From assembly GCA_017634475.1 (NCBI GenBank), contig JAGBNH010000030.1, positions 1-47,478 on the forward strand: a stretch of DNA of 47,478 bases. Reading direction: 5' to 3'. The notes under the pieces are model-generated. The model worked only from the letters and a program-made list of their open reading frames with translations, had not been told where the DNA came from and did no database searches. This document shows positions 1 through 47,478 of the stretch, one piece after another (within the stretch, counting starts at the first letter, position 1; each line of letters starts with the position of its first letter). This stretch comes from Eubacterium sp. (GTDB lineage Bacteria > Bacillota > Clostridia > Lachnospirales > Lachnospiraceae). Both the position numbers and the translations under genes were made by a program.

Positions 1-2215
1 AATGAAGGACCGTCTGGCCGGGATCGCCGGAGTGGCCTCCGTTACCTGGATACCGGACAGCGTGGATTATAACAAGGACGGACATACCCTCTACGTGCTG
101 AAGTCCGATGCGGAATACGGAACGGAGGAGTTTGACCGGATCGGGGAAGCGCTGGAACGCGATTATGCCGGTAACTATAAGGTGTACTGGCACGATGACA
201 ATCTGAATAACAACGCCCTGACGCCGGGGATCCTGCTGGGGGCACTGGGCATCCTGCTCCTTGTGCTTCTGGCCATGAGCAATTCCTGGCTGGAACCCTT
301 TATCTTTCTGTTCTCCGTGGGGGTTGCGGTGGTGATCAACATGGGAACGAATGCGTTTCTGCCCCATGTATCCCAGATGACCAATTCCATAGCGGCGCTG
401 ATGCAGCTGGTGCTTTCCATGGACTATGCCATCATCCTGTCCAACCGGTACCGCCAGGCAGCGAAGCTTACGGATGACCATCCGGCCGCTATGAAGGAGG
501 CGATCCGTCAGGCCATCCCCTCCATGTGCAGCAGTGCGGTGACTACCATCGTGGGCCTGCTGGCGCTGTGCTTCATGAGCTTTAAGATCGGAGCGGACAT
601 GGGTATCGTCTTTGCCAAGGGCGTATTCTTAAGCCTGCTGGGATGCTTTACGGTACTTCCGGCCATGCTCCTTCTGTTTAACCGGCCCATTCAGGCAACG
701 GCCAAGAAATCCCTGAATATCCCTACGGGAGCGCTGGCAAAGTTCAGTACAAAGCTCCGCTATATCATTGCCGTGGCGTTTGTGGCCATCTTTGTGGTGG
801 TCTTTATCCTGAAGGGCGGATCGGGGATTTCCTATGTGCTCCCCCTTACGGACGAGGCAGCAGAGGTATTCCCCAAGGATAATAATATCGCTGTGCTTTA
901 CAGCAATACGGATGAAGAGAAGATCCCGGAAATGGCTGAAGTCCTGGCTGGTAAGACCGGCGTCAGGGCGGTAAATGCCTACAGCACCACCCTGGGAAAG
1001 AAAATGACCGCCGAGGAAATGATGGGCTACGTTACCGCCATGTTCCCGGTGGGACAGGTGGATATGCTGGACGTAAGCATATTTAAGTTCCTTTATTATG
1101 ACCATTATGCGGACCGGAGCAACGAGAAAATCAGCGCCATGCAGCTGATGGAATTTATGATCAAGGTGGCTGATGAGAACCCGCTTCTTTCCGGAGAGCT
1201 GGGCGATACCATCAGGGAAAAACTTTCCATGAATCCCAGGGTGTCGTCCCAGTCCTTCCCGGTGCAGATCCCGGAAGGACAGCTTACGGCAGCGGAAATG
1301 TATCCGTTCATCAAGACCATGGTCCCGGAGCTTTCGGAATCCATGCTTTCTCTGGCCTACGGTTTCTATTTCAGTCAGACTGCCTATGACGATTCCTGGA
1401 AGCTGTCCATCGACGATCTGATGCAGCAGGTATCCCAGTCGGAAGCCATCAATTCTCTTCTGGACGCCCAGTCGAAGCTGATCCTGACTGCAGCGGTGAA
1501 CGGCATCGAAAGCGGAAAGAAGCAGCTGGTGGGACCGCAGTATTCGCTTATGGCCGTCACCACGGAGCTGATCGACGGAAGTGATGAAGCCATGCAGTTT
1601 ACGGAGGATCTGGACAAGTATTGCGGCGAGCAGTTTAAGGGAGAGTATTACCTGATCGGAAGTACCCCCATGTCACTGGAAATGTCCAGGACCTTCGACG
1701 CTGAGTTAAACAAGATCACCATCATCACCGCCATCGCCATTTTTCTGGTGGTGCTGATCACCTTCCGAAACTTCCTGGTGCCCCTGATCCTGGTGGCGTT
1801 GATCCAGTGCTCGGTTTACATAACAATGGTGGCCATGCGGGTGGTGGGAGTGTCCATGTATTATGTGGCGCTTCTCATCGTACAGAGTATCCTGATGGGG
1901 GCAACCATCGACTACGCCATCGTCTTTACGAATTTCTATCGGGACAAGCGTTCCGACCGGCCGATGCCGGATGCCATGAAGAGTGCCTACAAGGCCTCCA
2001 TCCGGACGATCTTAACCTCCGGTCTGGTCATGGCTCTCTGCACCTCCCTTCTGGGCTTTGCCTTTGAGGATCCGGGGGTGGGGCAGATCTGTCATATCCT
2101 TGCCATCGGAACCTTCTCGGCACTGATCATGATCCTGTTCATTCTGCCGGGAGTGTTGGCTGCCTGTGACCGGTTTGTGGCAAAACGGGACAAGACGAAG
2201 ACCGGGGAATCGTAA
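1..2215 (+). CDS. MMPL/RND-family membrane transporter, 3' part of gene
   Basis: This is the C-terminal 737 or more residues of a two-lobed RND/MMPL transporter, probably a proton-driven lipid or drug exporter in the cytoplasmic membrane. The reading frame is open at the left edge. The visible part starts inside the first extracytoplasmic loop, so the first membrane helix is missing and the ATG at position 2 is probably internal. A cluster of hydrophobic helices at about residues 75-230 carries the MMPL-like motif SMDYAIILSNRYR near residue 139. A soluble domain fills residues 290-570, and a second helix cluster at about 575-725 carries the matching GATIDYAIVFTNFY near residue 633. This internal duplication is diagnostic for the superfamily. 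The substrate cannot be told from sequence. The gene ends with TAA, and a promoter and hairpin for the next gene follow directly. Confidence 0.85.
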   Translation, partial: MKDRLAGIAGVASVTWIPDSVDYNKDGHTLYVLKSDAEYGTEEFDRIGEALERDYAGNYKVYWHDDNLNNNALTPGILLGALGILLLVLLAMSNSWLEPFIFLFSVGVAVVINMGTNAFLPHVSQMTNSIAALMQLVLSMDYAIILSNRYRQAAKLTDDHPAAMKEAIRQAIPSMCSSAVTTIVGLLALCFMSFKIGADMGIVFAKGVFLSLLGCFTVLPAMLLLFNRPIQATAKKSLNIPTGALAKFSTKLRYIIAVAFVAIFVVVFILKGGSGISYVLPLTDEAAEVFPKDNNIAVLYSNTDEEKIPEMAEVLAGKTGVRAVNAYSTTLGKKMTAEEMMGYVTAMFPVGQVDMLDVSIFKFLYYDHYADRSNEKISAMQLMEFMIKVADENPLLSGELGDTIREKLSMNPRVSSQSFPVQIPEGQLTAAEMYPFIKTMVPELSESMLSLAYGFYFSQTAYDDSWKLSIDDLMQQVSQSEAINSLLDAQSKLILTAAVNGIESGKKQLVGPQYSLMAVTTELIDGSDEAMQFTEDLDKYCGEQFKGEYYLIGSTPMSLEMSRTFDAELNKITIITAIAIFLVVLITFRNFLVPLILVALIQCSVYITMVAMRVVGVSMYYVALLIVQSILMGATIDYAIVFTNFYRDKRSDRPMPDAMKSAYKASIRTILTSGLVMALCTSLLGFAFEDPGVGQICHILAIGTFSALIMILFILPGVLAACDRFVAKRDKTKTGES

Positions 2216-2222
2216 GTTATCG

Positions 2223-2251
2223 TTTACTTTAACGCGATAGCATGTTAAAAT
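2223..2251 (+). promoter_or_regulatory. Sigma-A type promoter for the acyl-CoA ligase gene
   Basis: TTTACT and TAAAAT are separated by 17 bases, and a TG dinucleotide sits one base before the -10 box (extended -10). Transcription would start near 2258, so the 2266-2288 hairpin would lie at the extreme 5' end of the message. This is seen by eye only. Confidence 0.5.
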
Positions 2252-2265
2252 AGCAAAGTATCATC

Positions 2266-2293
2266 GCCCGCACCGGTGAGGTGCGGGCTTTTC
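2266..2293 (+). terminator. Hairpin with T-tract between exporter and ligase genes
   Basis: GCCCGCACC (2266-2274) pairs perfectly with GGTGCGGGC (2280-2288) around a 5-base loop and is followed by TTTTCT. It has the form of an intrinsic terminator for the exporter gene, but it lies downstream of the candidate promoter at 2223. It may instead be a 5' stabilising or attenuating hairpin for the ligase transcript. Confidence 0.6.
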
Positions 2294-2320
2294 TATATCA
2301 AAAAGAATGGGGAAAGAGCA

Positions 2321-3955
2321 ATGCCGATTACTGACTTACTTGAGAAAAATGCGAAGATCTATGCTAATGATGTGGCACTTGTGGAGGTGAACCCGGAGAT
2401 CAAAGAGGTTCGTCGGGTGACCTGGCGGGAATACGAGCTGACAGAACCGAATCCCGCAGCACCGTATCGCAGGGAGATCACCTGGTCGGTCTTCAATGAG
2501 AAGGCCAACCGTTTTGCCCATCTTCTTTTGTCCCGGGGGATCAAGAAGAATGATAAGGTGGGTATCCTGCTGATGAACTGTCTGGAGTGGCTGCCCATCT
2601 ACTTCGGTATCCTGAAGACGGGAGCCATCGCCGTACCGCTGAACTTCCGATACGACTCTTCCGAGATCGAATACTGTGTGAATCTGGCAGATGTGGATAT
2701 CCTGGTCTTCGGTCCTGCATTTATCGGACGTGTGGAAGAGATCGCAGAACGGATCTCCAAGAACCGCCTGCTTTTCTATGTGGGAGACGGATGCCCCTCC
2801 TTTGCGGAGGACTATAATGAAATGGTGGCGAACTGCAGCAGTGCAAATCCGGACATCCCCATCATTGATTCGGATAATGCGGCGATCTATTTCTCTTCCG
2901 GAACCACAGGCTTCCCGAAGGCGATTCTGCATGAGCATAAGGCGCTGATGCATTCCGCAAGGGTAGAGCAGCAGCATCATGGACAGACGAAGGAGGATGT
3001 GTTCCTTTGCATCCCTCCGCTTTATCATACCGGTGCGAAGATGCACTGGTTCGGGTCTCTCATCTCCGGCGGAAAGGCGGTTCTCCTGAAAGGAACGAAG
3101 CCGGAATATATCCTGGACACTGCCAGCAAGGAACACTGCACCATCGTATGGCTGCTGGTTCCCTGGGCACAGGATATACTGGTAGCCCTGGAAAGCGGAC
3201 AGCTTAAGCTTTCGGACTATCAGCTGGATCAGTGGAGACTGATGCATATCGGTGCGCAGCCGGTACCTGCATCCCTGATCACACGCTGGAAGGAGCTGTT
3301 CCCGAACCATCAGTACGATACGAACTACGGTCTGTCCGAATCCATCGGACCCGGCTGCGTGCATCTGGGCGTAGAGAACATCGACCATGTGGGTGCCATC
3401 GGCGTTCCCGGCTATGGCTGGGAGGTGGACATTGTGGACGAAGAAGGAAAAACGGTGGAGAAGGGTGATGTGGGCGAGCTCATCGTAAAGGGCCCCGGCG
3501 TCATGATCGAATATTACAAGAATCCGGAAGCAACGGCGGAATGCCTGAAGGACGGATGGCTTTATACCGGCGATATGGCCAAACTGGATGAGGATGGCTT
3601 CATCTGGCTGGTGGACCGGAAGAAGGATGTCATCATCAGCGGTGGTGAGAATATCTACCCGGTACAGATCGAGAGCTTCCTGATGAAGAACCGGAAGATC
3701 AATGATGTGGCCGTCATCGGCCTGCCGGATCCCCGTCAGGGTGAGATCGCAACAGCGATCATTGAGCTGAAGCCCGGCGAAACAGCCACGGAAGAGGAAA
3801 TCAACGAATTCTGTCTGGAACTGCCGCGTTACAAGCGCCCCAGGAAGCTGATCTTCGCCGAGGTTCCGAGAAATGCCACCGGCAAGATCGAAAAACCGGT
3901 GCTTCGGGAGCGTTACGGAGCAGCAAATCTGGTGGATAAGGAAAACCGCTCATAA
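2321..3955 (+). CDS. AMP-forming acyl-CoA ligase (class I adenylate-forming enzyme)
   Basis: The 544-residue product should activate a carboxylic acid with ATP to an acyl-adenylate and transfer it to CoA. The family core motifs are all present: the phosphate-binding loop FSSGTTGFPK near residue 190, NYGLSES near 340, YTGDMA near 414, RKKDVIISGGENIYP near 430-445, and the C-terminal catalytic lysine in ATGKIEKP near 519. The ATG at 2321 is chosen because GGGGAAAGA lies just upstream; the longer frame from 2276 would begin inside the hairpin. Residues 40-60 hold a short charged insertion before the conserved N-terminal block. The chain length of the substrate (medium- or long-chain fatty acid, aromatic acid) cannot be read from the sequence. 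The gene appears monocistronic, with its own promoter and a strong terminator. Confidence 0.85.
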   Translation: MPITDLLEKNAKIYANDVALVEVNPEIKEVRRVTWREYELTEPNPAAPYRREITWSVFNEKANRFAHLLLSRGIKKNDKVGILLMNCLEWLPIYFGILKTGAIAVPLNFRYDSSEIEYCVNLADVDILVFGPAFIGRVEEIAERISKNRLLFYVGDGCPSFAEDYNEMVANCSSANPDIPIIDSDNAAIYFSSGTTGFPKAILHEHKALMHSARVEQQHHGQTKEDVFLCIPPLYHTGAKMHWFGSLISGGKAVLLKGTKPEYILDTASKEHCTIVWLLVPWAQDILVALESGQLKLSDYQLDQWRLMHIGAQPVPASLITRWKELFPNHQYDTNYGLSESIGPGCVHLGVENIDHVGAIGVPGYGWEVDIVDEEGKTVEKGDVGELIVKGPGVMIEYYKNPEATAECLKDGWLYTGDMAKLDEDGFIWLVDRKKDVIISGGENIYPVQIESFLMKNRKINDVAVIGLPDPRQGEIATAIIELKPGETATEEEINEFCLELPRYKRPRKLIFAEVPRNATGKIEKPVLRERYGAANLVDKENRS

Positions 3956-3979
3956 CGGAAAAACAGAATGCTTTTGTGC

Positions 3980-4026
3980 AAAATGCCGCATTTTACCGAA
4001 ATAAACGGGGAAAATGTGGCATTTTT
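3980..4026 (+). terminator. Intrinsic terminator after acyl-CoA ligase gene
   Basis: AAAATGCCGCATTTT (3980-3994) pairs with AAAATGTGGCATTTT (4011-4025) with one G-U pair. The inner CCG/CGG extends the stem. The right arm runs into a T-tract. It lies 25 bases after the stop codon. Confidence 0.75.
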
Positions 4027-4100
4027 GTGTAAATCTTGGGCACAATCACGAAATCTATCGTATGTGCACAAAAGTGGTTCCATTTTTTGGATAAATATGA

Positions 4101-4297
4101 TATTATAACAGCATCGAAAAGAACTTGTGGGGTATGGAACAGGGGATTTTATATCGTAAAATGTTAGGGGCTTAAGATCTGTGTGATTCGGAGAAGGTGT
4201 CACACAGATCTTTTACATTTGCCCTTTTTTTCAAAATGAAGTATACTGATCGGCAGGCGGCTGTTTTGCCTGCCGATCAAGTTTTCAGGATACCGAT
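4101..4297 (+). other. Intergenic stretch with two hairpins before the lysozyme gene; possible leader or small RNA
   Basis: The 342-base gap between the ligase and lysozyme genes has no supportable coding frame. After the terminator at 3980-4026 there is an AT-rich block with a TATTAT box at 4101-4106 and no convincing -35 box. Two strong inverted repeats follow. AAGATCTGTGTGA (4174-4186) pairs with TCACACAGATCTT (4200-4212) and is followed by TTTACATTT. GATCGGCAGGC (4248-4258) pairs with GCCTGCCGATC (4268-4278), ending 19 bases before the lysozyme ATG. The layout could be a short terminated RNA or an attenuated 5' leader. I do not recognise a known RNA family here. Confidence 0.35.
4174..4220 (+). 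terminator. Terminator-like 13-bp hairpin upstream of lysozyme gene
   Basis: A perfect 13-bp stem (4174-4186 with 4200-4212) encloses a 13-base loop and is followed by a T-rich stretch. It lies 220 bases beyond the ligase stop and 85 bases before the lysozyme start. It would therefore end either read-through transcription or a short RNA begun near 4110. Confidence 0.45.
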
Positions 4298-5338
4298 ATG
4301 AGTGATAATGAATTTAAAGAAAATATGACAGAGGATGCGGCGAAACAGCGCCGGGCAGATATGAAGGAGATAAACCTGCTCCGGGTCAGGCTGAACCGCA
4401 CCAGACTGCTGATGGGGATCTGGATGGCAGTGGCGGTGATTCTTCTGATCCTCCTTCTCTGGGATAAGCTGCGGGACCGGTATTACGGAGAGACGGTGGA
4501 TGCCCCGGAGGTATTTACGGAGGAGCTTCGGCTGGATGGCCCGGAAGGGCTGTCGGAGCTGTTCAAGGAGAATTACGTCCGGTATCTCAAGAAGGCCTAT
4601 GTGCTTTTCGGAACCTACCCTGACTGCTCCTATTACAAGGTGGCAAAGGGAGTGGCAAGAGATGATTATGATTTCGAGAATGACTTCTACACAGCGGAAG
4701 GTGAGCGCTACCGGAATTATTATCCCAACGGCGTGAAGAGCGGAAGAGTTGCAGTGGATGTTTCCACCTATCAGACCAATGTGGACTGGGATATGGTGAA
4801 GGCCTCCGGCGTGGAGGTGGCCATTGTCCGCACCGGTTTCCGGGGATACGGAGAAGAAGGCAAGCTGGTTCAGGATAATCAGTTTGAAGCCAATCTGGGC
4901 GGAGCCCTGGCAGCCGGGCTGGAATGCGGCGTGTATTTCTTTACCGAAGCCATTTCCTATGAGGAAGGAGCGGAAGAGGCCCGTTTCGTTCTGAACCAGA
5001 TCAAGGACTATAACATCACCCAGCCGGTGGTGGTGGATACGGAGAAGATCGCCCAGGAAGGGGTCAGGGCCAATGACATCGACAACGAGACCCGTACCCA
5101 GGCCCTCCTCGGTTTCTGCGAGACCATCGAGGCAGCAGGCTATACGCCCATGATCTATGCTTCCACAGCCTGGTTCTGTCAGGCCATGGATATCGCAAAG
5201 CTGGGAAAATATGAATTCTGGCTGGCAGCCTATGATACCCCCCAGTTCCCCTATCATGTGGAGGGCTGGCAGTACGACCCGGAAGGAAATGTTCCGGGGA
5301 TCGAAGGGAACGTGGACCTGAACGTATGGCTTCGCTAG
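4298..5338 (+). CDS. Membrane-anchored GH25 lysozyme-like muramidase
   Basis: The 346-residue protein has a charged N-terminal tail, a single membrane helix at about residues 34-52 (LLMGIWMAVAVILLILLL) and a C-terminal glycoside hydrolase family 25 domain from about 150 to the end. The GH25 signature is clear: DVSTYQTNVDWDMVK near 153, and the active-site acidic pair in VVDTEKI near 245. Family 25 enzymes cleave the beta-1,4 bond between N-acetylmuramic acid and N-acetylglucosamine in peptidoglycan. An N-in anchor would place the domain on the outer face, for wall remodelling. The ATG at 4298 is preceded by CAGGA at a 7-base gap, a modest ribosome-binding site. A bidirectional terminator lies downstream. 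No partner gene is adjacent. Confidence 0.85.
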   Translation: MSDNEFKENMTEDAAKQRRADMKEINLLRVRLNRTRLLMGIWMAVAVILLILLLWDKLRDRYYGETVDAPEVFTEELRLDGPEGLSELFKENYVRYLKKAYVLFGTYPDCSYYKVAKGVARDDYDFENDFYTAEGERYRNYYPNGVKSGRVAVDVSTYQTNVDWDMVKASGVEVAIVRTGFRGYGEEGKLVQDNQFEANLGGALAAGLECGVYFFTEAISYEEGAEEARFVLNQIKDYNITQPVVVDTEKIAQEGVRANDIDNETRTQALLGFCETIEAAGYTPMIYASTAWFCQAMDIAKLGKYEFWLAAYDTPQFPYHVEGWQYDPEGNVPGIEGNVDLNVWLR

Positions 5339-5454
5339 ACTTGAACCGGATCGGAAGCAGGCAGACCTTAAGCCACGGCTTTCGAAGAGAAGCATAATAA
5401 ATGCCGGATGCCTGATGCTGCGGCTTCCGATGAGTAATATACGATGAGAAACAT

Positions 5455-5496
5455 AAAAAATGCCGGAGCGCTCCCGAGGGCACTCCGGCATTTTTT
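5455..5496. terminator. Bidirectional intrinsic terminator between convergent genes
   Basis: AAAAAATGCCGGAG (5455-5468) is perfectly complementary to CTCCGGCATTTTTT (5483-5496). There is an A-tract on the left and a T-tract on the right. It can serve the lysozyme gene on the plus strand and the small membrane protein gene on the minus strand. Confidence 0.8.
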
Positions 5497-5509
5497 ATAT
5501 GCGCGATAC

Positions 5510-5588
5510 GGCCGGCATGCGGGCATGCTTGCATGCACATAGGCCGGCCAACGCGACATCGAGTAGGAGGGACCCCCTCCTACTCGAT
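5510..5588. repeat. Cluster of palindromes and a 14-bp perfect hairpin
   Basis: GGCCGGC (5510-5516) faces GGCCGGCC (5542-5549), with three GCATGC palindromes between them. ATCGAGTAGGAGGG (5558-5571) then pairs perfectly with CCCTCCTACTCGAT (5575-5588) around a 3-base loop. There is no T-tract on either side, so this is not a standard terminator. Its left flank CGCGACATCGA (5552-5562) recurs at 16416-16426 beside another hairpin repeat, which suggests a dispersed repeat family. Confidence 0.45.
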
Positions 5589-5609
5589 TAATATTACGTT
5601 ACGCAGCCA

Positions 5610-6089
5610 TCAGGAATTCAGAAGATTGATCCCTCCCAGGCTGAGAAGGCCGATAATGACACCGGCAAGAAGTACGCCGCCCATAACGGCGATGGTGCTT
5701 TTCTTAAAATCCATATCCAGGAAGGAAGCGGCCAGCGTGCCTGTCCAGGCGCCGGTGCCGGGGATCGGGATACCTACAAAGAGAAGAAGCGCCAGATACA
5801 GGCCGCGGCCGGCCTTGGCCTTCAGCTTCTCACCCCCGCGATGTCCTTTCTCCAGACAGAAGGTGAAGAATTTACCGATCACCTTTTTATCCTTACCCCA
5901 TTCCAGAAATTTTCTCGCGAAAAAGAAAATGAAGGGAACGGGAAGCATATTTCCGATGATGCAGATGATATAAGCTTGTAAAAGCGGAACCGGCGGATCC
6001 AGAGCCATTGTTCCGATGGGGATAGCTCCACGAAGCTCTACAATGGGAACCATGGAGATCAAAAAGGTGAGAAGATAACTTCTAAACAT
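5610..6089 (-). CDS. Small membrane protein of the Sm_multidrug_ex (COG2426) family
   Basis: The 159-residue hydrophobic protein resembles the family named after putative small multidrug export proteins. It begins with a membrane segment carrying the family motif PIVELRGAIPIG at about residues 16-27. A second helix spans about 38-58, a basic cytoplasmic stretch covers 62-95, and the GIPIPGTGAWTG motif falls near 106-117. A final glycine-rich helix covers about 133-155. The export function of this family is, as far as I know, not proven, so the molecular role is uncertain. The start is supported by AAAGGAGT a few bases upstream and by a near-consensus promoter. The gene converges on the lysozyme gene and diverges from rplJ, so it is transcribed alone. 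Confidence 0.75.
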   Translation of the reverse strand: MFRSYLLTFLISMVPIVELRGAIPIGTMALDPPVPLLQAYIICIIGNMLPVPFIFFFARKFLEWGKDKKVIGKFFTFCLEKGHRGGEKLKAKAGRGLYLALLLFVGIPIPGTGAWTGTLAASFLDMDFKKSTIAVMGGVLLAGVIIGLLSLGGINLLNS

Positions 6090-6115
6090 GCTGTACTCCT
6101 TTCCAAAACGGCACG

Positions 6116-6144
6116 ATTATAACAAATAATCTGCAGGATGGCAA
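6116..6144 (-). promoter_or_regulatory. Strong promoter for the small membrane protein gene
   Basis: On the minus strand TTGCCA and TATAAT are spaced by 17 bases, with TG one base before the -10 box. The -10 lies at 6116-6121 and the -35 at 6139-6144. It is about 30 bases upstream of the start codon. Confidence 0.75.
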
Positions 6145-6184
6145 CCGGATTTCCGGAATCCTGCCCATTTTTCGAAAAAAAGAG

Positions 6185-6212
6185 TTGACACGGCCCCGGG
6201 CTTTGTGATAAT
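6185..6212 (+). promoter_or_regulatory. Promoter of the rplJL-rpoBC operon
   Basis: A consensus TTGACA (6185-6190) is followed after 16 bases by GATAAT (6207-6212), which has TG one base upstream. Transcription would start near 6219, just before the L10 leader structure. The promoter is divergent from the one at 6116-6144. Confidence 0.75.
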
Positions 6213-6218
6213 CTACAA

Positions 6219-6370
6219 GCCGATGAGCTGCCGTAGACAGCAGGTGCCGTAAGGCGTAACGTAGAACAACCTGCCGAGGAGGAGAAAAGAGATGTGCCCG
6301 GGAAGGCGCATTTGAAGGACTAAGTTGTCTCGCCCTGTCTGCATAACAGTGCGGGATTATTTTTTTTTCT
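6219..6370 (+). promoter_or_regulatory. Ribosomal protein L10 leader (autoregulatory mRNA structure)
   Basis: The 321-base gap before rplJ is filled by this leader. The conserved block CCGTAGACAGCAGGTG (6231-6246) and its partner CCTGCCGAGG, about 45 bases downstream, match the known L10 leader, in which the L10(L12)4 complex binds its own message. A terminator-like stem with eight Ts closes the element at 6329-6368. This suggests regulation by transcription attenuation, as in other Firmicutes. Recognition is by memory of the consensus, not by a covariance search. Confidence 0.8.
6329..6370 (+). terminator. Attenuator hairpin of the L10 leader
   Basis: CTCGCCCTG (6329-6337) pairs with CAGTGCGGG (6347-6355) with one mismatch and one G-U pair, followed by an uninterrupted run of eight Ts (6361-6368). 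It stands 40 bases before the rplJ start, as expected for an attenuator. Confidence 0.65.
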
Positions 6371-6410
6371 AAGACGTGCACTCATTAGACTATAAAGGAG
6401 GTACGTTTCA

Positions 6411-6902
6411 GTGGCAAAGATTGAAGAAAAGAAGCCGATCGTTGCGGAGATCAAGGAAGCATTTGACGGCGCGAAGAGTGTGGTTCTGGTTGACTATCGT
6501 GGACTTACGGTAGCACAGGATACAGAGCTTCGTCGCAACATCCGCAAGGAAAACCTTACCTATAAGGTTTACAAGAATACGATGGTTAAGCTTGCGATCA
6601 AGGACACAGAGTGGAGCGAGCTGGAGAAGGACCTTGAAGGCCCCACGGCTGTTGTGGTTTCCAAGGAAGACGCAACTGCAGCCGCACGTGTCGTTGCAGA
6701 TTTCGCTAAGAAGAACCCGGCTCTTGAGCTGAAGTCCGGTGTCGTAGAGGGTAACTACTACGATCAGAACGGCATCAAGGTGATCGCTACGATCCCGTCC
6801 AGAGAAGCCCTGCTTTCCAGACTTCTCGGTTCTCTGCAGTCTCCCATCAGCAACCTGGCTCGCGTATTGAACCAGCTGGCCGAGAAGAAGGCAGAGGCAT
6901 AA
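6411..6902 (+). CDS. rplJ: Large ribosomal subunit protein L10
   Basis: The 163-residue product is L10 (uL10), the base of the ribosomal stalk, which binds 23S rRNA with its N-terminal domain and L7/L12 dimers with its C-terminal helix. The N-terminal block with KKPIVAEIKEAFDGAKSVV and the later VYKNTMVKLAI are typical of the family, and the helical C-terminus ends in QLAEKKAEA. Translation starts at a GTG preceded by a near-perfect AAAGGAGGT at an 8-base gap. The length matches other Firmicutes. The gene lies directly after its autoregulatory leader and 77 bases before rplL. Confidence 0.97.
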   Translation: MAKIEEKKPIVAEIKEAFDGAKSVVLVDYRGLTVAQDTELRRNIRKENLTYKVYKNTMVKLAIKDTEWSELEKDLEGPTAVVVSKEDATAAARVVADFAKKNPALELKSGVVEGNYYDQNGIKVIATIPSREALLSRLLGSLQSPISNLARVLNQLAEKKAEA

Positions 6903-6905
6903 TTC

Positions 6906-6923
6906 TCCTCATGATCATGAGGA
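6906..6923. repeat. Perfect 18-bp palindrome between rplJ and rplL
   Basis: TCCTCATGATCATGAGGA is self-complementary with no loop and starts three bases after the rplJ stop codon. It lacks a T-tract. It could mark an RNA processing site or a protein-binding site within the operon. Confidence 0.4.
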
Positions 6924-6979
6924 CGATCATTTTCACAAATAAAGCATTATCAAATCAAATTTAATTGGAGGATAAAAAA

Positions 6980-7345
6980 ATGACTATTGAAGAGTTTGTA
7001 GCTGAGATTGATAAGCTCTCCGTTCTTGAGCTGAATGAACTTGTAAAAGCAATCGAAGAGAAGTATGGCGTATCCGCAGCAGCTGGTGTAGTTGTTGCAG
7101 CAGCAGCTGGCGATGCAGCACCGGCTGAGGAGAAGACCGAGTTCGACGTAGAGCTGACAGAAGTTGGCGCTAACAAGGTTAAGGTCATCAAGGTTGTACG
7201 TGATGCAACAGGTCTTGGTCTTAAGGAAGCTAAGGATGCCGTTGAGGGCGCTCCGAAGATTCTTAAGGAAGGCGTATCCAAGGCAGAAGCTGAGGAACTC
7301 AAGGCTAAGCTTGAAGCTGAGGGAGCAAAGGCTACAATTAAGTAG
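6980..7345 (+). CDS. rplL: Large ribosomal subunit protein L7/L12
   Basis: The 121-residue protein is the stalk protein L7/L12 (bL12), which recruits translational GTPases. It shows the N-terminal dimerisation helix ([18 protein letters not shown]), an alanine-rich hinge at about residues 37-55, and the conserved C-terminal domain with [16 protein letters not shown] and [15 protein letters not shown]. The ATG at 6980 is preferred over the upstream TTG at 6965, because GGAGGAT lies immediately before it and L12 proteins start at this residue. A terminator-like hairpin follows 20 bases after the stop and may adjust the ratio of stalk protein to RNA polymerase. Confidence 0.97.
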
Positions 7346-7365
7346 TTTCTTCTCAAATGTAAAAG

Positions 7366-7399
7366 CAAGGTGGAGCGGTCATCGCTCCGCCTTGTTTTT
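7366..7399 (+). terminator. Terminator or attenuator between rplL and rpoB
   Basis: CAAGGTGGAGCG (7366-7377) pairs with CGCTCCGCCTTG (7383-7394) with one G-U pair around a 5-base loop and is followed by TTTTT. Partial termination at this point is common in bacterial rplL-rpoB gaps. Confidence 0.75.
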
Positions 7400-7705
7400 C
7401 TATTATTTTATCTTTTGCTTCGGCAGAGGATATCGGTTTTATTTCTTCCTGTGCTCCGGCGGGAGATATCTGTTTTTACTTCTTTGGTAACGCTTTGTTA
7501 CTGTCTGAAAAAATCTGTAAAATGTTCGAAAATTTCTCTTGTGTTTTCCGACTATTTGTGATAACATATTATCTTGTCATTATGGGCTAATGTGGGTTTT
7601 TATGCAGATTTGCTTAGCCTTGCTGTTTTTGTGCGCAAAAATACGAGCCGAAGTTCAGTTTTTTGCGTGGAAAACGGATCAGACAAATATAAATAAGGGG
7701 TGAAC
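7400..7705 (+). other. Long rpoB leader with direct repeat and candidate promoter
   Basis: This 306-base stretch between the rplL terminator and rpoB contains no supportable gene. It begins with an imperfect direct repeat: CGGCAGAGGATATCGGTTTT from 7421 and CGGCGGGAGATATCTGTTTT from 7457, a period of 36. Further on, TATTAT (7567-7572) and the overlapping GATAAC (7560-7565) could serve as -10 boxes, but no good -35 box is visible. The remainder is a T-rich untranslated leader. It may hold a secondary promoter or regulatory RNA structure, which I cannot assign. Confidence 0.4.
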
Positions 7706-10700
7706 ATGTCCATGAAAAAGTACAGAATGCGTCCGACAACATCCGGAAAAAGTACACGAATGAGTTACTCCAGTAAGAGAGAGGTCCTGGATATGCCGAA
7801 CCTGATCGGCGTTCAGGTAGAATCTTACGATTGGTTCATTACTGAAGGACTTAAAGAAGTGTTCAGGGATGTTTCTCCGATAAAGCAGGTTGATGGAAAG
7901 CTGGAACTGGAGTTTCTGGAGCATCGGCTTTGTCGCGACGAGATCAAGTACTCTATTGAAGAGTGTAAAGAGAGAGATGCGACATATTCGGCACCGCTTC
8001 GGGTGAAGATCCGTTTCCGGAATCACGAGAGCGGCGTTGTGGTTGAGATGGATGATATCTTCATGGGAGATCTGCCCCTGATGACCAAGACCGGTACCTT
8101 TGTGATCAATGGTGCTGAGCGTGTTATCGTAAGTCAGCTCGTTCGTTCTCCCGGTATCTATTACTCCATGGAAAGAGACAGAACCGGTCTCCCCATGTTT
8201 GCGTGCCAGGTGATCCCCAACCGTGGTGCATGGCTGGAGTATTCAACAGATGCAAACGGATGCCTGTTCGTAGAAGTGGATCGTGCGAGAAAGATCCCCA
8301 TCACCGTGCTTCTTCGGGCACTTCTTGGTATGTTCGAGCGTCCGGAGGATCCGACTATGGATGTGCCGGTTCCGGGAACCAATGAGTCCATCATTGCGAA
8401 GTTCGGAAATGAAGAAAAGCTGCTCAGAACATTTGACAAGGATAAGTCTACTACATATGAAGAAGGACTTCTTGCTCTGTATGACCGTATGCGTCCGGGC
8501 GAGCCTGCAGCGGTAGAGACCGCAGAGGCAAAGGTAAGAGATCTGTTCTTTGATTCCAAGAAGTATGATCTGGCCAGGGTTGGTCGTTATAAATTCAACA
8601 AGAAGCTGGCGCTGAAGAACCGGATCGACGGTCTGCGCCTTGCTGAGGATGTTCTGGATCCGGAAGACGGAACCGTTCTTTATGAGAAGGGAACCGAGCT
8701 TACCCGTGAAGATGGTAAGAAGATCCAGGATGCCGGCGTGGATCATATCGTTGTGGCTTATGATTACAACGTGAATACCGCCAGCGAGGATGGTGAGAGC
8801 GAAACCCTTACCAGGGAAGTGACCGTCCTTTCCAATATGATGGTAGATATCCGTCCCGCACTGGAGAAGGTATTCGGCGACAATGCCTTTGATCCGGAGG
8901 AGCTGGGCATCAATGAGGATGTATACTATCCCGTACTGAAGAAGATCCTGAAGGGCTATCGCTCCATGGTGGATGATTCCATCAAGTACGAGATCGTAAA
9001 TATCATCACCAACCGTGTAAACGGCGAGCTGGACAATAATGAGAACAGCTATGAGGATATCGAGGCACAGGCTGCCCAGATCCTGAACTATATCAAGAAC
9101 GATAAGGGCCGGGAGGAGATCGAGGATCTGCTCCGGAAGATCGTGAACAAGATGTTCGCCTTCGATGCATCCAAGGATATGGAGCTTCTTAAGGCCGTAC
9201 AGATCGTACGTGAGAAGGCATCCGAGTTCCGTAAGATCACTGTAAAGGAATTGATCGCTGCAGCTTCCGAGCTGGTGGAAGAGGCAGATGTGGAAGGAAC
9301 CGGATCCGGAGAGAAGCTGGATCAGCTGCATAAGGCGATTCTTAAAGAGGAGATCCGGAACAACGTTGCGGATCTGATCCCGAAGCACATTACAAAGGAT
9401 GATATCTTCGCATCCATCAACTATAATCTGCACCTGGAGTACAACATCGGAACCACGGATGATATCGATCACCTGGGTAACCGTCGTATCCGCTCTGTCG
9501 GTGAGCTTCTTCAGGATAAGTACCGTATCGGTATCATGCGTCTGGAACGTGTGGTTAAGGAACGGATGCAGACACAGGATATTGAGACCATTACACCCCA
9601 CAGCCTGATCAACATCAAGCCGGTGACCTCCGCTGTGAAGGAATTCTTCGGATCCTCACAGCTGTCACAGTTTATGGATCAGAACAACCCGCTTTCCGAG
9701 CTGACGCATAAGCGTCGTCTGTCAGCTCTGGGACCCGGCGGTCTGTCCCGTGACCGTGCCGGCGTTGAGGTGCGAGATGTACACTATACGCATTACGGAC
9801 GTATGTGCCCCATTGAGACCCCGGAAGGTCCGAACATCGGTCTGATCAACTCACTGGCAACCTATGCGCGGATCAATTCCTACGGCTTCGTTGAAGCTCC
9901 CTACCGTCGGGTAGATAAGACCGATCCGGAGAATCCGGTGGTTACCGACGAGGTTGTTTACATGACAGCTGACGAGGAAGATAATTATATCGTGGTTCAG
10001 GCTTCTGAGCCCCTGGATGAAAATGGACATTTCGAGCGGAACAACGTGGCAGCCCGTTATCGTGACCTGACCTCCGAGTTCCCGCGTAAGGATGTGGATT
10101 TCATGGATGTGTCTCCGCGAATGGTATTCTCCGTCGCAACCTCCATGGTACCCTTCCTGCAGAATGATGATACCACCCGTGCCCTCATGGGTTCCAACAT
10201 GCAGCGTCAGGCAGTGCCGCTTCTGAAGACCGATTCTCCGGTTGTGGGAACCGGTATGGAAGAGAAGACGGCCATCGACTCCGGCGTATGTATCCTGGCT
10301 AAGCGGGCAGGTACCGTAGAGATCTCCTCCAGTGAGAAGATCGTGATCCGTCCGGATGAGAGTCCGTCGGAAGAGGATGTTTACGTAGTTACCAAGTTTG
10401 CAAGGAGCAACCAGGGCAACTGCATGAATCAGCGCCCCATCGTGGTCCGCGGAGATAAGGTTAAGGCCGGAGAGGTCATCGCCGATGGCGCATCCACCTA
10501 CAACGGTGAGCTTGCACTGGGTAAGAACCCCCTCATCGGATTCATGACCTGGGAAGGCTATAACTACGAGGATGCGGTCCTTCTTTCGGAACGCCTCGTT
10601 AAAGAAGATGTTTACACCTCCGTTCATATCGAGGAATATGAGTGTGAGGCAAGAGATACCAAGCTGGGACCCGAAGAGATCACCCGTGATCTTGCAAACC

Positions 10701-12076
10701 TGGGAAATGATGTGCTGGATGATCTGAATGAGGATGGTATCGTTCGCATCGGTGCAGAGGTTCGTGCCGGTGATATCCTGGTAGGTAAGGTTACACCCAA
10801 GGGTGAGACAGAGCTTACGGCTGAGGAGAGACTTCTTCGCGCCATCTTCGGTGAAAAGGCAAGAGAAGTAAGAGATACTTCCCTCCGCCTGCCCCACGGC
10901 GCTTACGGTATCGTTATGGATACCAAGGTATTTACCCGTGAGAACAGCTCCGATCTGGCTCCGGGAGTAAATGTTTCCGTACGTGTATATGTGGCTCAGA
11001 AGCGTAAGATCTCCGTCGGTGATAAGATGGCAGGTCGTCATGGTAACAAGGGTGTCGTTTCCCGTGTACTTCCGGTGGAGGATATGCCGTTCCTTCCCAA
11101 CGGACGTCCCCTGGATATCGTGCTTAACCCCCTGGGCGTGCCTTCACGTATGAATATCGGTCAGGTGCTGGAGCTGCATCTTGGTCTGGCTGCACAGGCG
11201 CTGGGCTTCAAGATCTCCACGCCCATCTTCGACGGAGCAAACGAGAAGGATATCTCCGCAGCTCTGGAGCTGGCAAATGACTATGTAAATACCGAATGGG
11301 AAGACTTCGAGAAGAAGTATAAGGATGAGCTGGAACCTGAGGTTCTGCAGTATCTTTACGATAATCGTGATCATCGTGAGGAATGGAAGGGCGTTCAGAT
11401 CGATAAGGATGGTAAGGTTGAGCTTCGCGACGGACGTACGGGTGAAGCCTTCCCGTCCAGAGTGTCCATCGGCTTCATGCACTATCTGAAGCTGCACCAC
11501 CTGGTTGATGATAAGATCCATGCCCGTTCCGTTGGTCCCTATTCTCTGGTTACACAGCAGCCTCTGGGTGGTAAAGCTCAGTTCGGTGGTCAGCGTTTCG
11601 GAGAGATGGAGGTTTGGGCTCTGGAGGCATACGGTGCATCCTATACCCTTCAGGAGATCCTTACCGTCAAGTCGGATGATGTTGCGGGCCGTGTAAAGAC
11701 CTACGAAGCCATCATCAAGGGCGAGAACATTCCGAAACCGGGCGTTCCGGAGTCCTTCAAGGTATTGCTGAAGGAATTCCAGTCCCTGGGTCTGGATGTC
11801 CGCGTGCTGGATGAGGATCGTAACGAAGTTTCCCTCAGCGAGTCCATTGAATATGACCAGTCTGCAAGGTCGGATATGGATTCCGATCTGGAGGAATTCG
11901 GCAGCGGTTACGGCTCACGTGGTCAGGACTATGCTGACGAACTGGACGACAGCGGCTTCATCGGCGAGGATGAGAACGGCGATGCCTTCTCACTCCGCAG
12001 TCAGGACGGCGACGATCTTGATGATGATTTTTCGGATGCCGGCGATTTTGACGGCTCCGACAGCGATGATGAATAG
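7706..12076 (+). CDS. rpoB: DNA-directed RNA polymerase subunit beta
   Basis: The 1456-residue product is the beta subunit of RNA polymerase. The rifampicin-binding region is intact ([19 protein letters not shown] followed by [13 protein letters not shown]), with no resistance-type change visible, as are [31 protein letters not shown] and the C-terminal [19 protein letters not shown]. It is about 250 residues longer than the Bacillus protein. The excess lies mainly in an insertion at about residues 352-559, between VVAY and [14 protein letters not shown], and in an aspartate/serine-rich acidic tail over the last 80 or so residues. AAGGGGTGA precedes the ATG at 7706; the GTG at 7700 and the ATG at 7712 are possible alternatives. 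The gene is translated with rpoC, 17 bases downstream. Confidence 0.97.
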
Positions 12077-12093
12077 AAAAGGAGAGTAAGAAG

Positions 12094-15000
12094 ATGGCGA
12101 ATTATTCAGCAGAATTTTCGAACGAAGAACAGGAACAGTCAATCAACTTTGACTCCATCCAGATCGGACTTGCTTCTCCTGAAAAGATACATGAATGGTC
12201 CTATGGAGAAGTTACAAAGCCGGAAACCATTAACTATCGTACACTGAAGCCGGAGATCGACGGTCTTTACTGCGAGAAGATCTTCGGACCCACAAAGGAC
12301 TGGGAGTGCCACTGCGGTAAGTACAAGAAGATCCGTTACAAAGGGATCAAGTGCGACCGATGCGGCGTAGAAGTGACCAAGTCCAGCGTTCGTCGTGAGC
12401 GTATGGGACATATCGATCTGGCAGCACCCGTTTCCCATATATGGTATTTCAAGGGTATCCCCAGCCGTATGGGTCTGCTGCTTGATATGAGTCCCCGGGA
12501 TCTCGAGCGCGTGCTCTATTTTGCAAGCTATATCGTACTGGACGCCGGTCTTCAGGAAGATCCGGTAACCGGTGAAATGCGGAACGTCCTTGGCGTAAAT
12601 GTTAAGGATCTGCTTACAGAGGCAGAATACAAGGCGATCATGGATCGTCCGAAGGAAGAGCGCGGAACCTTCAGAGCCGAGATGGGTGCTGAAGCGATCC
12701 AGACCCTTCTGAAGGAGATCGATCTTGAGAAGGAAGCCGTTCACCTGAAGGAAGAGATCGAGGGTGCTACCGGACAGAAGAAGGGCAAGCTGATCAAGAA
12801 GCTGGAGGTTGTTGAGGCCTTCCGCAACTCAGATAACAAGCCGGAGTGGATGATCATGACAGTCATCCCCGTTATCCCCCCGGAACTTCGTCCTATGGTA
12901 CAGCTGGACGGCGGACGTTTTGCAACCTCGGATCTGAATGATCTGTACCGCCGTATCATCAACCGGAACAATCGCCTTCGTCGTCTGCAGGAGCTTTCCG
13001 CACCGAGTATCATCATCCGGAACGAGAAGCGTATGCTGCAGGAGGCAGTAGATGCCCTGATCGATAACGGGCGTCACGGCAGACCGGTAACCGGTCCCGG
13101 AAACCGGAATCTGAAGTCCCTTTCCGAAATGCTGAAAGGTAAGCAGGGACGTTTCCGTCAGAACCTGCTGGGTAAGCGTGTTGACTACTCCGGCCGTTCG
13201 GTTATCGTGGTAGGACCCGAGCTGAAGATCTATCAGTGCGGTCTTCCGAAGGAAATGGCCATCGAGCTGTTCAAGCCCTTCGTGGTAAAGGAACTTACCG
13301 CCCGCGGCTTTGCAGATAATATCAAGGCAGCCAAGAAGAAGGTTGAGCGTCTGGAGCCCCAGGTATGGGATATCCTCGAAGACGTTATCAAAGAGCACCC
13401 GGTTATGCTGAACCGTGCTCCCACACTTCACCGTCTGGGTATCCAGGCATTTGAGCCGGTACTGGTAGAAGGTAAGGCCATCAAGCTTCACCCGCTGGTA
13501 TGTACCGCATTCAACGCCGACTTCGATGGTGACCAGATGGCAGTTCACCTTCCGCTTTCCGTTGAGGCACAGGCTGAGTGCCGGTTCCTTCTGCTTTCCA
13601 CCAATAACCTTCTGAAGCCTTCAGATGGTGGCGTTGTGGCCGTTCCTTCACAGGATATGGTCCTTGGTATCTATTATCTTACCAATGACCGTTATCGTGA
13701 GGTAAAGGCCACGAAGGAAGAAATAGAAAACATGCGTTTCTATGATCTGGACAGCGAAGAGGAAAATGTAAAGAACATCATTGAGGACGCAAGGGAAGGT
13801 ATTATCCGGCCGGATGAGAAGATCCGGGTACGGGTTGTCCGCAAGAAGTCCAAACGTGAGAAGAAAGAGAATAAGAAGAAGGTTGTATATTACGAGTATT
13901 TCTACAAGAATATCGTAAGTACCACCAGAGATATGGTTGGCCGTCGTTTTGCCAATAAGAACCGTGCCCTTCTTGCTTTTGAGAACAAGGAGATCACCCT
14001 TCACCAGAAGATCTATGTGGGACGCACCGTTACCACTCCTTCCGGAGAAGAAGTATCCGGTATGGTGTCTACCACCCTCGGAAAGCTCCTTTTCAATGAG
14101 GTAGTTCCGCAGGATCTGGGCTTCGTGGATCGTACGGATCCGAACAAGGTGCTGGAGCCGGAGGTTAACTTCCATGTAGGCAAGAGCATGCTGAAGAAGA
14201 TCCTGGATAAATGTATCAAGATCCACGGCGCAACCAAGACGGCTGAGGTTCTGGATGATATCAAGGCTATCGGTTACAAGTATTCCACACTGAGTGGTAT
14301 CACCGTATCCATCGCCGACATGACCATCCCCGAGAGCAAAGTGAAGATCCTGGATGATGCACAGAAGCAGGTTGACAGTATTGCCGAATACTGCAACGCC
14401 GGCTTCCTTACCGAGGAAGAGCGTTATAAGACGGTCATCAAGGTTTGGGAGAAGGCCGATGAGGATCTGACCGTAGCCCTTCTGGATAACCTGGATCGTT
14501 ACAACAACATTTTCATGATGGCCGATTCCGGAGCCCGTGGTTCTGAGAAGCAGATCCGTCAGCTGATGGGTATGCGTGGACTTATGGCGGATACTACCGG
14601 ACGTACCATCGAGCTTCCGGTCAAGTCCAACTTCCGTGAAGGTCTTGACGTTCTGGAGTACTTCATCTCCGCCCATGGTGCTCGTAAGGGTCTGTCCGAT
14701 ACGGCGCTCCGTACGGCTGACTCCGGTTATCTGACCCGTCGTCTGGTTGATGTATCTCATGATATCATCATCCGCGAGGTGGATTGCTGCGAGGATGAGG
14801 AGGAGAAGCCCGGCATTTACGTATCTACCTTCCGTGACGGTGATGAGATCATCGAGCGGTTCCAGGAGCGTATCACCGGACGTTATGCAGCGGTTGACGT
14901 ATTTGATACCGAAGGCCGTATCCTTGTAAAGAAGAATCAGATGATCACGCCGCAGAGAGCGGAGAAGATCGTTGAATTTGGTGTAGATGAAGAGGGCAAG

Positions 15001-16128
15001 CCCTTTACCGATCCTGAGAAGGGCGAGGTAAGAATGGATGCGAAGCTGAAGATCCGTTCCATCCTGAGCTGTAAGTGTCACCTGGGCGTATGCTCCAAGT
15101 GCTACGGCGCGAACATGGCGGATGGACAGATGGTTCAGGTGGGTGAAGCAGTCGGTACCATCGCTGCACAGTCCATCGGTGAGCCGGGTACACAGCTTAC
15201 GATGCGTACGTTCCATACCGGTGGTGTTGCCGGTGGTGATATTACCCAGGGTCTTCCCCGTGTCGAGGAGCTTTTCGAGGCACGTAAGCCGAAGGGTGTT
15301 GCCATCATCTCCGAGATCGAAGGTGTGGTATCCATCAAGGATGCCAGCGAATCTGCAAAGAAGGTTCGTGAAGTGACCGTTACCAATACGGATAATGCGG
15401 AGAGCAAGACCTATCCGATCCCCTATGATTCACAGATCAAGGTTCAGGAAGGACAGCATGTTCTTAAGGGTGACAGCCTGACGGAAGGTCCGGTTTACCC
15501 GAATGATATCCTGGCCGTTCAGGGTGTGGATGAGGTTCAGAATTACCTGCTCCGCGAGGTACAGCGTGTATATCGTCTGCAGGGTGTTGAGATCAACGAT
15601 AAGCATATCGAGATCATTGTTCGTCAGATGCTGAAGAAGGCACAGATCGAGGATGGCGGTGATTCCCAGTTCCTGCCGGGTAACTATGTGGATGTCCTTG
15701 AGATCGAGGATGCCAACGAGACCATCGAGGAAGACGGCGGAAAGAAGATCGAGTACTCCCAGAAGCTTCTGGGTGTTACCAAGGCGGCTCTTGCCACCAA
15801 CAGCTTCCTTTCTGCAGCATCCTTCCAGGAGACCACACGTGTACTTACCGATGCTGCCATCAAGGGTAAGACGGATGAACTTATCGGTCTTAAGGAGAAC
15901 GTCCTTGTTGGTAAGCTGATCCCTGCCGGAACCGGTATGAAGCGTTATCGTTCCGTGAAGCTGGATTCCGATGATATGTATCAGAATGCAGCTGAGGAGG
16001 ATGAGGTTTACGACGATATGGACGAAGAGGGCGAGATCGAGGATATGACCGAAGAGGCCGTTACCTATTCCGACAGCAATATCGACGAATACACAGATGG
16101 AGCCGATGAGGATCCCTCCGAGGAGTAA
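12094..16128 (+). CDS. rpoC: DNA-directed RNA polymerase subunit beta'
   Basis: The 1344-residue product is the beta' subunit. It has the N-terminal zinc ribbon ([20 protein letters not shown], near residues 71-90), the absolutely conserved catalytic [14 protein letters not shown] that binds the active-site magnesium, and the second cysteine cluster [13 protein letters not shown] near residue 995. The trigger-loop/bridge-helix region [20 protein letters not shown] follows. AAAAGGAGAG lies just before the ATG. The C-terminus ends in an acidic stretch rich in D, E and T, like that of RpoB. A tRNA-Trp gene with its own promoter follows with no terminator in between, so some read-through into the tRNA is likely. 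Confidence 0.97.
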
Positions 16129-16146
16129 AAAAAGAAGAATTTCCGG

Positions 16147-16175
16147 TTGACAAGCCACCTGATTTGAGGTAAACT
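16147..16175 (+). promoter_or_regulatory. Promoter of tRNA-Trp
   Basis: A perfect TTGACA (16147-16152) and TAAACT (16170-16175) are separated by 17 bases. The -10 box lies 28 bases before the mature tRNA, which suits a stable RNA gene. Confidence 0.75.
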
Positions 16176-16203
16176 ATGCCTTGTGGTTCAAAACCCACGG
16201 CAT

Positions 16204-16274
16204 AGGGGCTTGGTCAAATGGTATGATAGGGGTCTCCAAAACCTTTGGTGGGAGTTCGATTCTCTCAGCCCCTG
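16204..16274 (+). tRNA. tRNA-Trp (anticodon CCA)
   Basis: The 71-base gene folds as a standard cloverleaf. The acceptor stem AGGGGCT pairs with AGCCCCT and is followed by discriminator G. The D stem GTCA pairs with TGAT. The anticodon stem GGGGT/ACCTT encloses CTCCAAA with anticodon CCA. The T arm is GGGAG-TTCGATT-CTCTC. The start AGGGGC and discriminator G match the tryptophan tRNA of Firmicutes. The 3' CCA is not encoded directly after the discriminator and must be added. The gene has its own promoter and a strong terminator. Confidence 0.95.
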
Positions 16275-16281
16275 ACCAACG

Positions 16282-16320
16282 AAAAAGGTCTTACAATTAT
16301 AGATTGTAAGACCTTTTTTT
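16282..16320 (+). terminator. Terminator of tRNA-Trp
   Basis: AAAAAGGTCTTACAAT (16282-16297) pairs perfectly with ATTGTAAGACCTTTTT (16303-16318), with further Ts. It begins eight bases after the tRNA. Confidence 0.9.
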
Positions 16321-16342
16321 GCGCGTAACTGAGCCACGCAAT

Positions 16343-16400
16343 AAAAAACCACCACTGCCATGTGTGAACTTGTTCACGAACAGGGCAGTGGTGGTTTTTT
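16343..16400. terminator. Second, long bidirectional terminator hairpin
   Basis: AAAAAACCACCACTGCC (16343-16359) is perfectly complementary to GGCAGTGGTGGTTTTTT (16384-16400), and an inner GTGAAC/GTTCAC pair extends the structure. No minus-strand gene is nearby, so it probably backs up the tRNA terminator and insulates the next gene. Confidence 0.75.
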
Positions 16401-16420
16401 ATTATGCGGCGAAGCCGCGA

Positions 16421-16505
16421 CATCGACGGCCACAAAGTGGTGGTCGATGCGCGTGGCTCATCTCACATCGACGGCCACAAAGCGGCGGTCGATGCGTGTG
16501 GCTCA
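16421..16505. repeat. Two tandem copies of a 40-base hairpin repeat
   Basis: Copy 1 (16421-16460) and copy 2 (16466-16505) differ at only a few bases. Each starts CATCGACGGCCACAAAG and folds back on a GTCGATG arm, and each ends in a GTGGCTCA tail. Changes between the copies fall in the right arm. An inverted GAGCCACGC copy of the tail lies at 16331-16339, so the whole intergenic block is bracketed by inverted repeats. No coding function is visible. Confidence 0.55.
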
Positions 16506-16562
16506 AAAAATCCCCATAATAAACAAAAAATAGAGTTTTAGATGGTAATAATGCACGAAATA

Positions 16563-16571
16563 TGCTATAAT
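16563..16571 (+). promoter_or_regulatory. Extended -10 promoter of the tubulin-like gene
   Basis: TGCTATAAT is a perfect extended -10 element, with no good -35 box. Its TATAAT overlaps the upstream in-frame ATG at 16570. This argues that translation begins at the later ATG at 16621 rather than at 16570. Confidence 0.6.
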
Positions 16572-16620
16572 GTCTCGTATCTGTGGGAAGTACTGCGCGT
16601 CATTGCGAAGGAGTAGAACT

Positions 16621-19173
16621 ATGATACTGATCGACACACAAAAAGAAGAATTCAGCAAACTGAAGAAGATCCGTATTTTTGGAAAATCAAAGGATAAGCA
16701 GCAGGAAGAGAACGAGTTCTACGGAGATCTTCTGGTGGTTGGCCTTGGAGGTGTTGGACGGCAGGTGGTTACCGCATTTAAAGGAATGATGCGGGATAAG
16801 ATCACGCCGGAGGACAATATCAATTTCCTTCTGATCGATTCGGATATCCCCTCCATGGAGGAGACCATCAAGGAATCCAGAGAGGGCCTGGGACTCAACG
16901 CACTGGAAGTGATCAGTATTTACCGTCCCAATCTGACCAATCTTTTGACGGAGGGAACGGGTGAAGGACCGGTACAGAGTACCATCGCCAAGTGGATGCG
17001 CCCGGATTTCCCGGCACTTTCCATCGACCGTGACGGTGCCAAGGGAAACCGGCAGATCGGTCGTCTGATGTTCTCCAATGCCTACGGAGATATGCGGATC
17101 CTGCTTTTTGAGAAGCTGGATCAGATCTATAACCGTTCCAAGACGGGACGGATGGACGTGATCGTGGTCTCCGGTATCGCCGGAGGAACCGGCAGCGGTA
17201 TCCTGGCGGATGTGGCCTATAACATCCGTGCCTACGGAAGATCCAGGAAATGGAAGAATTTCCGGGTCGGCGGATGTCTGCTCACTCCGGATGTGCTGTA
17301 CGCAAATCCCCTGTTCCTGAAGAGCTGGGAGAAGAAGGGAATCCTGGATGCCAATGCTTTTGCCACCCTGCTTGAGGTTGAGCAGCTTATGACGCTTTCC
17401 GAACGGGGAGAGTCCTACACCTTTGAAAGCGGATCCCACCGTCTTACCATTAAAGAGAATCTTTTTGATACCTGTATGCTGGTATCCGGCAAGGAGGATG
17501 ACAAGGGGTATCTTCCGGAGAGTGTGATCTACACCGATACAGCATATTTCCTTTATAAGCTTTCCTGCATGAAGAAGGTAGGTGACCCGGGAGAAGAGGG
17601 CGGAGAGGAAGTACTTCTCCGGGATGCCTTTTTCGACAAGAACGGTTCCCGGCTGTTTAAGGTCCTGAATGAATCGGATTATCGTATCCCCATCAAGGAG
17701 ATGGAGAATATCTGCGAGTACCAGGTATTCAAGGAAGCGTATAATCGTATTCACCGGATGGATGCGCCGGTGCCGGAAAATGTTCTCGCCGACTGCTTCG
17801 GCGAGATCCGGGAATTCCTGGAGGCCGGTCCCTCGGATCCCATCAATATGCAAGTCAGCGGCCTGATCCGGGTGCAGTCCTATGTGAAGCCGAACTATAA
17901 GCAGATCAAGAAGGGACAGGATGATTTCCGTTACAATGTACCTAACCAGCTGGCTTCCTTTAAGGAGGAGATCCCGAAGATCGTCAAGATCCTGAAGAAC
18001 GATATCATAGCCCGGCTGGATCAGCATATTCAGAATTACATGCGTGAGTATGGCCCCTTCATGACCATCGCACTGATCGGTTCCAACGGATTTGCCGGTC
18101 TGACTCAGGATCAGGGACTGATCCTGGAGGCAAAGCGTCTGGAGGAGCTTTGCAGGCAGCAGCAGCCGGTGGGTGAATATCGTCGGATCATTGATTCCAT
18201 CCTGCAAATGGTGAGCAAGAGGCTCTTTGCCTTCCCGTCAGCCAAGCGGGAGACAGAGAACGGCTATTACGACGCCTGCACCAGAGAGATCCTGGAGACA
18301 GAGCGTAAGGCCATCCGCGACGGTCTGAATGATCAGGATGTATTCGGAGACGTGGTGCGTCTGCTCCGTCAGCGGGCGGAACAGTTAACGGATATCTATG
18401 AACGCTTCGACCAGGATCTGTACATTTCCGTGGAAGACCTGGCAAATAACGGACAGCGGGTCGTAGGGTATCTCCTGAAGGATGCCAGGCGTCATGAATT
18501 CCTTCCTGCGGATTACGTCACAGAGGGCAGGATCGAGGATGTACGCAAGGGCATCATCAACCTGATGGTGAACCATGAGGCGGATATCGATAACGGACGG
18601 ATCGTTCCGGTGCGGCAGGAGATGGAGAAGATCTATCAGAACCTGCTCATCGGTATCGGGGCGTATGCACCGGAGAAACTGATCTTCACCGCATTTGCGG
18701 ATAAAGCGCCGACGCTGCAGGAACTGAACATGATGTTCGTATCGCCGACAAATGACCAGCGTGAGAAAGTCATGCTCCGGGCAGCAGGGGCCTTCGTGGA
18801 AGGCGCCAGCCAGAAGATCCAGAAGAAGCAGATGTGTATCATGAAGAAGGAGGGCCTGGGCCTTCTGGAAATGAAGCGGATCATTTCCATTCCGGAGGAG
18901 ATGCCGTATTTCTCCGCAGCGCTCCGGCAGGTGCTTACCTCCGATCCCTACAATGAAAATGCAAGCTCCATCACCATGAATGCCGGTGAGCTGGAGATCT
19001 CCATGGAAGATATGTATGTCAGTGTTCCGAAGGAGCAGCTGCAGTGCATCGACGATCTGCAGCAGGGCTATGCGGCCATTGACCAGTCCACATATTTTGG
19101 TCTTCATACGGATGAGACCAGGAACCTGCGCGAGAAGAACGATGCGCAGAATACAACAGCTGAAGAATCCTAA
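16621..19173 (+). CDS. Large tubulin/FtsZ-like GTPase-fold protein
   Basis: The 850-residue protein has an N-terminal tubulin-like nucleotide-binding domain. A glycine-rich start (VVGLGGVGRQ, residues 39-48) resembles the first strand and loop of FtsZ/tubulin. The phosphate-binding tubulin signature appears as GIAGGTGSGILADV at about residues 185-198. I take it to belong to the large Tubulin_2-type families, which are distant from cell-division FtsZ. The C-terminal 500 residues are mostly helical with charged stretches and no motif I recognise. The start at 16621 is supported by AAGGAGTAG and by the promoter position. It has its own promoter, and the next gene has another, so it seems monocistronic. 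Family members are proposed to act in membrane remodelling or stress. Its role here is unknown. Confidence 0.65.
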   Translation: MILIDTQKEEFSKLKKIRIFGKSKDKQQEENEFYGDLLVVGLGGVGRQVVTAFKGMMRDKITPEDNINFLLIDSDIPSMEETIKESREGLGLNALEVISIYRPNLTNLLTEGTGEGPVQSTIAKWMRPDFPALSIDRDGAKGNRQIGRLMFSNAYGDMRILLFEKLDQIYNRSKTGRMDVIVVSGIAGGTGSGILADVAYNIRAYGRSRKWKNFRVGGCLLTPDVLYANPLFLKSWEKKGILDANAFATLLEVEQLMTLSERGESYTFESGSHRLTIKENLFDTCMLVSGKEDDKGYLPESVIYTDTAYFLYKLSCMKKVGDPGEEGGEEVLLRDAFFDKNGSRLFKVLNESDYRIPIKEMENICEYQVFKEAYNRIHRMDAPVPENVLADCFGEIREFLEAGPSDPINMQVSGLIRVQSYVKPNYKQIKKGQDDFRYNVPNQLASFKEEIPKIVKILKNDIIARLDQHIQNYMREYGPFMTIALIGSNGFAGLTQDQGLILEAKRLEELCRQQQPVGEYRRIIDSILQMVSKRLFAFPSAKRETENGYYDACTREILETERKAIRDGLNDQDVFGDVVRLLRQRAEQLTDIYERFDQDLYISVEDLANNGQRVVGYLLKDARRHEFLPADYVTEGRIEDVRKGIINLMVNHEADIDNGRIVPVRQEMEKIYQNLLIGIGAYAPEKLIFTAFADKAPTLQELNMMFVSPTNDQREKVMLRAAGAFVEGASQKIQKKQMCIMKKEGLGLLEMKRIISIPEEMPYFSAALRQVLTSDPYNENASSITMNAGELEISMEDMYVSVPKEQLQCIDDLQQGYAAIDQSTYFGLHTDETRNLREKNDAQNTTAEES

Positions 19174-19182
19174 AAACAGGTC

Positions 19183-19211
19183 TTTACATTTTATCGGTTT
19201 TGTAAGATAAT
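19183..19211 (+). promoter_or_regulatory. Promoter of the PurF-like gene
   Basis: TTTACA (19183-19188) and GATAAT (19206-19211) are separated by 17 bases. It lies in the 92-base gap after the tubulin-like gene, about 55 bases before the start codon. Confidence 0.7.
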
Positions 19212-19265
19212 GAGGAACGGTTTTTTTTTACAAAGTGAGTTAATCAGATAGCAGGAGTACGGATC

Positions 19266-20681
19266 ATGGGTGGATTTTTTGCAGCAACACTTAAGGAAGA
19301 TTGTGTATTTGACCTTTTCTACGGAACGGATTACCATTCGCACCTGGGTACACGCCGGGCGGGAATGGCGGTATATGGCAAGGACGGCTTCAACCGTGCG
19401 ATCCATAATATCGAGAATTCTCCCTTCCGAACCAAATTCGGCGGCGACCTGAAGGATATGGAAGGAACCAGCGGCATCGGCTGTATCTCGGATTACGATC
19501 CCCAGCCCCTTCTGGTACGGTCCCATCATGGTACCTACGCCATTATGTGCGTGGGAAAGGTAAATAATACGGAACAGCTGGTGGATCTGATCTTCCAGAA
19601 GGACCATACCCATTTCCTGGAAATGAGCGGCGGGGATATCAACAAGACCGAGCTCACTGCTACATTGATCAATACGAAAGATAATATCGTCGACGGTATC
19701 CGTTACGCACAGGAAATGATCGACGGATCCATGACGATCCTGCTTCTTACGCCGAAGGGGATCTACTGTGCAAGAGACAAATACGGACGTACGCCTCTGG
19801 TGATCGGACAGAAGGAGAGCGGCTTCTGTGCTACCTTCGAGTCCTTCGCTTACCTGAATCTGGGCTATAAGCCGCTTCGGGAGCTGGGACCGGGAGAGAT
19901 CGTCATCATGACGCCGGAGGGTGTGACCACCCTGTCCAGGCCCGGGGAGAAGATGAAGATCTGTACCTTCCTCTGGATCTATTACGGTTATCCGTCTTCC
20001 TCTTATGAGGGGATCTCCGTGGAAGTCATGCGAAATGCCTGCGGCGCCAAGCTGGCCAAACGGGATGGCTTTAGCAGAGCAGATATCGACAGCGTTGCCG
20101 GCGTTCCGGATTCCGGAACCGCACACGCCATCGGATATGCCAATGAATCCGGCGTGCCCTTTGCCCGCCCATTCGTTAAATATACTCCCACCTGGCCCAG
20201 GTCCTTTATGCCGACCCACCAGGATAAGCGGAATCTCATCGCCCATATGAAGCTGATCCCGGTGCATGAACTCATCGACGGAAAGCGGCTTCTCCTCATC
20301 GATGATTCCATCGTCCGCGGTACACAGCTGCGGGAGACCACAGAGTTCCTGTATGACAGCGGCGCGAAGGAGGTACATATCCGTCCGGCATGTCCGCCCC
20401 TTCTGTTCGGATGTAAATATATCAATTTCTCCCGTTCCACCTCGGAAATGGAGCTGATCGCCCGTCAGGTGATCCAGGAGGAAGAAGGACAGGCTGTAGA
20501 ACGGACCATCCTGGAGGATTATGCGAACCCGGATTCCGACCGTTATCATCGTATGCTGGATCGGATTTGCAAGAAGCTGAACTTCACCAGCCTTGCCTAT
20601 AACCGTCTGGATGATATGATCGAGGCTACAGGACTTCCGAAGGAAAAGCTCTGTACCTATTGCTGGGATGGCAGGGAATAA
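19266..20681 (+). CDS. Amidophosphoribosyltransferase homologue lacking the N-terminal cysteine
   Basis: The 471-residue protein is built like PurF, which makes phosphoribosylamine from PRPP and glutamine. An N-terminal Ntn-hydrolase glutaminase-like domain (about 1-230) is followed by a type I phosphoribosyltransferase domain with the PRPP-binding motif LLLIDDSIVRGTQ near residue 341. The key difference is the N-terminus. PurF begins, after processing, with the nucleophilic cysteine of MCGI, whereas this protein begins MGGFFAAT and the LGTRRAGMAVYG region follows normally. A glutaminase that needs Cys1 should therefore be inactive. It may use free ammonia, act on another substrate or be regulatory. 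CAGGAGT precedes the ATG. It has its own promoter and a hairpin after the stop. No other purine gene is nearby. Confidence 0.8.
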   Translation: MGGFFAATLKEDCVFDLFYGTDYHSHLGTRRAGMAVYGKDGFNRAIHNIENSPFRTKFGGDLKDMEGTSGIGCISDYDPQPLLVRSHHGTYAIMCVGKVNNTEQLVDLIFQKDHTHFLEMSGGDINKTELTATLINTKDNIVDGIRYAQEMIDGSMTILLLTPKGIYCARDKYGRTPLVIGQKESGFCATFESFAYLNLGYKPLRELGPGEIVIMTPEGVTTLSRPGEKMKICTFLWIYYGYPSSSYEGISVEVMRNACGAKLAKRDGFSRADIDSVAGVPDSGTAHAIGYANESGVPFARPFVKYTPTWPRSFMPTHQDKRNLIAHMKLIPVHELIDGKRLLLIDDSIVRGTQLRETTEFLYDSGAKEVHIRPACPPLLFGCKYINFSRSTSEMELIARQVIQEEEGQAVERTILEDYANPDSDRYHRMLDRICKKLNFTSLAYNRLDDMIEATGLPKEKLCTYCWDGRE

Positions 20682-20697
20682 GAATAAGAACGGAAAT

Positions 20698-20740
20698 GAG
20701 CCGGGCGGATCGTATGCGGATCTGCGCCGGCTCAATTTCT
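20698..20740 (+). terminator. Hairpin after the PurF-like gene
   Basis: GAGCCGG (20698-20704) pairs with CCGGCTC (20727-20733). The stem continues inward through GCGGATC with one bulge. The T-tract after it (ATTTCT) is weak. Confidence 0.5.
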
Positions 20741-20751
20741 ACCTGTGGAGC

Positions 20752-20778
20752 AAAAAAAAGGTGCCGCAGAGCGGCACC
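20752..20778 (-). terminator. Terminator of the 126-residue unknown gene
   Basis: On the minus strand GGTGCCGC and GCGGCACC form a perfect 8-bp stem with a 3-base loop, followed by eight Ts. It ends 11 bases after the stop codon of the minus-strand gene. Confidence 0.85.
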
Positions 20779-20788
20779 CAAATTGGAT

Positions 20789-21169
20789 CTATATCGTTTT
20801 ATCCAGATGATAAAGCTTCTTCAGATTGTACAGGCATTCGCTGATGCCGTCCAATGCGGTTTCCAGCTGAAGAGCCACAAATACCTTGTGAACCTTTCCA
20901 TCGGGATATAAACGCTGGAACAACCGGGACATATTCTGTACGGAAGTTGCGTCTTCCGTTTCCAGAAGATCGGCAAGCTGGGAACCGAATTCCACCAATG
21001 CATCATAGATCACGGGGTACTCGGTGAGCGCGCGCTCCTTCATGATGATCCAGTAGTAATATTTGATCCCGCTGGTAAATCCCTTCTTTATGGATGGAAG
21101 TTCGGAAACGGGCTTGATGGGCCGTTTGGCAAGCTCGGGATTTACAGGCATAAGATTATCATTCGTCAT
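20789..21169 (-). CDS. Unknown 126-residue helical protein
   Basis: I do not recognise this protein. It is 126 residues, without signal peptide or membrane segment. A proline-rich N-terminal 28 residues lead into a mostly helical body containing GIKYYYWIIMKERALTEYP and a C-terminal helix rich in leucine and tyrosine. It is surely a real gene. A consensus promoter (TTGACA, 17 bases, TAAAAT) lies about 40 bases upstream, GAGGGGG precedes the ATG, and a perfect terminator follows the stop. It stands alone between the converging PurF-like gene and the divergent TetM-like fusion. The strong, isolated signals suggest a well-expressed housekeeping or regulatory protein of unknown function. Confidence 0.75.
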   Translation of the reverse strand: MTNDNLMPVNPELAKRPIKPVSELPSIKKGFTSGIKYYYWIIMKERALTEYPVIYDALVEFGSQLADLLETEDATSVQNMSRLFQRLYPDGKVHKVFVALQLETALDGISECLYNLKKLYHLDKTI

Positions 21170-21205
21170 GGATACACCCCCTCATTAGATTAAAAGTCTG
21201 CTTCC

Positions 21206-21234
21206 ATTTTAGGACCAATTTTCCCTCCTGTCAA
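21206..21234 (-). promoter_or_regulatory. Consensus promoter of the unknown 126-residue gene
   Basis: On the minus strand a perfect TTGACA (21229-21234) and TAAAAT (21206-21211) are 17 bases apart. I saw no equally clear promoter for the divergent plus-strand gene at 21393. Confidence 0.8.
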
Positions 21235-21392
21235 GCATCATACAGGGGGAAAACGGACGGAAAGAATCGAGGGAGGATCGATCCGGCAGTATGACAGTAT
21301 TTTGATACTTTTGGCGGCGCACAAGCAGGATCTGCGTCCTGGGAAGCTTCTCGGCAGGACTACGATTTGAGAAAGAAAAATGAGGTTCCGAT

Positions 21393-24029
21393 ATGAAAAG
21401 TACCATCGGGGTTATGGCCCATGTGGATGCAGGAAAAACGACATTGATCGAGCAGCTGATGGTGGCTGCGGGAAGGCTTAAAGAGGCGGGAAGAGTGGAT
21501 CACGGAACCGCCTTTCTGGATTCGGACGCCCAGGAACGGGCCAGGGGGATCACCATTTCCTCCAAGAGCTGCCGGCTTTCTGCGGGAGACCTTTCCCTGA
21601 CTCTGATCGATACACCGGGACATGTGGATTTTACCGCGGAGACGGAGCGGGTGCTCCCGGTGCTTGATGCGGCGATCCTGCTCATCGGAGCGGGAAACCG
21701 GATCCCGGCCCATGCGGGATATCTCTTCCGGCTGCTGCAGGAACGGAGCATCCCTACACTGGTCTTCTTCAATAAAATGGATCTTCCGGTTCCCGGGAGA
21801 GAGGAGCTGATGAAGCTTCTTCGTCAGACCCTGGGGGAGGGCTTTACGGACTGGTACGGCGACCCGGCCCAAAGGGACGAAGAGGCTGCGGTGCTGGACG
21901 ACGCCTTGACGGAGCATTTCCTCGCAGAGGGACAGCTCCCGGAGGGGGCTTTGCAGGACCTCTTTCAGCGGGGGAAGCTCTTTCCGGTGGTCTTCGGTTC
22001 GGCGCTGCAGGGAAAGGGTGTGACGGAGCTGCTGCAGATGATGCAGGAGCTGCTCGGTGAAAGGCAGGAGAAAACGGATGAAGGCCCATTTGGCGCTTAT
22101 TGCTATAAGATCCTGCATGACATGGCGGGGCAGAAGCTGAGCTTCCTGAAGATCCTGTCAGGAAGGCTTTCGGTACGGGAACAGATCACCTATTCCGGCA
22201 GGGGAGAGGATGAAGAATATACGGAGAAGGTTACGGGGATCCGGCTCTATGACGGCGCCGACTTTCTTAAGGTGCAGGAGGCACTGCCCGGGGACATCGT
22301 CGCCCTTACCGGCCTCAGCTCCACCTTTGCGGGCTGCGGTCTGGGGATCGCTCCCTCCCTCCGGCCGGAGAGCAGCCGGCCGATGCTCAGTTACCGGCTG
22401 ATCCTTCCGGAGGGAACGGATCCGGCGGAGTTCCTGCCGAAGCTTCGTCAGCTGGAGGAAGAGGAAACCACCCTTTCGGTGGAATGGTTCCCGGAGAGAG
22501 CCCAGATCAACGTGACCCTGTACGGAGGGGTGCAGATGGAGATCCTGACGGAACGGATCAGGGAACGGTTCGGCCTTCAGGTATCCTTCGATGAGGGAAA
22601 TGTGGTTTACCGGGAAACTCTGGCAGCCCCTTCCTATGGAGTGGGACATTTTGAACCCCTCAGGCACTATGCCGAGGTACATTTCCTTCTGGAACCCCTT
22701 CCCCGGGGGACAGGACTGCTTGTGGAAAGCCGTCTGTCAACGGATGAGCTGGATCGGAACTGGCAGCAGACCATTCTCAATGCCGTAAGGCAGGAAGAAC
22801 TCACGGGGGTTCTGGTAAATGCCCGGCTTACGGATCTTCGGATCACGCTGGTGGCGGGGCGTTCCCACAAGAAGCATACGGAGGGCGGAGATTTTCGGGA
22901 AGCAGCTCTGCGGGCCGTCCGTCAGGGACTGATGTCCGGGACCTCTCTGCTTCTGGAGCCTTACGTGCGTTTTTCTCTGACGGTTCCTCAGGAATCCGCG
23001 GGACGGGCGCTGTATGATATGGATCAGAGGGCCCAGGAATGCAGGATCACGGAGCAGGGCACCGACCAGGTCACCATGGAAGGCCGGGGCGCTGTTTCGA
23101 AGCTTCGGAATTATGTGGCAGAGGTGCGGGCCTATACCCGGGGAGAAGGTGTATTCCGGATGCTGTATGACGGCTATGATGAGGTGCCGGATGCGGAGAA
23201 TGTGGTGGAAATGACGGGCTATGATCCGGAATCGGATCAGGAGCATCCTTCCTCCTCCGTATTTGTGGATCACGGGGCTGCGGATCTGGTGCCCTGGGAT
23301 CTGGCTCCGGAACGGATGCATCTCTTCCCCCGGTTTGGGGAGTTTTATCCGGAGCTTAGCAAAAAGGTGCAGGAAGAACCGGAGGATGCGACAAAGGAAA
23401 GAAGGAGAACAGGCTCCGTCATGGACCGGCTCTCTGCCATAGGAACAGAGGAGATCGACCGGATCCTGCAGCAGGCCGGCCACGCCAATGAAACGACGGA
23501 GCATGCAAGGGAAAGGAAGAATCGCTGGACCACGGCGACCCGGAGAAAACAGACGCCGGACGCGGGAACTAAGAATCGGACGATGTACGTAAAAAAGCCT
23601 GCCTCCAGGTCCTATCTGCTGGTGGATGGATACAATATTCTTCATGCCTGGGAAGAGACCAAAGGTCTGGTGGAACTTGATCTCCATGCTGCCAGAAATA
23701 CCCTGCTGGAGATCCTTACGGAATACAGGGCCCTGTCCAAAGAGGAGATCATTGTAGTTTTTGATGCATACCGGGTGCCGGGACACACGACAGAGGTGAT
23801 GGAGTACCAGAACCTGCATGTGGTCTATACCCGTACGGCAGAGACGGCAGACCAGTACATCGCCCGGTTTGCCAAGGAAAATGAGAAGAATTACGATATT
23901 ACGGTGGCGACCTCTGACGGGATGATCCAGCTGATCATCCGGGGAGCGAATTCCCGGCTGCTTTCCGCAAGAGATCTGCATGATGCAGTGAAGCGGAAGA
24001 AGGACGCCCTGGGTGTCACTTATTTATGA
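21393..24029 (+). CDS. TetM/EF-G-like translational GTPase fused to a NYN (Rae1/YacP-like) nuclease domain
   Basis: The 878-residue protein joins two modules. Residues 1 to about 620 follow the TetM/TetO ribosomal-protection pattern, related to EF-G. The P-loop AHVDAGKTT lies at 9-17, GITISS is switch I, and DTPGH, NKMD and GSALQGKGV follow, then domains II-V including the TetM-type QESAGRALYDMDQRAQEC. A charged linker covers about 620-738. Residues 739-878 form a NYN/PIN-like domain close to Bacillus YacP (Rae1), with YLLVDGYNILHAWE, IIVVFDAYRVPG, ETADQYIAR and VATSDGMIQ supplying the acidic metal-binding residues. Rae1 cuts mRNA in the ribosomal A site, so the GTPase half may carry the nuclease there. 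TGAGGT precedes the ATG. Automatic annotation as tetracycline resistance would be misleading. The 3' end overlaps rlmH by 10 bases, tail to tail. Confidence 0.88.
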   Translation: MKSTIGVMAHVDAGKTTLIEQLMVAAGRLKEAGRVDHGTAFLDSDAQERARGITISSKSCRLSAGDLSLTLIDTPGHVDFTAETERVLPVLDAAILLIGAGNRIPAHAGYLFRLLQERSIPTLVFFNKMDLPVPGREELMKLLRQTLGEGFTDWYGDPAQRDEEAAVLDDALTEHFLAEGQLPEGALQDLFQRGKLFPVVFGSALQGKGVTELLQMMQELLGERQEKTDEGPFGAYCYKILHDMAGQKLSFLKILSGRLSVREQITYSGRGEDEEYTEKVTGIRLYDGADFLKVQEALPGDIVALTGLSSTFAGCGLGIAPSLRPESSRPMLSYRLILPEGTDPAEFLPKLRQLEEEETTLSVEWFPERAQINVTLYGGVQMEILTERIRERFGLQVSFDEGNVVYRETLAAPSYGVGHFEPLRHYAEVHFLLEPLPRGTGLLVESRLSTDELDRNWQQTILNAVRQEELTGVLVNARLTDLRITLVAGRSHKKHTEGGDFREAALRAVRQGLMSGTSLLLEPYVRFSLTVPQESAGRALYDMDQRAQECRITEQGTDQVTMEGRGAVSKLRNYVAEVRAYTRGEGVFRMLYDGYDEVPDAENVVEMTGYDPESDQEHPSSSVFVDHGAADLVPWDLAPERMHLFPRFGEFYPELSKKVQEEPEDATKERRRTGSVMDRLSAIGTEEIDRILQQAGHANETTEHARERKNRWTTATRRKQTPDAGTKNRTMYVKKPASRSYLLVDGYNILHAWEETKGLVELDLHAARNTLLEILTEYRALSKEEIIVVFDAYRVPGHTTEVMEYQNLHVVYTRTAETADQYIARFAKENEKNYDITVATSDGMIQLIIRGANSRLLSARDLHDAVKRKKDALGVTYL

Positions 24030-24499
24030 TAGGGCTCACAGTGCATGATCCGGTAGGCACGGTAGAGCTGTTCCGACAGGATCACCCGCATCAGCTGATG
24101 GGGGAAGGTCATGGCGGAGAAGCTGATCTTTTTGTCTGCCCGGGAGAGCACGGCGTCGGAGAGTCCTAAAGAACCGCCGATCACAAACTGGATATGGCTT
24201 GTGCCGCCTACTCCAAGCCGTTCCAGCTCGGCGGAGAAGCCTTCGCTGGTGTAGCCTTTGCCGTCGATGGCAAGGGCGATCACCGTGGCGCCGTCCTTCA
24301 TTTTCGAAAGAAGCCGATCACCTTCCTTCTCCTTGATCTGTTTTTCTTCTGCTTCACTGGCAGAGTCCGGCGTTTTCTCGTCGGCCACTTCGATCTCGCT
24401 CAGCCTGCAGTAGCGGCTGAGTCTTTTTTTATATTCTTCCAGTGCATCCCGGTAGAATTTCTCCTTGATCTTTCCGACACAGAGGATATCGATCTGCAT
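24020..24499 (-). CDS. rlmH: 23S rRNA pseudouridine-1915 N3-methyltransferase
   Basis: The 159-residue protein is RlmH, a SPOUT-class (knotted) methyltransferase that uses S-adenosylmethionine to methylate pseudouridine 1915 in helix 69 of 23S rRNA, at the decoding side of the assembled 70S ribosome. The whole length matches the family. The N-terminus is MQIDILCVGKIKEKFYRDAL, the cofactor loop is FVIGGSLGLSDAV, and the C-terminus HQLMRVILSEQLYRAYRI holds the conserved residues of the knot and ends in CEPYHK. AAAGGAGT precedes the start. It lies 94 bases downstream of the transporter gene on the same strand, and its last ten bases overlap the last ten of the convergent TetM-like fusion gene. 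Confidence 0.95.
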   Translation of the reverse strand: MQIDILCVGKIKEKFYRDALEEYKKRLSRYCRLSEIEVADEKTPDSASEAEEKQIKEKEGDRLLSKMKDGATVIALAIDGKGYTSEGFSAELERLGVGGTSHIQFVIGGSLGLSDAVLSRADKKISFSAMTFPHQLMRVILSEQLYRAYRIMHCEPYHK

Positions 24500-24593
24500 G
24501 GGGACTCCTTTCTTCGTAACGGCGAATTCAGTATTCGAAGCACACGTGAATCGGTTGAACCTGCCAAAGCGGGTGATCTGTTTCTCCGGATTC

Positions 24594-25709
24594 TCAGCGG
24601 ATAAACAGGTACAGGGGATACAGCACCGCCAGGAACAGGATGCTGATCACGGTAAATTTCAGCAGATAATGCTCTCCCTCCTGCTTCTCCTTTGCATAGA
24701 ATTTGAAGGTGATCAGGCTGGCCATGCTGGCGATCAGGGTTCCCAGTCCTCCGAGATTTACCCCTACCAGAAGGTCTGCGCCCTTTTCGGTAAAGGCGGA
24801 GAGCAGCATGGCAGCGGGAACATTGCTGATCACCTGAGAGGATGCGATGGCGGTGAGGGCCACATTTTTCTCTACGATACGGGTAAGGGTGTCCCGGATC
24901 ACCTCGATCCGTCCCAGATTTCCGATCAGGATAAAGAAGAAGACGAAGGTAAGGAGCAGCGAGTAATCTACTTTTTTGAAGGCTCCCCGGTCCAGAAACA
25001 GCATTGCCGCCACACATACGCCGAGCATGATCAGGTAATGCAGGATGCCGGCCACGTTCAGCATGCAGATGACAAAAAGCACCAGGTAGACCGTGAGCTT
25101 CACCAGATCCGGACGGGGTGCCTGCCGGATCGTTGCACTGTCCATGGTATGGTCCGTCCGGTTCAGGAGAAAGACGGAGAGCACCAGCAGCACCAGGGCG
25201 GCCAGGCTGTAGGGCAGCATCAGCCGGAGAAATTCGCTGAAGCCGAACCCGTATTCCGTATAGAGATACAGGTTCTGGGGATTGTCGATGGGAGTCAGCA
25301 TGCTTCCGAGATTTGCGCCGACGGTCATCAGGATCAGCGTATAGACGGTCCGTCTTCTGTCCCCGAAGGCCCTGAGCAGAAGCAGGGCAAAGGGAACAAG
25401 GGTCACCAGCGCCACATCATTGGTGAGCAGCATGCTGAGGAAGAAGGAGAGCAGGATCAGGAACAGGGAGATATACCGCTCCGAGCGGATCCTGCCCAGA
25501 AGCCGGCTGGTAAGGAAATCGAAGGTGCCGATCCGTACCAGAGCGCTTACCACCAGCATCAGGGAAAAGAGGATGGCCAGGACTCTGTAGTTTACATAAT
25601 CCAAATACTCCTTATCCGGAGCAACAAAGAAGCAGGAGATCAGAGCGAGGATCCCTGAGACAACAAGGATCGTATCGGTTTTGAGTAAATGAAGTATTTT
25701 GTCTTTCAT
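24594..25709 (-). CDS. SLC13/CitMHS/ArsB-type ion transporter
   Basis: The 371-residue integral membrane protein has about ten hydrophobic segments and the two-repeat layout of the ion-transporter superfamily that includes CitMHS, ArsB and NhaD. The first repeat has SMLLTNDVALVTLVPFALLL near residue 95, followed by GANLGSMLTPIDNPQNLYLY. The second has ASSQVISNVPAAMLLSAF and GVNLGGLGTLIASMASLITF. The ligand may be a carboxylate, an anion or sodium; I cannot tell. The start at 25709 is preferred over the in-frame ATG at 25754, because GGAAAGGA lies just upstream and the predicted transcription start near 25736 falls inside the longer frame. rlmH follows on the same strand and may be cotranscribed. 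Confidence 0.75.
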   Translation of the reverse strand: MKDKILHLLKTDTILVVSGILALISCFFVAPDKEYLDYVNYRVLAILFSLMLVVSALVRIGTFDFLTSRLLGRIRSERYISLFLILLSFFLSMLLTNDVALVTLVPFALLLLRAFGDRRRTVYTLILMTVGANLGSMLTPIDNPQNLYLYTEYGFGFSEFLRLMLPYSLAALVLLVLSVFLLNRTDHTMDSATIRQAPRPDLVKLTVYLVLFVICMLNVAGILHYLIMLGVCVAAMLFLDRGAFKKVDYSLLLTFVFFFILIGNLGRIEVIRDTLTRIVEKNVALTAIASSQVISNVPAAMLLSAFTEKGADLLVGVNLGGLGTLIASMASLITFKFYAKEKQEGEHYLLKFTVISILFLAVLYPLYLFIR

Positions 25710-25742
25710 GGCAGTCCTTTCCGGGAATTCAGTAACAGCAAT

Positions 25743-25772
25743 ACTATACAACATTTGAATATTTGATGTAAA
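25743..25772 (-). promoter_or_regulatory. Promoter of the transporter gene
   Basis: On the minus strand TTTACA (25767-25772) and TATAGT (25743-25748) are separated by 18 bases. Its position decides the transporter start codon in favour of 25709. Confidence 0.65.
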
Positions 25773-25794
25773 TATGGGAAGAGTATTCCCATAT
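25772..25794. promoter_or_regulatory. Inverted repeat next to the transporter -35 box, candidate operator
   Basis: ATATGGGAA (25772-25780) and TTCCCATAT (25786-25794) form a perfect 9-bp inverted repeat with a 5-base spacer, abutting the -35 box on its upstream side. The geometry fits a dimeric regulator. No regulator gene is adjacent. It also lies about 130 bases before the EAL gene start on the other strand. Confidence 0.45.
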
Positions 25795-25925
25795 CGTTAA
25801 AAAACGACGAAAAAGAATGAAGAATTTAGAAATAATTGTGAAAAATGAATAGATTTATTGCCTGTTTTCGTGTAAAATATAAGTGATATGTTGTGTGTAT
25901 GAATCCGTGAGAGGAGACGAACCGG

Positions 25926-28900
25926 GTGGAACGATACTGCTTTGATGAAAAACTGCAAAGAAGCATGGAGATTTCACGTATTCCGATGGCTGTATATCAG
26001 TTTGTGGGCGGTCGGATCGTTACCCTTATGCTCTCTGACGGCTTCCTTGATCTGTTCGGCTATACAGACAGGGCACGGGCCTTCCAGGAAATGGATCAGG
26101 ATATGTATAAGGATACCCATCCGGATGATCGGGCAAGGATCGCCGAAGCCGCTATGCGTTTTGCCGTAGACGGCGGGAAGTATGAAGTGATCTATCGTAC
26201 GAAGAACCATTACATGGATGGCTATAATGTGATCCATGCCATCGGAGAGCATGTGTATACGGATACGGGGATCCGGCTGGCTTATGTCTGGTATATGGAT
26301 GAGGGAACCTATGCCGAAGGGGACGATGCCATTGACCTTCGTCTGAATCAGTCCATGAATTATGCATTATATGCGGAAAGCGTGATCCGGCAGACCCGGT
26401 ATGATTATCTGACCGGCCTCCCCAATATGACCTATTTTCTGGAGCTCATCGCCGTGAGAAAGGACGAACTGGTGAAGGACGGAAAAGCGCCGGCATTTCT
26501 TTTTACCGATTTCTGCGGCATGAAATACTTTAATCAGAAGTATGGCTTTGCGGAAGGGGATAGGCTTCTTCTGGCTTTCGGAAGGCTTCTTGCAGAACAT
26601 TTCGGAAATGAAAACTGTTCCCGCCTTGGCCAGGATCATTTCGGCGTGGTCATGGATGATTCCCAGATCGAAGAAACCATGCAGTGGCTGTTCAAGGCAT
26701 GCAGAAGCCTGAATGAAGGTCTGAACCTTCCGCTTCATGTCGGGATTCATCAGTATCGTCTGGAGGCGGTAAACGCAAGTACTGCCTGCGACAGGGCGAA
26801 GCTGGCCTGCGATGCCCTTAAGGGAACCTACGCCAATACCTATAAGTATTATGATGCGTCCATGCGGGATGCGGAGCAGCGAAAACAGTACATCCTGGAT
26901 AATCTGGACAGAGCCATCGAGGAAGGCTGGATCCAGGCTTACTATCAACCCATCGTTCGTGCAGTGAACGGCAGGGTATGTGATGAGGAAGCGCTGGCCA
27001 GATGGATCGACCCGGTGATGGGCTTCCTGTCTCCGGCGGATTTTATCCCCATCCTTGAAGAGGCCCGGCTGATCTATAAACTGGATCTCTATATCCTGGA
27101 TCTGGTGATCAGGAAGATCGAGGAGCTGAAGAAAAACAAACTGCATATCGTACCCCAGTCCATCAATCTGTCCCGTTCGGATTTCGATACCTGCGATATC
27201 GTGTCGGAGATCTGCCGGCGCGTGGATGCCGCGGGACTTCCGCGGAGGCTGTTTACCATAGAGATCACGGAAAGCATTGTGGGAAGTGAGCTCAGCTTTA
27301 TCCGCTCCCAGGTGGAGCATTTCCGCGAATGCGGCTTCCATGTATGGATGGATGATTTCGGAAGCGGCTATTCCTCACTGGACGTTCTGCAGAGTATCCA
27401 TTTTGACCTGATCAAATTTGATATGCGTTTCATGCAGAAGTTTGATGAGGGCGAGAGCGGGAAGATCATCCTTACGGAAATGATGCGTATGGCTTCTGCC
27501 CTGGGCGTGGATACGGTGTGCGAGGGTGTGGAGACAGAGGAGCAGGTGCAGTTCCTTCGTGAAGTGGGCTGTTCCAAGCTGCAGGGCTATTATTATACCA
27601 AGCCCATCCCCATCATCAAGATCCTGGAACGATATGAAAAGGGGATCCAGGTCGGATTTGAAAATCCGAAGGAAACCCAGTACTTTGAGACCATTGGCGG
27701 TGTTAATCTGTATGATCTTGCCGTTATCTCTCAGATCGACAGGGATGACAAAACACTGCACGGAGAAGAAACGCAGAAAAATCAGGGATTCTTTAATACC
27801 CTTCCCATGGCGATCCTGGAATTCAAGGATGACAGGATGCGGTTTGCCAGGACCAATCAGTCCTATCGGGATTTTGTCAAGCGGTTCTTCAACTATACCA
27901 TTGGCGGCGGGCTCATCGAAATGATCGATGTATCAGCGGCAAACAGTCCCGGCCTGAAAGAATTGGTGGGCTTTTACCGGCAGGTAGACGATAATCTGGA
28001 GAACACGGGAAACCGAGGCTTTGTGAATGAGCATCTGCCGGGGAATTATATCGGTCATTATTTCGTCCGGCGGATGGCAGAGAATCCGGTGACCGGAGTG
28101 AAGGCTCTCGCTGTAGCGGTGCTGTCCATTCAGGACGGCAAGCTTGGAGCAACCTATGCGAATATCGCCAGAGCCCTTGCAGCTGATTATTTCCGACTCT
28201 ATTATGTGGATCTGGAATCAGAGGATTTCATCGAGTATACCTCCAATGTGGGAGATGAGGAACTGGCCATCGAGCGGCATGGAGGGGATTTCTTCCGTGC
28301 GAGCCGTCAGGATGCGATGAAGATCCTGTACCGTGAGGACAGGCAGAACTTTGTAAGGCAGTTCACCAAGGAACATGTTCTGGAGGAAATGGATCGTCAG
28401 GGAACCTTTACCATCTCCTACAGGCTCATGCAGAACGGAGAACCCTTCTACGTAAATATGAAAGCTACGCGAATGCAGCAGGATGGCCGTCACATCATCA
28501 TAGGAGTCAGCAATATCGATTCCCAGATGAAGCAGAAGGCGATCCTGGATAAGGCAAATCAGGATCGGATCCTGTATTCCCGGATCATGGCGCTGTCCGG
28601 CGATTACATCAGTATGTATTCGGTGGATCTGGAGACAGAGCATTATGTGGAATACAATGCTTCAGATCTTTATGCTGAACTGGGACTGGCGAAGCAGGGG
28701 GACAGGTTTTTCGATAAAACCCTGGAATTCTCCGATCGGGTGGTTTATCCCGACGATCTGGATTCCTTTAAAAAGAAGTTTTCCAGAGAGCAGGTACTGG
28801 AGGAGATCGGACGGACTGGTGTCTATAAGCTGGATTACCGCCTGGTGCTGGAAGGAAAGGTCCGCCCCATCACCCTGCGGGCTGCGGTAGTAAAGGAAAA

Positions 28901-28955
28901 TGACCGCAGCGTCATGATCGTGGGGATCCTGATGCGGGAGAATCAGCACGTGTAA
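25926..28955 (+). CDS. EAL-domain c-di-GMP phosphodiesterase with degenerate GGDEF and PAS-like modules
   Basis: The 1009-residue protein begins with a PAS-like sensor region (about 10-115) and has no signal peptide or membrane helix. A GGDEF domain at about 155-305 has its signature reduced to RLGQDHFGV, so cyclase activity is unlikely. The EAL domain at about 330-570 keeps the catalytic set: DEEALARW near 353, NLSRSDF, EITES, MDDFGSGYSSL, KFD and CEGVET. It should therefore hydrolyse c-di-GMP. The C-terminus holds at least two homologous PAS-like modules (about 751-880 and 890-1009), each with a YxVDLE start, a QVLEEM/I helix and a YRL strand. Translation starts at GTG after GAGGAGA. A terminator follows. 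The gene stands alone between the transporter and the cobalamin genes. Confidence 0.85.
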   Translation: MERYCFDEKLQRSMEISRIPMAVYQFVGGRIVTLMLSDGFLDLFGYTDRARAFQEMDQDMYKDTHPDDRARIAEAAMRFAVDGGKYEVIYRTKNHYMDGYNVIHAIGEHVYTDTGIRLAYVWYMDEGTYAEGDDAIDLRLNQSMNYALYAESVIRQTRYDYLTGLPNMTYFLELIAVRKDELVKDGKAPAFLFTDFCGMKYFNQKYGFAEGDRLLLAFGRLLAEHFGNENCSRLGQDHFGVVMDDSQIEETMQWLFKACRSLNEGLNLPLHVGIHQYRLEAVNASTACDRAKLACDALKGTYANTYKYYDASMRDAEQRKQYILDNLDRAIEEGWIQAYYQPIVRAVNGRVCDEEALARWIDPVMGFLSPADFIPILEEARLIYKLDLYILDLVIRKIEELKKNKLHIVPQSINLSRSDFDTCDIVSEICRRVDAAGLPRRLFTIEITESIVGSELSFIRSQVEHFRECGFHVWMDDFGSGYSSLDVLQSIHFDLIKFDMRFMQKFDEGESGKIILTEMMRMASALGVDTVCEGVETEEQVQFLREVGCSKLQGYYYTKPIPIIKILERYEKGIQVGFENPKETQYFETIGGVNLYDLAVISQIDRDDKTLHGEETQKNQGFFNTLPMAILEFKDDRMRFARTNQSYRDFVKRFFNYTIGGGLIEMIDVSAANSPGLKELVGFYRQVDDNLENTGNRGFVNEHLPGNYIGHYFVRRMAENPVTGVKALAVAVLSIQDGKLGATYANIARALAADYFRLYYVDLESEDFIEYTSNVGDEELAIERHGGDFFRASRQDAMKILYREDRQNFVRQFTKEHVLEEMDRQGTFTISYRLMQNGEPFYVNMKATRMQQDGRHIIIGVSNIDSQMKQKAILDKANQDRILYSRIMALSGDYISMYSVDLETEHYVEYNASDLYAELGLAKQGDRFFDKTLEFSDRVVYPDDLDSFKKKFSREQVLEEIGRTGVYKLDYRLVLEGKVRPITLRAAVVKENDRSVMIVGILMRENQHV

Positions 28956-28966
28956 AACCGAAAATG

Positions 28967-29013
28967 AATGCACTACAGTCGTTTTTCGTGTAAAATGATT
29001 GTAGTGCATTTTT
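28967..29013 (+). terminator. Terminator after the EAL gene, in front of cobQ
   Basis: AATGCACTACA (28967-28977) pairs with TGTAGTGCATT (29000-29010) and is followed by TTT. The 22-base loop contains TTTTCGTGTAAAAT, which also occurs at 25865-25878 in front of the EAL gene. I see no cobalamin riboswitch and no clear promoter in the 114 bases before cobQ. Confidence 0.6.
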
Positions 29014-29069
29014 CATGCGGCTTCGGGGGAGCCTTAAGCTGCGTGATCCGATGCTTCAGGAGGAGCCTT

Positions 29070-30626
29070 ATGTCATACAAGCTTATGCTTCAGGGAACCA
29101 TGTCAAATGTGGGGAAGACGCTTCTCACCGCCGGACTCTGCCGGATATTCCGGCAGGACGGGTTTAAAGTCATGCCCTTCAAGGCGCAGAACATGTCCCT
29201 GAATTCCAGTATCACGGAAAAGGGAGAAGAAATGTCCAGAGCCCAGGTGATGCAGGCGGAGGCGGCGGGAGTAACGCCGGCGGCGGATATGAATCCGCTC
29301 CTGCTGAAGCCCACGGGACTTACGGGATCTCAGGTGATCCTGCAGGGGAAGGTTCTGGAGAATATGACTGCACGGGAGTTTTACCGGCGTAAGAAAGAGT
29401 TTCGGGAACCGGTCCTGGAATCCTTTCACCGGCTGGAGAAGAGAGCGGACATTCTTCTTATTGAAGGAGCGGGAAGCCCGGTGGAGCTGAATCTCCGGAA
29501 GGATGATCTGGTGAACATGGGCTTTGCGGAAATGGTGGATGCCCCGGTGCTCCTTGTGGGAGATATCGATCCGGGTGGTGTATTTGCCCAGCTTCTGGGG
29601 ACGCTGTCCCTCCTTTCGAAGGAGGAAAGGGCCAGGGTAAAGGGCCTCATCGTGAATAAGTTCCGGGGAGACAGGACGCTTTTTGAAGAGGGAGTCCGGA
29701 TCCTGGAGGAGAAGTCGGGACTGTCGGTGGTGGGGGTGGTACCCTTAACCGAACTGAAGCTTCCGGATGAGGACAGCATGTCGGACCGGCTGAAGCAGAA
29801 AGATAAGGACGGCGCATGCTTTGATCTGGCGGTGATCCGTTATCCCCGGATCTCCAATTTTACGGATATGGATGTATTTGACGCCTGGCCGGATATGCAG
29901 ATCCGGTATGTGACTGCCCCGGCGGAGCTGGGAAATCCGGATCTGCTGATCCTGCCGGGTTCCAAGAATACCCTGGCGGATCTTGCCTGGATCAGGGAGA
30001 CCGGATTGGACAAGGCAATCCGGGCATATGCCGCCTATGGACCGGTCCTGGGGATCTGCGGCGGATTTCAGATGCTGGGAGAGACCGTCCACGACCCGGG
30101 TGGAGTGGAGTGGTCTCACCGGAGCGAGGAAGGAACAGGCCGGAATTTTGCTGCGGCAAAGTCCGGGAGCAGTACTTCGGAAGCCCCGGGACTCGGACTG
30201 CTTCCCATAAGGACCGTCATGCTTCCGGATAAGGTACAGGTGAAGAAGGAGGACAGGATCGGTAAGCTTAAGGGAACCCTGTCTCTGCTGAGTGATCTGC
30301 AGGTCTCCGGGTATGAGATCCATATGGGACGGACGGAGTCTTCGGATCCCGCCGGAAGCACCGAGGAGCATGGAGCAGGGATTCTCCTGGAAACAGGAAA
30401 TGTCTACGGAACCTATCTTCATGGCTTTTTCGATGGGCCGGAAGTGATCCCGGCCTTAAGGAAGAGTCTCGCCCAAAGAAGGGGCATAACCCTTCCGGAG
30501 GAGGATAAGGTAGAGTATCAGGAGTTTAAGGAAAGGGAATACGACCGACTGGCAGAGGTGCTGAGGCAGTCTCTCGCCATGGACAGGATCTATTCCATCA
30601 TGGGCATAGCCCGGGGGGATTTATGA
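29070..30626 (+). CDS. cobQ: Cobyric acid synthase
   Basis: The 518-residue enzyme (CobQ/CbiP) amidates adenosylcobyrinic acid a,c-diamide at positions b, d, e and g with glutamine and ATP. The N-terminal dethiobiotin-synthetase-like ATP domain starts LMLQGTMSNVGKTLLTAGLC and continues with PFKAQNMSLNS and EGAGSPVELNL. The C-terminal class I glutamine amidotransferase domain has the nucleophile in GICGGFQMLG near residue 329 and the histidine in YLHGFFDGPE near 450. The ATG at 29070 is preferred over an upstream frame because CAGGAGGAG lies just before it and CobQ proteins start at this residue. The stop codon overlaps the next start (ATGA), indicating translational coupling in the first cobalamin block. 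Confidence 0.95.
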   Translation: MSYKLMLQGTMSNVGKTLLTAGLCRIFRQDGFKVMPFKAQNMSLNSSITEKGEEMSRAQVMQAEAAGVTPAADMNPLLLKPTGLTGSQVILQGKVLENMTAREFYRRKKEFREPVLESFHRLEKRADILLIEGAGSPVELNLRKDDLVNMGFAEMVDAPVLLVGDIDPGGVFAQLLGTLSLLSKEERARVKGLIVNKFRGDRTLFEEGVRILEEKSGLSVVGVVPLTELKLPDEDSMSDRLKQKDKDGACFDLAVIRYPRISNFTDMDVFDAWPDMQIRYVTAPAELGNPDLLILPGSKNTLADLAWIRETGLDKAIRAYAAYGPVLGICGGFQMLGETVHDPGGVEWSHRSEEGTGRNFAAAKSGSSTSEAPGLGLLPIRTVMLPDKVQVKKEDRIGKLKGTLSLLSDLQVSGYEIHMGRTESSDPAGSTEEHGAGILLETGNVYGTYLHGFFDGPEVIPALRKSLAQRRGITLPEEDKVEYQEFKEREYDRLAEVLRQSLAMDRIYSIMGIARGDL

Positions 30627-31630
30627 TGAAGGATGATACTTTGGAATTTGCCATGCTTGACCTCCATCTTCATTTGGACGGTGCGCTGACGCCCCGAATG
30701 GCCGGGCAGCTGGCAAAGGTGCAGGGAATAAAGCTTCCCGCAGAGGATGAGGAGACCCTGAAGGAAATGCTCATGGTCCCTGCAGACTGCAGCAGTCTGA
30801 ATGATTTCCTGAAATGCTTCGAGCTTCCCCTGTCCCTGATGCAGACGGAAATGGGGATCCGAACGGCGGTAGAACTGGTCAGAGAAAATATCGCTTCCCA
30901 GGGAGTGATCTATGCAGAGATCCGGTTTGCTCCGCAGCTCCATACCCGGAAGGGTCTGACCCAGGAGGACGTGGTGAAAGCTGCCCTGGAGGGGATCCAT
31001 TCTCCCGGGTGTAAGACCAATCTCATCCTCTGCTGTATGCGGGGCGCGGACAATGAAGAAGCCAATGCCCAGACCCTGGAGCTTGCGAAAAAATATCTGG
31101 TGGAGGACGAAGGGGTAGTAGCCCTGGATCTTGCCGGTGCGGAAGCTCTTTTCCCCACCAGGGGATACCGGGAGCTCTTTGCGAGAGCGAAGGAATACGG
31201 CATCCCCTTTACCATTCACGCGGGAGAGGCGGACGGCGCGGAGAGCGTACGGCTGGCAGTGGAATACGGCGCCGCAAGGATCGGTCACGGCACAAGAAGC
31301 TATGAGGATCCGGAGGTGATGAAGCTCCTTCAGGAGAAGGGGATCTTCCTGGAAATGTGCCCCACCAGTAACCGCATGACCCATGCAGTTCCGGACATGC
31401 GGGACTTCCCCCTGATCTCTTATCTGGACCGGGGGATCCGTGTCACCCTGAACACGGATGATATGGGGATCGAAGGGATCACCCTCAGGGATGAATTCCG
31501 CTATATTAAGGAGAGCTTTGGCATGACAGAGGAGCAGAGAAGGACGCTGATCCTGAATGCCATCGACGCCGCATTTACAAGTGATGAAGTGAAGAACTCC
31601 ATGCGGAGGAAAAACGAAAGAGATCATTGA
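30623..31630 (+). CDS. add: Adenosine deaminase
   Basis: The 335-residue protein is a metal-dependent amidohydrolase of the adenosine deaminase family, which converts adenosine to inosine and ammonia. All active-site motifs are present: the zinc-binding HLHLDG near residue 14, HAGEAD near 197, the catalytic-region GHGTRS near 219, and the zinc aspartate in NTDD near 276. Related enzymes act on adenine or modified adenosines, so exact specificity is not certain. Its position is unusual. The start codon overlaps the cobQ stop, and cobS follows 12 bases later, so it is cotranscribed with late cobalamin genes. It may recycle an adenosine derivative released from the pathway, or its placement may be accidental. 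Confidence 0.85.
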   Translation: MMKDDTLEFAMLDLHLHLDGALTPRMAGQLAKVQGIKLPAEDEETLKEMLMVPADCSSLNDFLKCFELPLSLMQTEMGIRTAVELVRENIASQGVIYAEIRFAPQLHTRKGLTQEDVVKAALEGIHSPGCKTNLILCCMRGADNEEANAQTLELAKKYLVEDEGVVALDLAGAEALFPTRGYRELFARAKEYGIPFTIHAGEADGAESVRLAVEYGAARIGHGTRSYEDPEVMKLLQEKGIFLEMCPTSNRMTHAVPDMRDFPLISYLDRGIRVTLNTDDMGIEGITLRDEFRYIKESFGMTEEQRRTLILNAIDAAFTSDEVKNSMRRKNERDH

Positions 31631-31642
31631 GGAGAGAGGAAC

Positions 31643-32437
31643 ATGGGTGTCATATCCGTGATCAAATCCATAGGCAGTGCATTTTCCATGTACTCCAGGA
31701 TCCCCATGCCGGAGGCAGTCTGGAAGGGGGATCCGCCCCGCTATACCCTGGGGTTTTTTCCCTGGGTGGGAGCGGTGATCGGCGGAGCAGAGTATCTGAT
31801 GTACCGGTTTCTTCCGGTGCCTGTTCCGGCCCTGGTGCTCCTTATGGCGATCCTGCCTCTGATCCTTACGGGCGGGATCCATGTGGACGGGTTTATGGAC
31901 ACCGCGGATGCATTTCATTCCTACGGCGACCGGGAGAAGAAGCTGGAGATCCTGTCGGATCCCCATATCGGCGCCTTCTCCGTGATCCGGGTACTGCTCC
32001 TGGCGGGGCTTTACCTGGCGGGACTGTTCTGTCTTCTGGACAGCACAAGGGATGGGGCGCTGCAGCATGAAGCGGTGATCTGCTTCTGTCTCGGTTTCCC
32101 GTTGGGACGCTGTTTTTCGGGACTTCTGGTGATGCTCTGTCCCCCGGCCAGGTCCAAGGGGATGGCGGCGTCCATGAAGGCGGATTCTTCCCGGAAGGGA
32201 AATGTGGTGCTGTTAGCCCTTCAGGGAACAGCCCTGATCCTCTGGGGACTGATCCTTTCCCCCATGATCATGACACCGGGGGTACTGGCGCTGATCTTTG
32301 TGATCGGCTTCTTCCTGGTGGAGAGAGTGAAGCCTCTTGGCGGGATCACGGGAGATCTGGCGGGATGGTTCCTTACGGTTTCGGAATGCGGTATGCTCCT
32401 GGGGATGGCCGGGACATTTCTTGCGATTTCTTTTTAA
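31643..32437 (+). CDS. cobS: Adenosylcobinamide-GDP ribazoletransferase (cobalamin synthase)
   Basis: The 264-residue integral membrane enzyme joins adenosylcobinamide-GDP to alpha-ribazole (or its phosphate), completing the nucleotide loop. It begins with the family pattern SAFSMYSRIPMP and has LGFFPWVGAVIGG. The aspartate-rich metal site is GGIHVDGFMDTADAF near residue 77, followed by HIGAFSVI, and there are six or seven hydrophobic segments to the end. AGGAGAGAGG precedes the ATG. The adenosine deaminase gene ends 12 bases before it, and the short CobU-like gene follows after 56 bases. Confidence 0.93.
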   Translation: MGVISVIKSIGSAFSMYSRIPMPEAVWKGDPPRYTLGFFPWVGAVIGGAEYLMYRFLPVPVPALVLLMAILPLILTGGIHVDGFMDTADAFHSYGDREKKLEILSDPHIGAFSVIRVLLLAGLYLAGLFCLLDSTRDGALQHEAVICFCLGFPLGRCFSGLLVMLCPPARSKGMAASMKADSSRKGNVVLLALQGTALILWGLILSPMIMTPGVLALIFVIGFFLVERVKPLGGITGDLAGWFLTVSECGMLLGMAGTFLAISF

Positions 32438-32493
32438 AATGCCGGGGGGCAAAAGGGTTTTCCCCTGTCATCATATGAACGATGAGGTGAGTC

Positions 32494-32853
32494 ATGATAC
32501 TATATGTGGGCGGAAAGGCACAGGGTCTGGAGGAAGCGGTGAAGCATCGATTCCCGGATAATGCATTGATCCTTCCGGCACTGGAGGAAGAACTCCGAAG
32601 GGATCTGGAGGCGCGTCCCATTTCTTTGGAGGAGGTGCCCCGGAGAGCGGAGGAATGGAAGAAAAAAGTCCTTTCCATGGAACAGGGAAAGTTGCTTGTG
32701 GTGGTCTGCCGGGAGGTGGGCTGCGGCGTGATCCCCATGGAGAAGAAGGAAGAGATCTACCGCGAACTCGTGGGACGGCTTCAGGTCCTGCTGGCGGCGG
32801 AGGCTTCGGAGGTCTGGAGAGTCTGGTGCGGGATCCCGGAACGGATCCGGTGA
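32494..32853 (+). CDS. Short CobU-like protein with degenerate P-loop
   Basis: This 119-residue protein looks like a shortened relative of CobU, the kinase/guanylyltransferase that follows it. The start MILYVGGKAQGLEE recalls the CobU P-loop GGxxSGKS, but the critical lysine-serine is replaced by leucine-glutamate, so nucleotide binding is doubtful. The second half fits the C-terminal part of CobU: CREVGCGVIPMEKKEEIYREL corresponds to the NEVGxGIVP block, and WRVWCGIPERIR to the closing strand. The next gene has the intact P-loop but lacks the NEVGxGIVP block, so the two proteins look complementary. It may be a partner subunit or a decayed duplicate. GAGGTGA precedes the ATG. Confidence 0.6.
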   Translation: MILYVGGKAQGLEEAVKHRFPDNALILPALEEELRRDLEARPISLEEVPRRAEEWKKKVLSMEQGKLLVVVCREVGCGVIPMEKKEEIYRELVGRLQVLLAAEASEVWRVWCGIPERIR

Positions 32854-32860
32854 TCTGGGT

Positions 32861-33484
32861 ATGCAGTACATTTACGGAGTACGGAAGGAAATGAAGAGCA
32901 GGGATACATCGAGGCTGACGCTGATCCTGGGGGGAGCAGCCTCAGGAAAATCGGAATATGCGGAGCAGCTGGCCCTTAAGGAGGGCGGCAGAAGGATCTA
33001 CCTTGCCACCATGCAGAACAGTGAAAGCGCCCGTGTCAGGATCGAGAAGCATATCAAACGGCGGGAAGGAATGGGGATACTCACGGTGGAGGATCCGTTT
33101 CTCAGGGGAATCGCTCCTTCAGAGGGAGAGACTTCGCCTTACGAAGGGACAGTACCCGGGGAGAAGACAGGGGTAATCTTGTTGGAGGATCTGCCGAATC
33201 TTTTGGCTAATCGCATGTTCTCCTCCGGCGAAAGTCCAGCCGGGGAGAAGGGAGTCGATCTCCGATTAATGGAGGATCTTAACCGGCTGCGGGAGAAGAC
33301 CAATCACCTGATCCTCGTATCCGGAGATCTTTTTCGGGATGGTACGGTATATGATGAAATGACGGAGCAGTACCTGCAGTATCTGGGAGACCTGCACCGC
33401 AGGCTTGCCGCAGAAGCGGACCGTGTGGTGGAAGTGGTCTGCGGAATCCCCGTGGAACGGGGCTGCCGGGTTAAAGAAGGATAA
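32861..33484 (+). CDS. cobU: Adenosylcobinamide kinase / adenosylcobinamide-phosphate guanylyltransferase
   Basis: The 207-residue enzyme phosphorylates adenosylcobinamide and then transfers GMP from GTP to give adenosylcobinamide-GDP, the substrate of CobS. The P-loop TLILGGAASGKSEYAEQ lies near residues 20-36, IYLATMQ near 46-52, and a kinase-type HIKRRE near 64-69. The usual NEVGxGIVP block is replaced by SGDLFRDGTVYDEMT near 151-165, and the C-terminus EADRVVEVVCGIPV is normal. The middle (about 86-125) is longer and less conserved than usual. Two starts are possible. The ATG at 32861 begins 7 bases after the previous stop and has GGTGAT upstream; the ATG at 32891 has AAGGAA directly adjacent. 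Confidence 0.85.
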   Translation: MQYIYGVRKEMKSRDTSRLTLILGGAASGKSEYAEQLALKEGGRRIYLATMQNSESARVRIEKHIKRREGMGILTVEDPFLRGIAPSEGETSPYEGTVPGEKTGVILLEDLPNLLANRMFSSGESPAGEKGVDLRLMEDLNRLREKTNHLILVSGDLFRDGTVYDEMTEQYLQYLGDLHRRLAAEADRVVEVVCGIPVERGCRVKEG

Positions 33485-33507
33485 GCAGAAGAAACGGAAT
33501 ACGCAGT

Positions 33508-34170
33508 ATGGAATGGATGATCATCCGGCACGGAGAAACCGCCGGAAATGCAAAGAAGCAATATATCGGGGTTACGGATCAGCCCCTTACAAAGCAGGGG
33601 ATCCGGGAACTGAAGGAGAAAAAGGCCCGGGGCTGCTACAGCGAGGCCCAGAAGGCGCTGGAGCTGGGGGCAGGACTCTTTGTCAGTCCCATGCTCCGCT
33701 GCCGGGAAACCGCGGAGCTGATCTTCCCCGGCACACCCTATACCCTGATCCCGGAGCTTCGGGAGATGGACTTCGGGGAATTTGAAGGGAAGTCCTATAT
33801 GGATCTCAGCCAAAATCCAGAGTATCAGAAATGGATCGACTCCAACGGGGAGCTTCCCTTTCCGGGGGGCGAATCCAAGGAGACCTTCAAGAACAGGATA
33901 CTCCGGGGCGTGGACCGGATCCGGGAGATCATGGAGGGTGACGCAAGAGCAGATGGTGAAGCAAGAGCAGATGGTGGCACAAAGGGTGATGCAAAGGCAA
34001 ACGGTGGTGTAAGGGCAGACCGTGACACCGGCCCCGATGGGACCCCTGCCAAAACAGCCGTGATCGTGGCCCATGGCGGAACCATCATGGCGGCGAATCA
34101 GATCTTTAACAACGGCGAATTTTACGACGGACTTACGGAAAATGGAGGCATCCGGAAGTATACGGGATGA
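33508..34170 (+). CDS. cobC: Histidine phosphatase, probable alpha-ribazole-5'-phosphate phosphatase
   Basis: The 220-residue protein belongs to the histidine phosphatase (phosphoglycerate mutase-like) superfamily. The catalytic RHGET is at residues 7-11. A second arginine falls in PMLRCRET, and an acidic residue in REMDFGEFEGK. The second catalytic histidine is in VIVAHGGTI near residue 188. In a cobalamin operon, between cobU and cbiB, this family removes the phosphate of alpha-ribazole phosphate or adenosylcobalamin phosphate. About 40 residues from 145 are a low-complexity insertion of hexapeptide repeats (ARADGE, ARADGG, AKANGG, VRADRD) just before the catalytic histidine block. The stop codon overlaps the cbiB start. 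Confidence 0.8.
   Translation: MEWMIIRHGETAGNAKKQYIGVTDQPLTKQGIRELKEKKARGCYSEAQKALELGAGLFVSPMLRCRETAELIFPGTPYTLIPELREMDFGEFEGKSYMDLSQNPEYQKWIDSNGELPFPGGESKETFKNRILRGVDRIREIMEGDARADGEARADGGTKGDAKANGGVRADRDTGPDGTPAKTAVIVAHGGTIMAANQIFNNGEFYDGLTENGGIRKYTG
33943..34026 (+). repeat. 18-bp in-frame tandem repeat inside cobC
   Basis: Units begin at 33943, 33961, 33991 and 34009, each resembling GCAAGAGCAGATGGTGAA. The first two are nearly identical and the last two are diverged. Twelve other bases sit between units two and three. The period keeps the frame and encodes alanine/glycine/charged hexapeptides. Confidence 0.75.
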
Positions 34171-35183
34171 CCCGGCTAGATACGGATTTTGGGAATATGA
34201 TACTAACCTGGCTAAAACTGCATTTCCTTGCACTCTCCATCGGGATCCTTCTGGATCTTCTGATCGGTGACCCGGAGTGGATGCCACATCCCATCCGCTG
34301 GATGGGGAAGCTGATCGCGGATTATGAGAAACGCTGGAATCTGGAGGAGCTTACTCCGGAGGAAAAACGGGAGAGGGGCAGAAGGATGACCCTTTCCGTG
34401 GTGATGTTGACGGGGTTCTATACTGCGGCCGTGGTGGTGGTGGGGTACCTCCTGCATCCCGCGGTGGGAGTGGGTATTGAGGCAATCCTTTCCGCCTATA
34501 TGCTGGCGGCCCACTCCATGGCCAGGGAGAGCAGCAATGTCCGGCGGGCTCTGGAGCTTGGAACGCTGCAGGATGGACGGGATGCAGTGGCCAGGATCGT
34601 CGGACGGGAAACAGCAAAGCTTTCGGAGGAGGGAGTGATCCGGGCCGCGGTGGAGACCGTGGCGGAGAATACCTCCGACGGCGTCATCGCTCCGCTGTTT
34701 TATCTGGTCCTTGGGGGACCAATCCTGGGGTGTATCTATAAAGCCATCAATACCATGGACTCCATGGTGGGCTATAAGGATAAACGGTATCTGGACTTCG
34801 GCCGTGCGGCGGCGAAGCTGGATGATGCGGTGAATTTCCTTCCGGCAAGACTCACCGGCGGGCTGCTTACTCTCTCGGCGTTTTTTACCCCGGGGCTCAG
34901 CGGAAAGCAGGCCTTACGGATCCTTCGGCGGGACGCGGCAAAGAGCACCAGCCCGAATTCCGGACATCCGGAGGCGGCGGTGGCCGGAGCTCTGGGGGTA
35001 GAGCTGCTGGGGGATGCCTTTTACCATGGGGAGCTTGTCCATAAGCCGGTGATCGGCGATCCCGGGCGGGAGATCCGGAGGGAGGATATTTCCAGAGCCA
35101 ATCAGATGATGTTCTCGGCGGAAGGGATCCTCGTTCTGCTCACGGTGGTGATCCCTGCCGTTCTTCTGGCAGTACCGGCATAA
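34167..35183 (+). CDS. cbiB: Adenosylcobinamide-phosphate synthase
   Basis: The 338-residue membrane protein (CbiB/CobD type) attaches (R)-1-amino-2-propanol phosphate to adenosylcobyric acid. It has the family pattern LLDLLIGDPEWMPHPIRWMG near residues 27-46, and the conserved centre VETVAENTSDGVIAPLFY followed by AINTMDSMVGYKDKRY. DDAVNFLPARLTG and a hydrophobic C-terminus complete it. The aminopropanol phosphate comes from CobD, encoded further on at 40688. The ATG at 34167 overlaps the cobC stop codon. The ATG at 34197 is an alternative with a weak GGGA upstream. It is the last gene of the first cobalamin block. Confidence 0.93.
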   Translation: MTRLDTDFGNMILTWLKLHFLALSIGILLDLLIGDPEWMPHPIRWMGKLIADYEKRWNLEELTPEEKRERGRRMTLSVVMLTGFYTAAVVVVGYLLHPAVGVGIEAILSAYMLAAHSMARESSNVRRALELGTLQDGRDAVARIVGRETAKLSEEGVIRAAVETVAENTSDGVIAPLFYLVLGGPILGCIYKAINTMDSMVGYKDKRYLDFGRAAAKLDDAVNFLPARLTGGLLTLSAFFTPGLSGKQALRILRRDAAKSTSPNSGHPEAAVAGALGVELLGDAFYHGELVHKPVIGDPGREIRREDISRANQMMFSAEGILVLLTVVIPAVLLAVPA

Positions 35184-35220
35184 CAGAGGTTTTGTTCATT
35201 TCCAAAGGGGGAGTAGGATT

Positions 35221-35988
35221 ATGGAGCATTCACTGGAAGGGGAACGAGTGTATCATGAGTATGTCCAGCGGGAGGAGGAGTTTCTTCGTGCGGGCTATAA
35301 TCCGGAGCTGGAATTCTATTCTGCGGTAAAGTCCGGGGAGGTGAAGCGCGTCCGTGAACTCAGCGCTGAACCCTTGCATATGAAAAAGGGCCTGGGGAAG
35401 CTGGCGGAGCAGCCCCTTCAGAGCCTGAAATACCATTTTGCCATTACAGCGGCGCTGCTTGCCCGGTATTGTATCGAGGGCGGCATGAGCCTGGGAGATT
35501 CTTATGGCCTCAGCGATTTTTATATCCAGAAAGCGGACAAGGCCAAAAGGCCGGAGGATATATCCGACCTGCATCTGGCCATGTGCGTCGATTATACCAA
35601 TCGGATGAAATCCCTGAGAAAGAATCAGATCACCTCTCTGCCGGTGGCCAAGGCCGTGGATTATATCTATGAGCATCTGCATACCCGGATCACACTGTCG
35701 GAGCTGGCAGCCACTGCAGGGGTAAGCGAGGGCTATCTGTCCCGGCAGTTCCGGAAGGATACGGGGATCACGATCACGGAATATATCCGGAGAAAGAAGC
35801 TGGAAACCGCCGCAAACATGCTGGTGTATTCCGATTTCTCACCGGCGGAGATCGCGTCGATCCTGGCTTTCCCCAGTCAGAGCTATTTCACCGAGGTCTT
35901 CCGGAAGGAGATGGGGCTTACGCCTGCAAGATACCGTACGGAGATGCATTTCCATAACGAGATCGATGGAAAGTACCAGGGAGAATAG
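35221..35988 (+). CDS. AraC-family transcriptional regulator
   Basis: The 255-residue protein has a C-terminal AraC/XylS DNA-binding region (about 145-245). The first helix-turn-helix is ITLSELAATAGVSEGYLSRQF. The second is SPAEIASILAFPSQSYFTEVF, followed by the signature KEMGLTPARYR. The N-terminal 140 residues are helical and do not form a typical cupin sugar-binding domain, so the signal is unknown. AAAGGGGGAGTAGG precedes the ATG. It lies 37 bases after cbiB, with no terminator or clear promoter between. The two glucanase genes downstream are the likely targets, so I infer that it controls beta-glucan use rather than cobalamin synthesis. Confidence 0.85.
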   Translation: MEHSLEGERVYHEYVQREEEFLRAGYNPELEFYSAVKSGEVKRVRELSAEPLHMKKGLGKLAEQPLQSLKYHFAITAALLARYCIEGGMSLGDSYGLSDFYIQKADKAKRPEDISDLHLAMCVDYTNRMKSLRKNQITSLPVAKAVDYIYEHLHTRITLSELAATAGVSEGYLSRQFRKDTGITITEYIRRKKLETAANMLVYSDFSPAEIASILAFPSQSYFTEVFRKEMGLTPARYRTEMHFHNEIDGKYQGE

Positions 35989-36109
35989 ATATGGTAAAAT
36001 GATAAACAAGACATGAAAACGATATAGAAATAACCTCCATTCGCGTATGATTAAAACAGAACAGAGGGAAATACAACCGAAGTTGGGGCGAGACTCGAAG
36101 GAGGTAAGT

Positions 36110-37600
36110 ATGAGAAAAGATCGACTGATGAAGACGATGTGCGCTGTATCGGCTATGGGAATGCTCCTCACCGGATGCGGTAAGGAAAAGGAGACCACAA
36201 CCGCGCCTGCCACGGCAGCTGTAACCACAGAAGCTGCCACAGCAGAAGATAAGCAGGAGACGACAGAGGCAGTTTCCGAAACCACAGAGGAAACCACCAC
36301 GGAGAAGCAGGCGGAGGGCGAGATGGTGATCCCCGAAGGCTACCGCCTGTACTGGAATGATGAGTTTGACGGAACCGAGCTTTCGGAAGAGGACTGGAAC
36401 TATGAAGAGCATGAAGTAGGCTGGGTGAACCATGAGCTGCAGGAATATGTCCCCAGTTCGAAATATGCATTCGTTAAGGATGGTGAGCTGATCATTCAGC
36501 CCACCAGGGAAGTGGATGCGGAAGGAAATGTACATTATACCTCCGGGCGTGTTAACACCCAGGGCAAGCATGATATCAAGTACGGCTGGATCGAGGCCCG
36601 GATTCGGGTTCCTCAGGGAAACGGCTATCTTCCTGCATTCTGGATGATGCCGCTTCAGGAGGAGTATTACGGTCAGTGGCCGAAGTGCGGTGAGATCGAC
36701 ATCATGGAAGTCCTTGGAAATGATATTACCACAAATCACGGAACCATTCATTACGGCGAACCCCACAGACAGAACCAGGGAAGCTACACCCTGGAAACCG
36801 GTGATTTCGCAAATGAATACCATACCTATGCACTGGAATGGATGCCGGGACTTATGCGCTGGTATGTGGATGGTGAAATGTATTATGAGACGAATGACTG
36901 GTTTACCGCTGTAGAGGGCGAAGAAGAGAAGCCCTATCCCGCACCCTTTGACCAGCCCTTCCACGTGATCCTGAATGTGGCCGTAGGCGGTGACTGGCCG
37001 GGAGATCCGGACGAGAATACGCCCTTTGATGACCGTGGATCCATGCATGTGGATTATGTCCGTATGTTCCGCAAGAAGCTGTATAACGAAAAGGTTTCCA
37101 AGCCGGTCCGCGAGATGGTCTGGAAGGAAGCGGATGCAACCGGAAACTTTGTGACCAACGGGGACTTTGCCCAGGCAGAGGATCTGACGGATGATACCGA
37201 CTGGAAGTTCATGGCCCAGAACGACGGCGTGGGCTCTGCAGAGATCAAGGACGGCGAGATCATTATTAAGACCGAGAACTTCGGTTCGGAGGAATACTCC
37301 ATTCAGCTGGTGCAGCCCGGCATGCCCATGATGAAGGGCAAGAAGTATAAGCTCTCCTTTGAGGCCTTTGCAGATGAAGAACGTCAGATGAAGCCGGCCA
37401 TTACGGCACCTTATGCGGACTGGATCCGGTATCTGGAGGATACACCCGTCAAGCTCACCGGGGACTGGCAGAAGTATGAATTTGAATTTGAGATGACCGC
37501 AAAGGACGATGATCGCGGACGCGTAGAGTTCAATATGGGCAATCAGGGCAGCACGGCAGCCATTCATATCCGAAATGTTCGTCTTGAGGTTGTGGAGTAG
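36110..37600 (+). CDS. GH16 endo-beta-glucanase lipoprotein with C-terminal carbohydrate-binding module
   Basis: The 496-residue protein is a secreted lipoprotein. A basic N-terminus and hydrophobic stretch end in the lipobox LLTGC with the lipidated cysteine at residue 23. A threonine/glutamate-rich linker runs to about 70. The GH16 catalytic domain (about 78-325) has WNDEFDG, the active-site motif GEIDIMEVLG (nucleophile and acid/base glutamates near 195 and 200) and VAVGGDWPG. Such enzymes cut beta-1,3- or mixed beta-1,3-1,4-glucans. A CBM4/9-like beta-sandwich follows (about 345-496, NFVTNGDFAQAED through IHIRNVRLEV). AAGGAGGT lies five bases before the ATG. The GH5 gene is 94 bases downstream, with no terminator between. 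Confidence 0.9.
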   Translation: MRKDRLMKTMCAVSAMGMLLTGCGKEKETTTAPATAAVTTEAATAEDKQETTEAVSETTEETTTEKQAEGEMVIPEGYRLYWNDEFDGTELSEEDWNYEEHEVGWVNHELQEYVPSSKYAFVKDGELIIQPTREVDAEGNVHYTSGRVNTQGKHDIKYGWIEARIRVPQGNGYLPAFWMMPLQEEYYGQWPKCGEIDIMEVLGNDITTNHGTIHYGEPHRQNQGSYTLETGDFANEYHTYALEWMPGLMRWYVDGEMYYETNDWFTAVEGEEEKPYPAPFDQPFHVILNVAVGGDWPGDPDENTPFDDRGSMHVDYVRMFRKKLYNEKVSKPVREMVWKEADATGNFVTNGDFAQAEDLTDDTDWKFMAQNDGVGSAEIKDGEIIIKTENFGSEEYSIQLVQPGMPMMKGKKYKLSFEAFADEERQMKPAITAPYADWIRYLEDTPVKLTGDWQKYEFEFEMTAKDDDRGRVEFNMGNQGSTAAIHIRNVRLEVVE

Positions 37601-37694
37601 TTTGTAGTAGAATAGAGATGGACGCTGGTGCTCCGCATGGTCAGAAATGATCGGAGAAGCGAAGAATCAAAAAGAGTATTTGGAGGGAACGAAT

Positions 37695-38735
37695 ATGAAA
37701 AAGTTCGAAGGGTATCAACATGGCATCGACCTGGGTGGCTGGCTTTCCCAGTGTAACCACACAGAAGAACGATATGACACCTTTATCACCAAAGCCGATT
37801 TGAAACAGATCAGTGAATGGGGACTGGATCATGTTCGTGTTCCCGTGGATTATGATCTGGTGGAGGATTCAGAAGGAAATTACAAGGAGTCCGGTTTTGT
37901 CCGGATCCAGGGCGTGATCGACTGGTGCCTGGAATATGGTCTCAACATGATCCTGGACCTGCATAAGACCTTTGGCTTCTCCTTCGACAAGGGAGAAGAG
38001 GAATTTGGCTTCTTTGAGAACGAATCCTATCAGGAGCGTTTCTATAAGCTCTGGGAGGAGTTCGCAAAGCGCTTCGGAAAGTATAAGGATCATCTGGCCT
38101 TTGAGCTGTTGAATGAGGTGACGGATAAGAGCTACAGCGATACCTGGAACCGCATTTCCACCACCTGCATCAAAAGGATACGGGCATATGTTCCGGATAT
38201 CTGGATCCTGCTGGGCGGGTATTACAACAACAGCATCGAATCCCTGAAGGATCTGGCCCTGCCCGTTGACGATAGGATCGTTTATAATTTCCACTGCTAT
38301 GAACCCCTGCTCTTTACCCATCAGGGCGCTCCCTGGGTGGACGGCATGTCGGAATCCTTCCGTATGCATTTTGATACCACCTATGGTGCATATGAGGAGA
38401 ATTCCCGGAAATATCTGGATTGCTACAAGAACGTACCGGAGACCAATTTTACCGGCTTTGACAAGAACAAGGTCATGGGAATCGAGTATTTTGAACGCCT
38501 GGTGGAGGAAGCGGTACGGGTATCCGAGGAGAGAAATGTTCCGCTGTACTGCGGTGAGTTCGGTGTGATCAATCTGGCCAGCGCGGAAGAAACACTGAAG
38601 TGGTACAGGATGATCCTTTCCTGCTACGATAAGCATGGGATCGGACGGGCAGCCTGGAACTACAGGGAAATGGATTTTGGCATCGTCGATCCCCATATGG
38701 ATCCCGTAAGGGAGGAGCTTCTGAAGCTTTTATAA
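37695..38735 (+). CDS. GH5-family beta-glycosidase, cytoplasmic
   Basis: The 346-residue protein is a glycoside hydrolase of family 5 (cellulase-like TIM barrel). It opens with GIDLGGWLSQCN and contains DHVRVPVDY. The acid/base glutamate is in FELLNEV near residue 140, the conserved HCYEP lies near 201, and the nucleophile is in YCGEFGV near 288. It has no signal peptide or lipobox, so it should act inside the cell on imported gluco-oligosaccharides released by the GH16 lipoprotein upstream. The ATG at 37695 is chosen for TTGGAGGGAAC just before it. The stop is followed by a very strong terminator that ends the AraC-GH16-GH5 unit. Confidence 0.87.
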   Translation: MKKFEGYQHGIDLGGWLSQCNHTEERYDTFITKADLKQISEWGLDHVRVPVDYDLVEDSEGNYKESGFVRIQGVIDWCLEYGLNMILDLHKTFGFSFDKGEEEFGFFENESYQERFYKLWEEFAKRFGKYKDHLAFELLNEVTDKSYSDTWNRISTTCIKRIRAYVPDIWILLGGYYNNSIESLKDLALPVDDRIVYNFHCYEPLLFTHQGAPWVDGMSESFRMHFDTTYGAYEENSRKYLDCYKNVPETNFTGFDKNKVMGIEYFERLVEEAVRVSEERNVPLYCGEFGVINLASAEETLKWYRMILSCYDKHGIGRAAWNYREMDFGIVDPHMDPVREELLKLL

Positions 38736-38758
38736 TTGAATCATTAAACCAGGATAAG

Positions 38759-38818
38759 GGACGCCTTCCGGGCCTCCTCCGGTTTCTTCGGAGGAGGCCT
38801 GGAAGGTGTCCTTTTTTT
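38759..38818 (+). terminator. Strong terminator after the GH5 gene
   Basis: A 23-base arm (38759-38781) pairs with 38789-38811, mostly G-C with a few G-U pairs, around a 7-base loop. Seven Ts follow. Confidence 0.92.
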
Positions 38819-38842
38819 GCGGTCTGCGGCATCGTTTTTCAG

Positions 38843-38871
38843 TTGGAAAATCCCCGGATTTATGTTACAAT
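38843..38871 (+). promoter_or_regulatory. Promoter of the second EAL gene
   Basis: TTGGAA (38843-38848) and TACAAT (38866-38871) are 17 bases apart, and TG lies one base before the -10 box. Confidence 0.7.
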
Positions 38872-38931
38872 GAAAATGTGTATGCCAGTAAGGTTTGACA
38901 GCAGAAAAATACACCGAAGGGAGGTGTGGTA

Positions 38932-40644
38932 ATGCTGGAGGATTCCGAAAGGAAAAAGCAATTTGACTCGTTATTCTACCAGATCGTGGATGTGACTCAC
39001 TGGGTTGATGGGTTTGACCGTGAGAAGTATAAAGAGGTCATGATCGCGATCTGTAAGATGCTGCATATTACCAAGGCTGTAGCTGAGTTCTTTGTGAATA
39101 TGGCCAGGGAAAAGGAAAATGAGGGCGAGTATTACTGCGATTATGATACCGGCAGGGGTGATAAGGTGGTGGTTAACCTCAGGATCGTGACCGGGACACA
39201 GGCCGTCGTCCGGGGACAGCTTTTTATCGCTGAGGAGGATGAGATCAGTGATGAGGACAGGGGCAGAGCGGAGCTTGTTATGCGGGTGATCCTCGGGATG
39301 GTCGCCCGGCGACGATTGCAGAAGGCTGTGGAGCAGTTCGGCTTCCATGATGATGCAGGATATCCGAATTCCAGAAACTTCTTCCGTTTTGTAGACATCG
39401 CGGGAAATGAGGGCCGGTTGAAGGGCATGTATGCCGCGCATTTCGACCTGCATAATTTTACTATGGTCAATCAGGAGATCGGCCGATTATACGGAGACGA
39501 GGTGATCCGGAATTATTTCGGGATGATCCGGGATTCTATCGGCGAAACGGGAGTATTGACCCGGCTGGGAGGAGATAAGTTTATCTGTATCTTTTCGGAA
39601 GAGAAGAAGGATGTGGTGCTGGGACTCCTTTCCGGTACTCCGGTTCCCTATGGGGAGAATAAGGTAAAAAGAGTTTTGGTATCCGCTGCTGTGGGCGTAT
39701 ATAAGATCGTAGAGGACAGCTTCCAGAATCAGAACGAGGTCATGGATAAGATCATGATGGCTTCCCAGATGGCGAAACGCTCGGAAGAAGGCGCCATTGT
39801 GTTCTATGATGTAAGCATGAAGAACCAGAGCGACCATATAAAGAAGGTCCGGAAGGATTTCCGGGAAGCTTTGGCCGGAGAAGAATTCCGGGTATTCTAT
39901 CAGCCGAAGGTAAATATCGATACCGGCGAGATTACCGGTGCCGAGGCCCTCTGCCGGTGGATAAAACCGGAAGACGGAAGGATCATTTCTCCTATGGAGT
40001 TTATCCCTATTCTGGAAATGAACACGGATATCTGTGATCTGGATTTCTATATGCTGGATCATGCGTGCAAGGATATCCGCCGGTGGCTGGACGAGGGGAT
40101 CCTGAAGCCGGATGAAGCCGGAAAGGTGATACGCGTATCCGTAAACCTGTCCCGGAAGCACCTGGTGGATGTGGATCTTCTGGAGCATATCATGAGCATC
40201 ATCGATCAAAACAGGGTCCCCCATCGGTTTGTTGAGGTGGAGCTTACAGAAACCACCACGGATGTGCAGTTCCGTGATCTGAAGCGAGTGGTCCGCGGCC
40301 TGCAGGATCAGGGGGTGTCCACCGCTGTGGATGATTTCGGCGTAGGCTATTCCTCTCTGAATCTGATCCGTGAGATCCCCTGGAATGTGCTGAAGATCGA
40401 CCGCTGCTTCCTGCCACAGGATGATGAACCGGAAGACAGCATCACCTTCATGATGTTTAAGCACGTGATCTCTCTGGCGCAGGACATTGGACTGGAGTGC
40501 GTGGTGGAAGGTGTGGAAACCGTAAAACATCTGGAACTGCTTCGGAAATATTGCTGTAATATCGCTCAGGGCTTCTACTACGACCGGCCCATTCCGGTGA
40601 AGGAATTCGAACAGAGACTCCTGCAGAAGAAATATGTGATGTAG
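38932..40644 (+). CDS. GGDEF-EAL protein, probable c-di-GMP phosphodiesterase
   Basis: The 570-residue soluble protein has an N-terminal region of about 135 residues without a motif I know. A GGDEF domain (about 155-285) has RLGGDKF near 209; the lysine in place of the catalytic glutamate suggests it no longer makes c-di-GMP. The EAL domain (about 315-565) looks active: GAEALCRW near 336, NLSRKHL, ELTET, VDDFGVGYSSL, KIDRCF and VEGVET are all present. The start at 38932 is preferred to the GTG at 38926, because AAGGGAGGT is then at the right distance. It has its own promoter. It sits between the glucanase genes and the second cobalamin block, with no evident link to either. Confidence 0.87.
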   Translation: MLEDSERKKQFDSLFYQIVDVTHWVDGFDREKYKEVMIAICKMLHITKAVAEFFVNMAREKENEGEYYCDYDTGRGDKVVVNLRIVTGTQAVVRGQLFIAEEDEISDEDRGRAELVMRVILGMVARRRLQKAVEQFGFHDDAGYPNSRNFFRFVDIAGNEGRLKGMYAAHFDLHNFTMVNQEIGRLYGDEVIRNYFGMIRDSIGETGVLTRLGGDKFICIFSEEKKDVVLGLLSGTPVPYGENKVKRVLVSAAVGVYKIVEDSFQNQNEVMDKIMMASQMAKRSEEGAIVFYDVSMKNQSDHIKKVRKDFREALAGEEFRVFYQPKVNIDTGEITGAEALCRWIKPEDGRIISPMEFIPILEMNTDICDLDFYMLDHACKDIRRWLDEGILKPDEAGKVIRVSVNLSRKHLVDVDLLEHIMSIIDQNRVPHRFVEVELTETTTDVQFRDLKRVVRGLQDQGVSTAVDDFGVGYSSLNLIREIPWNVLKIDRCFLPQDDEPEDSITFMMFKHVISLAQDIGLECVVEGVETVKHLELLRKYCCNIAQGFYYDRPIPVKEFEQRLLQKKYVM

Positions 40645-40687
40645 AGACCGGAATGCGATTTCGGGTCCTGCAGATGAAAGACGGACC

Positions 40688-41929
40688 ATGATGAAGAATG
40701 AAAAGGATCAAAAGAATCATAAGTCACCTGAGGGGACGGCTCCGGAACTCCGGGACCGTCCCCTTAAGTCGTTAAACAGCCGCCGGGAGGATACCGTCTC
40801 CGGAGCTTGTGCTTCTCCGGGATATTCGGGCCACGGAGGGGACTGCTACAGGAATGCGGTCCGGCTGGACTTCTCCGTAAACCTGAATCCTCTGGGAATG
40901 CCGGACTGCTTCCGGGAAGCGCTGGAGCGAGGGATGCAGTGTGCCGGCCGCTATCCGGATCTGCTGCAGGAAGCCCCCAGAAGGGCAGCGGCATTGTTCT
41001 ATTCGGAGAGATACAAAGAGGCATTTTCTCCGGAGGAGATCCTTCCGGGAAATGGAGCGTCGGAGCTCATCACAGCGGTGTATCACGGACTCCGCCCCCG
41101 GCGTGTACTGCTTACCGCACCCTGCTTCACCGGGTATCTGCACGGCGTTGATCCCAGGAAAACAAAACCGGACCGGTATGCAACCGGTGAAACCCTCAGC
41201 TTTCAGCCGGATGCGGGCTTCGGGATGATGATCCGTCCGGATACGGAGCTGGTGATCCTGAATAATCCCTGCAATCCCGGAGGTGGCATGCTGGACCGGA
41301 AACTGCTCCGGGATCTGCTTAAGCTTACTGCAGAGCGGCATATACCGGTCCTGCTGGACGAATGCTTCCTGGAGTTTACGGGCAGGCTTAAGGACAGCGG
41401 ACTGCGTCTCATGGAGGAATACCCCAACCTCATGGTACTCCGGGCATTTACGAAAAGCTTTTCCATGCCGGGAGTGAGACTGGGACTTCTTTTTGTACGG
41501 GACAGGCGCCTGAGGGAGAAGGTCCGGCGCGCCCTTCCGGAATGGAATCTCTCCGCCTTTGGACAGGAGGTGCTGATCACGGCAGGGGAAAGAAGGACCG
41601 TGCTGTATGACTTCCTGGACCGGACGGCAGAGAAGACCGGGAAATTGAGAAACCGTATGGAAGAAAGGCTCAGAGCCCATGGGATACAGGTGATCCCGTC
41701 CGCCGCCAATTTCCTGCTTACCCGGGGGCTGGGAGAATATGCGGATCAGCTTTTAAAACAGGGGATCCTGGTGCGCCGGTGCAGGGATATGCAGCCTCTT
41801 TCCGAAGAGTATATCCGTCTGGCGGTAAGGACAGCGGAAGAGCAGGATCAGTTTTTTGATGCCCTTCGCCGGATCCGGGCAGACAGGGGATTGCCTGGAC
41901 AGGGGGCTTCAGAGAAGTCCGGGAGATAA
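40688..41929 (+). CDS. cobD: L-threonine-O-3-phosphate decarboxylase (aminotransferase fold)
   Basis: The 413-residue PLP enzyme belongs to the class I/II aminotransferase fold. In this context it is most likely CobD, which decarboxylates threonine phosphate to (R)-1-amino-2-propanol phosphate for CbiB. It has the CobD-type opening HGGDCYRN followed by LDFSVNLNPLGMP, then GNGASELITAVY, NNPCNPGGG, and the PLP lysine in AFTKSFSMPGVRLGL near residue 257. A histidinol-phosphate aminotransferase is the main alternative, but cbiC follows after one base. The N-terminus carries about 48 extra residues before HGGD, encoded partly by a hairpin sequence. The ribosome-binding site is weak, and no better start was found. 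Confidence 0.82.
   Translation: MMKNEKDQKNHKSPEGTAPELRDRPLKSLNSRREDTVSGACASPGYSGHGGDCYRNAVRLDFSVNLNPLGMPDCFREALERGMQCAGRYPDLLQEAPRRAAALFYSERYKEAFSPEEILPGNGASELITAVYHGLRPRRVLLTAPCFTGYLHGVDPRKTKPDRYATGETLSFQPDAGFGMMIRPDTELVILNNPCNPGGGMLDRKLLRDLLKLTAERHIPVLLDECFLEFTGRLKDSGLRLMEEYPNLMVLRAFTKSFSMPGVRLGLLFVRDRRLREKVRRALPEWNLSAFGQEVLITAGERRTVLYDFLDRTAEKTGKLRNRMEERLRAHGIQVIPSAANFLLTRGLGEYADQLLKQGILVRRCRDMQPLSEEYIRLAVRTAEEQDQFFDALRRIRADRGLPGQGASEKSGR
40732..40763. repeat. GGGGACGG...CCGTCCCC hairpin inside the cobD 5' end
   Basis: GGGGACGG (40732-40739) is complementary to CCGTCCCC (40756-40763), with an inner CCGG/CCGG pair. It lies in the non-conserved N-terminal extension of cobD. Palindromes with GGGGACGG arms occur as dispersed repeats in many bacteria, so an inserted repeat is possible. 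Confidence 0.4.
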
Positions 41930-41930
41930 A

Positions 41931-42599
41931 ATGGATAGAAAGGTTTCATTCGCCATGGATAATACAGAGCGTGAACAGGAGAAGATCCTCCGGCCGGAGG
42001 AGATCGAACAGGAGAGCTTTCGGATCATTGACTCGGAGCTGAAGGAGTCGGGAATCCTTCTGCCGGAGGATCGGGGACCGGTGATCCGCAGAGTGATCCA
42101 TACCACTGCGGATTTTTCCTATGTGAACACCCTGTATTTCTCGGAAGGCGGTCTGGAACGTCTGAAGGCCCTTCTCCGGGCGGGGACCCGGATCGTTACC
42201 GACACGGAGATGGCCAGAGCGGGGATCAACAAGAAGAAGGTTTCCGCCCTGGGAGGAGAGGTGCGATGCTTCATGGCGGAACCGGATGTGGCAGAGGAAG
42301 CAAAGGCCCGGGGAGTGACCAGAGCGACGGTCAGTATGGAACGGGCGGAGGCGCTTCCGGGGGAAACCATATTTGTGGTGGGAAATGCTCCCACAGCCCT
42401 GCTGCAGCTGCGGGACCGGATCAAGGAGGGCTATCAGCCAGCATTTATCGTAGGAGTGCCTGTGGGCTTCGTCAATGTGGAATACGCCAAGGAATGTATC
42501 CGGAAGCTGGATGTGCCCTGTATACTGAATATGGGACGAAAAGGCGGAAGCAATGTGGCAGCGGCCATCATCAATGCAGTGCTGAAAATGCTGAACTAA
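41931..42599 (+). CDS. cbiC: Cobalt-precorrin-8 methylmutase
   Basis: The 222-residue enzyme moves a methyl group from C-11 to C-12 of cobalt-precorrin-8 to give cobyrinic acid. It has the family features EEIEQESFRIIDSEL, the catalytic-histidine block RRVIHTTADFSY, VTDTEMARAGINK, and the C-terminal NAPTALLQL with IVGVPVGFVNV. The proposed ATG at 41931 comes one base after the cobD stop and has GGGAG 5 bases before it. The ATG at 41955 is possible, since the first residues are not conserved. cbiD follows after 14 bases, so the genes form an operon. Confidence 0.93.
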   Translation: MDRKVSFAMDNTEREQEKILRPEEIEQESFRIIDSELKESGILLPEDRGPVIRRVIHTTADFSYVNTLYFSEGGLERLKALLRAGTRIVTDTEMARAGINKKKVSALGGEVRCFMAEPDVAEEAKARGVTRATVSMERAEALPGETIFVVGNAPTALLQLRDRIKEGYQPAFIVGVPVGFVNVEYAKECIRKLDVPCILNMGRKGGSNVAAAIINAVLKMLN

Positions 42600-42613
42600 G
42601 GCAAGGGGGCAAC

Positions 42614-43729
42614 ATGCGTAAAGGGTTTACCACCGGGAGCTGTGCGGCGGCAGCGGCGAAGGCGGCGGTCTGGATGCTGCTTTCCGGACAGGAGAAAAAG
42701 AAGATCGAGATCACGACTCCGGCAGGCGTGAAATATACACCGGAGCTGGTGGACTGTATATTGGAGCCGGACCGTGTTTCCTGTGCCGTGGTAAAGGACG
42801 GAGGGGATGACCCGGATGTGACCACGGGGCTTCATATCACGGCCACGGTAAAACGGATCCCGGAGACAGACGGAGAAAGGATCCGGATCCTGGGCGGCGA
42901 AGGCGTGGGCCGGGTGACCGCACCCGGGCTGGATCAGCCGGTGGGAGAAGCCGCCATCAACCATGTCCCCCGGGAAATGATCCTTCGGGAGATGAAGGAG
43001 GTGATCACCCTCCTGGATGATCCCGGGCATTTTGAGGTGACTGTTTCCGTTCCGGGAGGAAGGGAAGTGGCAGAGAAGACCTTTAATCCCCGGCTGGGTA
43101 TCACAGGCGGGATCTCCATTATCGGCACCAGCGGGATCGTGGAGCCCATGAGCGAAAAGGCCCTGACGGATACTATACGGCTGGAGCTCAGGCAGAGGAA
43201 GCTTCAGGGACAGCGGATCGCCGTGGTGACACCGGGAAACTATGGAATGGACATGCTGAAGAAGGCGTATCAGTATGACCTGAACCGGGCGGTGAAATGC
43301 AGCAATTTCATTGGCGATACCCTGGATATGGCGGCAGAGGAGGGCTACCGGGAAATGGTGCTCCTGGGGCATATGGGGAAGCTGGTGAAATGTGCCGGGG
43401 GAGCCATGAATACCCATTCCCGATACGGGGACCGGCGGATGGAGCTTCTTGCGGCAGCTGCTGAACAGCTTAAGATCCCTCCGGAGACTGTGGAGAGGAT
43501 CCTTGCTTCTGTATCTACGGAAGCGGCACTGGACTGGGTTTCCCGTAAGGAAGCCGGAGAGATATCTTCTGTTATCCTGGAACAGGCGCTGGAACATTTA
43601 AGAAAAAAGGCGGCCGGAAGGCTGCATCTGGAGATGATCCTCTATACCAATACCCACGGGATACTGGCGGAAAGCAGCGGAGCGGTAAGGCTGCTGGAGG
43701 AGAGCATGAGGAAAGCAGCAAAGCAGTAA
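42614..43729 (+). CDS. cbiD: Cobalt-precorrin-5B C1-methyltransferase
   Basis: The 371-residue enzyme methylates C-1 of cobalt-precorrin-5B with S-adenosylmethionine in the anaerobic cobalamin route. It begins with the diagnostic RKGFTTGSCAAAAAKAA, followed by DGGDDPDVTTG, GEGVGRVTAPGL, GEAAINHVPREM, and GITGGISIIGTSGIVEPMSE. AAGGGGG precedes the ATG. The 3' end overlaps an imperfect 41-bp direct repeat whose second copy lies just past the stop codon in another frame, so the C-terminus may have been changed by a recent duplication. It lies between cbiC and cbiF. Confidence 0.95.
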   Translation: MRKGFTTGSCAAAAAKAAVWMLLSGQEKKKIEITTPAGVKYTPELVDCILEPDRVSCAVVKDGGDDPDVTTGLHITATVKRIPETDGERIRILGGEGVGRVTAPGLDQPVGEAAINHVPREMILREMKEVITLLDDPGHFEVTVSVPGGREVAEKTFNPRLGITGGISIIGTSGIVEPMSEKALTDTIRLELRQRKLQGQRIAVVTPGNYGMDMLKKAYQYDLNRAVKCSNFIGDTLDMAAEEGYREMVLLGHMGKLVKCAGGAMNTHSRYGDRRMELLAAAAEQLKIPPETVERILASVSTEAALDWVSRKEAGEISSVILEQALEHLRKKAAGRLHLEMILYTNTHGILAESSGAVRLLEESMRKAAKQ

Positions 43730-43766
43730 GGCTGCCGGCGGAGAGTATAGAGAAGAGCATGGATCA
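43685..43766 (+). repeat. 41-bp imperfect direct repeat across the cbiD stop codon
   Basis: Copy 1 (43685-43725) and copy 2 (43726-43766) both start GTAAGGCTGC and share most of the next 20 bases. The period is not a multiple of three. Copy 1 encodes VRLLEESMRK in cbiD. Copy 2 would encode the similar VRLPAESIEK only in a shifted frame, after the cbiD stop. Confidence 0.65.
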
Positions 43767-43785
43767 GGGATGAAGGGAGGATGCT

Positions 43786-44553
43786 ATGGTACATTTTGTG
43801 GGCGCAGGACCGGGAGCTGTGGATCTCATCACGGTGCGGGGGCAGAACTGCCTTATGAAAGCGGATGTGGTGATCTATGCCGGTTCACTGGTGAATCCGG
43901 AGCTGCTCAAGCTCTGCAGGGAGGATGTGGAGATCTATAACAGCGCGAAGATGGATCTTCCGGAGATCATCGATGTGATGAAGAAGAAAACAGAAGAAGG
44001 GAAGGATATCGTGCGGCTGCATACAGGGGAACCCAGTCTGTATGGTGCCATAAGAGAACAGATGGATCAGCTGGACCGTCTGAACATTCCCTATGACAGC
44101 TGTCCCGGAGTGACAGCGGCCTTCGGTGCAGCAGCCCGGCTGAATATGGAATATACACTTCCCGGCGTTTCCCAGTCTCTGATCCTTACCCGTATGGAGG
44201 GAAGAACCTCGGTGCCTCAGGCGGAATCCATTGAAAGCTTTGCAGCACATCAATGCTCCATGGCCATCTACCTGTCTGCAGGCATGCTGTCGGAGCTGGC
44301 CAGAAAGCTGGTGGTAGGCGGGCGTTCTCCCGATACGCCGGTGGCGGTGATCTATAAGGCAACCTGGCCGGAGGAGAAACGTGTACATACAACCATCTCC
44401 CGTATGGCTGAGGAAGCGGCCAGGGCCGGCATCGACCGTACGGCGGTCGTTCTGGTGGGAGATGCAGTGATCGGAAGCGGATATCAGAACAGTAAACTGT
44501 ATGATCCCACATTTGAAACAGAATACCGTCCCGCAAGGAATAATCAGGACTAA
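43786..44553 (+). CDS. cbiF: Cobalt-precorrin-4 C11-methyltransferase
   Basis: The 255-residue SAM-dependent methyltransferase (CbiF/CobM) methylates C-11 of cobalt-precorrin-4. The family features are MVHFVGAGPGAVDLITVRG at the N-terminus, YAGSLVNPELL, VRLHTGEPSLYGAIREQ, CPGVTAAFGAAARL and VIYKATWPEEK. GAAGGGAGGA lies before the ATG. It is 56 bases after cbiD, with the tail of the direct repeat between them, and cbiG follows after 40 bases. CbiF and CbiG act in consecutive steps. Confidence 0.95.
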   Translation: MVHFVGAGPGAVDLITVRGQNCLMKADVVIYAGSLVNPELLKLCREDVEIYNSAKMDLPEIIDVMKKKTEEGKDIVRLHTGEPSLYGAIREQMDQLDRLNIPYDSCPGVTAAFGAAARLNMEYTLPGVSQSLILTRMEGRTSVPQAESIESFAAHQCSMAIYLSAGMLSELARKLVVGGRSPDTPVAVIYKATWPEEKRVHTTISRMAEEAARAGIDRTAVVLVGDAVIGSGYQNSKLYDPTFETEYRPARNNQD

Positions 44554-44593
44554 AGATCAAACAGGTCAGATTAAAAGAGATGGGAGAAGAGCT

Positions 44594-45613
44594 ATGCTTC
44601 GTGTGATCACGTTTACCGAACAGGGGAAAGCTGTTGCAAAAAAAATAGCAGACAGCATGCCTGCGAAAATATATACGAAATATCATTCGGCTGCGGATTC
44701 TCCGGAGTATGTTTCCGTGCCTCTTTCTGTCTGGGCAAAGGAAGGGTTTCTCGCGGGGGATGCCCTTTTGTTCATCGGTGCGGCTGGGATCGCCGTACGG
44801 GCTATCGCGGGATGTATACAGGATAAGCTTTCGGATGTACCGGTACTGGTGATGGATATGCAGGCCGGCTTTGTGATCCCCATTCTCTCCGGACACTACG
44901 GCGGAGCAAACCGCCTGGCACAGGAGCTGGCAGAGATCACAGGGGCAGTCCCGGTGATCACCACGGCAACGGATCAGATCGGTGCATTTGCCGCAGATCT
45001 GTATGCTAAGGAAGAGCGGATGAAGATCCGGAATCCCAAAGCGCTTCCGTATATATCCGGAAAGGCAGTGGCCGGAGAGGAACTCTGTATATTCGTGGAT
45101 AATGGATGGGGGATCACTCCTCCGAAAGGAGTTAAGATAAGCGGGGAGGAAAGGGATGCGGATATCGTCGTTACCCTTCGTCCGCTTACGGAAGAAGAAC
45201 TACTGAGAAAGGATATCCTGTATCTTACACCTGTTCGGATCCACGTAGGGATAGGATGTAAACGAAATGCGGATCCGAACCAGGTGGAAGTGTATCTTCA
45301 GCGTATATTAACCGAAAACTGTCTGGATATCCATACACTTGCAGACATTGCAAGTATTGACCGAAAGAAGGATGAACCGGCGATCCTTATGCTTTCGGAG
45401 AAGCTTGGTCTGCCGTTTCATACATTTTCGGCCGGGGAGCTTCAGGCAGTCCCCGGAGAATTTCCCGTTTCCCGGTTTGTGGAACAGACCGTAGGTGTGG
45501 GAAATGTGGCGTCCCGGGCAGCGGCCTGCGCAGCGGGAGCGGGATTCCGTATGCTGATGTTCAATGCGGCTGAGTCGGGAGTAACCCTGGCTCTGGCCTG
45601 TGAAAAGGAATAA
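44594..45613 (+). CDS. cbiG: Cobalt-precorrin-5A hydrolase
   Basis: The 339-residue enzyme opens the delta-lactone of cobalt-precorrin-5A and releases the two-carbon fragment as acetaldehyde, giving cobalt-precorrin-5B for CbiD. The N-terminal domain has FIGAAGIAVRAIAG, DKLSDVPVLVMD and ILSGHYGGANRLAQELA. The C-terminal domain has IHVGIGCKRNADPNQVE, LADIASIDRKKDEPAI and VGNVASRAAA. The ATG at 44594 is chosen over an earlier frame because TGGGAGAAGAG precedes it and the family starts with RVITFTEQGK. It is the last gene of the second block and runs directly into a terminator. cbiH (cobJ), the usual next gene, is absent. Confidence 0.93.
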   Translation: MLRVITFTEQGKAVAKKIADSMPAKIYTKYHSAADSPEYVSVPLSVWAKEGFLAGDALLFIGAAGIAVRAIAGCIQDKLSDVPVLVMDMQAGFVIPILSGHYGGANRLAQELAEITGAVPVITTATDQIGAFAADLYAKEERMKIRNPKALPYISGKAVAGEELCIFVDNGWGITPPKGVKISGEERDADIVVTLRPLTEEELLRKDILYLTPVRIHVGIGCKRNADPNQVEVYLQRILTENCLDIHTLADIASIDRKKDEPAILMLSEKLGLPFHTFSAGELQAVPGEFPVSRFVEQTVGVGNVASRAAACAAGAGFRMLMFNAAESGVTLALACEKE

Positions 45614-45676
45614 AAAAACTTCGCTTCGATAAACAATGCCCGGTGAAACTGCATCGTGAGCGAAGCGAAGTTTTTT
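45613..45676. terminator. Bidirectional terminator between cbiG and the minus-strand HTH gene
   Basis: AAAAAACTTCGCTTCG (45613-45628) is perfectly complementary to CGAAGCGAAGTTTTTT (45661-45676), with a 32-base loop. The stem begins within the cbiG stop codon and serves both converging genes. Confidence 0.85.
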
Positions 45677-45694
45677 ATATTCAGTCAGACGGAT

Positions 45695-46333
45695 TTACAG
45701 AAGATTCTGCAGAGCCTTCTTCAGCTTTGCAACCTCAGCCTTAAGTGCTGTGTTCTCGGAACGAAGGACTGCATTCTCAACGATGAGCTTCTCCTGCTCC
45801 TTAGCGGTGAGCTCCTTCTTCTCCTGGAGCTTTGCCTTAACCTCGGCCTTCTTATCTGCTGCATTCTTTTCTGTGGTTTCGGCTTTCTTTTCTGCCTTCT
45901 TTACGGCTTTCTTTACCTTTTCCTTAACGGCTGCCTTAACATCCTTTACGGTTTTTCTGGATGTCTTCTTTTCTGCTGCTGCTTCGGTCTTATTTTCTGC
46001 TGCTTCGGTCGTATTCTCTGCAGCAGCTGCTTCTGCAGCGTTTGTATCTACAGCACTGATCTCTGCTGTTTTCTTCTTAGTTACTTTCTTTTCTGTCGCT
46101 TTCTTTTCTGCAGTCTTCTTCGCTGCAGTCTTCTTTGCTGCGGGCTTTTTCTCTGCAGCCTTTACCTCTGCCTTATTCTCCGTGCTGTCGTCCTTGTTTG
46201 CTTTCTTGGACCAAAGGGCTACTGTGGGGAAAGGAATGGATAACTCCTCTGCGGCCTTGCGGATACCGATCTCTGCGGCACGTGCAATGGCTTTCTGTTT
46301 CTCATCTTCAGAGTACTGTCTTCTGGTTGCCAT
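45695..46333 (-). CDS. Helix-turn-helix protein with Lys/Ala-rich linker and C-terminal coiled coil
   Basis: The 212-residue protein has three parts. An N-terminal 45 residues (RRQYSEDEKQKAIARA, then IRKAAEELSIPFPTVALWSKK) resemble a transposase-type helix-turn-helix. A linker of about 125 residues is made of lysine, alanine, glutamate and threonine, with many AAKK and AEKK repeats like histone H1-type bacterial proteins. A final 35 residues form a leucine-zipper-like coil (LIVENAVLRSENTALKAEV). I infer a dimeric DNA-binding, perhaps nucleoid-associated, protein; the function is unproven. It has a strong promoter, a perfect AAGGAGGT before the ATG at 46333 and a shared terminator. No transposase catalytic domain is present. 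Confidence 0.75.
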   Translation of the reverse strand: MATRRQYSEDEKQKAIARAAEIGIRKAAEELSIPFPTVALWSKKANKDDSTENKAEVKAAEKKPAAKKTAAKKTAEKKATEKKVTKKKTAEISAVDTNAAEAAAAENTTEAAENKTEAAAEKKTSRKTVKDVKAAVKEKVKKAVKKAEKKAETTEKNAADKKAEVKAKLQEKKELTAKEQEKLIVENAVLRSENTALKAEVAKLKKALQNLL

Positions 46334-46362
46334 GGGAATACCTCCTTGAATAATGTATGCAC

Positions 46363-46391
46363 ATTCTAACATAGGATATTTGTATATACAA
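46363..46391 (-). promoter_or_regulatory. Promoter of the HTH/coiled-coil gene
   Basis: On the minus strand TTGTAT (46386-46391) and TAGAAT (46363-46368) are 17 bases apart, and TG lies one base before the -10 box. The surrounding 46370-46420 is rich in TATA-type alternating repeats. Confidence 0.7.
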
Positions 46392-46467
46392 TATCAAAGT
46401 GTATATATTTGTATATTTCTTTCGGGATTATACAGGCAGTTTCCCCGGCCCGGCGGGAAAACCCTTA

Positions 46468-46496
46468 TTGATAAAGGCCGTAGAATCTGCTAAACT
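46468..46496 (+). promoter_or_regulatory. Promoter of the D-2-hydroxyacid dehydrogenase gene
   Basis: TTGATA (46468-46473) and TAAACT (46491-46496) are 17 bases apart, with TG one base before the -10 box. It diverges from the promoter at 46363-46391. Confidence 0.7.
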
Positions 46497-46552
46497 AAAC
46501 GTAGTTTGCGCATTTTCGCATAGCCTATCCGAAAGCAAGGAGTGAAGAACGG

Positions 46553-47478
46553 ATGAAAGCAGTTTATCTGGAGGAGGCGGCGGTAAATCAGGGAGATCTT
46601 TCTCTGGAACCGCTGACATCCTTGATGGAAACGGTGGTTTACCGGAATACTACGGAGCAGGACAAGTTTGAACATATCGGCGACGCCCGGATCGTATATT
46701 CCAACAAGGTGATCTTCGATGAAGAGACCTTTGCGAAGCTGCCGGAACTGAAATATATCGGTGTATGTGCAACCGGCTATAATGTCATTGATCTGGAGGC
46801 TGCGGCCCGTCACGGCGTTACCGTGACAAATGTACCGGCCTACAGCACGGAATCGGTAGTCCAGCTCACCTGGGGCTTTATCCTGGAGTGCGCATCCCAT
46901 ATCGGCCTGCATAATGCCAGTGTCCACAGAGGAGACTGGGTACGGGCGGAATCCTTCTGCTACTGGCTGGAAGGGATCACGGAGCTAAGCGGACGGACCA
47001 TAGGTATCGTGGGCTTTGGAAATATTGGCAGAAGAGTTGCCGAGATCGCCCGGGCATTTCATATGAATGTCCTGATCCATACAGCCCATCCGGAGAAATA
47101 TACAGAGGAACCCTATACCTTTGTGAGTCTGGAAGAGTTGTTTGAAAAGGTGGATATCCTTACCCTTCACTGTCCCATGACCGAGGCCACGAAGGAGCTG
47201 ATCTCGGCAGCAAATATCGCCCGGATGAAGAAGGGCGTCATCGTGATCAATGTATCCCGGGGAGGGCTGGTGAATGAGGCGGATCTGGCTGAAGCACTCC
47301 GTACGGGAAGGGTCGCATCGGCGGCTGTGGATGTGGTGAGTCGGGAGCCCATGGCACCGGATAATCCTCTGCTTACGGCACCGAATCTGGTGATCACCCC
47401 TCATATTGGCTGGGCCAGTCTGGAAGCCCGTGAACGGCTGATCGAAACGGTGGCAGAGAATGTGAAGGCCTACCTTGC
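46553..47478 (+). CDS. D-2-hydroxyacid dehydrogenase, 5' part of gene
   Basis: The visible 308 residues run off the right edge. They match the NAD-dependent D-2-hydroxyacid dehydrogenase family, such as glycerate/hydroxypyruvate reductase and D-lactate dehydrogenase. The nucleotide-binding motif GIVGFGNIGRRVAEIA lies near residues 151-166. The catalytic triad is present as arginine in NVSRGG near 235, glutamate in SREP near 264 and histidine in PHIGWAS near 283. The N-terminal substrate-lid half has YIGVCATGYNVIDL and ESVVQLTWGFIL. The closest functional guess is glycerate dehydrogenase, which cannot be confirmed here. AAGGAGTG precedes the ATG. A good promoter lies 57 bases upstream. Only about the last 10-20 residues should be missing. 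Confidence 0.9.
   Translation, partial: MKAVYLEEAAVNQGDLSLEPLTSLMETVVYRNTTEQDKFEHIGDARIVYSNKVIFDEETFAKLPELKYIGVCATGYNVIDLEAAARHGVTVTNVPAYSTESVVQLTWGFILECASHIGLHNASVHRGDWVRAESFCYWLEGITELSGRTIGIVGFGNIGRRVAEIARAFHMNVLIHTAHPEKYTEEPYTFVSLEELFEKVDILTLHCPMTEATKELISAANIARMKKGVIVINVSRGGLVNEADLAEALRTGRVASAAVDVVSREPMAPDNPLLTAPNLVITPHIGWASLEARERLIETVAENVKAYL

Follow-up and report, generated by a model that had tools for sequence, protein, structure and literature searches.

In the sections available to us of two papers (PMC12320835; PMC6613710), the A site of the ribosome is described as the place where Rae1 (YacP) acts, and the first of them also relates that ribosome-dependent cutting of A-site mRNA by RelE-type nucleases frees the A site for tmRNA. 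Tet proteins carrying a NYN domain were reported in ten clostridial species by Atkinson 2015 (PMC4342817); the accessible parts of that paper place the fusion in the Tet subfamily, suggest a role in resistance and cite a proposal that the NYN domain takes part in rRNA or tRNA maturation. The fusion itself is not new, its architecture having been in print since 2015. No other papers on it were found among open-licence PMC papers, in agreement with the original prediction, which mentioned similar fusions in Lachnospiraceae and no functional study.

The gene analysed here lies in a window of 47,478 nucleotides, i.e., the whole stretch of DNA under analysis, from an Eubacterium sp. (Lachnospiraceae) genome that is ~81% complete. 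Positions 21393..24029 (+) encode an 878-aa protein in a single uninterrupted ORF, composed of a translational GTPase, an extension, a linker and a NYN nuclease. The ORF starts with ATG at 21393 and ends with a stop codon at 24027-24029, with no internal stops in the window sequence; a putative ribosome-binding site read from the sequence, GAGG (21382..21385, +), is found 7 nt 5' of the ATG. The fusion of a GTPase and a NYN domain in one reading frame, as originally predicted, is thus borne out at exactly the expected coordinates, and both modules similarly reside in a single ORF at 76 of the 80 named relatives' loci.

The G domain (GTP_EFTU, residues 4-221, 21402..22055, +; Pfam, 149.9 bits) harbours the AHVDAGKTT, RGIT, DTPGH, NKMD and GSAL motifs. 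EF-G-like domains II and III (residues 234-399, 22092..22589, +) were detected by Pfam slightly below the gathering scores (26.9 and 21.3, respectively, both vs a cut-off of 27). Domain IV (EFG_IV, residues 403-515, 22599..22937, +; Pfam, 53.5 bits) and domain V (EFG_C, residues 520-600, 22950..23192, +; Pfam, 51.3 bits) follow. The tip loop of domain IV (residues 489-500, 22857..22892, +) bears a family signature, GxxHxKHTExxD, in the position that YSPVST takes in classical Tet proteins. The alignment delineates a C-terminal extension (residues 603-645, 23199..23327, +) with the signature SVFxxHGA...W...MH and, over 89 rows, a charged and variable linker (residues 646-738, 23328..23606, +), which contains an EIDRIL motif (residues 687-692, 23451..23468, +; EIDxIL-like pattern in 73/89 rows). 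The NYN_YacP (Rae1-like) nuclease domain (residues 742-871, 23616..24005, +; Pfam, 142.1 bits for a cut-off of 24.6) matches by sequence the crystal structures of Bacillus subtilis YacP/Rae1, PDB 5mq8 (E 6.4e-16) and 5mq9 (E 7.2e-16), and harbours DGYN, VVFDA, ETAD and VATSD motifs, in support of the kinship with Bacillus YacP/Rae1 that had been proposed from these motifs. Its four predicted catalytic Asp residues, D745 (23625..23627), D791 (23763..23765), D820 (23850..23852) and D842 (23916..23918), all on the + strand, are each Asp in 89/89 aligned proteins. By analogy with the NYN/PIN families, we take these residues to have a metal-binding or catalytic role.

These features are conserved across the fused relatives. 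Complete, distinct ORFs of 780-1010 aa are present at 68 of the 76 one-ORF loci; one of these 76 is L145, in which no more than the terminal part of the GTPase shares the NYN frame. Five fused ORFs (open, short or longer than 1010 aa) were excluded before the counts. In the window genus, the NYN match lies in an open frame of at least 850 codons in 33/37 genomes, including the window's own, which argues against both chance and assembly error. The fusion is found in many gut and rumen Clostridia, and since it recurs so widely across genomes, an assembly or frameshift artefact was ruled out. Among the 88 relatives, the G-motif patterns are found in 87 (AHVDAGKTT), 87 (RGIT), 88 (DTPGH), 86 (NKMD) and 85 (GSAL) proteins. 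At the domain IV tip, K494 and H495 are present in 89/89 rows and H492 in 87/89; in the extension, S622 and F624 are present in 89/89 and W635 in 88/89. The linker, counted from residue 644, ranges from 74 to 201 aa, with a median of 87 over the 89 rows, and the Glu of the ETAD motif is replaced by Gln in 18/89 rows. The extension, clear or partial, is also found in 19/20 rows labelled as unfused (the exception is L188), and the alignment shows none in the Tet-like or EF-G rows.

The original prediction spoke of a complete TetM/EF-G-type GTPase. The superfamily features of translational GTPases, motifs G1-G5 and domains IV and V, are all present, but the TetM part of the description does not hold: the GTPase, about equally far from TetO (218.9 bits) and EF-G (215.1 bits), belongs to a separate EF-G/Tet-type subfamily and is probably not a tetracycline protection protein. 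Following the suggestion of Atkinson 2015, it might protect ribosomes from tetracycline, with the nuclease domain contributing to the resistance. Consistent with this, tet_protect is the best-scoring NCBIfam model for the window protein (368.9 bits), the sections of Atkinson 2015 (PMC4342817) at hand put such fusions in the Tet subfamily, two fused copies are on large plasmid records, and the Agathobacter rectalis fusion is labelled 'TetM/TetW/TetO/TetS family tetracycline resistance ribosomal protection protein' in a public record, just as the original prediction had foreseen. The Monoglobus fusion is annotated 'translation factor GTPase family protein'. However, the tet_protect score is below the cut-off of 775, as is that of a second tetracycline-protection NCBIfam comparison (245.2 vs 1100), which is weaker evidence because 5/6 Tet-like comparison rows scanned also miss 775, with only L191 passing. 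Curated EF-G models similarly score below their cut-offs (214.1 vs 659.4 and 281.5 vs 583). L191 stems from genome G061, which also carries the fusion, and thus this Tet-like protein and the fusion coexist.

The domain IV tip also argues against a resistance function. YSPVST is found in 0/88 relatives, and the window protein has SHKKHT at this place. The motif is present in 7/15 Tet-like rows, several others having tips that contain HTH instead; the available portion of a review of ribosome protection proteins (PMC8161019) says nothing on the tip. In the tree, 13 Tet-like rows form a separate branch (support 97/92) and 51 rows of the fusion's GTPase subfamily another (100/99). In Tet proteins, a short segment C-terminal to domain V forms a helix. 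According to the alignment, this Tet-type end is absent from the window protein, and the SVFxxHGA extension stands in its place. Finally, the fusion is present in 20/22 genomes of the window family in our sample of the order, unlike a scattered acquired gene. With neither the tip nor the end of Tet proteins, and outside their clade, the protein is not TetM-like in the resistance sense, and we regard a role in tetracycline protection as very improbable.

We also looked for the full protein on mobile elements. Matches were found in 1195 plasmid records, with at least 80% coverage in 2, both of them large (one from Agathobacter rectalis, the other from Monoglobus pectinilyticus), and in 102 phage records, with such coverage in 2, both unannotated faecal 'Bacteriophage sp.'. 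On these proportions (2/1195 and 2/102), a mobile resistance gene was ruled out. PADLOC returned no matches to defence systems, and a defence-system reading was dropped.

The distribution of fused and free forms was analysed in a sample of 196 genomes of the order, in which open frames of at least 645 codons were called as fusions. The fusion is present in 62 genomes and free YacP in 95, with clearly both in 1; 7 genomes are unclassified and 33 have no match. G207 has both the fused and another YacP, and G086 possibly has a second YacP, from a second, unlisted match. Thus, the two forms almost exclude each other. Free YacP has a preferred location: at the 36 loci scanned as such (34 truly free, L016 and L030 being fragments of fused genes), rlmB adjoins in 26 and sigH in 30, and an RNase III-domain gene of the mrnC type is near 16. 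Neither rlmB nor sigH was found within the flanks of the 96 fused loci scanned (76 named and 20 unnamed, two or more genomes being shared between these sets). In 4/6 fused genomes checked, rlmB and sigH-like genes abut without yacP, the gaps to the sigH-like ORF being 43 (G002), 41 (G005), 5 (G009) and 62 (G167) bases with no yacP match. The distance from rlmB to sigH is 3 kb in G062 and 10 kb in G074, and these loci are therefore uninformative on replacement. G229 has a free YacP away from rlmB-sigH, with no clear sigH found. The fusion thus seems to have taken over the place of free-standing Rae1.

The genetic environment of free YacP also bears on a role in ribosome assembly or rRNA processing, with the GTPase checking new subunits and the NYN domain trimming or destroying rRNA. 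The frequent proximity of rlmB (26/36) and of the mrnC-type gene (16/36) is in line with such a role, as is the maturation proposal for the NYN domain cited in the accessible text of Atkinson 2015 (PMC4342817). Nevertheless, none of the scanned fused loci adjoins rlmB, and what we have of the Rae1 papers (PMC12320835; PMC6613710) describes an A-site mRNA nuclease, which makes this role hardly probable.

As a side observation, unfused GTPases of the fusion's subfamily are present in 21/94 genomes with free YacP only vs 1/31 without a NYN match (Fisher p = 0.014, relatedness ignored). G120 and G210, whose contigs end inside the GTPase gene, were left out of this count. We give this co-occurrence no weight in our conclusions.

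Both the GTPase and the NYN trees are compatible with one fusion event. The split between fused and free NYN domains has a support of 96/76, under the star mark of the tool, and the sole row of the unfused-labelled set within the fused clade is L190, whose ORF is cut off by the end of its contig. The NYN domain has changed at its C-terminus. Free Rae1 has an EKLRR-type tail, at chain position 166 in 5mq9, which was found by pattern in 30/33 free proteins. The window protein stops 134 residues past DGYN, whereas the 33 free proteins reach 162 or more. Among 100 distinct complete fused ORFs, 39, including the window's, are too short for this tail, and 10 keep parts of it by pattern, not all at the aligned place; 26 ORFs, open or of unclear length, are outside this count. 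As judged from these alignments, the window lineage has lost the C-terminal Arg tail of free Rae1. According to the portion of PMC6613710 that we could consult, R166P is one of the B. subtilis rae1 alleles interpreted as loss of function, and the loss of the tail could equally reflect an altered function.

These data are relevant to the idea that two functions are simply joined in one chain, the GTPase serving as an EF-G-like factor, either accessory or for clearing stalls, while the NYN domain acts independently, and fusion only holding the two at matching levels close to ribosomes. In favour of it are the length and variability of the linker, and the occurrence of unfused GTPases of the subfamily with free YacP (21/22 genomes), which indicates that each can work alone. 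Conversely, the persistence of the fusion through a deep radiation and the decay of the NYN domain's own tail in many fused proteins both suggest a dependence on the GTPase half, and we find such independence unlikely.

In the window genus, the gene is within ~4 kb of secG and rnr at 9/17 loci, and smpB is there too at 6 of those 9 (identities checked by Pfam on L040). This linkage is present at only 2/76 named fused loci, in genomes already among the 17, and the copy in the window has a different setting. A general operon link to trans-translation, true in part of the window genus and absent elsewhere, was thus rejected and kept as weak support. Gene labels were assigned by eye; for secG, rnr, smpB, rlmB, sigH, mrnC, tpi and the L095 recombinase, a single example per gene was checked with Pfam (pgk by eye).

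Altogether, we favour the view that the fusion is the Rae1 of these bacteria, a probable ribosome-directed mRNA endonuclease tethered through one gene fusion to an EF-G/Tet-type GTPase of non-Tet type. This is based on the single ORF with intact motifs and on the fusion replacing free Rae1, which is missing from its customary place in most of the fused genomes examined. Trees that fit a single fusion, a window lineage devoid of the Rae1 tail and the non-Tet identity indicated by the sequence agree with it. The protein would bind ribosomes, hydrolyse GTP and cut in the A site, in the following order. In its GTP form, the GTPase may dock on a stalled ribosome, at its factor site, where domain IV with its HxKHT tip would probe or clear the A site. 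Once GTP is hydrolysed and domain IV withdrawn, the A site would be open to the NYN domain, which may get there on its ~90-residue linker and use its aspartate metal site to cut the codon in the A site. Trans-translation and exonucleases such as RNase R would then take over the truncated mRNA. We infer that cutting is timed by GTP, and a sequential hand-over appears more plausible than joint action because domain IV and the NYN domain would need the same A-site space.

Alternatively, the nuclease might cut elsewhere than in the A site of the GTPase-occupied ribosome, either where the mRNA enters or on the mRNA of an adjacent, collided ribosome. A linker of 74-201 residues could extend outside the A site, which domain IV would presumably block on its own ribosome. 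Free Rae1 is, however, described as acting in the A site in the parts of PMC12320835 and PMC6613710 available to us, and cutting elsewhere is quite unlikely. Returning to the tethered Rae1, a more elaborate and tentative proposal, which we hold with less than even confidence, is that of a GTP-licensed ribosomal mRNA cutter whose hydrolysis cycle clears the A site and then admits the tethered nuclease, so that only ribosomes judged stalled by the GTPase are cut. It might be the general, housekeeping Rae1 in a large part of the Lachnospiraceae and of the families close to them, and the unfused GTPases of other Firmicutes might be the separate partner of Rae1.

If true, a translational GTPase would be tied directly to mRNA cutting on the ribosome, common gut bacteria would have a rescue route of their own, and the entry of Rae1 into the A site and the timing of the cut would become testable. 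A database label would also be set right: commensals with the fusion may be counted as carriers of a tetracycline resistance gene, although the fusion is probably no such gene, and this is of consequence to resistome surveys.

Compared with known systems, the NYN-Tet proteins of Atkinson 2015 (PMC4342817) have the same architecture as the window protein; the sections available to us treat the fusion as a Tet variant, and we found in them no test of the tip, of Rae1 replacement or of the origin. Tet(M)/Tet(O)/Tet(W) share an EF-G-like GTPase with domains I-V, the window protein being 28-32% identical to 15 Tet-like rows, but the fusion has an HxKHT tip instead of YSPVST, the SVFxxHGA extension and an extra nuclease, and it belongs to a separate clade, below the curated cut-offs. 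EF-G shares domains I-V and the G motifs, and the tip His of the fusion aligns with EF-G's SYHEV, but identity to four EF-G rows is only 24-26%, and the fusion scores below the EF-G cut-offs and carries the extension and the nuclease. RelE-type nucleases cut mRNA in the A site, as proposed for the fusion; they are toxins of a different fold, without a GTPase. Rae1/YacP of Bacillus subtilis (5mq8, 5mq9) shares NYN_YacP by sequence, with the conserved Asp residues and the DGYN, FDA, TAD and TSD motifs, and the fused form apparently stands in its genomic place; the fusion differs in that its NYN domain is C-terminal to a translational GTPase and away from rlmB-sigH and, in the window protein, devoid of the EKLRR-type tail.

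The fused ORF (21393-24029, + strand) is uninterrupted and encodes a product of 878 residues, in which Pfam resolved an EF-G-type GTPase followed by a NYN_YacP domain, bearing out the original prediction of both modules in one frame. Sequence searches of the PDB matched the first part of the protein to TetO, EF-G and TetM and the second to B. subtilis YacP/Rae1; the predicted kinship of the NYN part with Rae1 was thus recovered both by profile and by PDB sequence search. The two parts are joined by a conserved extension (residues 603-645), followed by a charged linker that includes a short conserved motif (EIDxIL-like, present in 73 of 89 aligned rows).

On one side of the gene lies a divergent ORF (126 residues, 20789-21169, - strand) lacking any Pfam match. 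On the other, a convergent gene for a SPOUT methyltransferase of the rlmH type (24020-24499, - strand), which we take to be rlmH, overlaps the end of the fused gene by ten bases. Tubulin_2, amidotransferase and transporter genes are also found nearby, as is an rpoC-type gene named by eye. The Tubulin_2 gene (bacterial tubulin-like, 867 residues, 16570-19173) comes shortly after the rpoC-type gene and a tRNA-Trp gene, and an Rfam L10_leader (RF00557, 58.6 bits) is located at 6213-6371.

The fusion represents a family, not an oddity. NYN_YacP matches were found in 53 of 61 genomes near the window genome, and 33 of the 37 genomes of its genus (its own included) harbour an open frame of at least 850 codons with such a match. 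The one-contig genomes G002 and G005 each have a single NYN_YacP domain, located in the fused frame. Among 196 genomes sampled across the order, the fusion is present in 62 and a free YacP, i.e. a stand-alone Rae1, in 95 (one of these having both), with 7 unclassified and 33 devoid of NYN_YacP matches; these counts were compiled from match tables, and the frame length of seven genomes from a separate scan. In a phylum-wide sample, 109 of 199 genomes gave a match, 12 of them in frames of at least 870 codons, including 10 from five families that do not belong to the order. One ORF combines a GTPase match with the NYN domain in 76 of 80 named loci, a proportion that is not a prevalence since these loci were the ones that best matched the window's NYN domain.

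Several unusual states were noted. G207, and maybe G086 (family f2, genus g56), combine a fused copy with a further YacP match, free in the former and of unlisted state in the latter, a possibly transitional or reacquired condition. The fused gene of a goat-rectum Lachnospiraceae MAG (L095:1-2465) is interrupted: a serine-recombinase gene (Pfam Resolvase, Recombinase, DUF4368) ends just before the residue-588 equivalent, which would fit insertion of a mobile element into domain V. In three relatives (L133, L145 and L151) the two parts are split over overlapping or adjacent frames, probably through MAG frameshifts; the second ORF of L133 begins right at the extension, as expected of a split gene. 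Near full-length fusions (39-41% identity) occur in two unannotated faecal 'Bacteriophage sp.' records (MT835563.1, MT835514.1), which may be pieces of bacterial DNA instead of genuine phage genes, and C. difficile plasmids of 96-99 kb (NZ_CP149721.1, NZ_CP149712.1) encode a NYN-domain protein that shares about 37% identity with the Rae1-like part.

The fused form apparently stands in for free Rae1 in the genome. The free-YacP group comprised 36 scanned loci, 34 of them truly free; rlmB adjoins in 26, sigH in 30 and an RNase III-domain gene of the mrnC type in 16, one example of each label being confirmed by Pfam. Neither rlmB nor sigH was found in the flanks of the fused gene in any of 96 loci scanned. 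Six fused genomes have both rlmB and a sigH-like gene. The two are separated by 43, 41, 5 and 62 bases in G002, G005, G009 and G167, respectively, as measured with mechanical ORF starts, with no yacP match between them, and by 3 kb in G062 and 10 kb in G074.

Free proteins share a conserved C-terminal tail, E-x-(hydrophobic)-R-R in type and FEKLRR in 5mq9, whose last residue, at chain position 166, is taken here as R166; R166P is among the B. subtilis rae1 alleles interpreted as loss-of-function (PMC6613710). In 39 of the 100 fused ORFs that are distinct and complete, including the window's, the protein stops short of this tail (at most 146 residues after DGYN, versus at least 162 in 33 free proteins), and most others lack the tail pattern. 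The tail might be a docking aid of the free enzyme that became dispensable when a GTPase took over delivery of the NYN domain.

EF-G/Tet-type factors place domain IV in the ribosomal A site. Rae1 is reported to cut mRNA within that site (PMC12320835, PMC6613710). As domain IV and the NYN domain could not be there together, a single polypeptide implies ordered steps: the fused protein would dock on the ribosome, probe or clear the A site, hydrolyse GTP, then withdraw, whereupon cutting would occur. On balance, we favour a ribosome-directed nuclease that replaces Rae1; that GTP truly licenses cutting is a more tentative proposal, which we consider somewhat doubtful.

The genes secG and rnr lie within about 4 kb of the fused gene in 9 of 17 window-genus loci, 6 of which also have smpB. 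Among the 76 named fused loci this closeness recurs in two, both from genomes already among the 17, making the linkage clade-limited; secG-rnr-smpB is a common cluster in Firmicutes generally. A-site cutting (PMC12320835) would be in keeping with such a link to trans-translation and RNase R.

In a GTPase tree of 68 rows, all 31 fused rows fall within one branch of 32 (100/99), whose sole other member, L190, is truncated at the end of its contig; an unfused GTPase (L189) branches off next outside it. A NYN tree with 66 rows divides the 34 fused domains from the 32 free ones on one branch (96/76, not starred by the tool). Both sequence trees are compatible with a single fusion event, without proving it.

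The architecture itself is already published: acquisition of a YacP-like NYN domain by Tet proteins of ten clostridial species was reported, with a suggested resistance mechanism (Atkinson 2015, PMC4342817). Searches of open-licence full text yielded no published case for a non-Tet identity of the fusion, nor for its substituting for Rae1.

Alignments and the GTPase tree place the GTPase in a subfamily of its own, comprising fused and unfused members (51 rows, 100/99) apart from 13 Tet-like (97/92) and 4 EF-G rows. Its domain IV tip reads GxxHxKHTExxD, K494 and H495 being invariant across all 89 aligned rows. The EF-G tip is SYH(E/D)VDSSEM, and 7 of 15 Tet-like rows fetched (L191-L196, L204) carry the classical YSPVST, the others having SVMST (L198), SVNST (L203) or HTH-containing tips (L197, L199-L202, L205). 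Tetracycline displacement by Tet proteins is attributed to their domain IV tip loops (Atkinson 2015, PMC4342817). The HTH-containing rows, with tips such as HHIHTHPLDF, form a second Tet-like group with a separate branch (95/84), and all four members scanned (L197, L199, L202, L205) score under the Tet cut-off.

The window protein scores below the curated Tet and EF-G cut-offs; the Tet cut-off is weak evidence when taken alone, since 5 of 6 Tet-like rows scanned also miss it. The exception, L191, comes from genome G061, in which a genuine Tet-type gene and the fusion coexist. An unfused GTPase from a 169-kb Ligilactobacillus salivarius plasmid (L241), 40% identical to the window protein over residues 6-643, carries the public label TetM/W/O/S resistance protein and is likely another mislabelled subfamily member, outside Clostridia. 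The GTPase half (21393-23264) scores 401.8 bits against PHROG phrog_6880 'translation elongation factor', more than against the NCBIfam Tet model, so a factor of this kind is on record for phages or prophages.

Tet-like rows end with a short segment after domain V, whereas the fusion subfamily, fused or not, runs on into the SVFxxHGA...W extension, which is shorter in Clostridium-like unfused members and mostly missing in L188. With a different tip, a different end and a separate tree branch, the GTPase does not appear TetM-like as regards tetracycline resistance.
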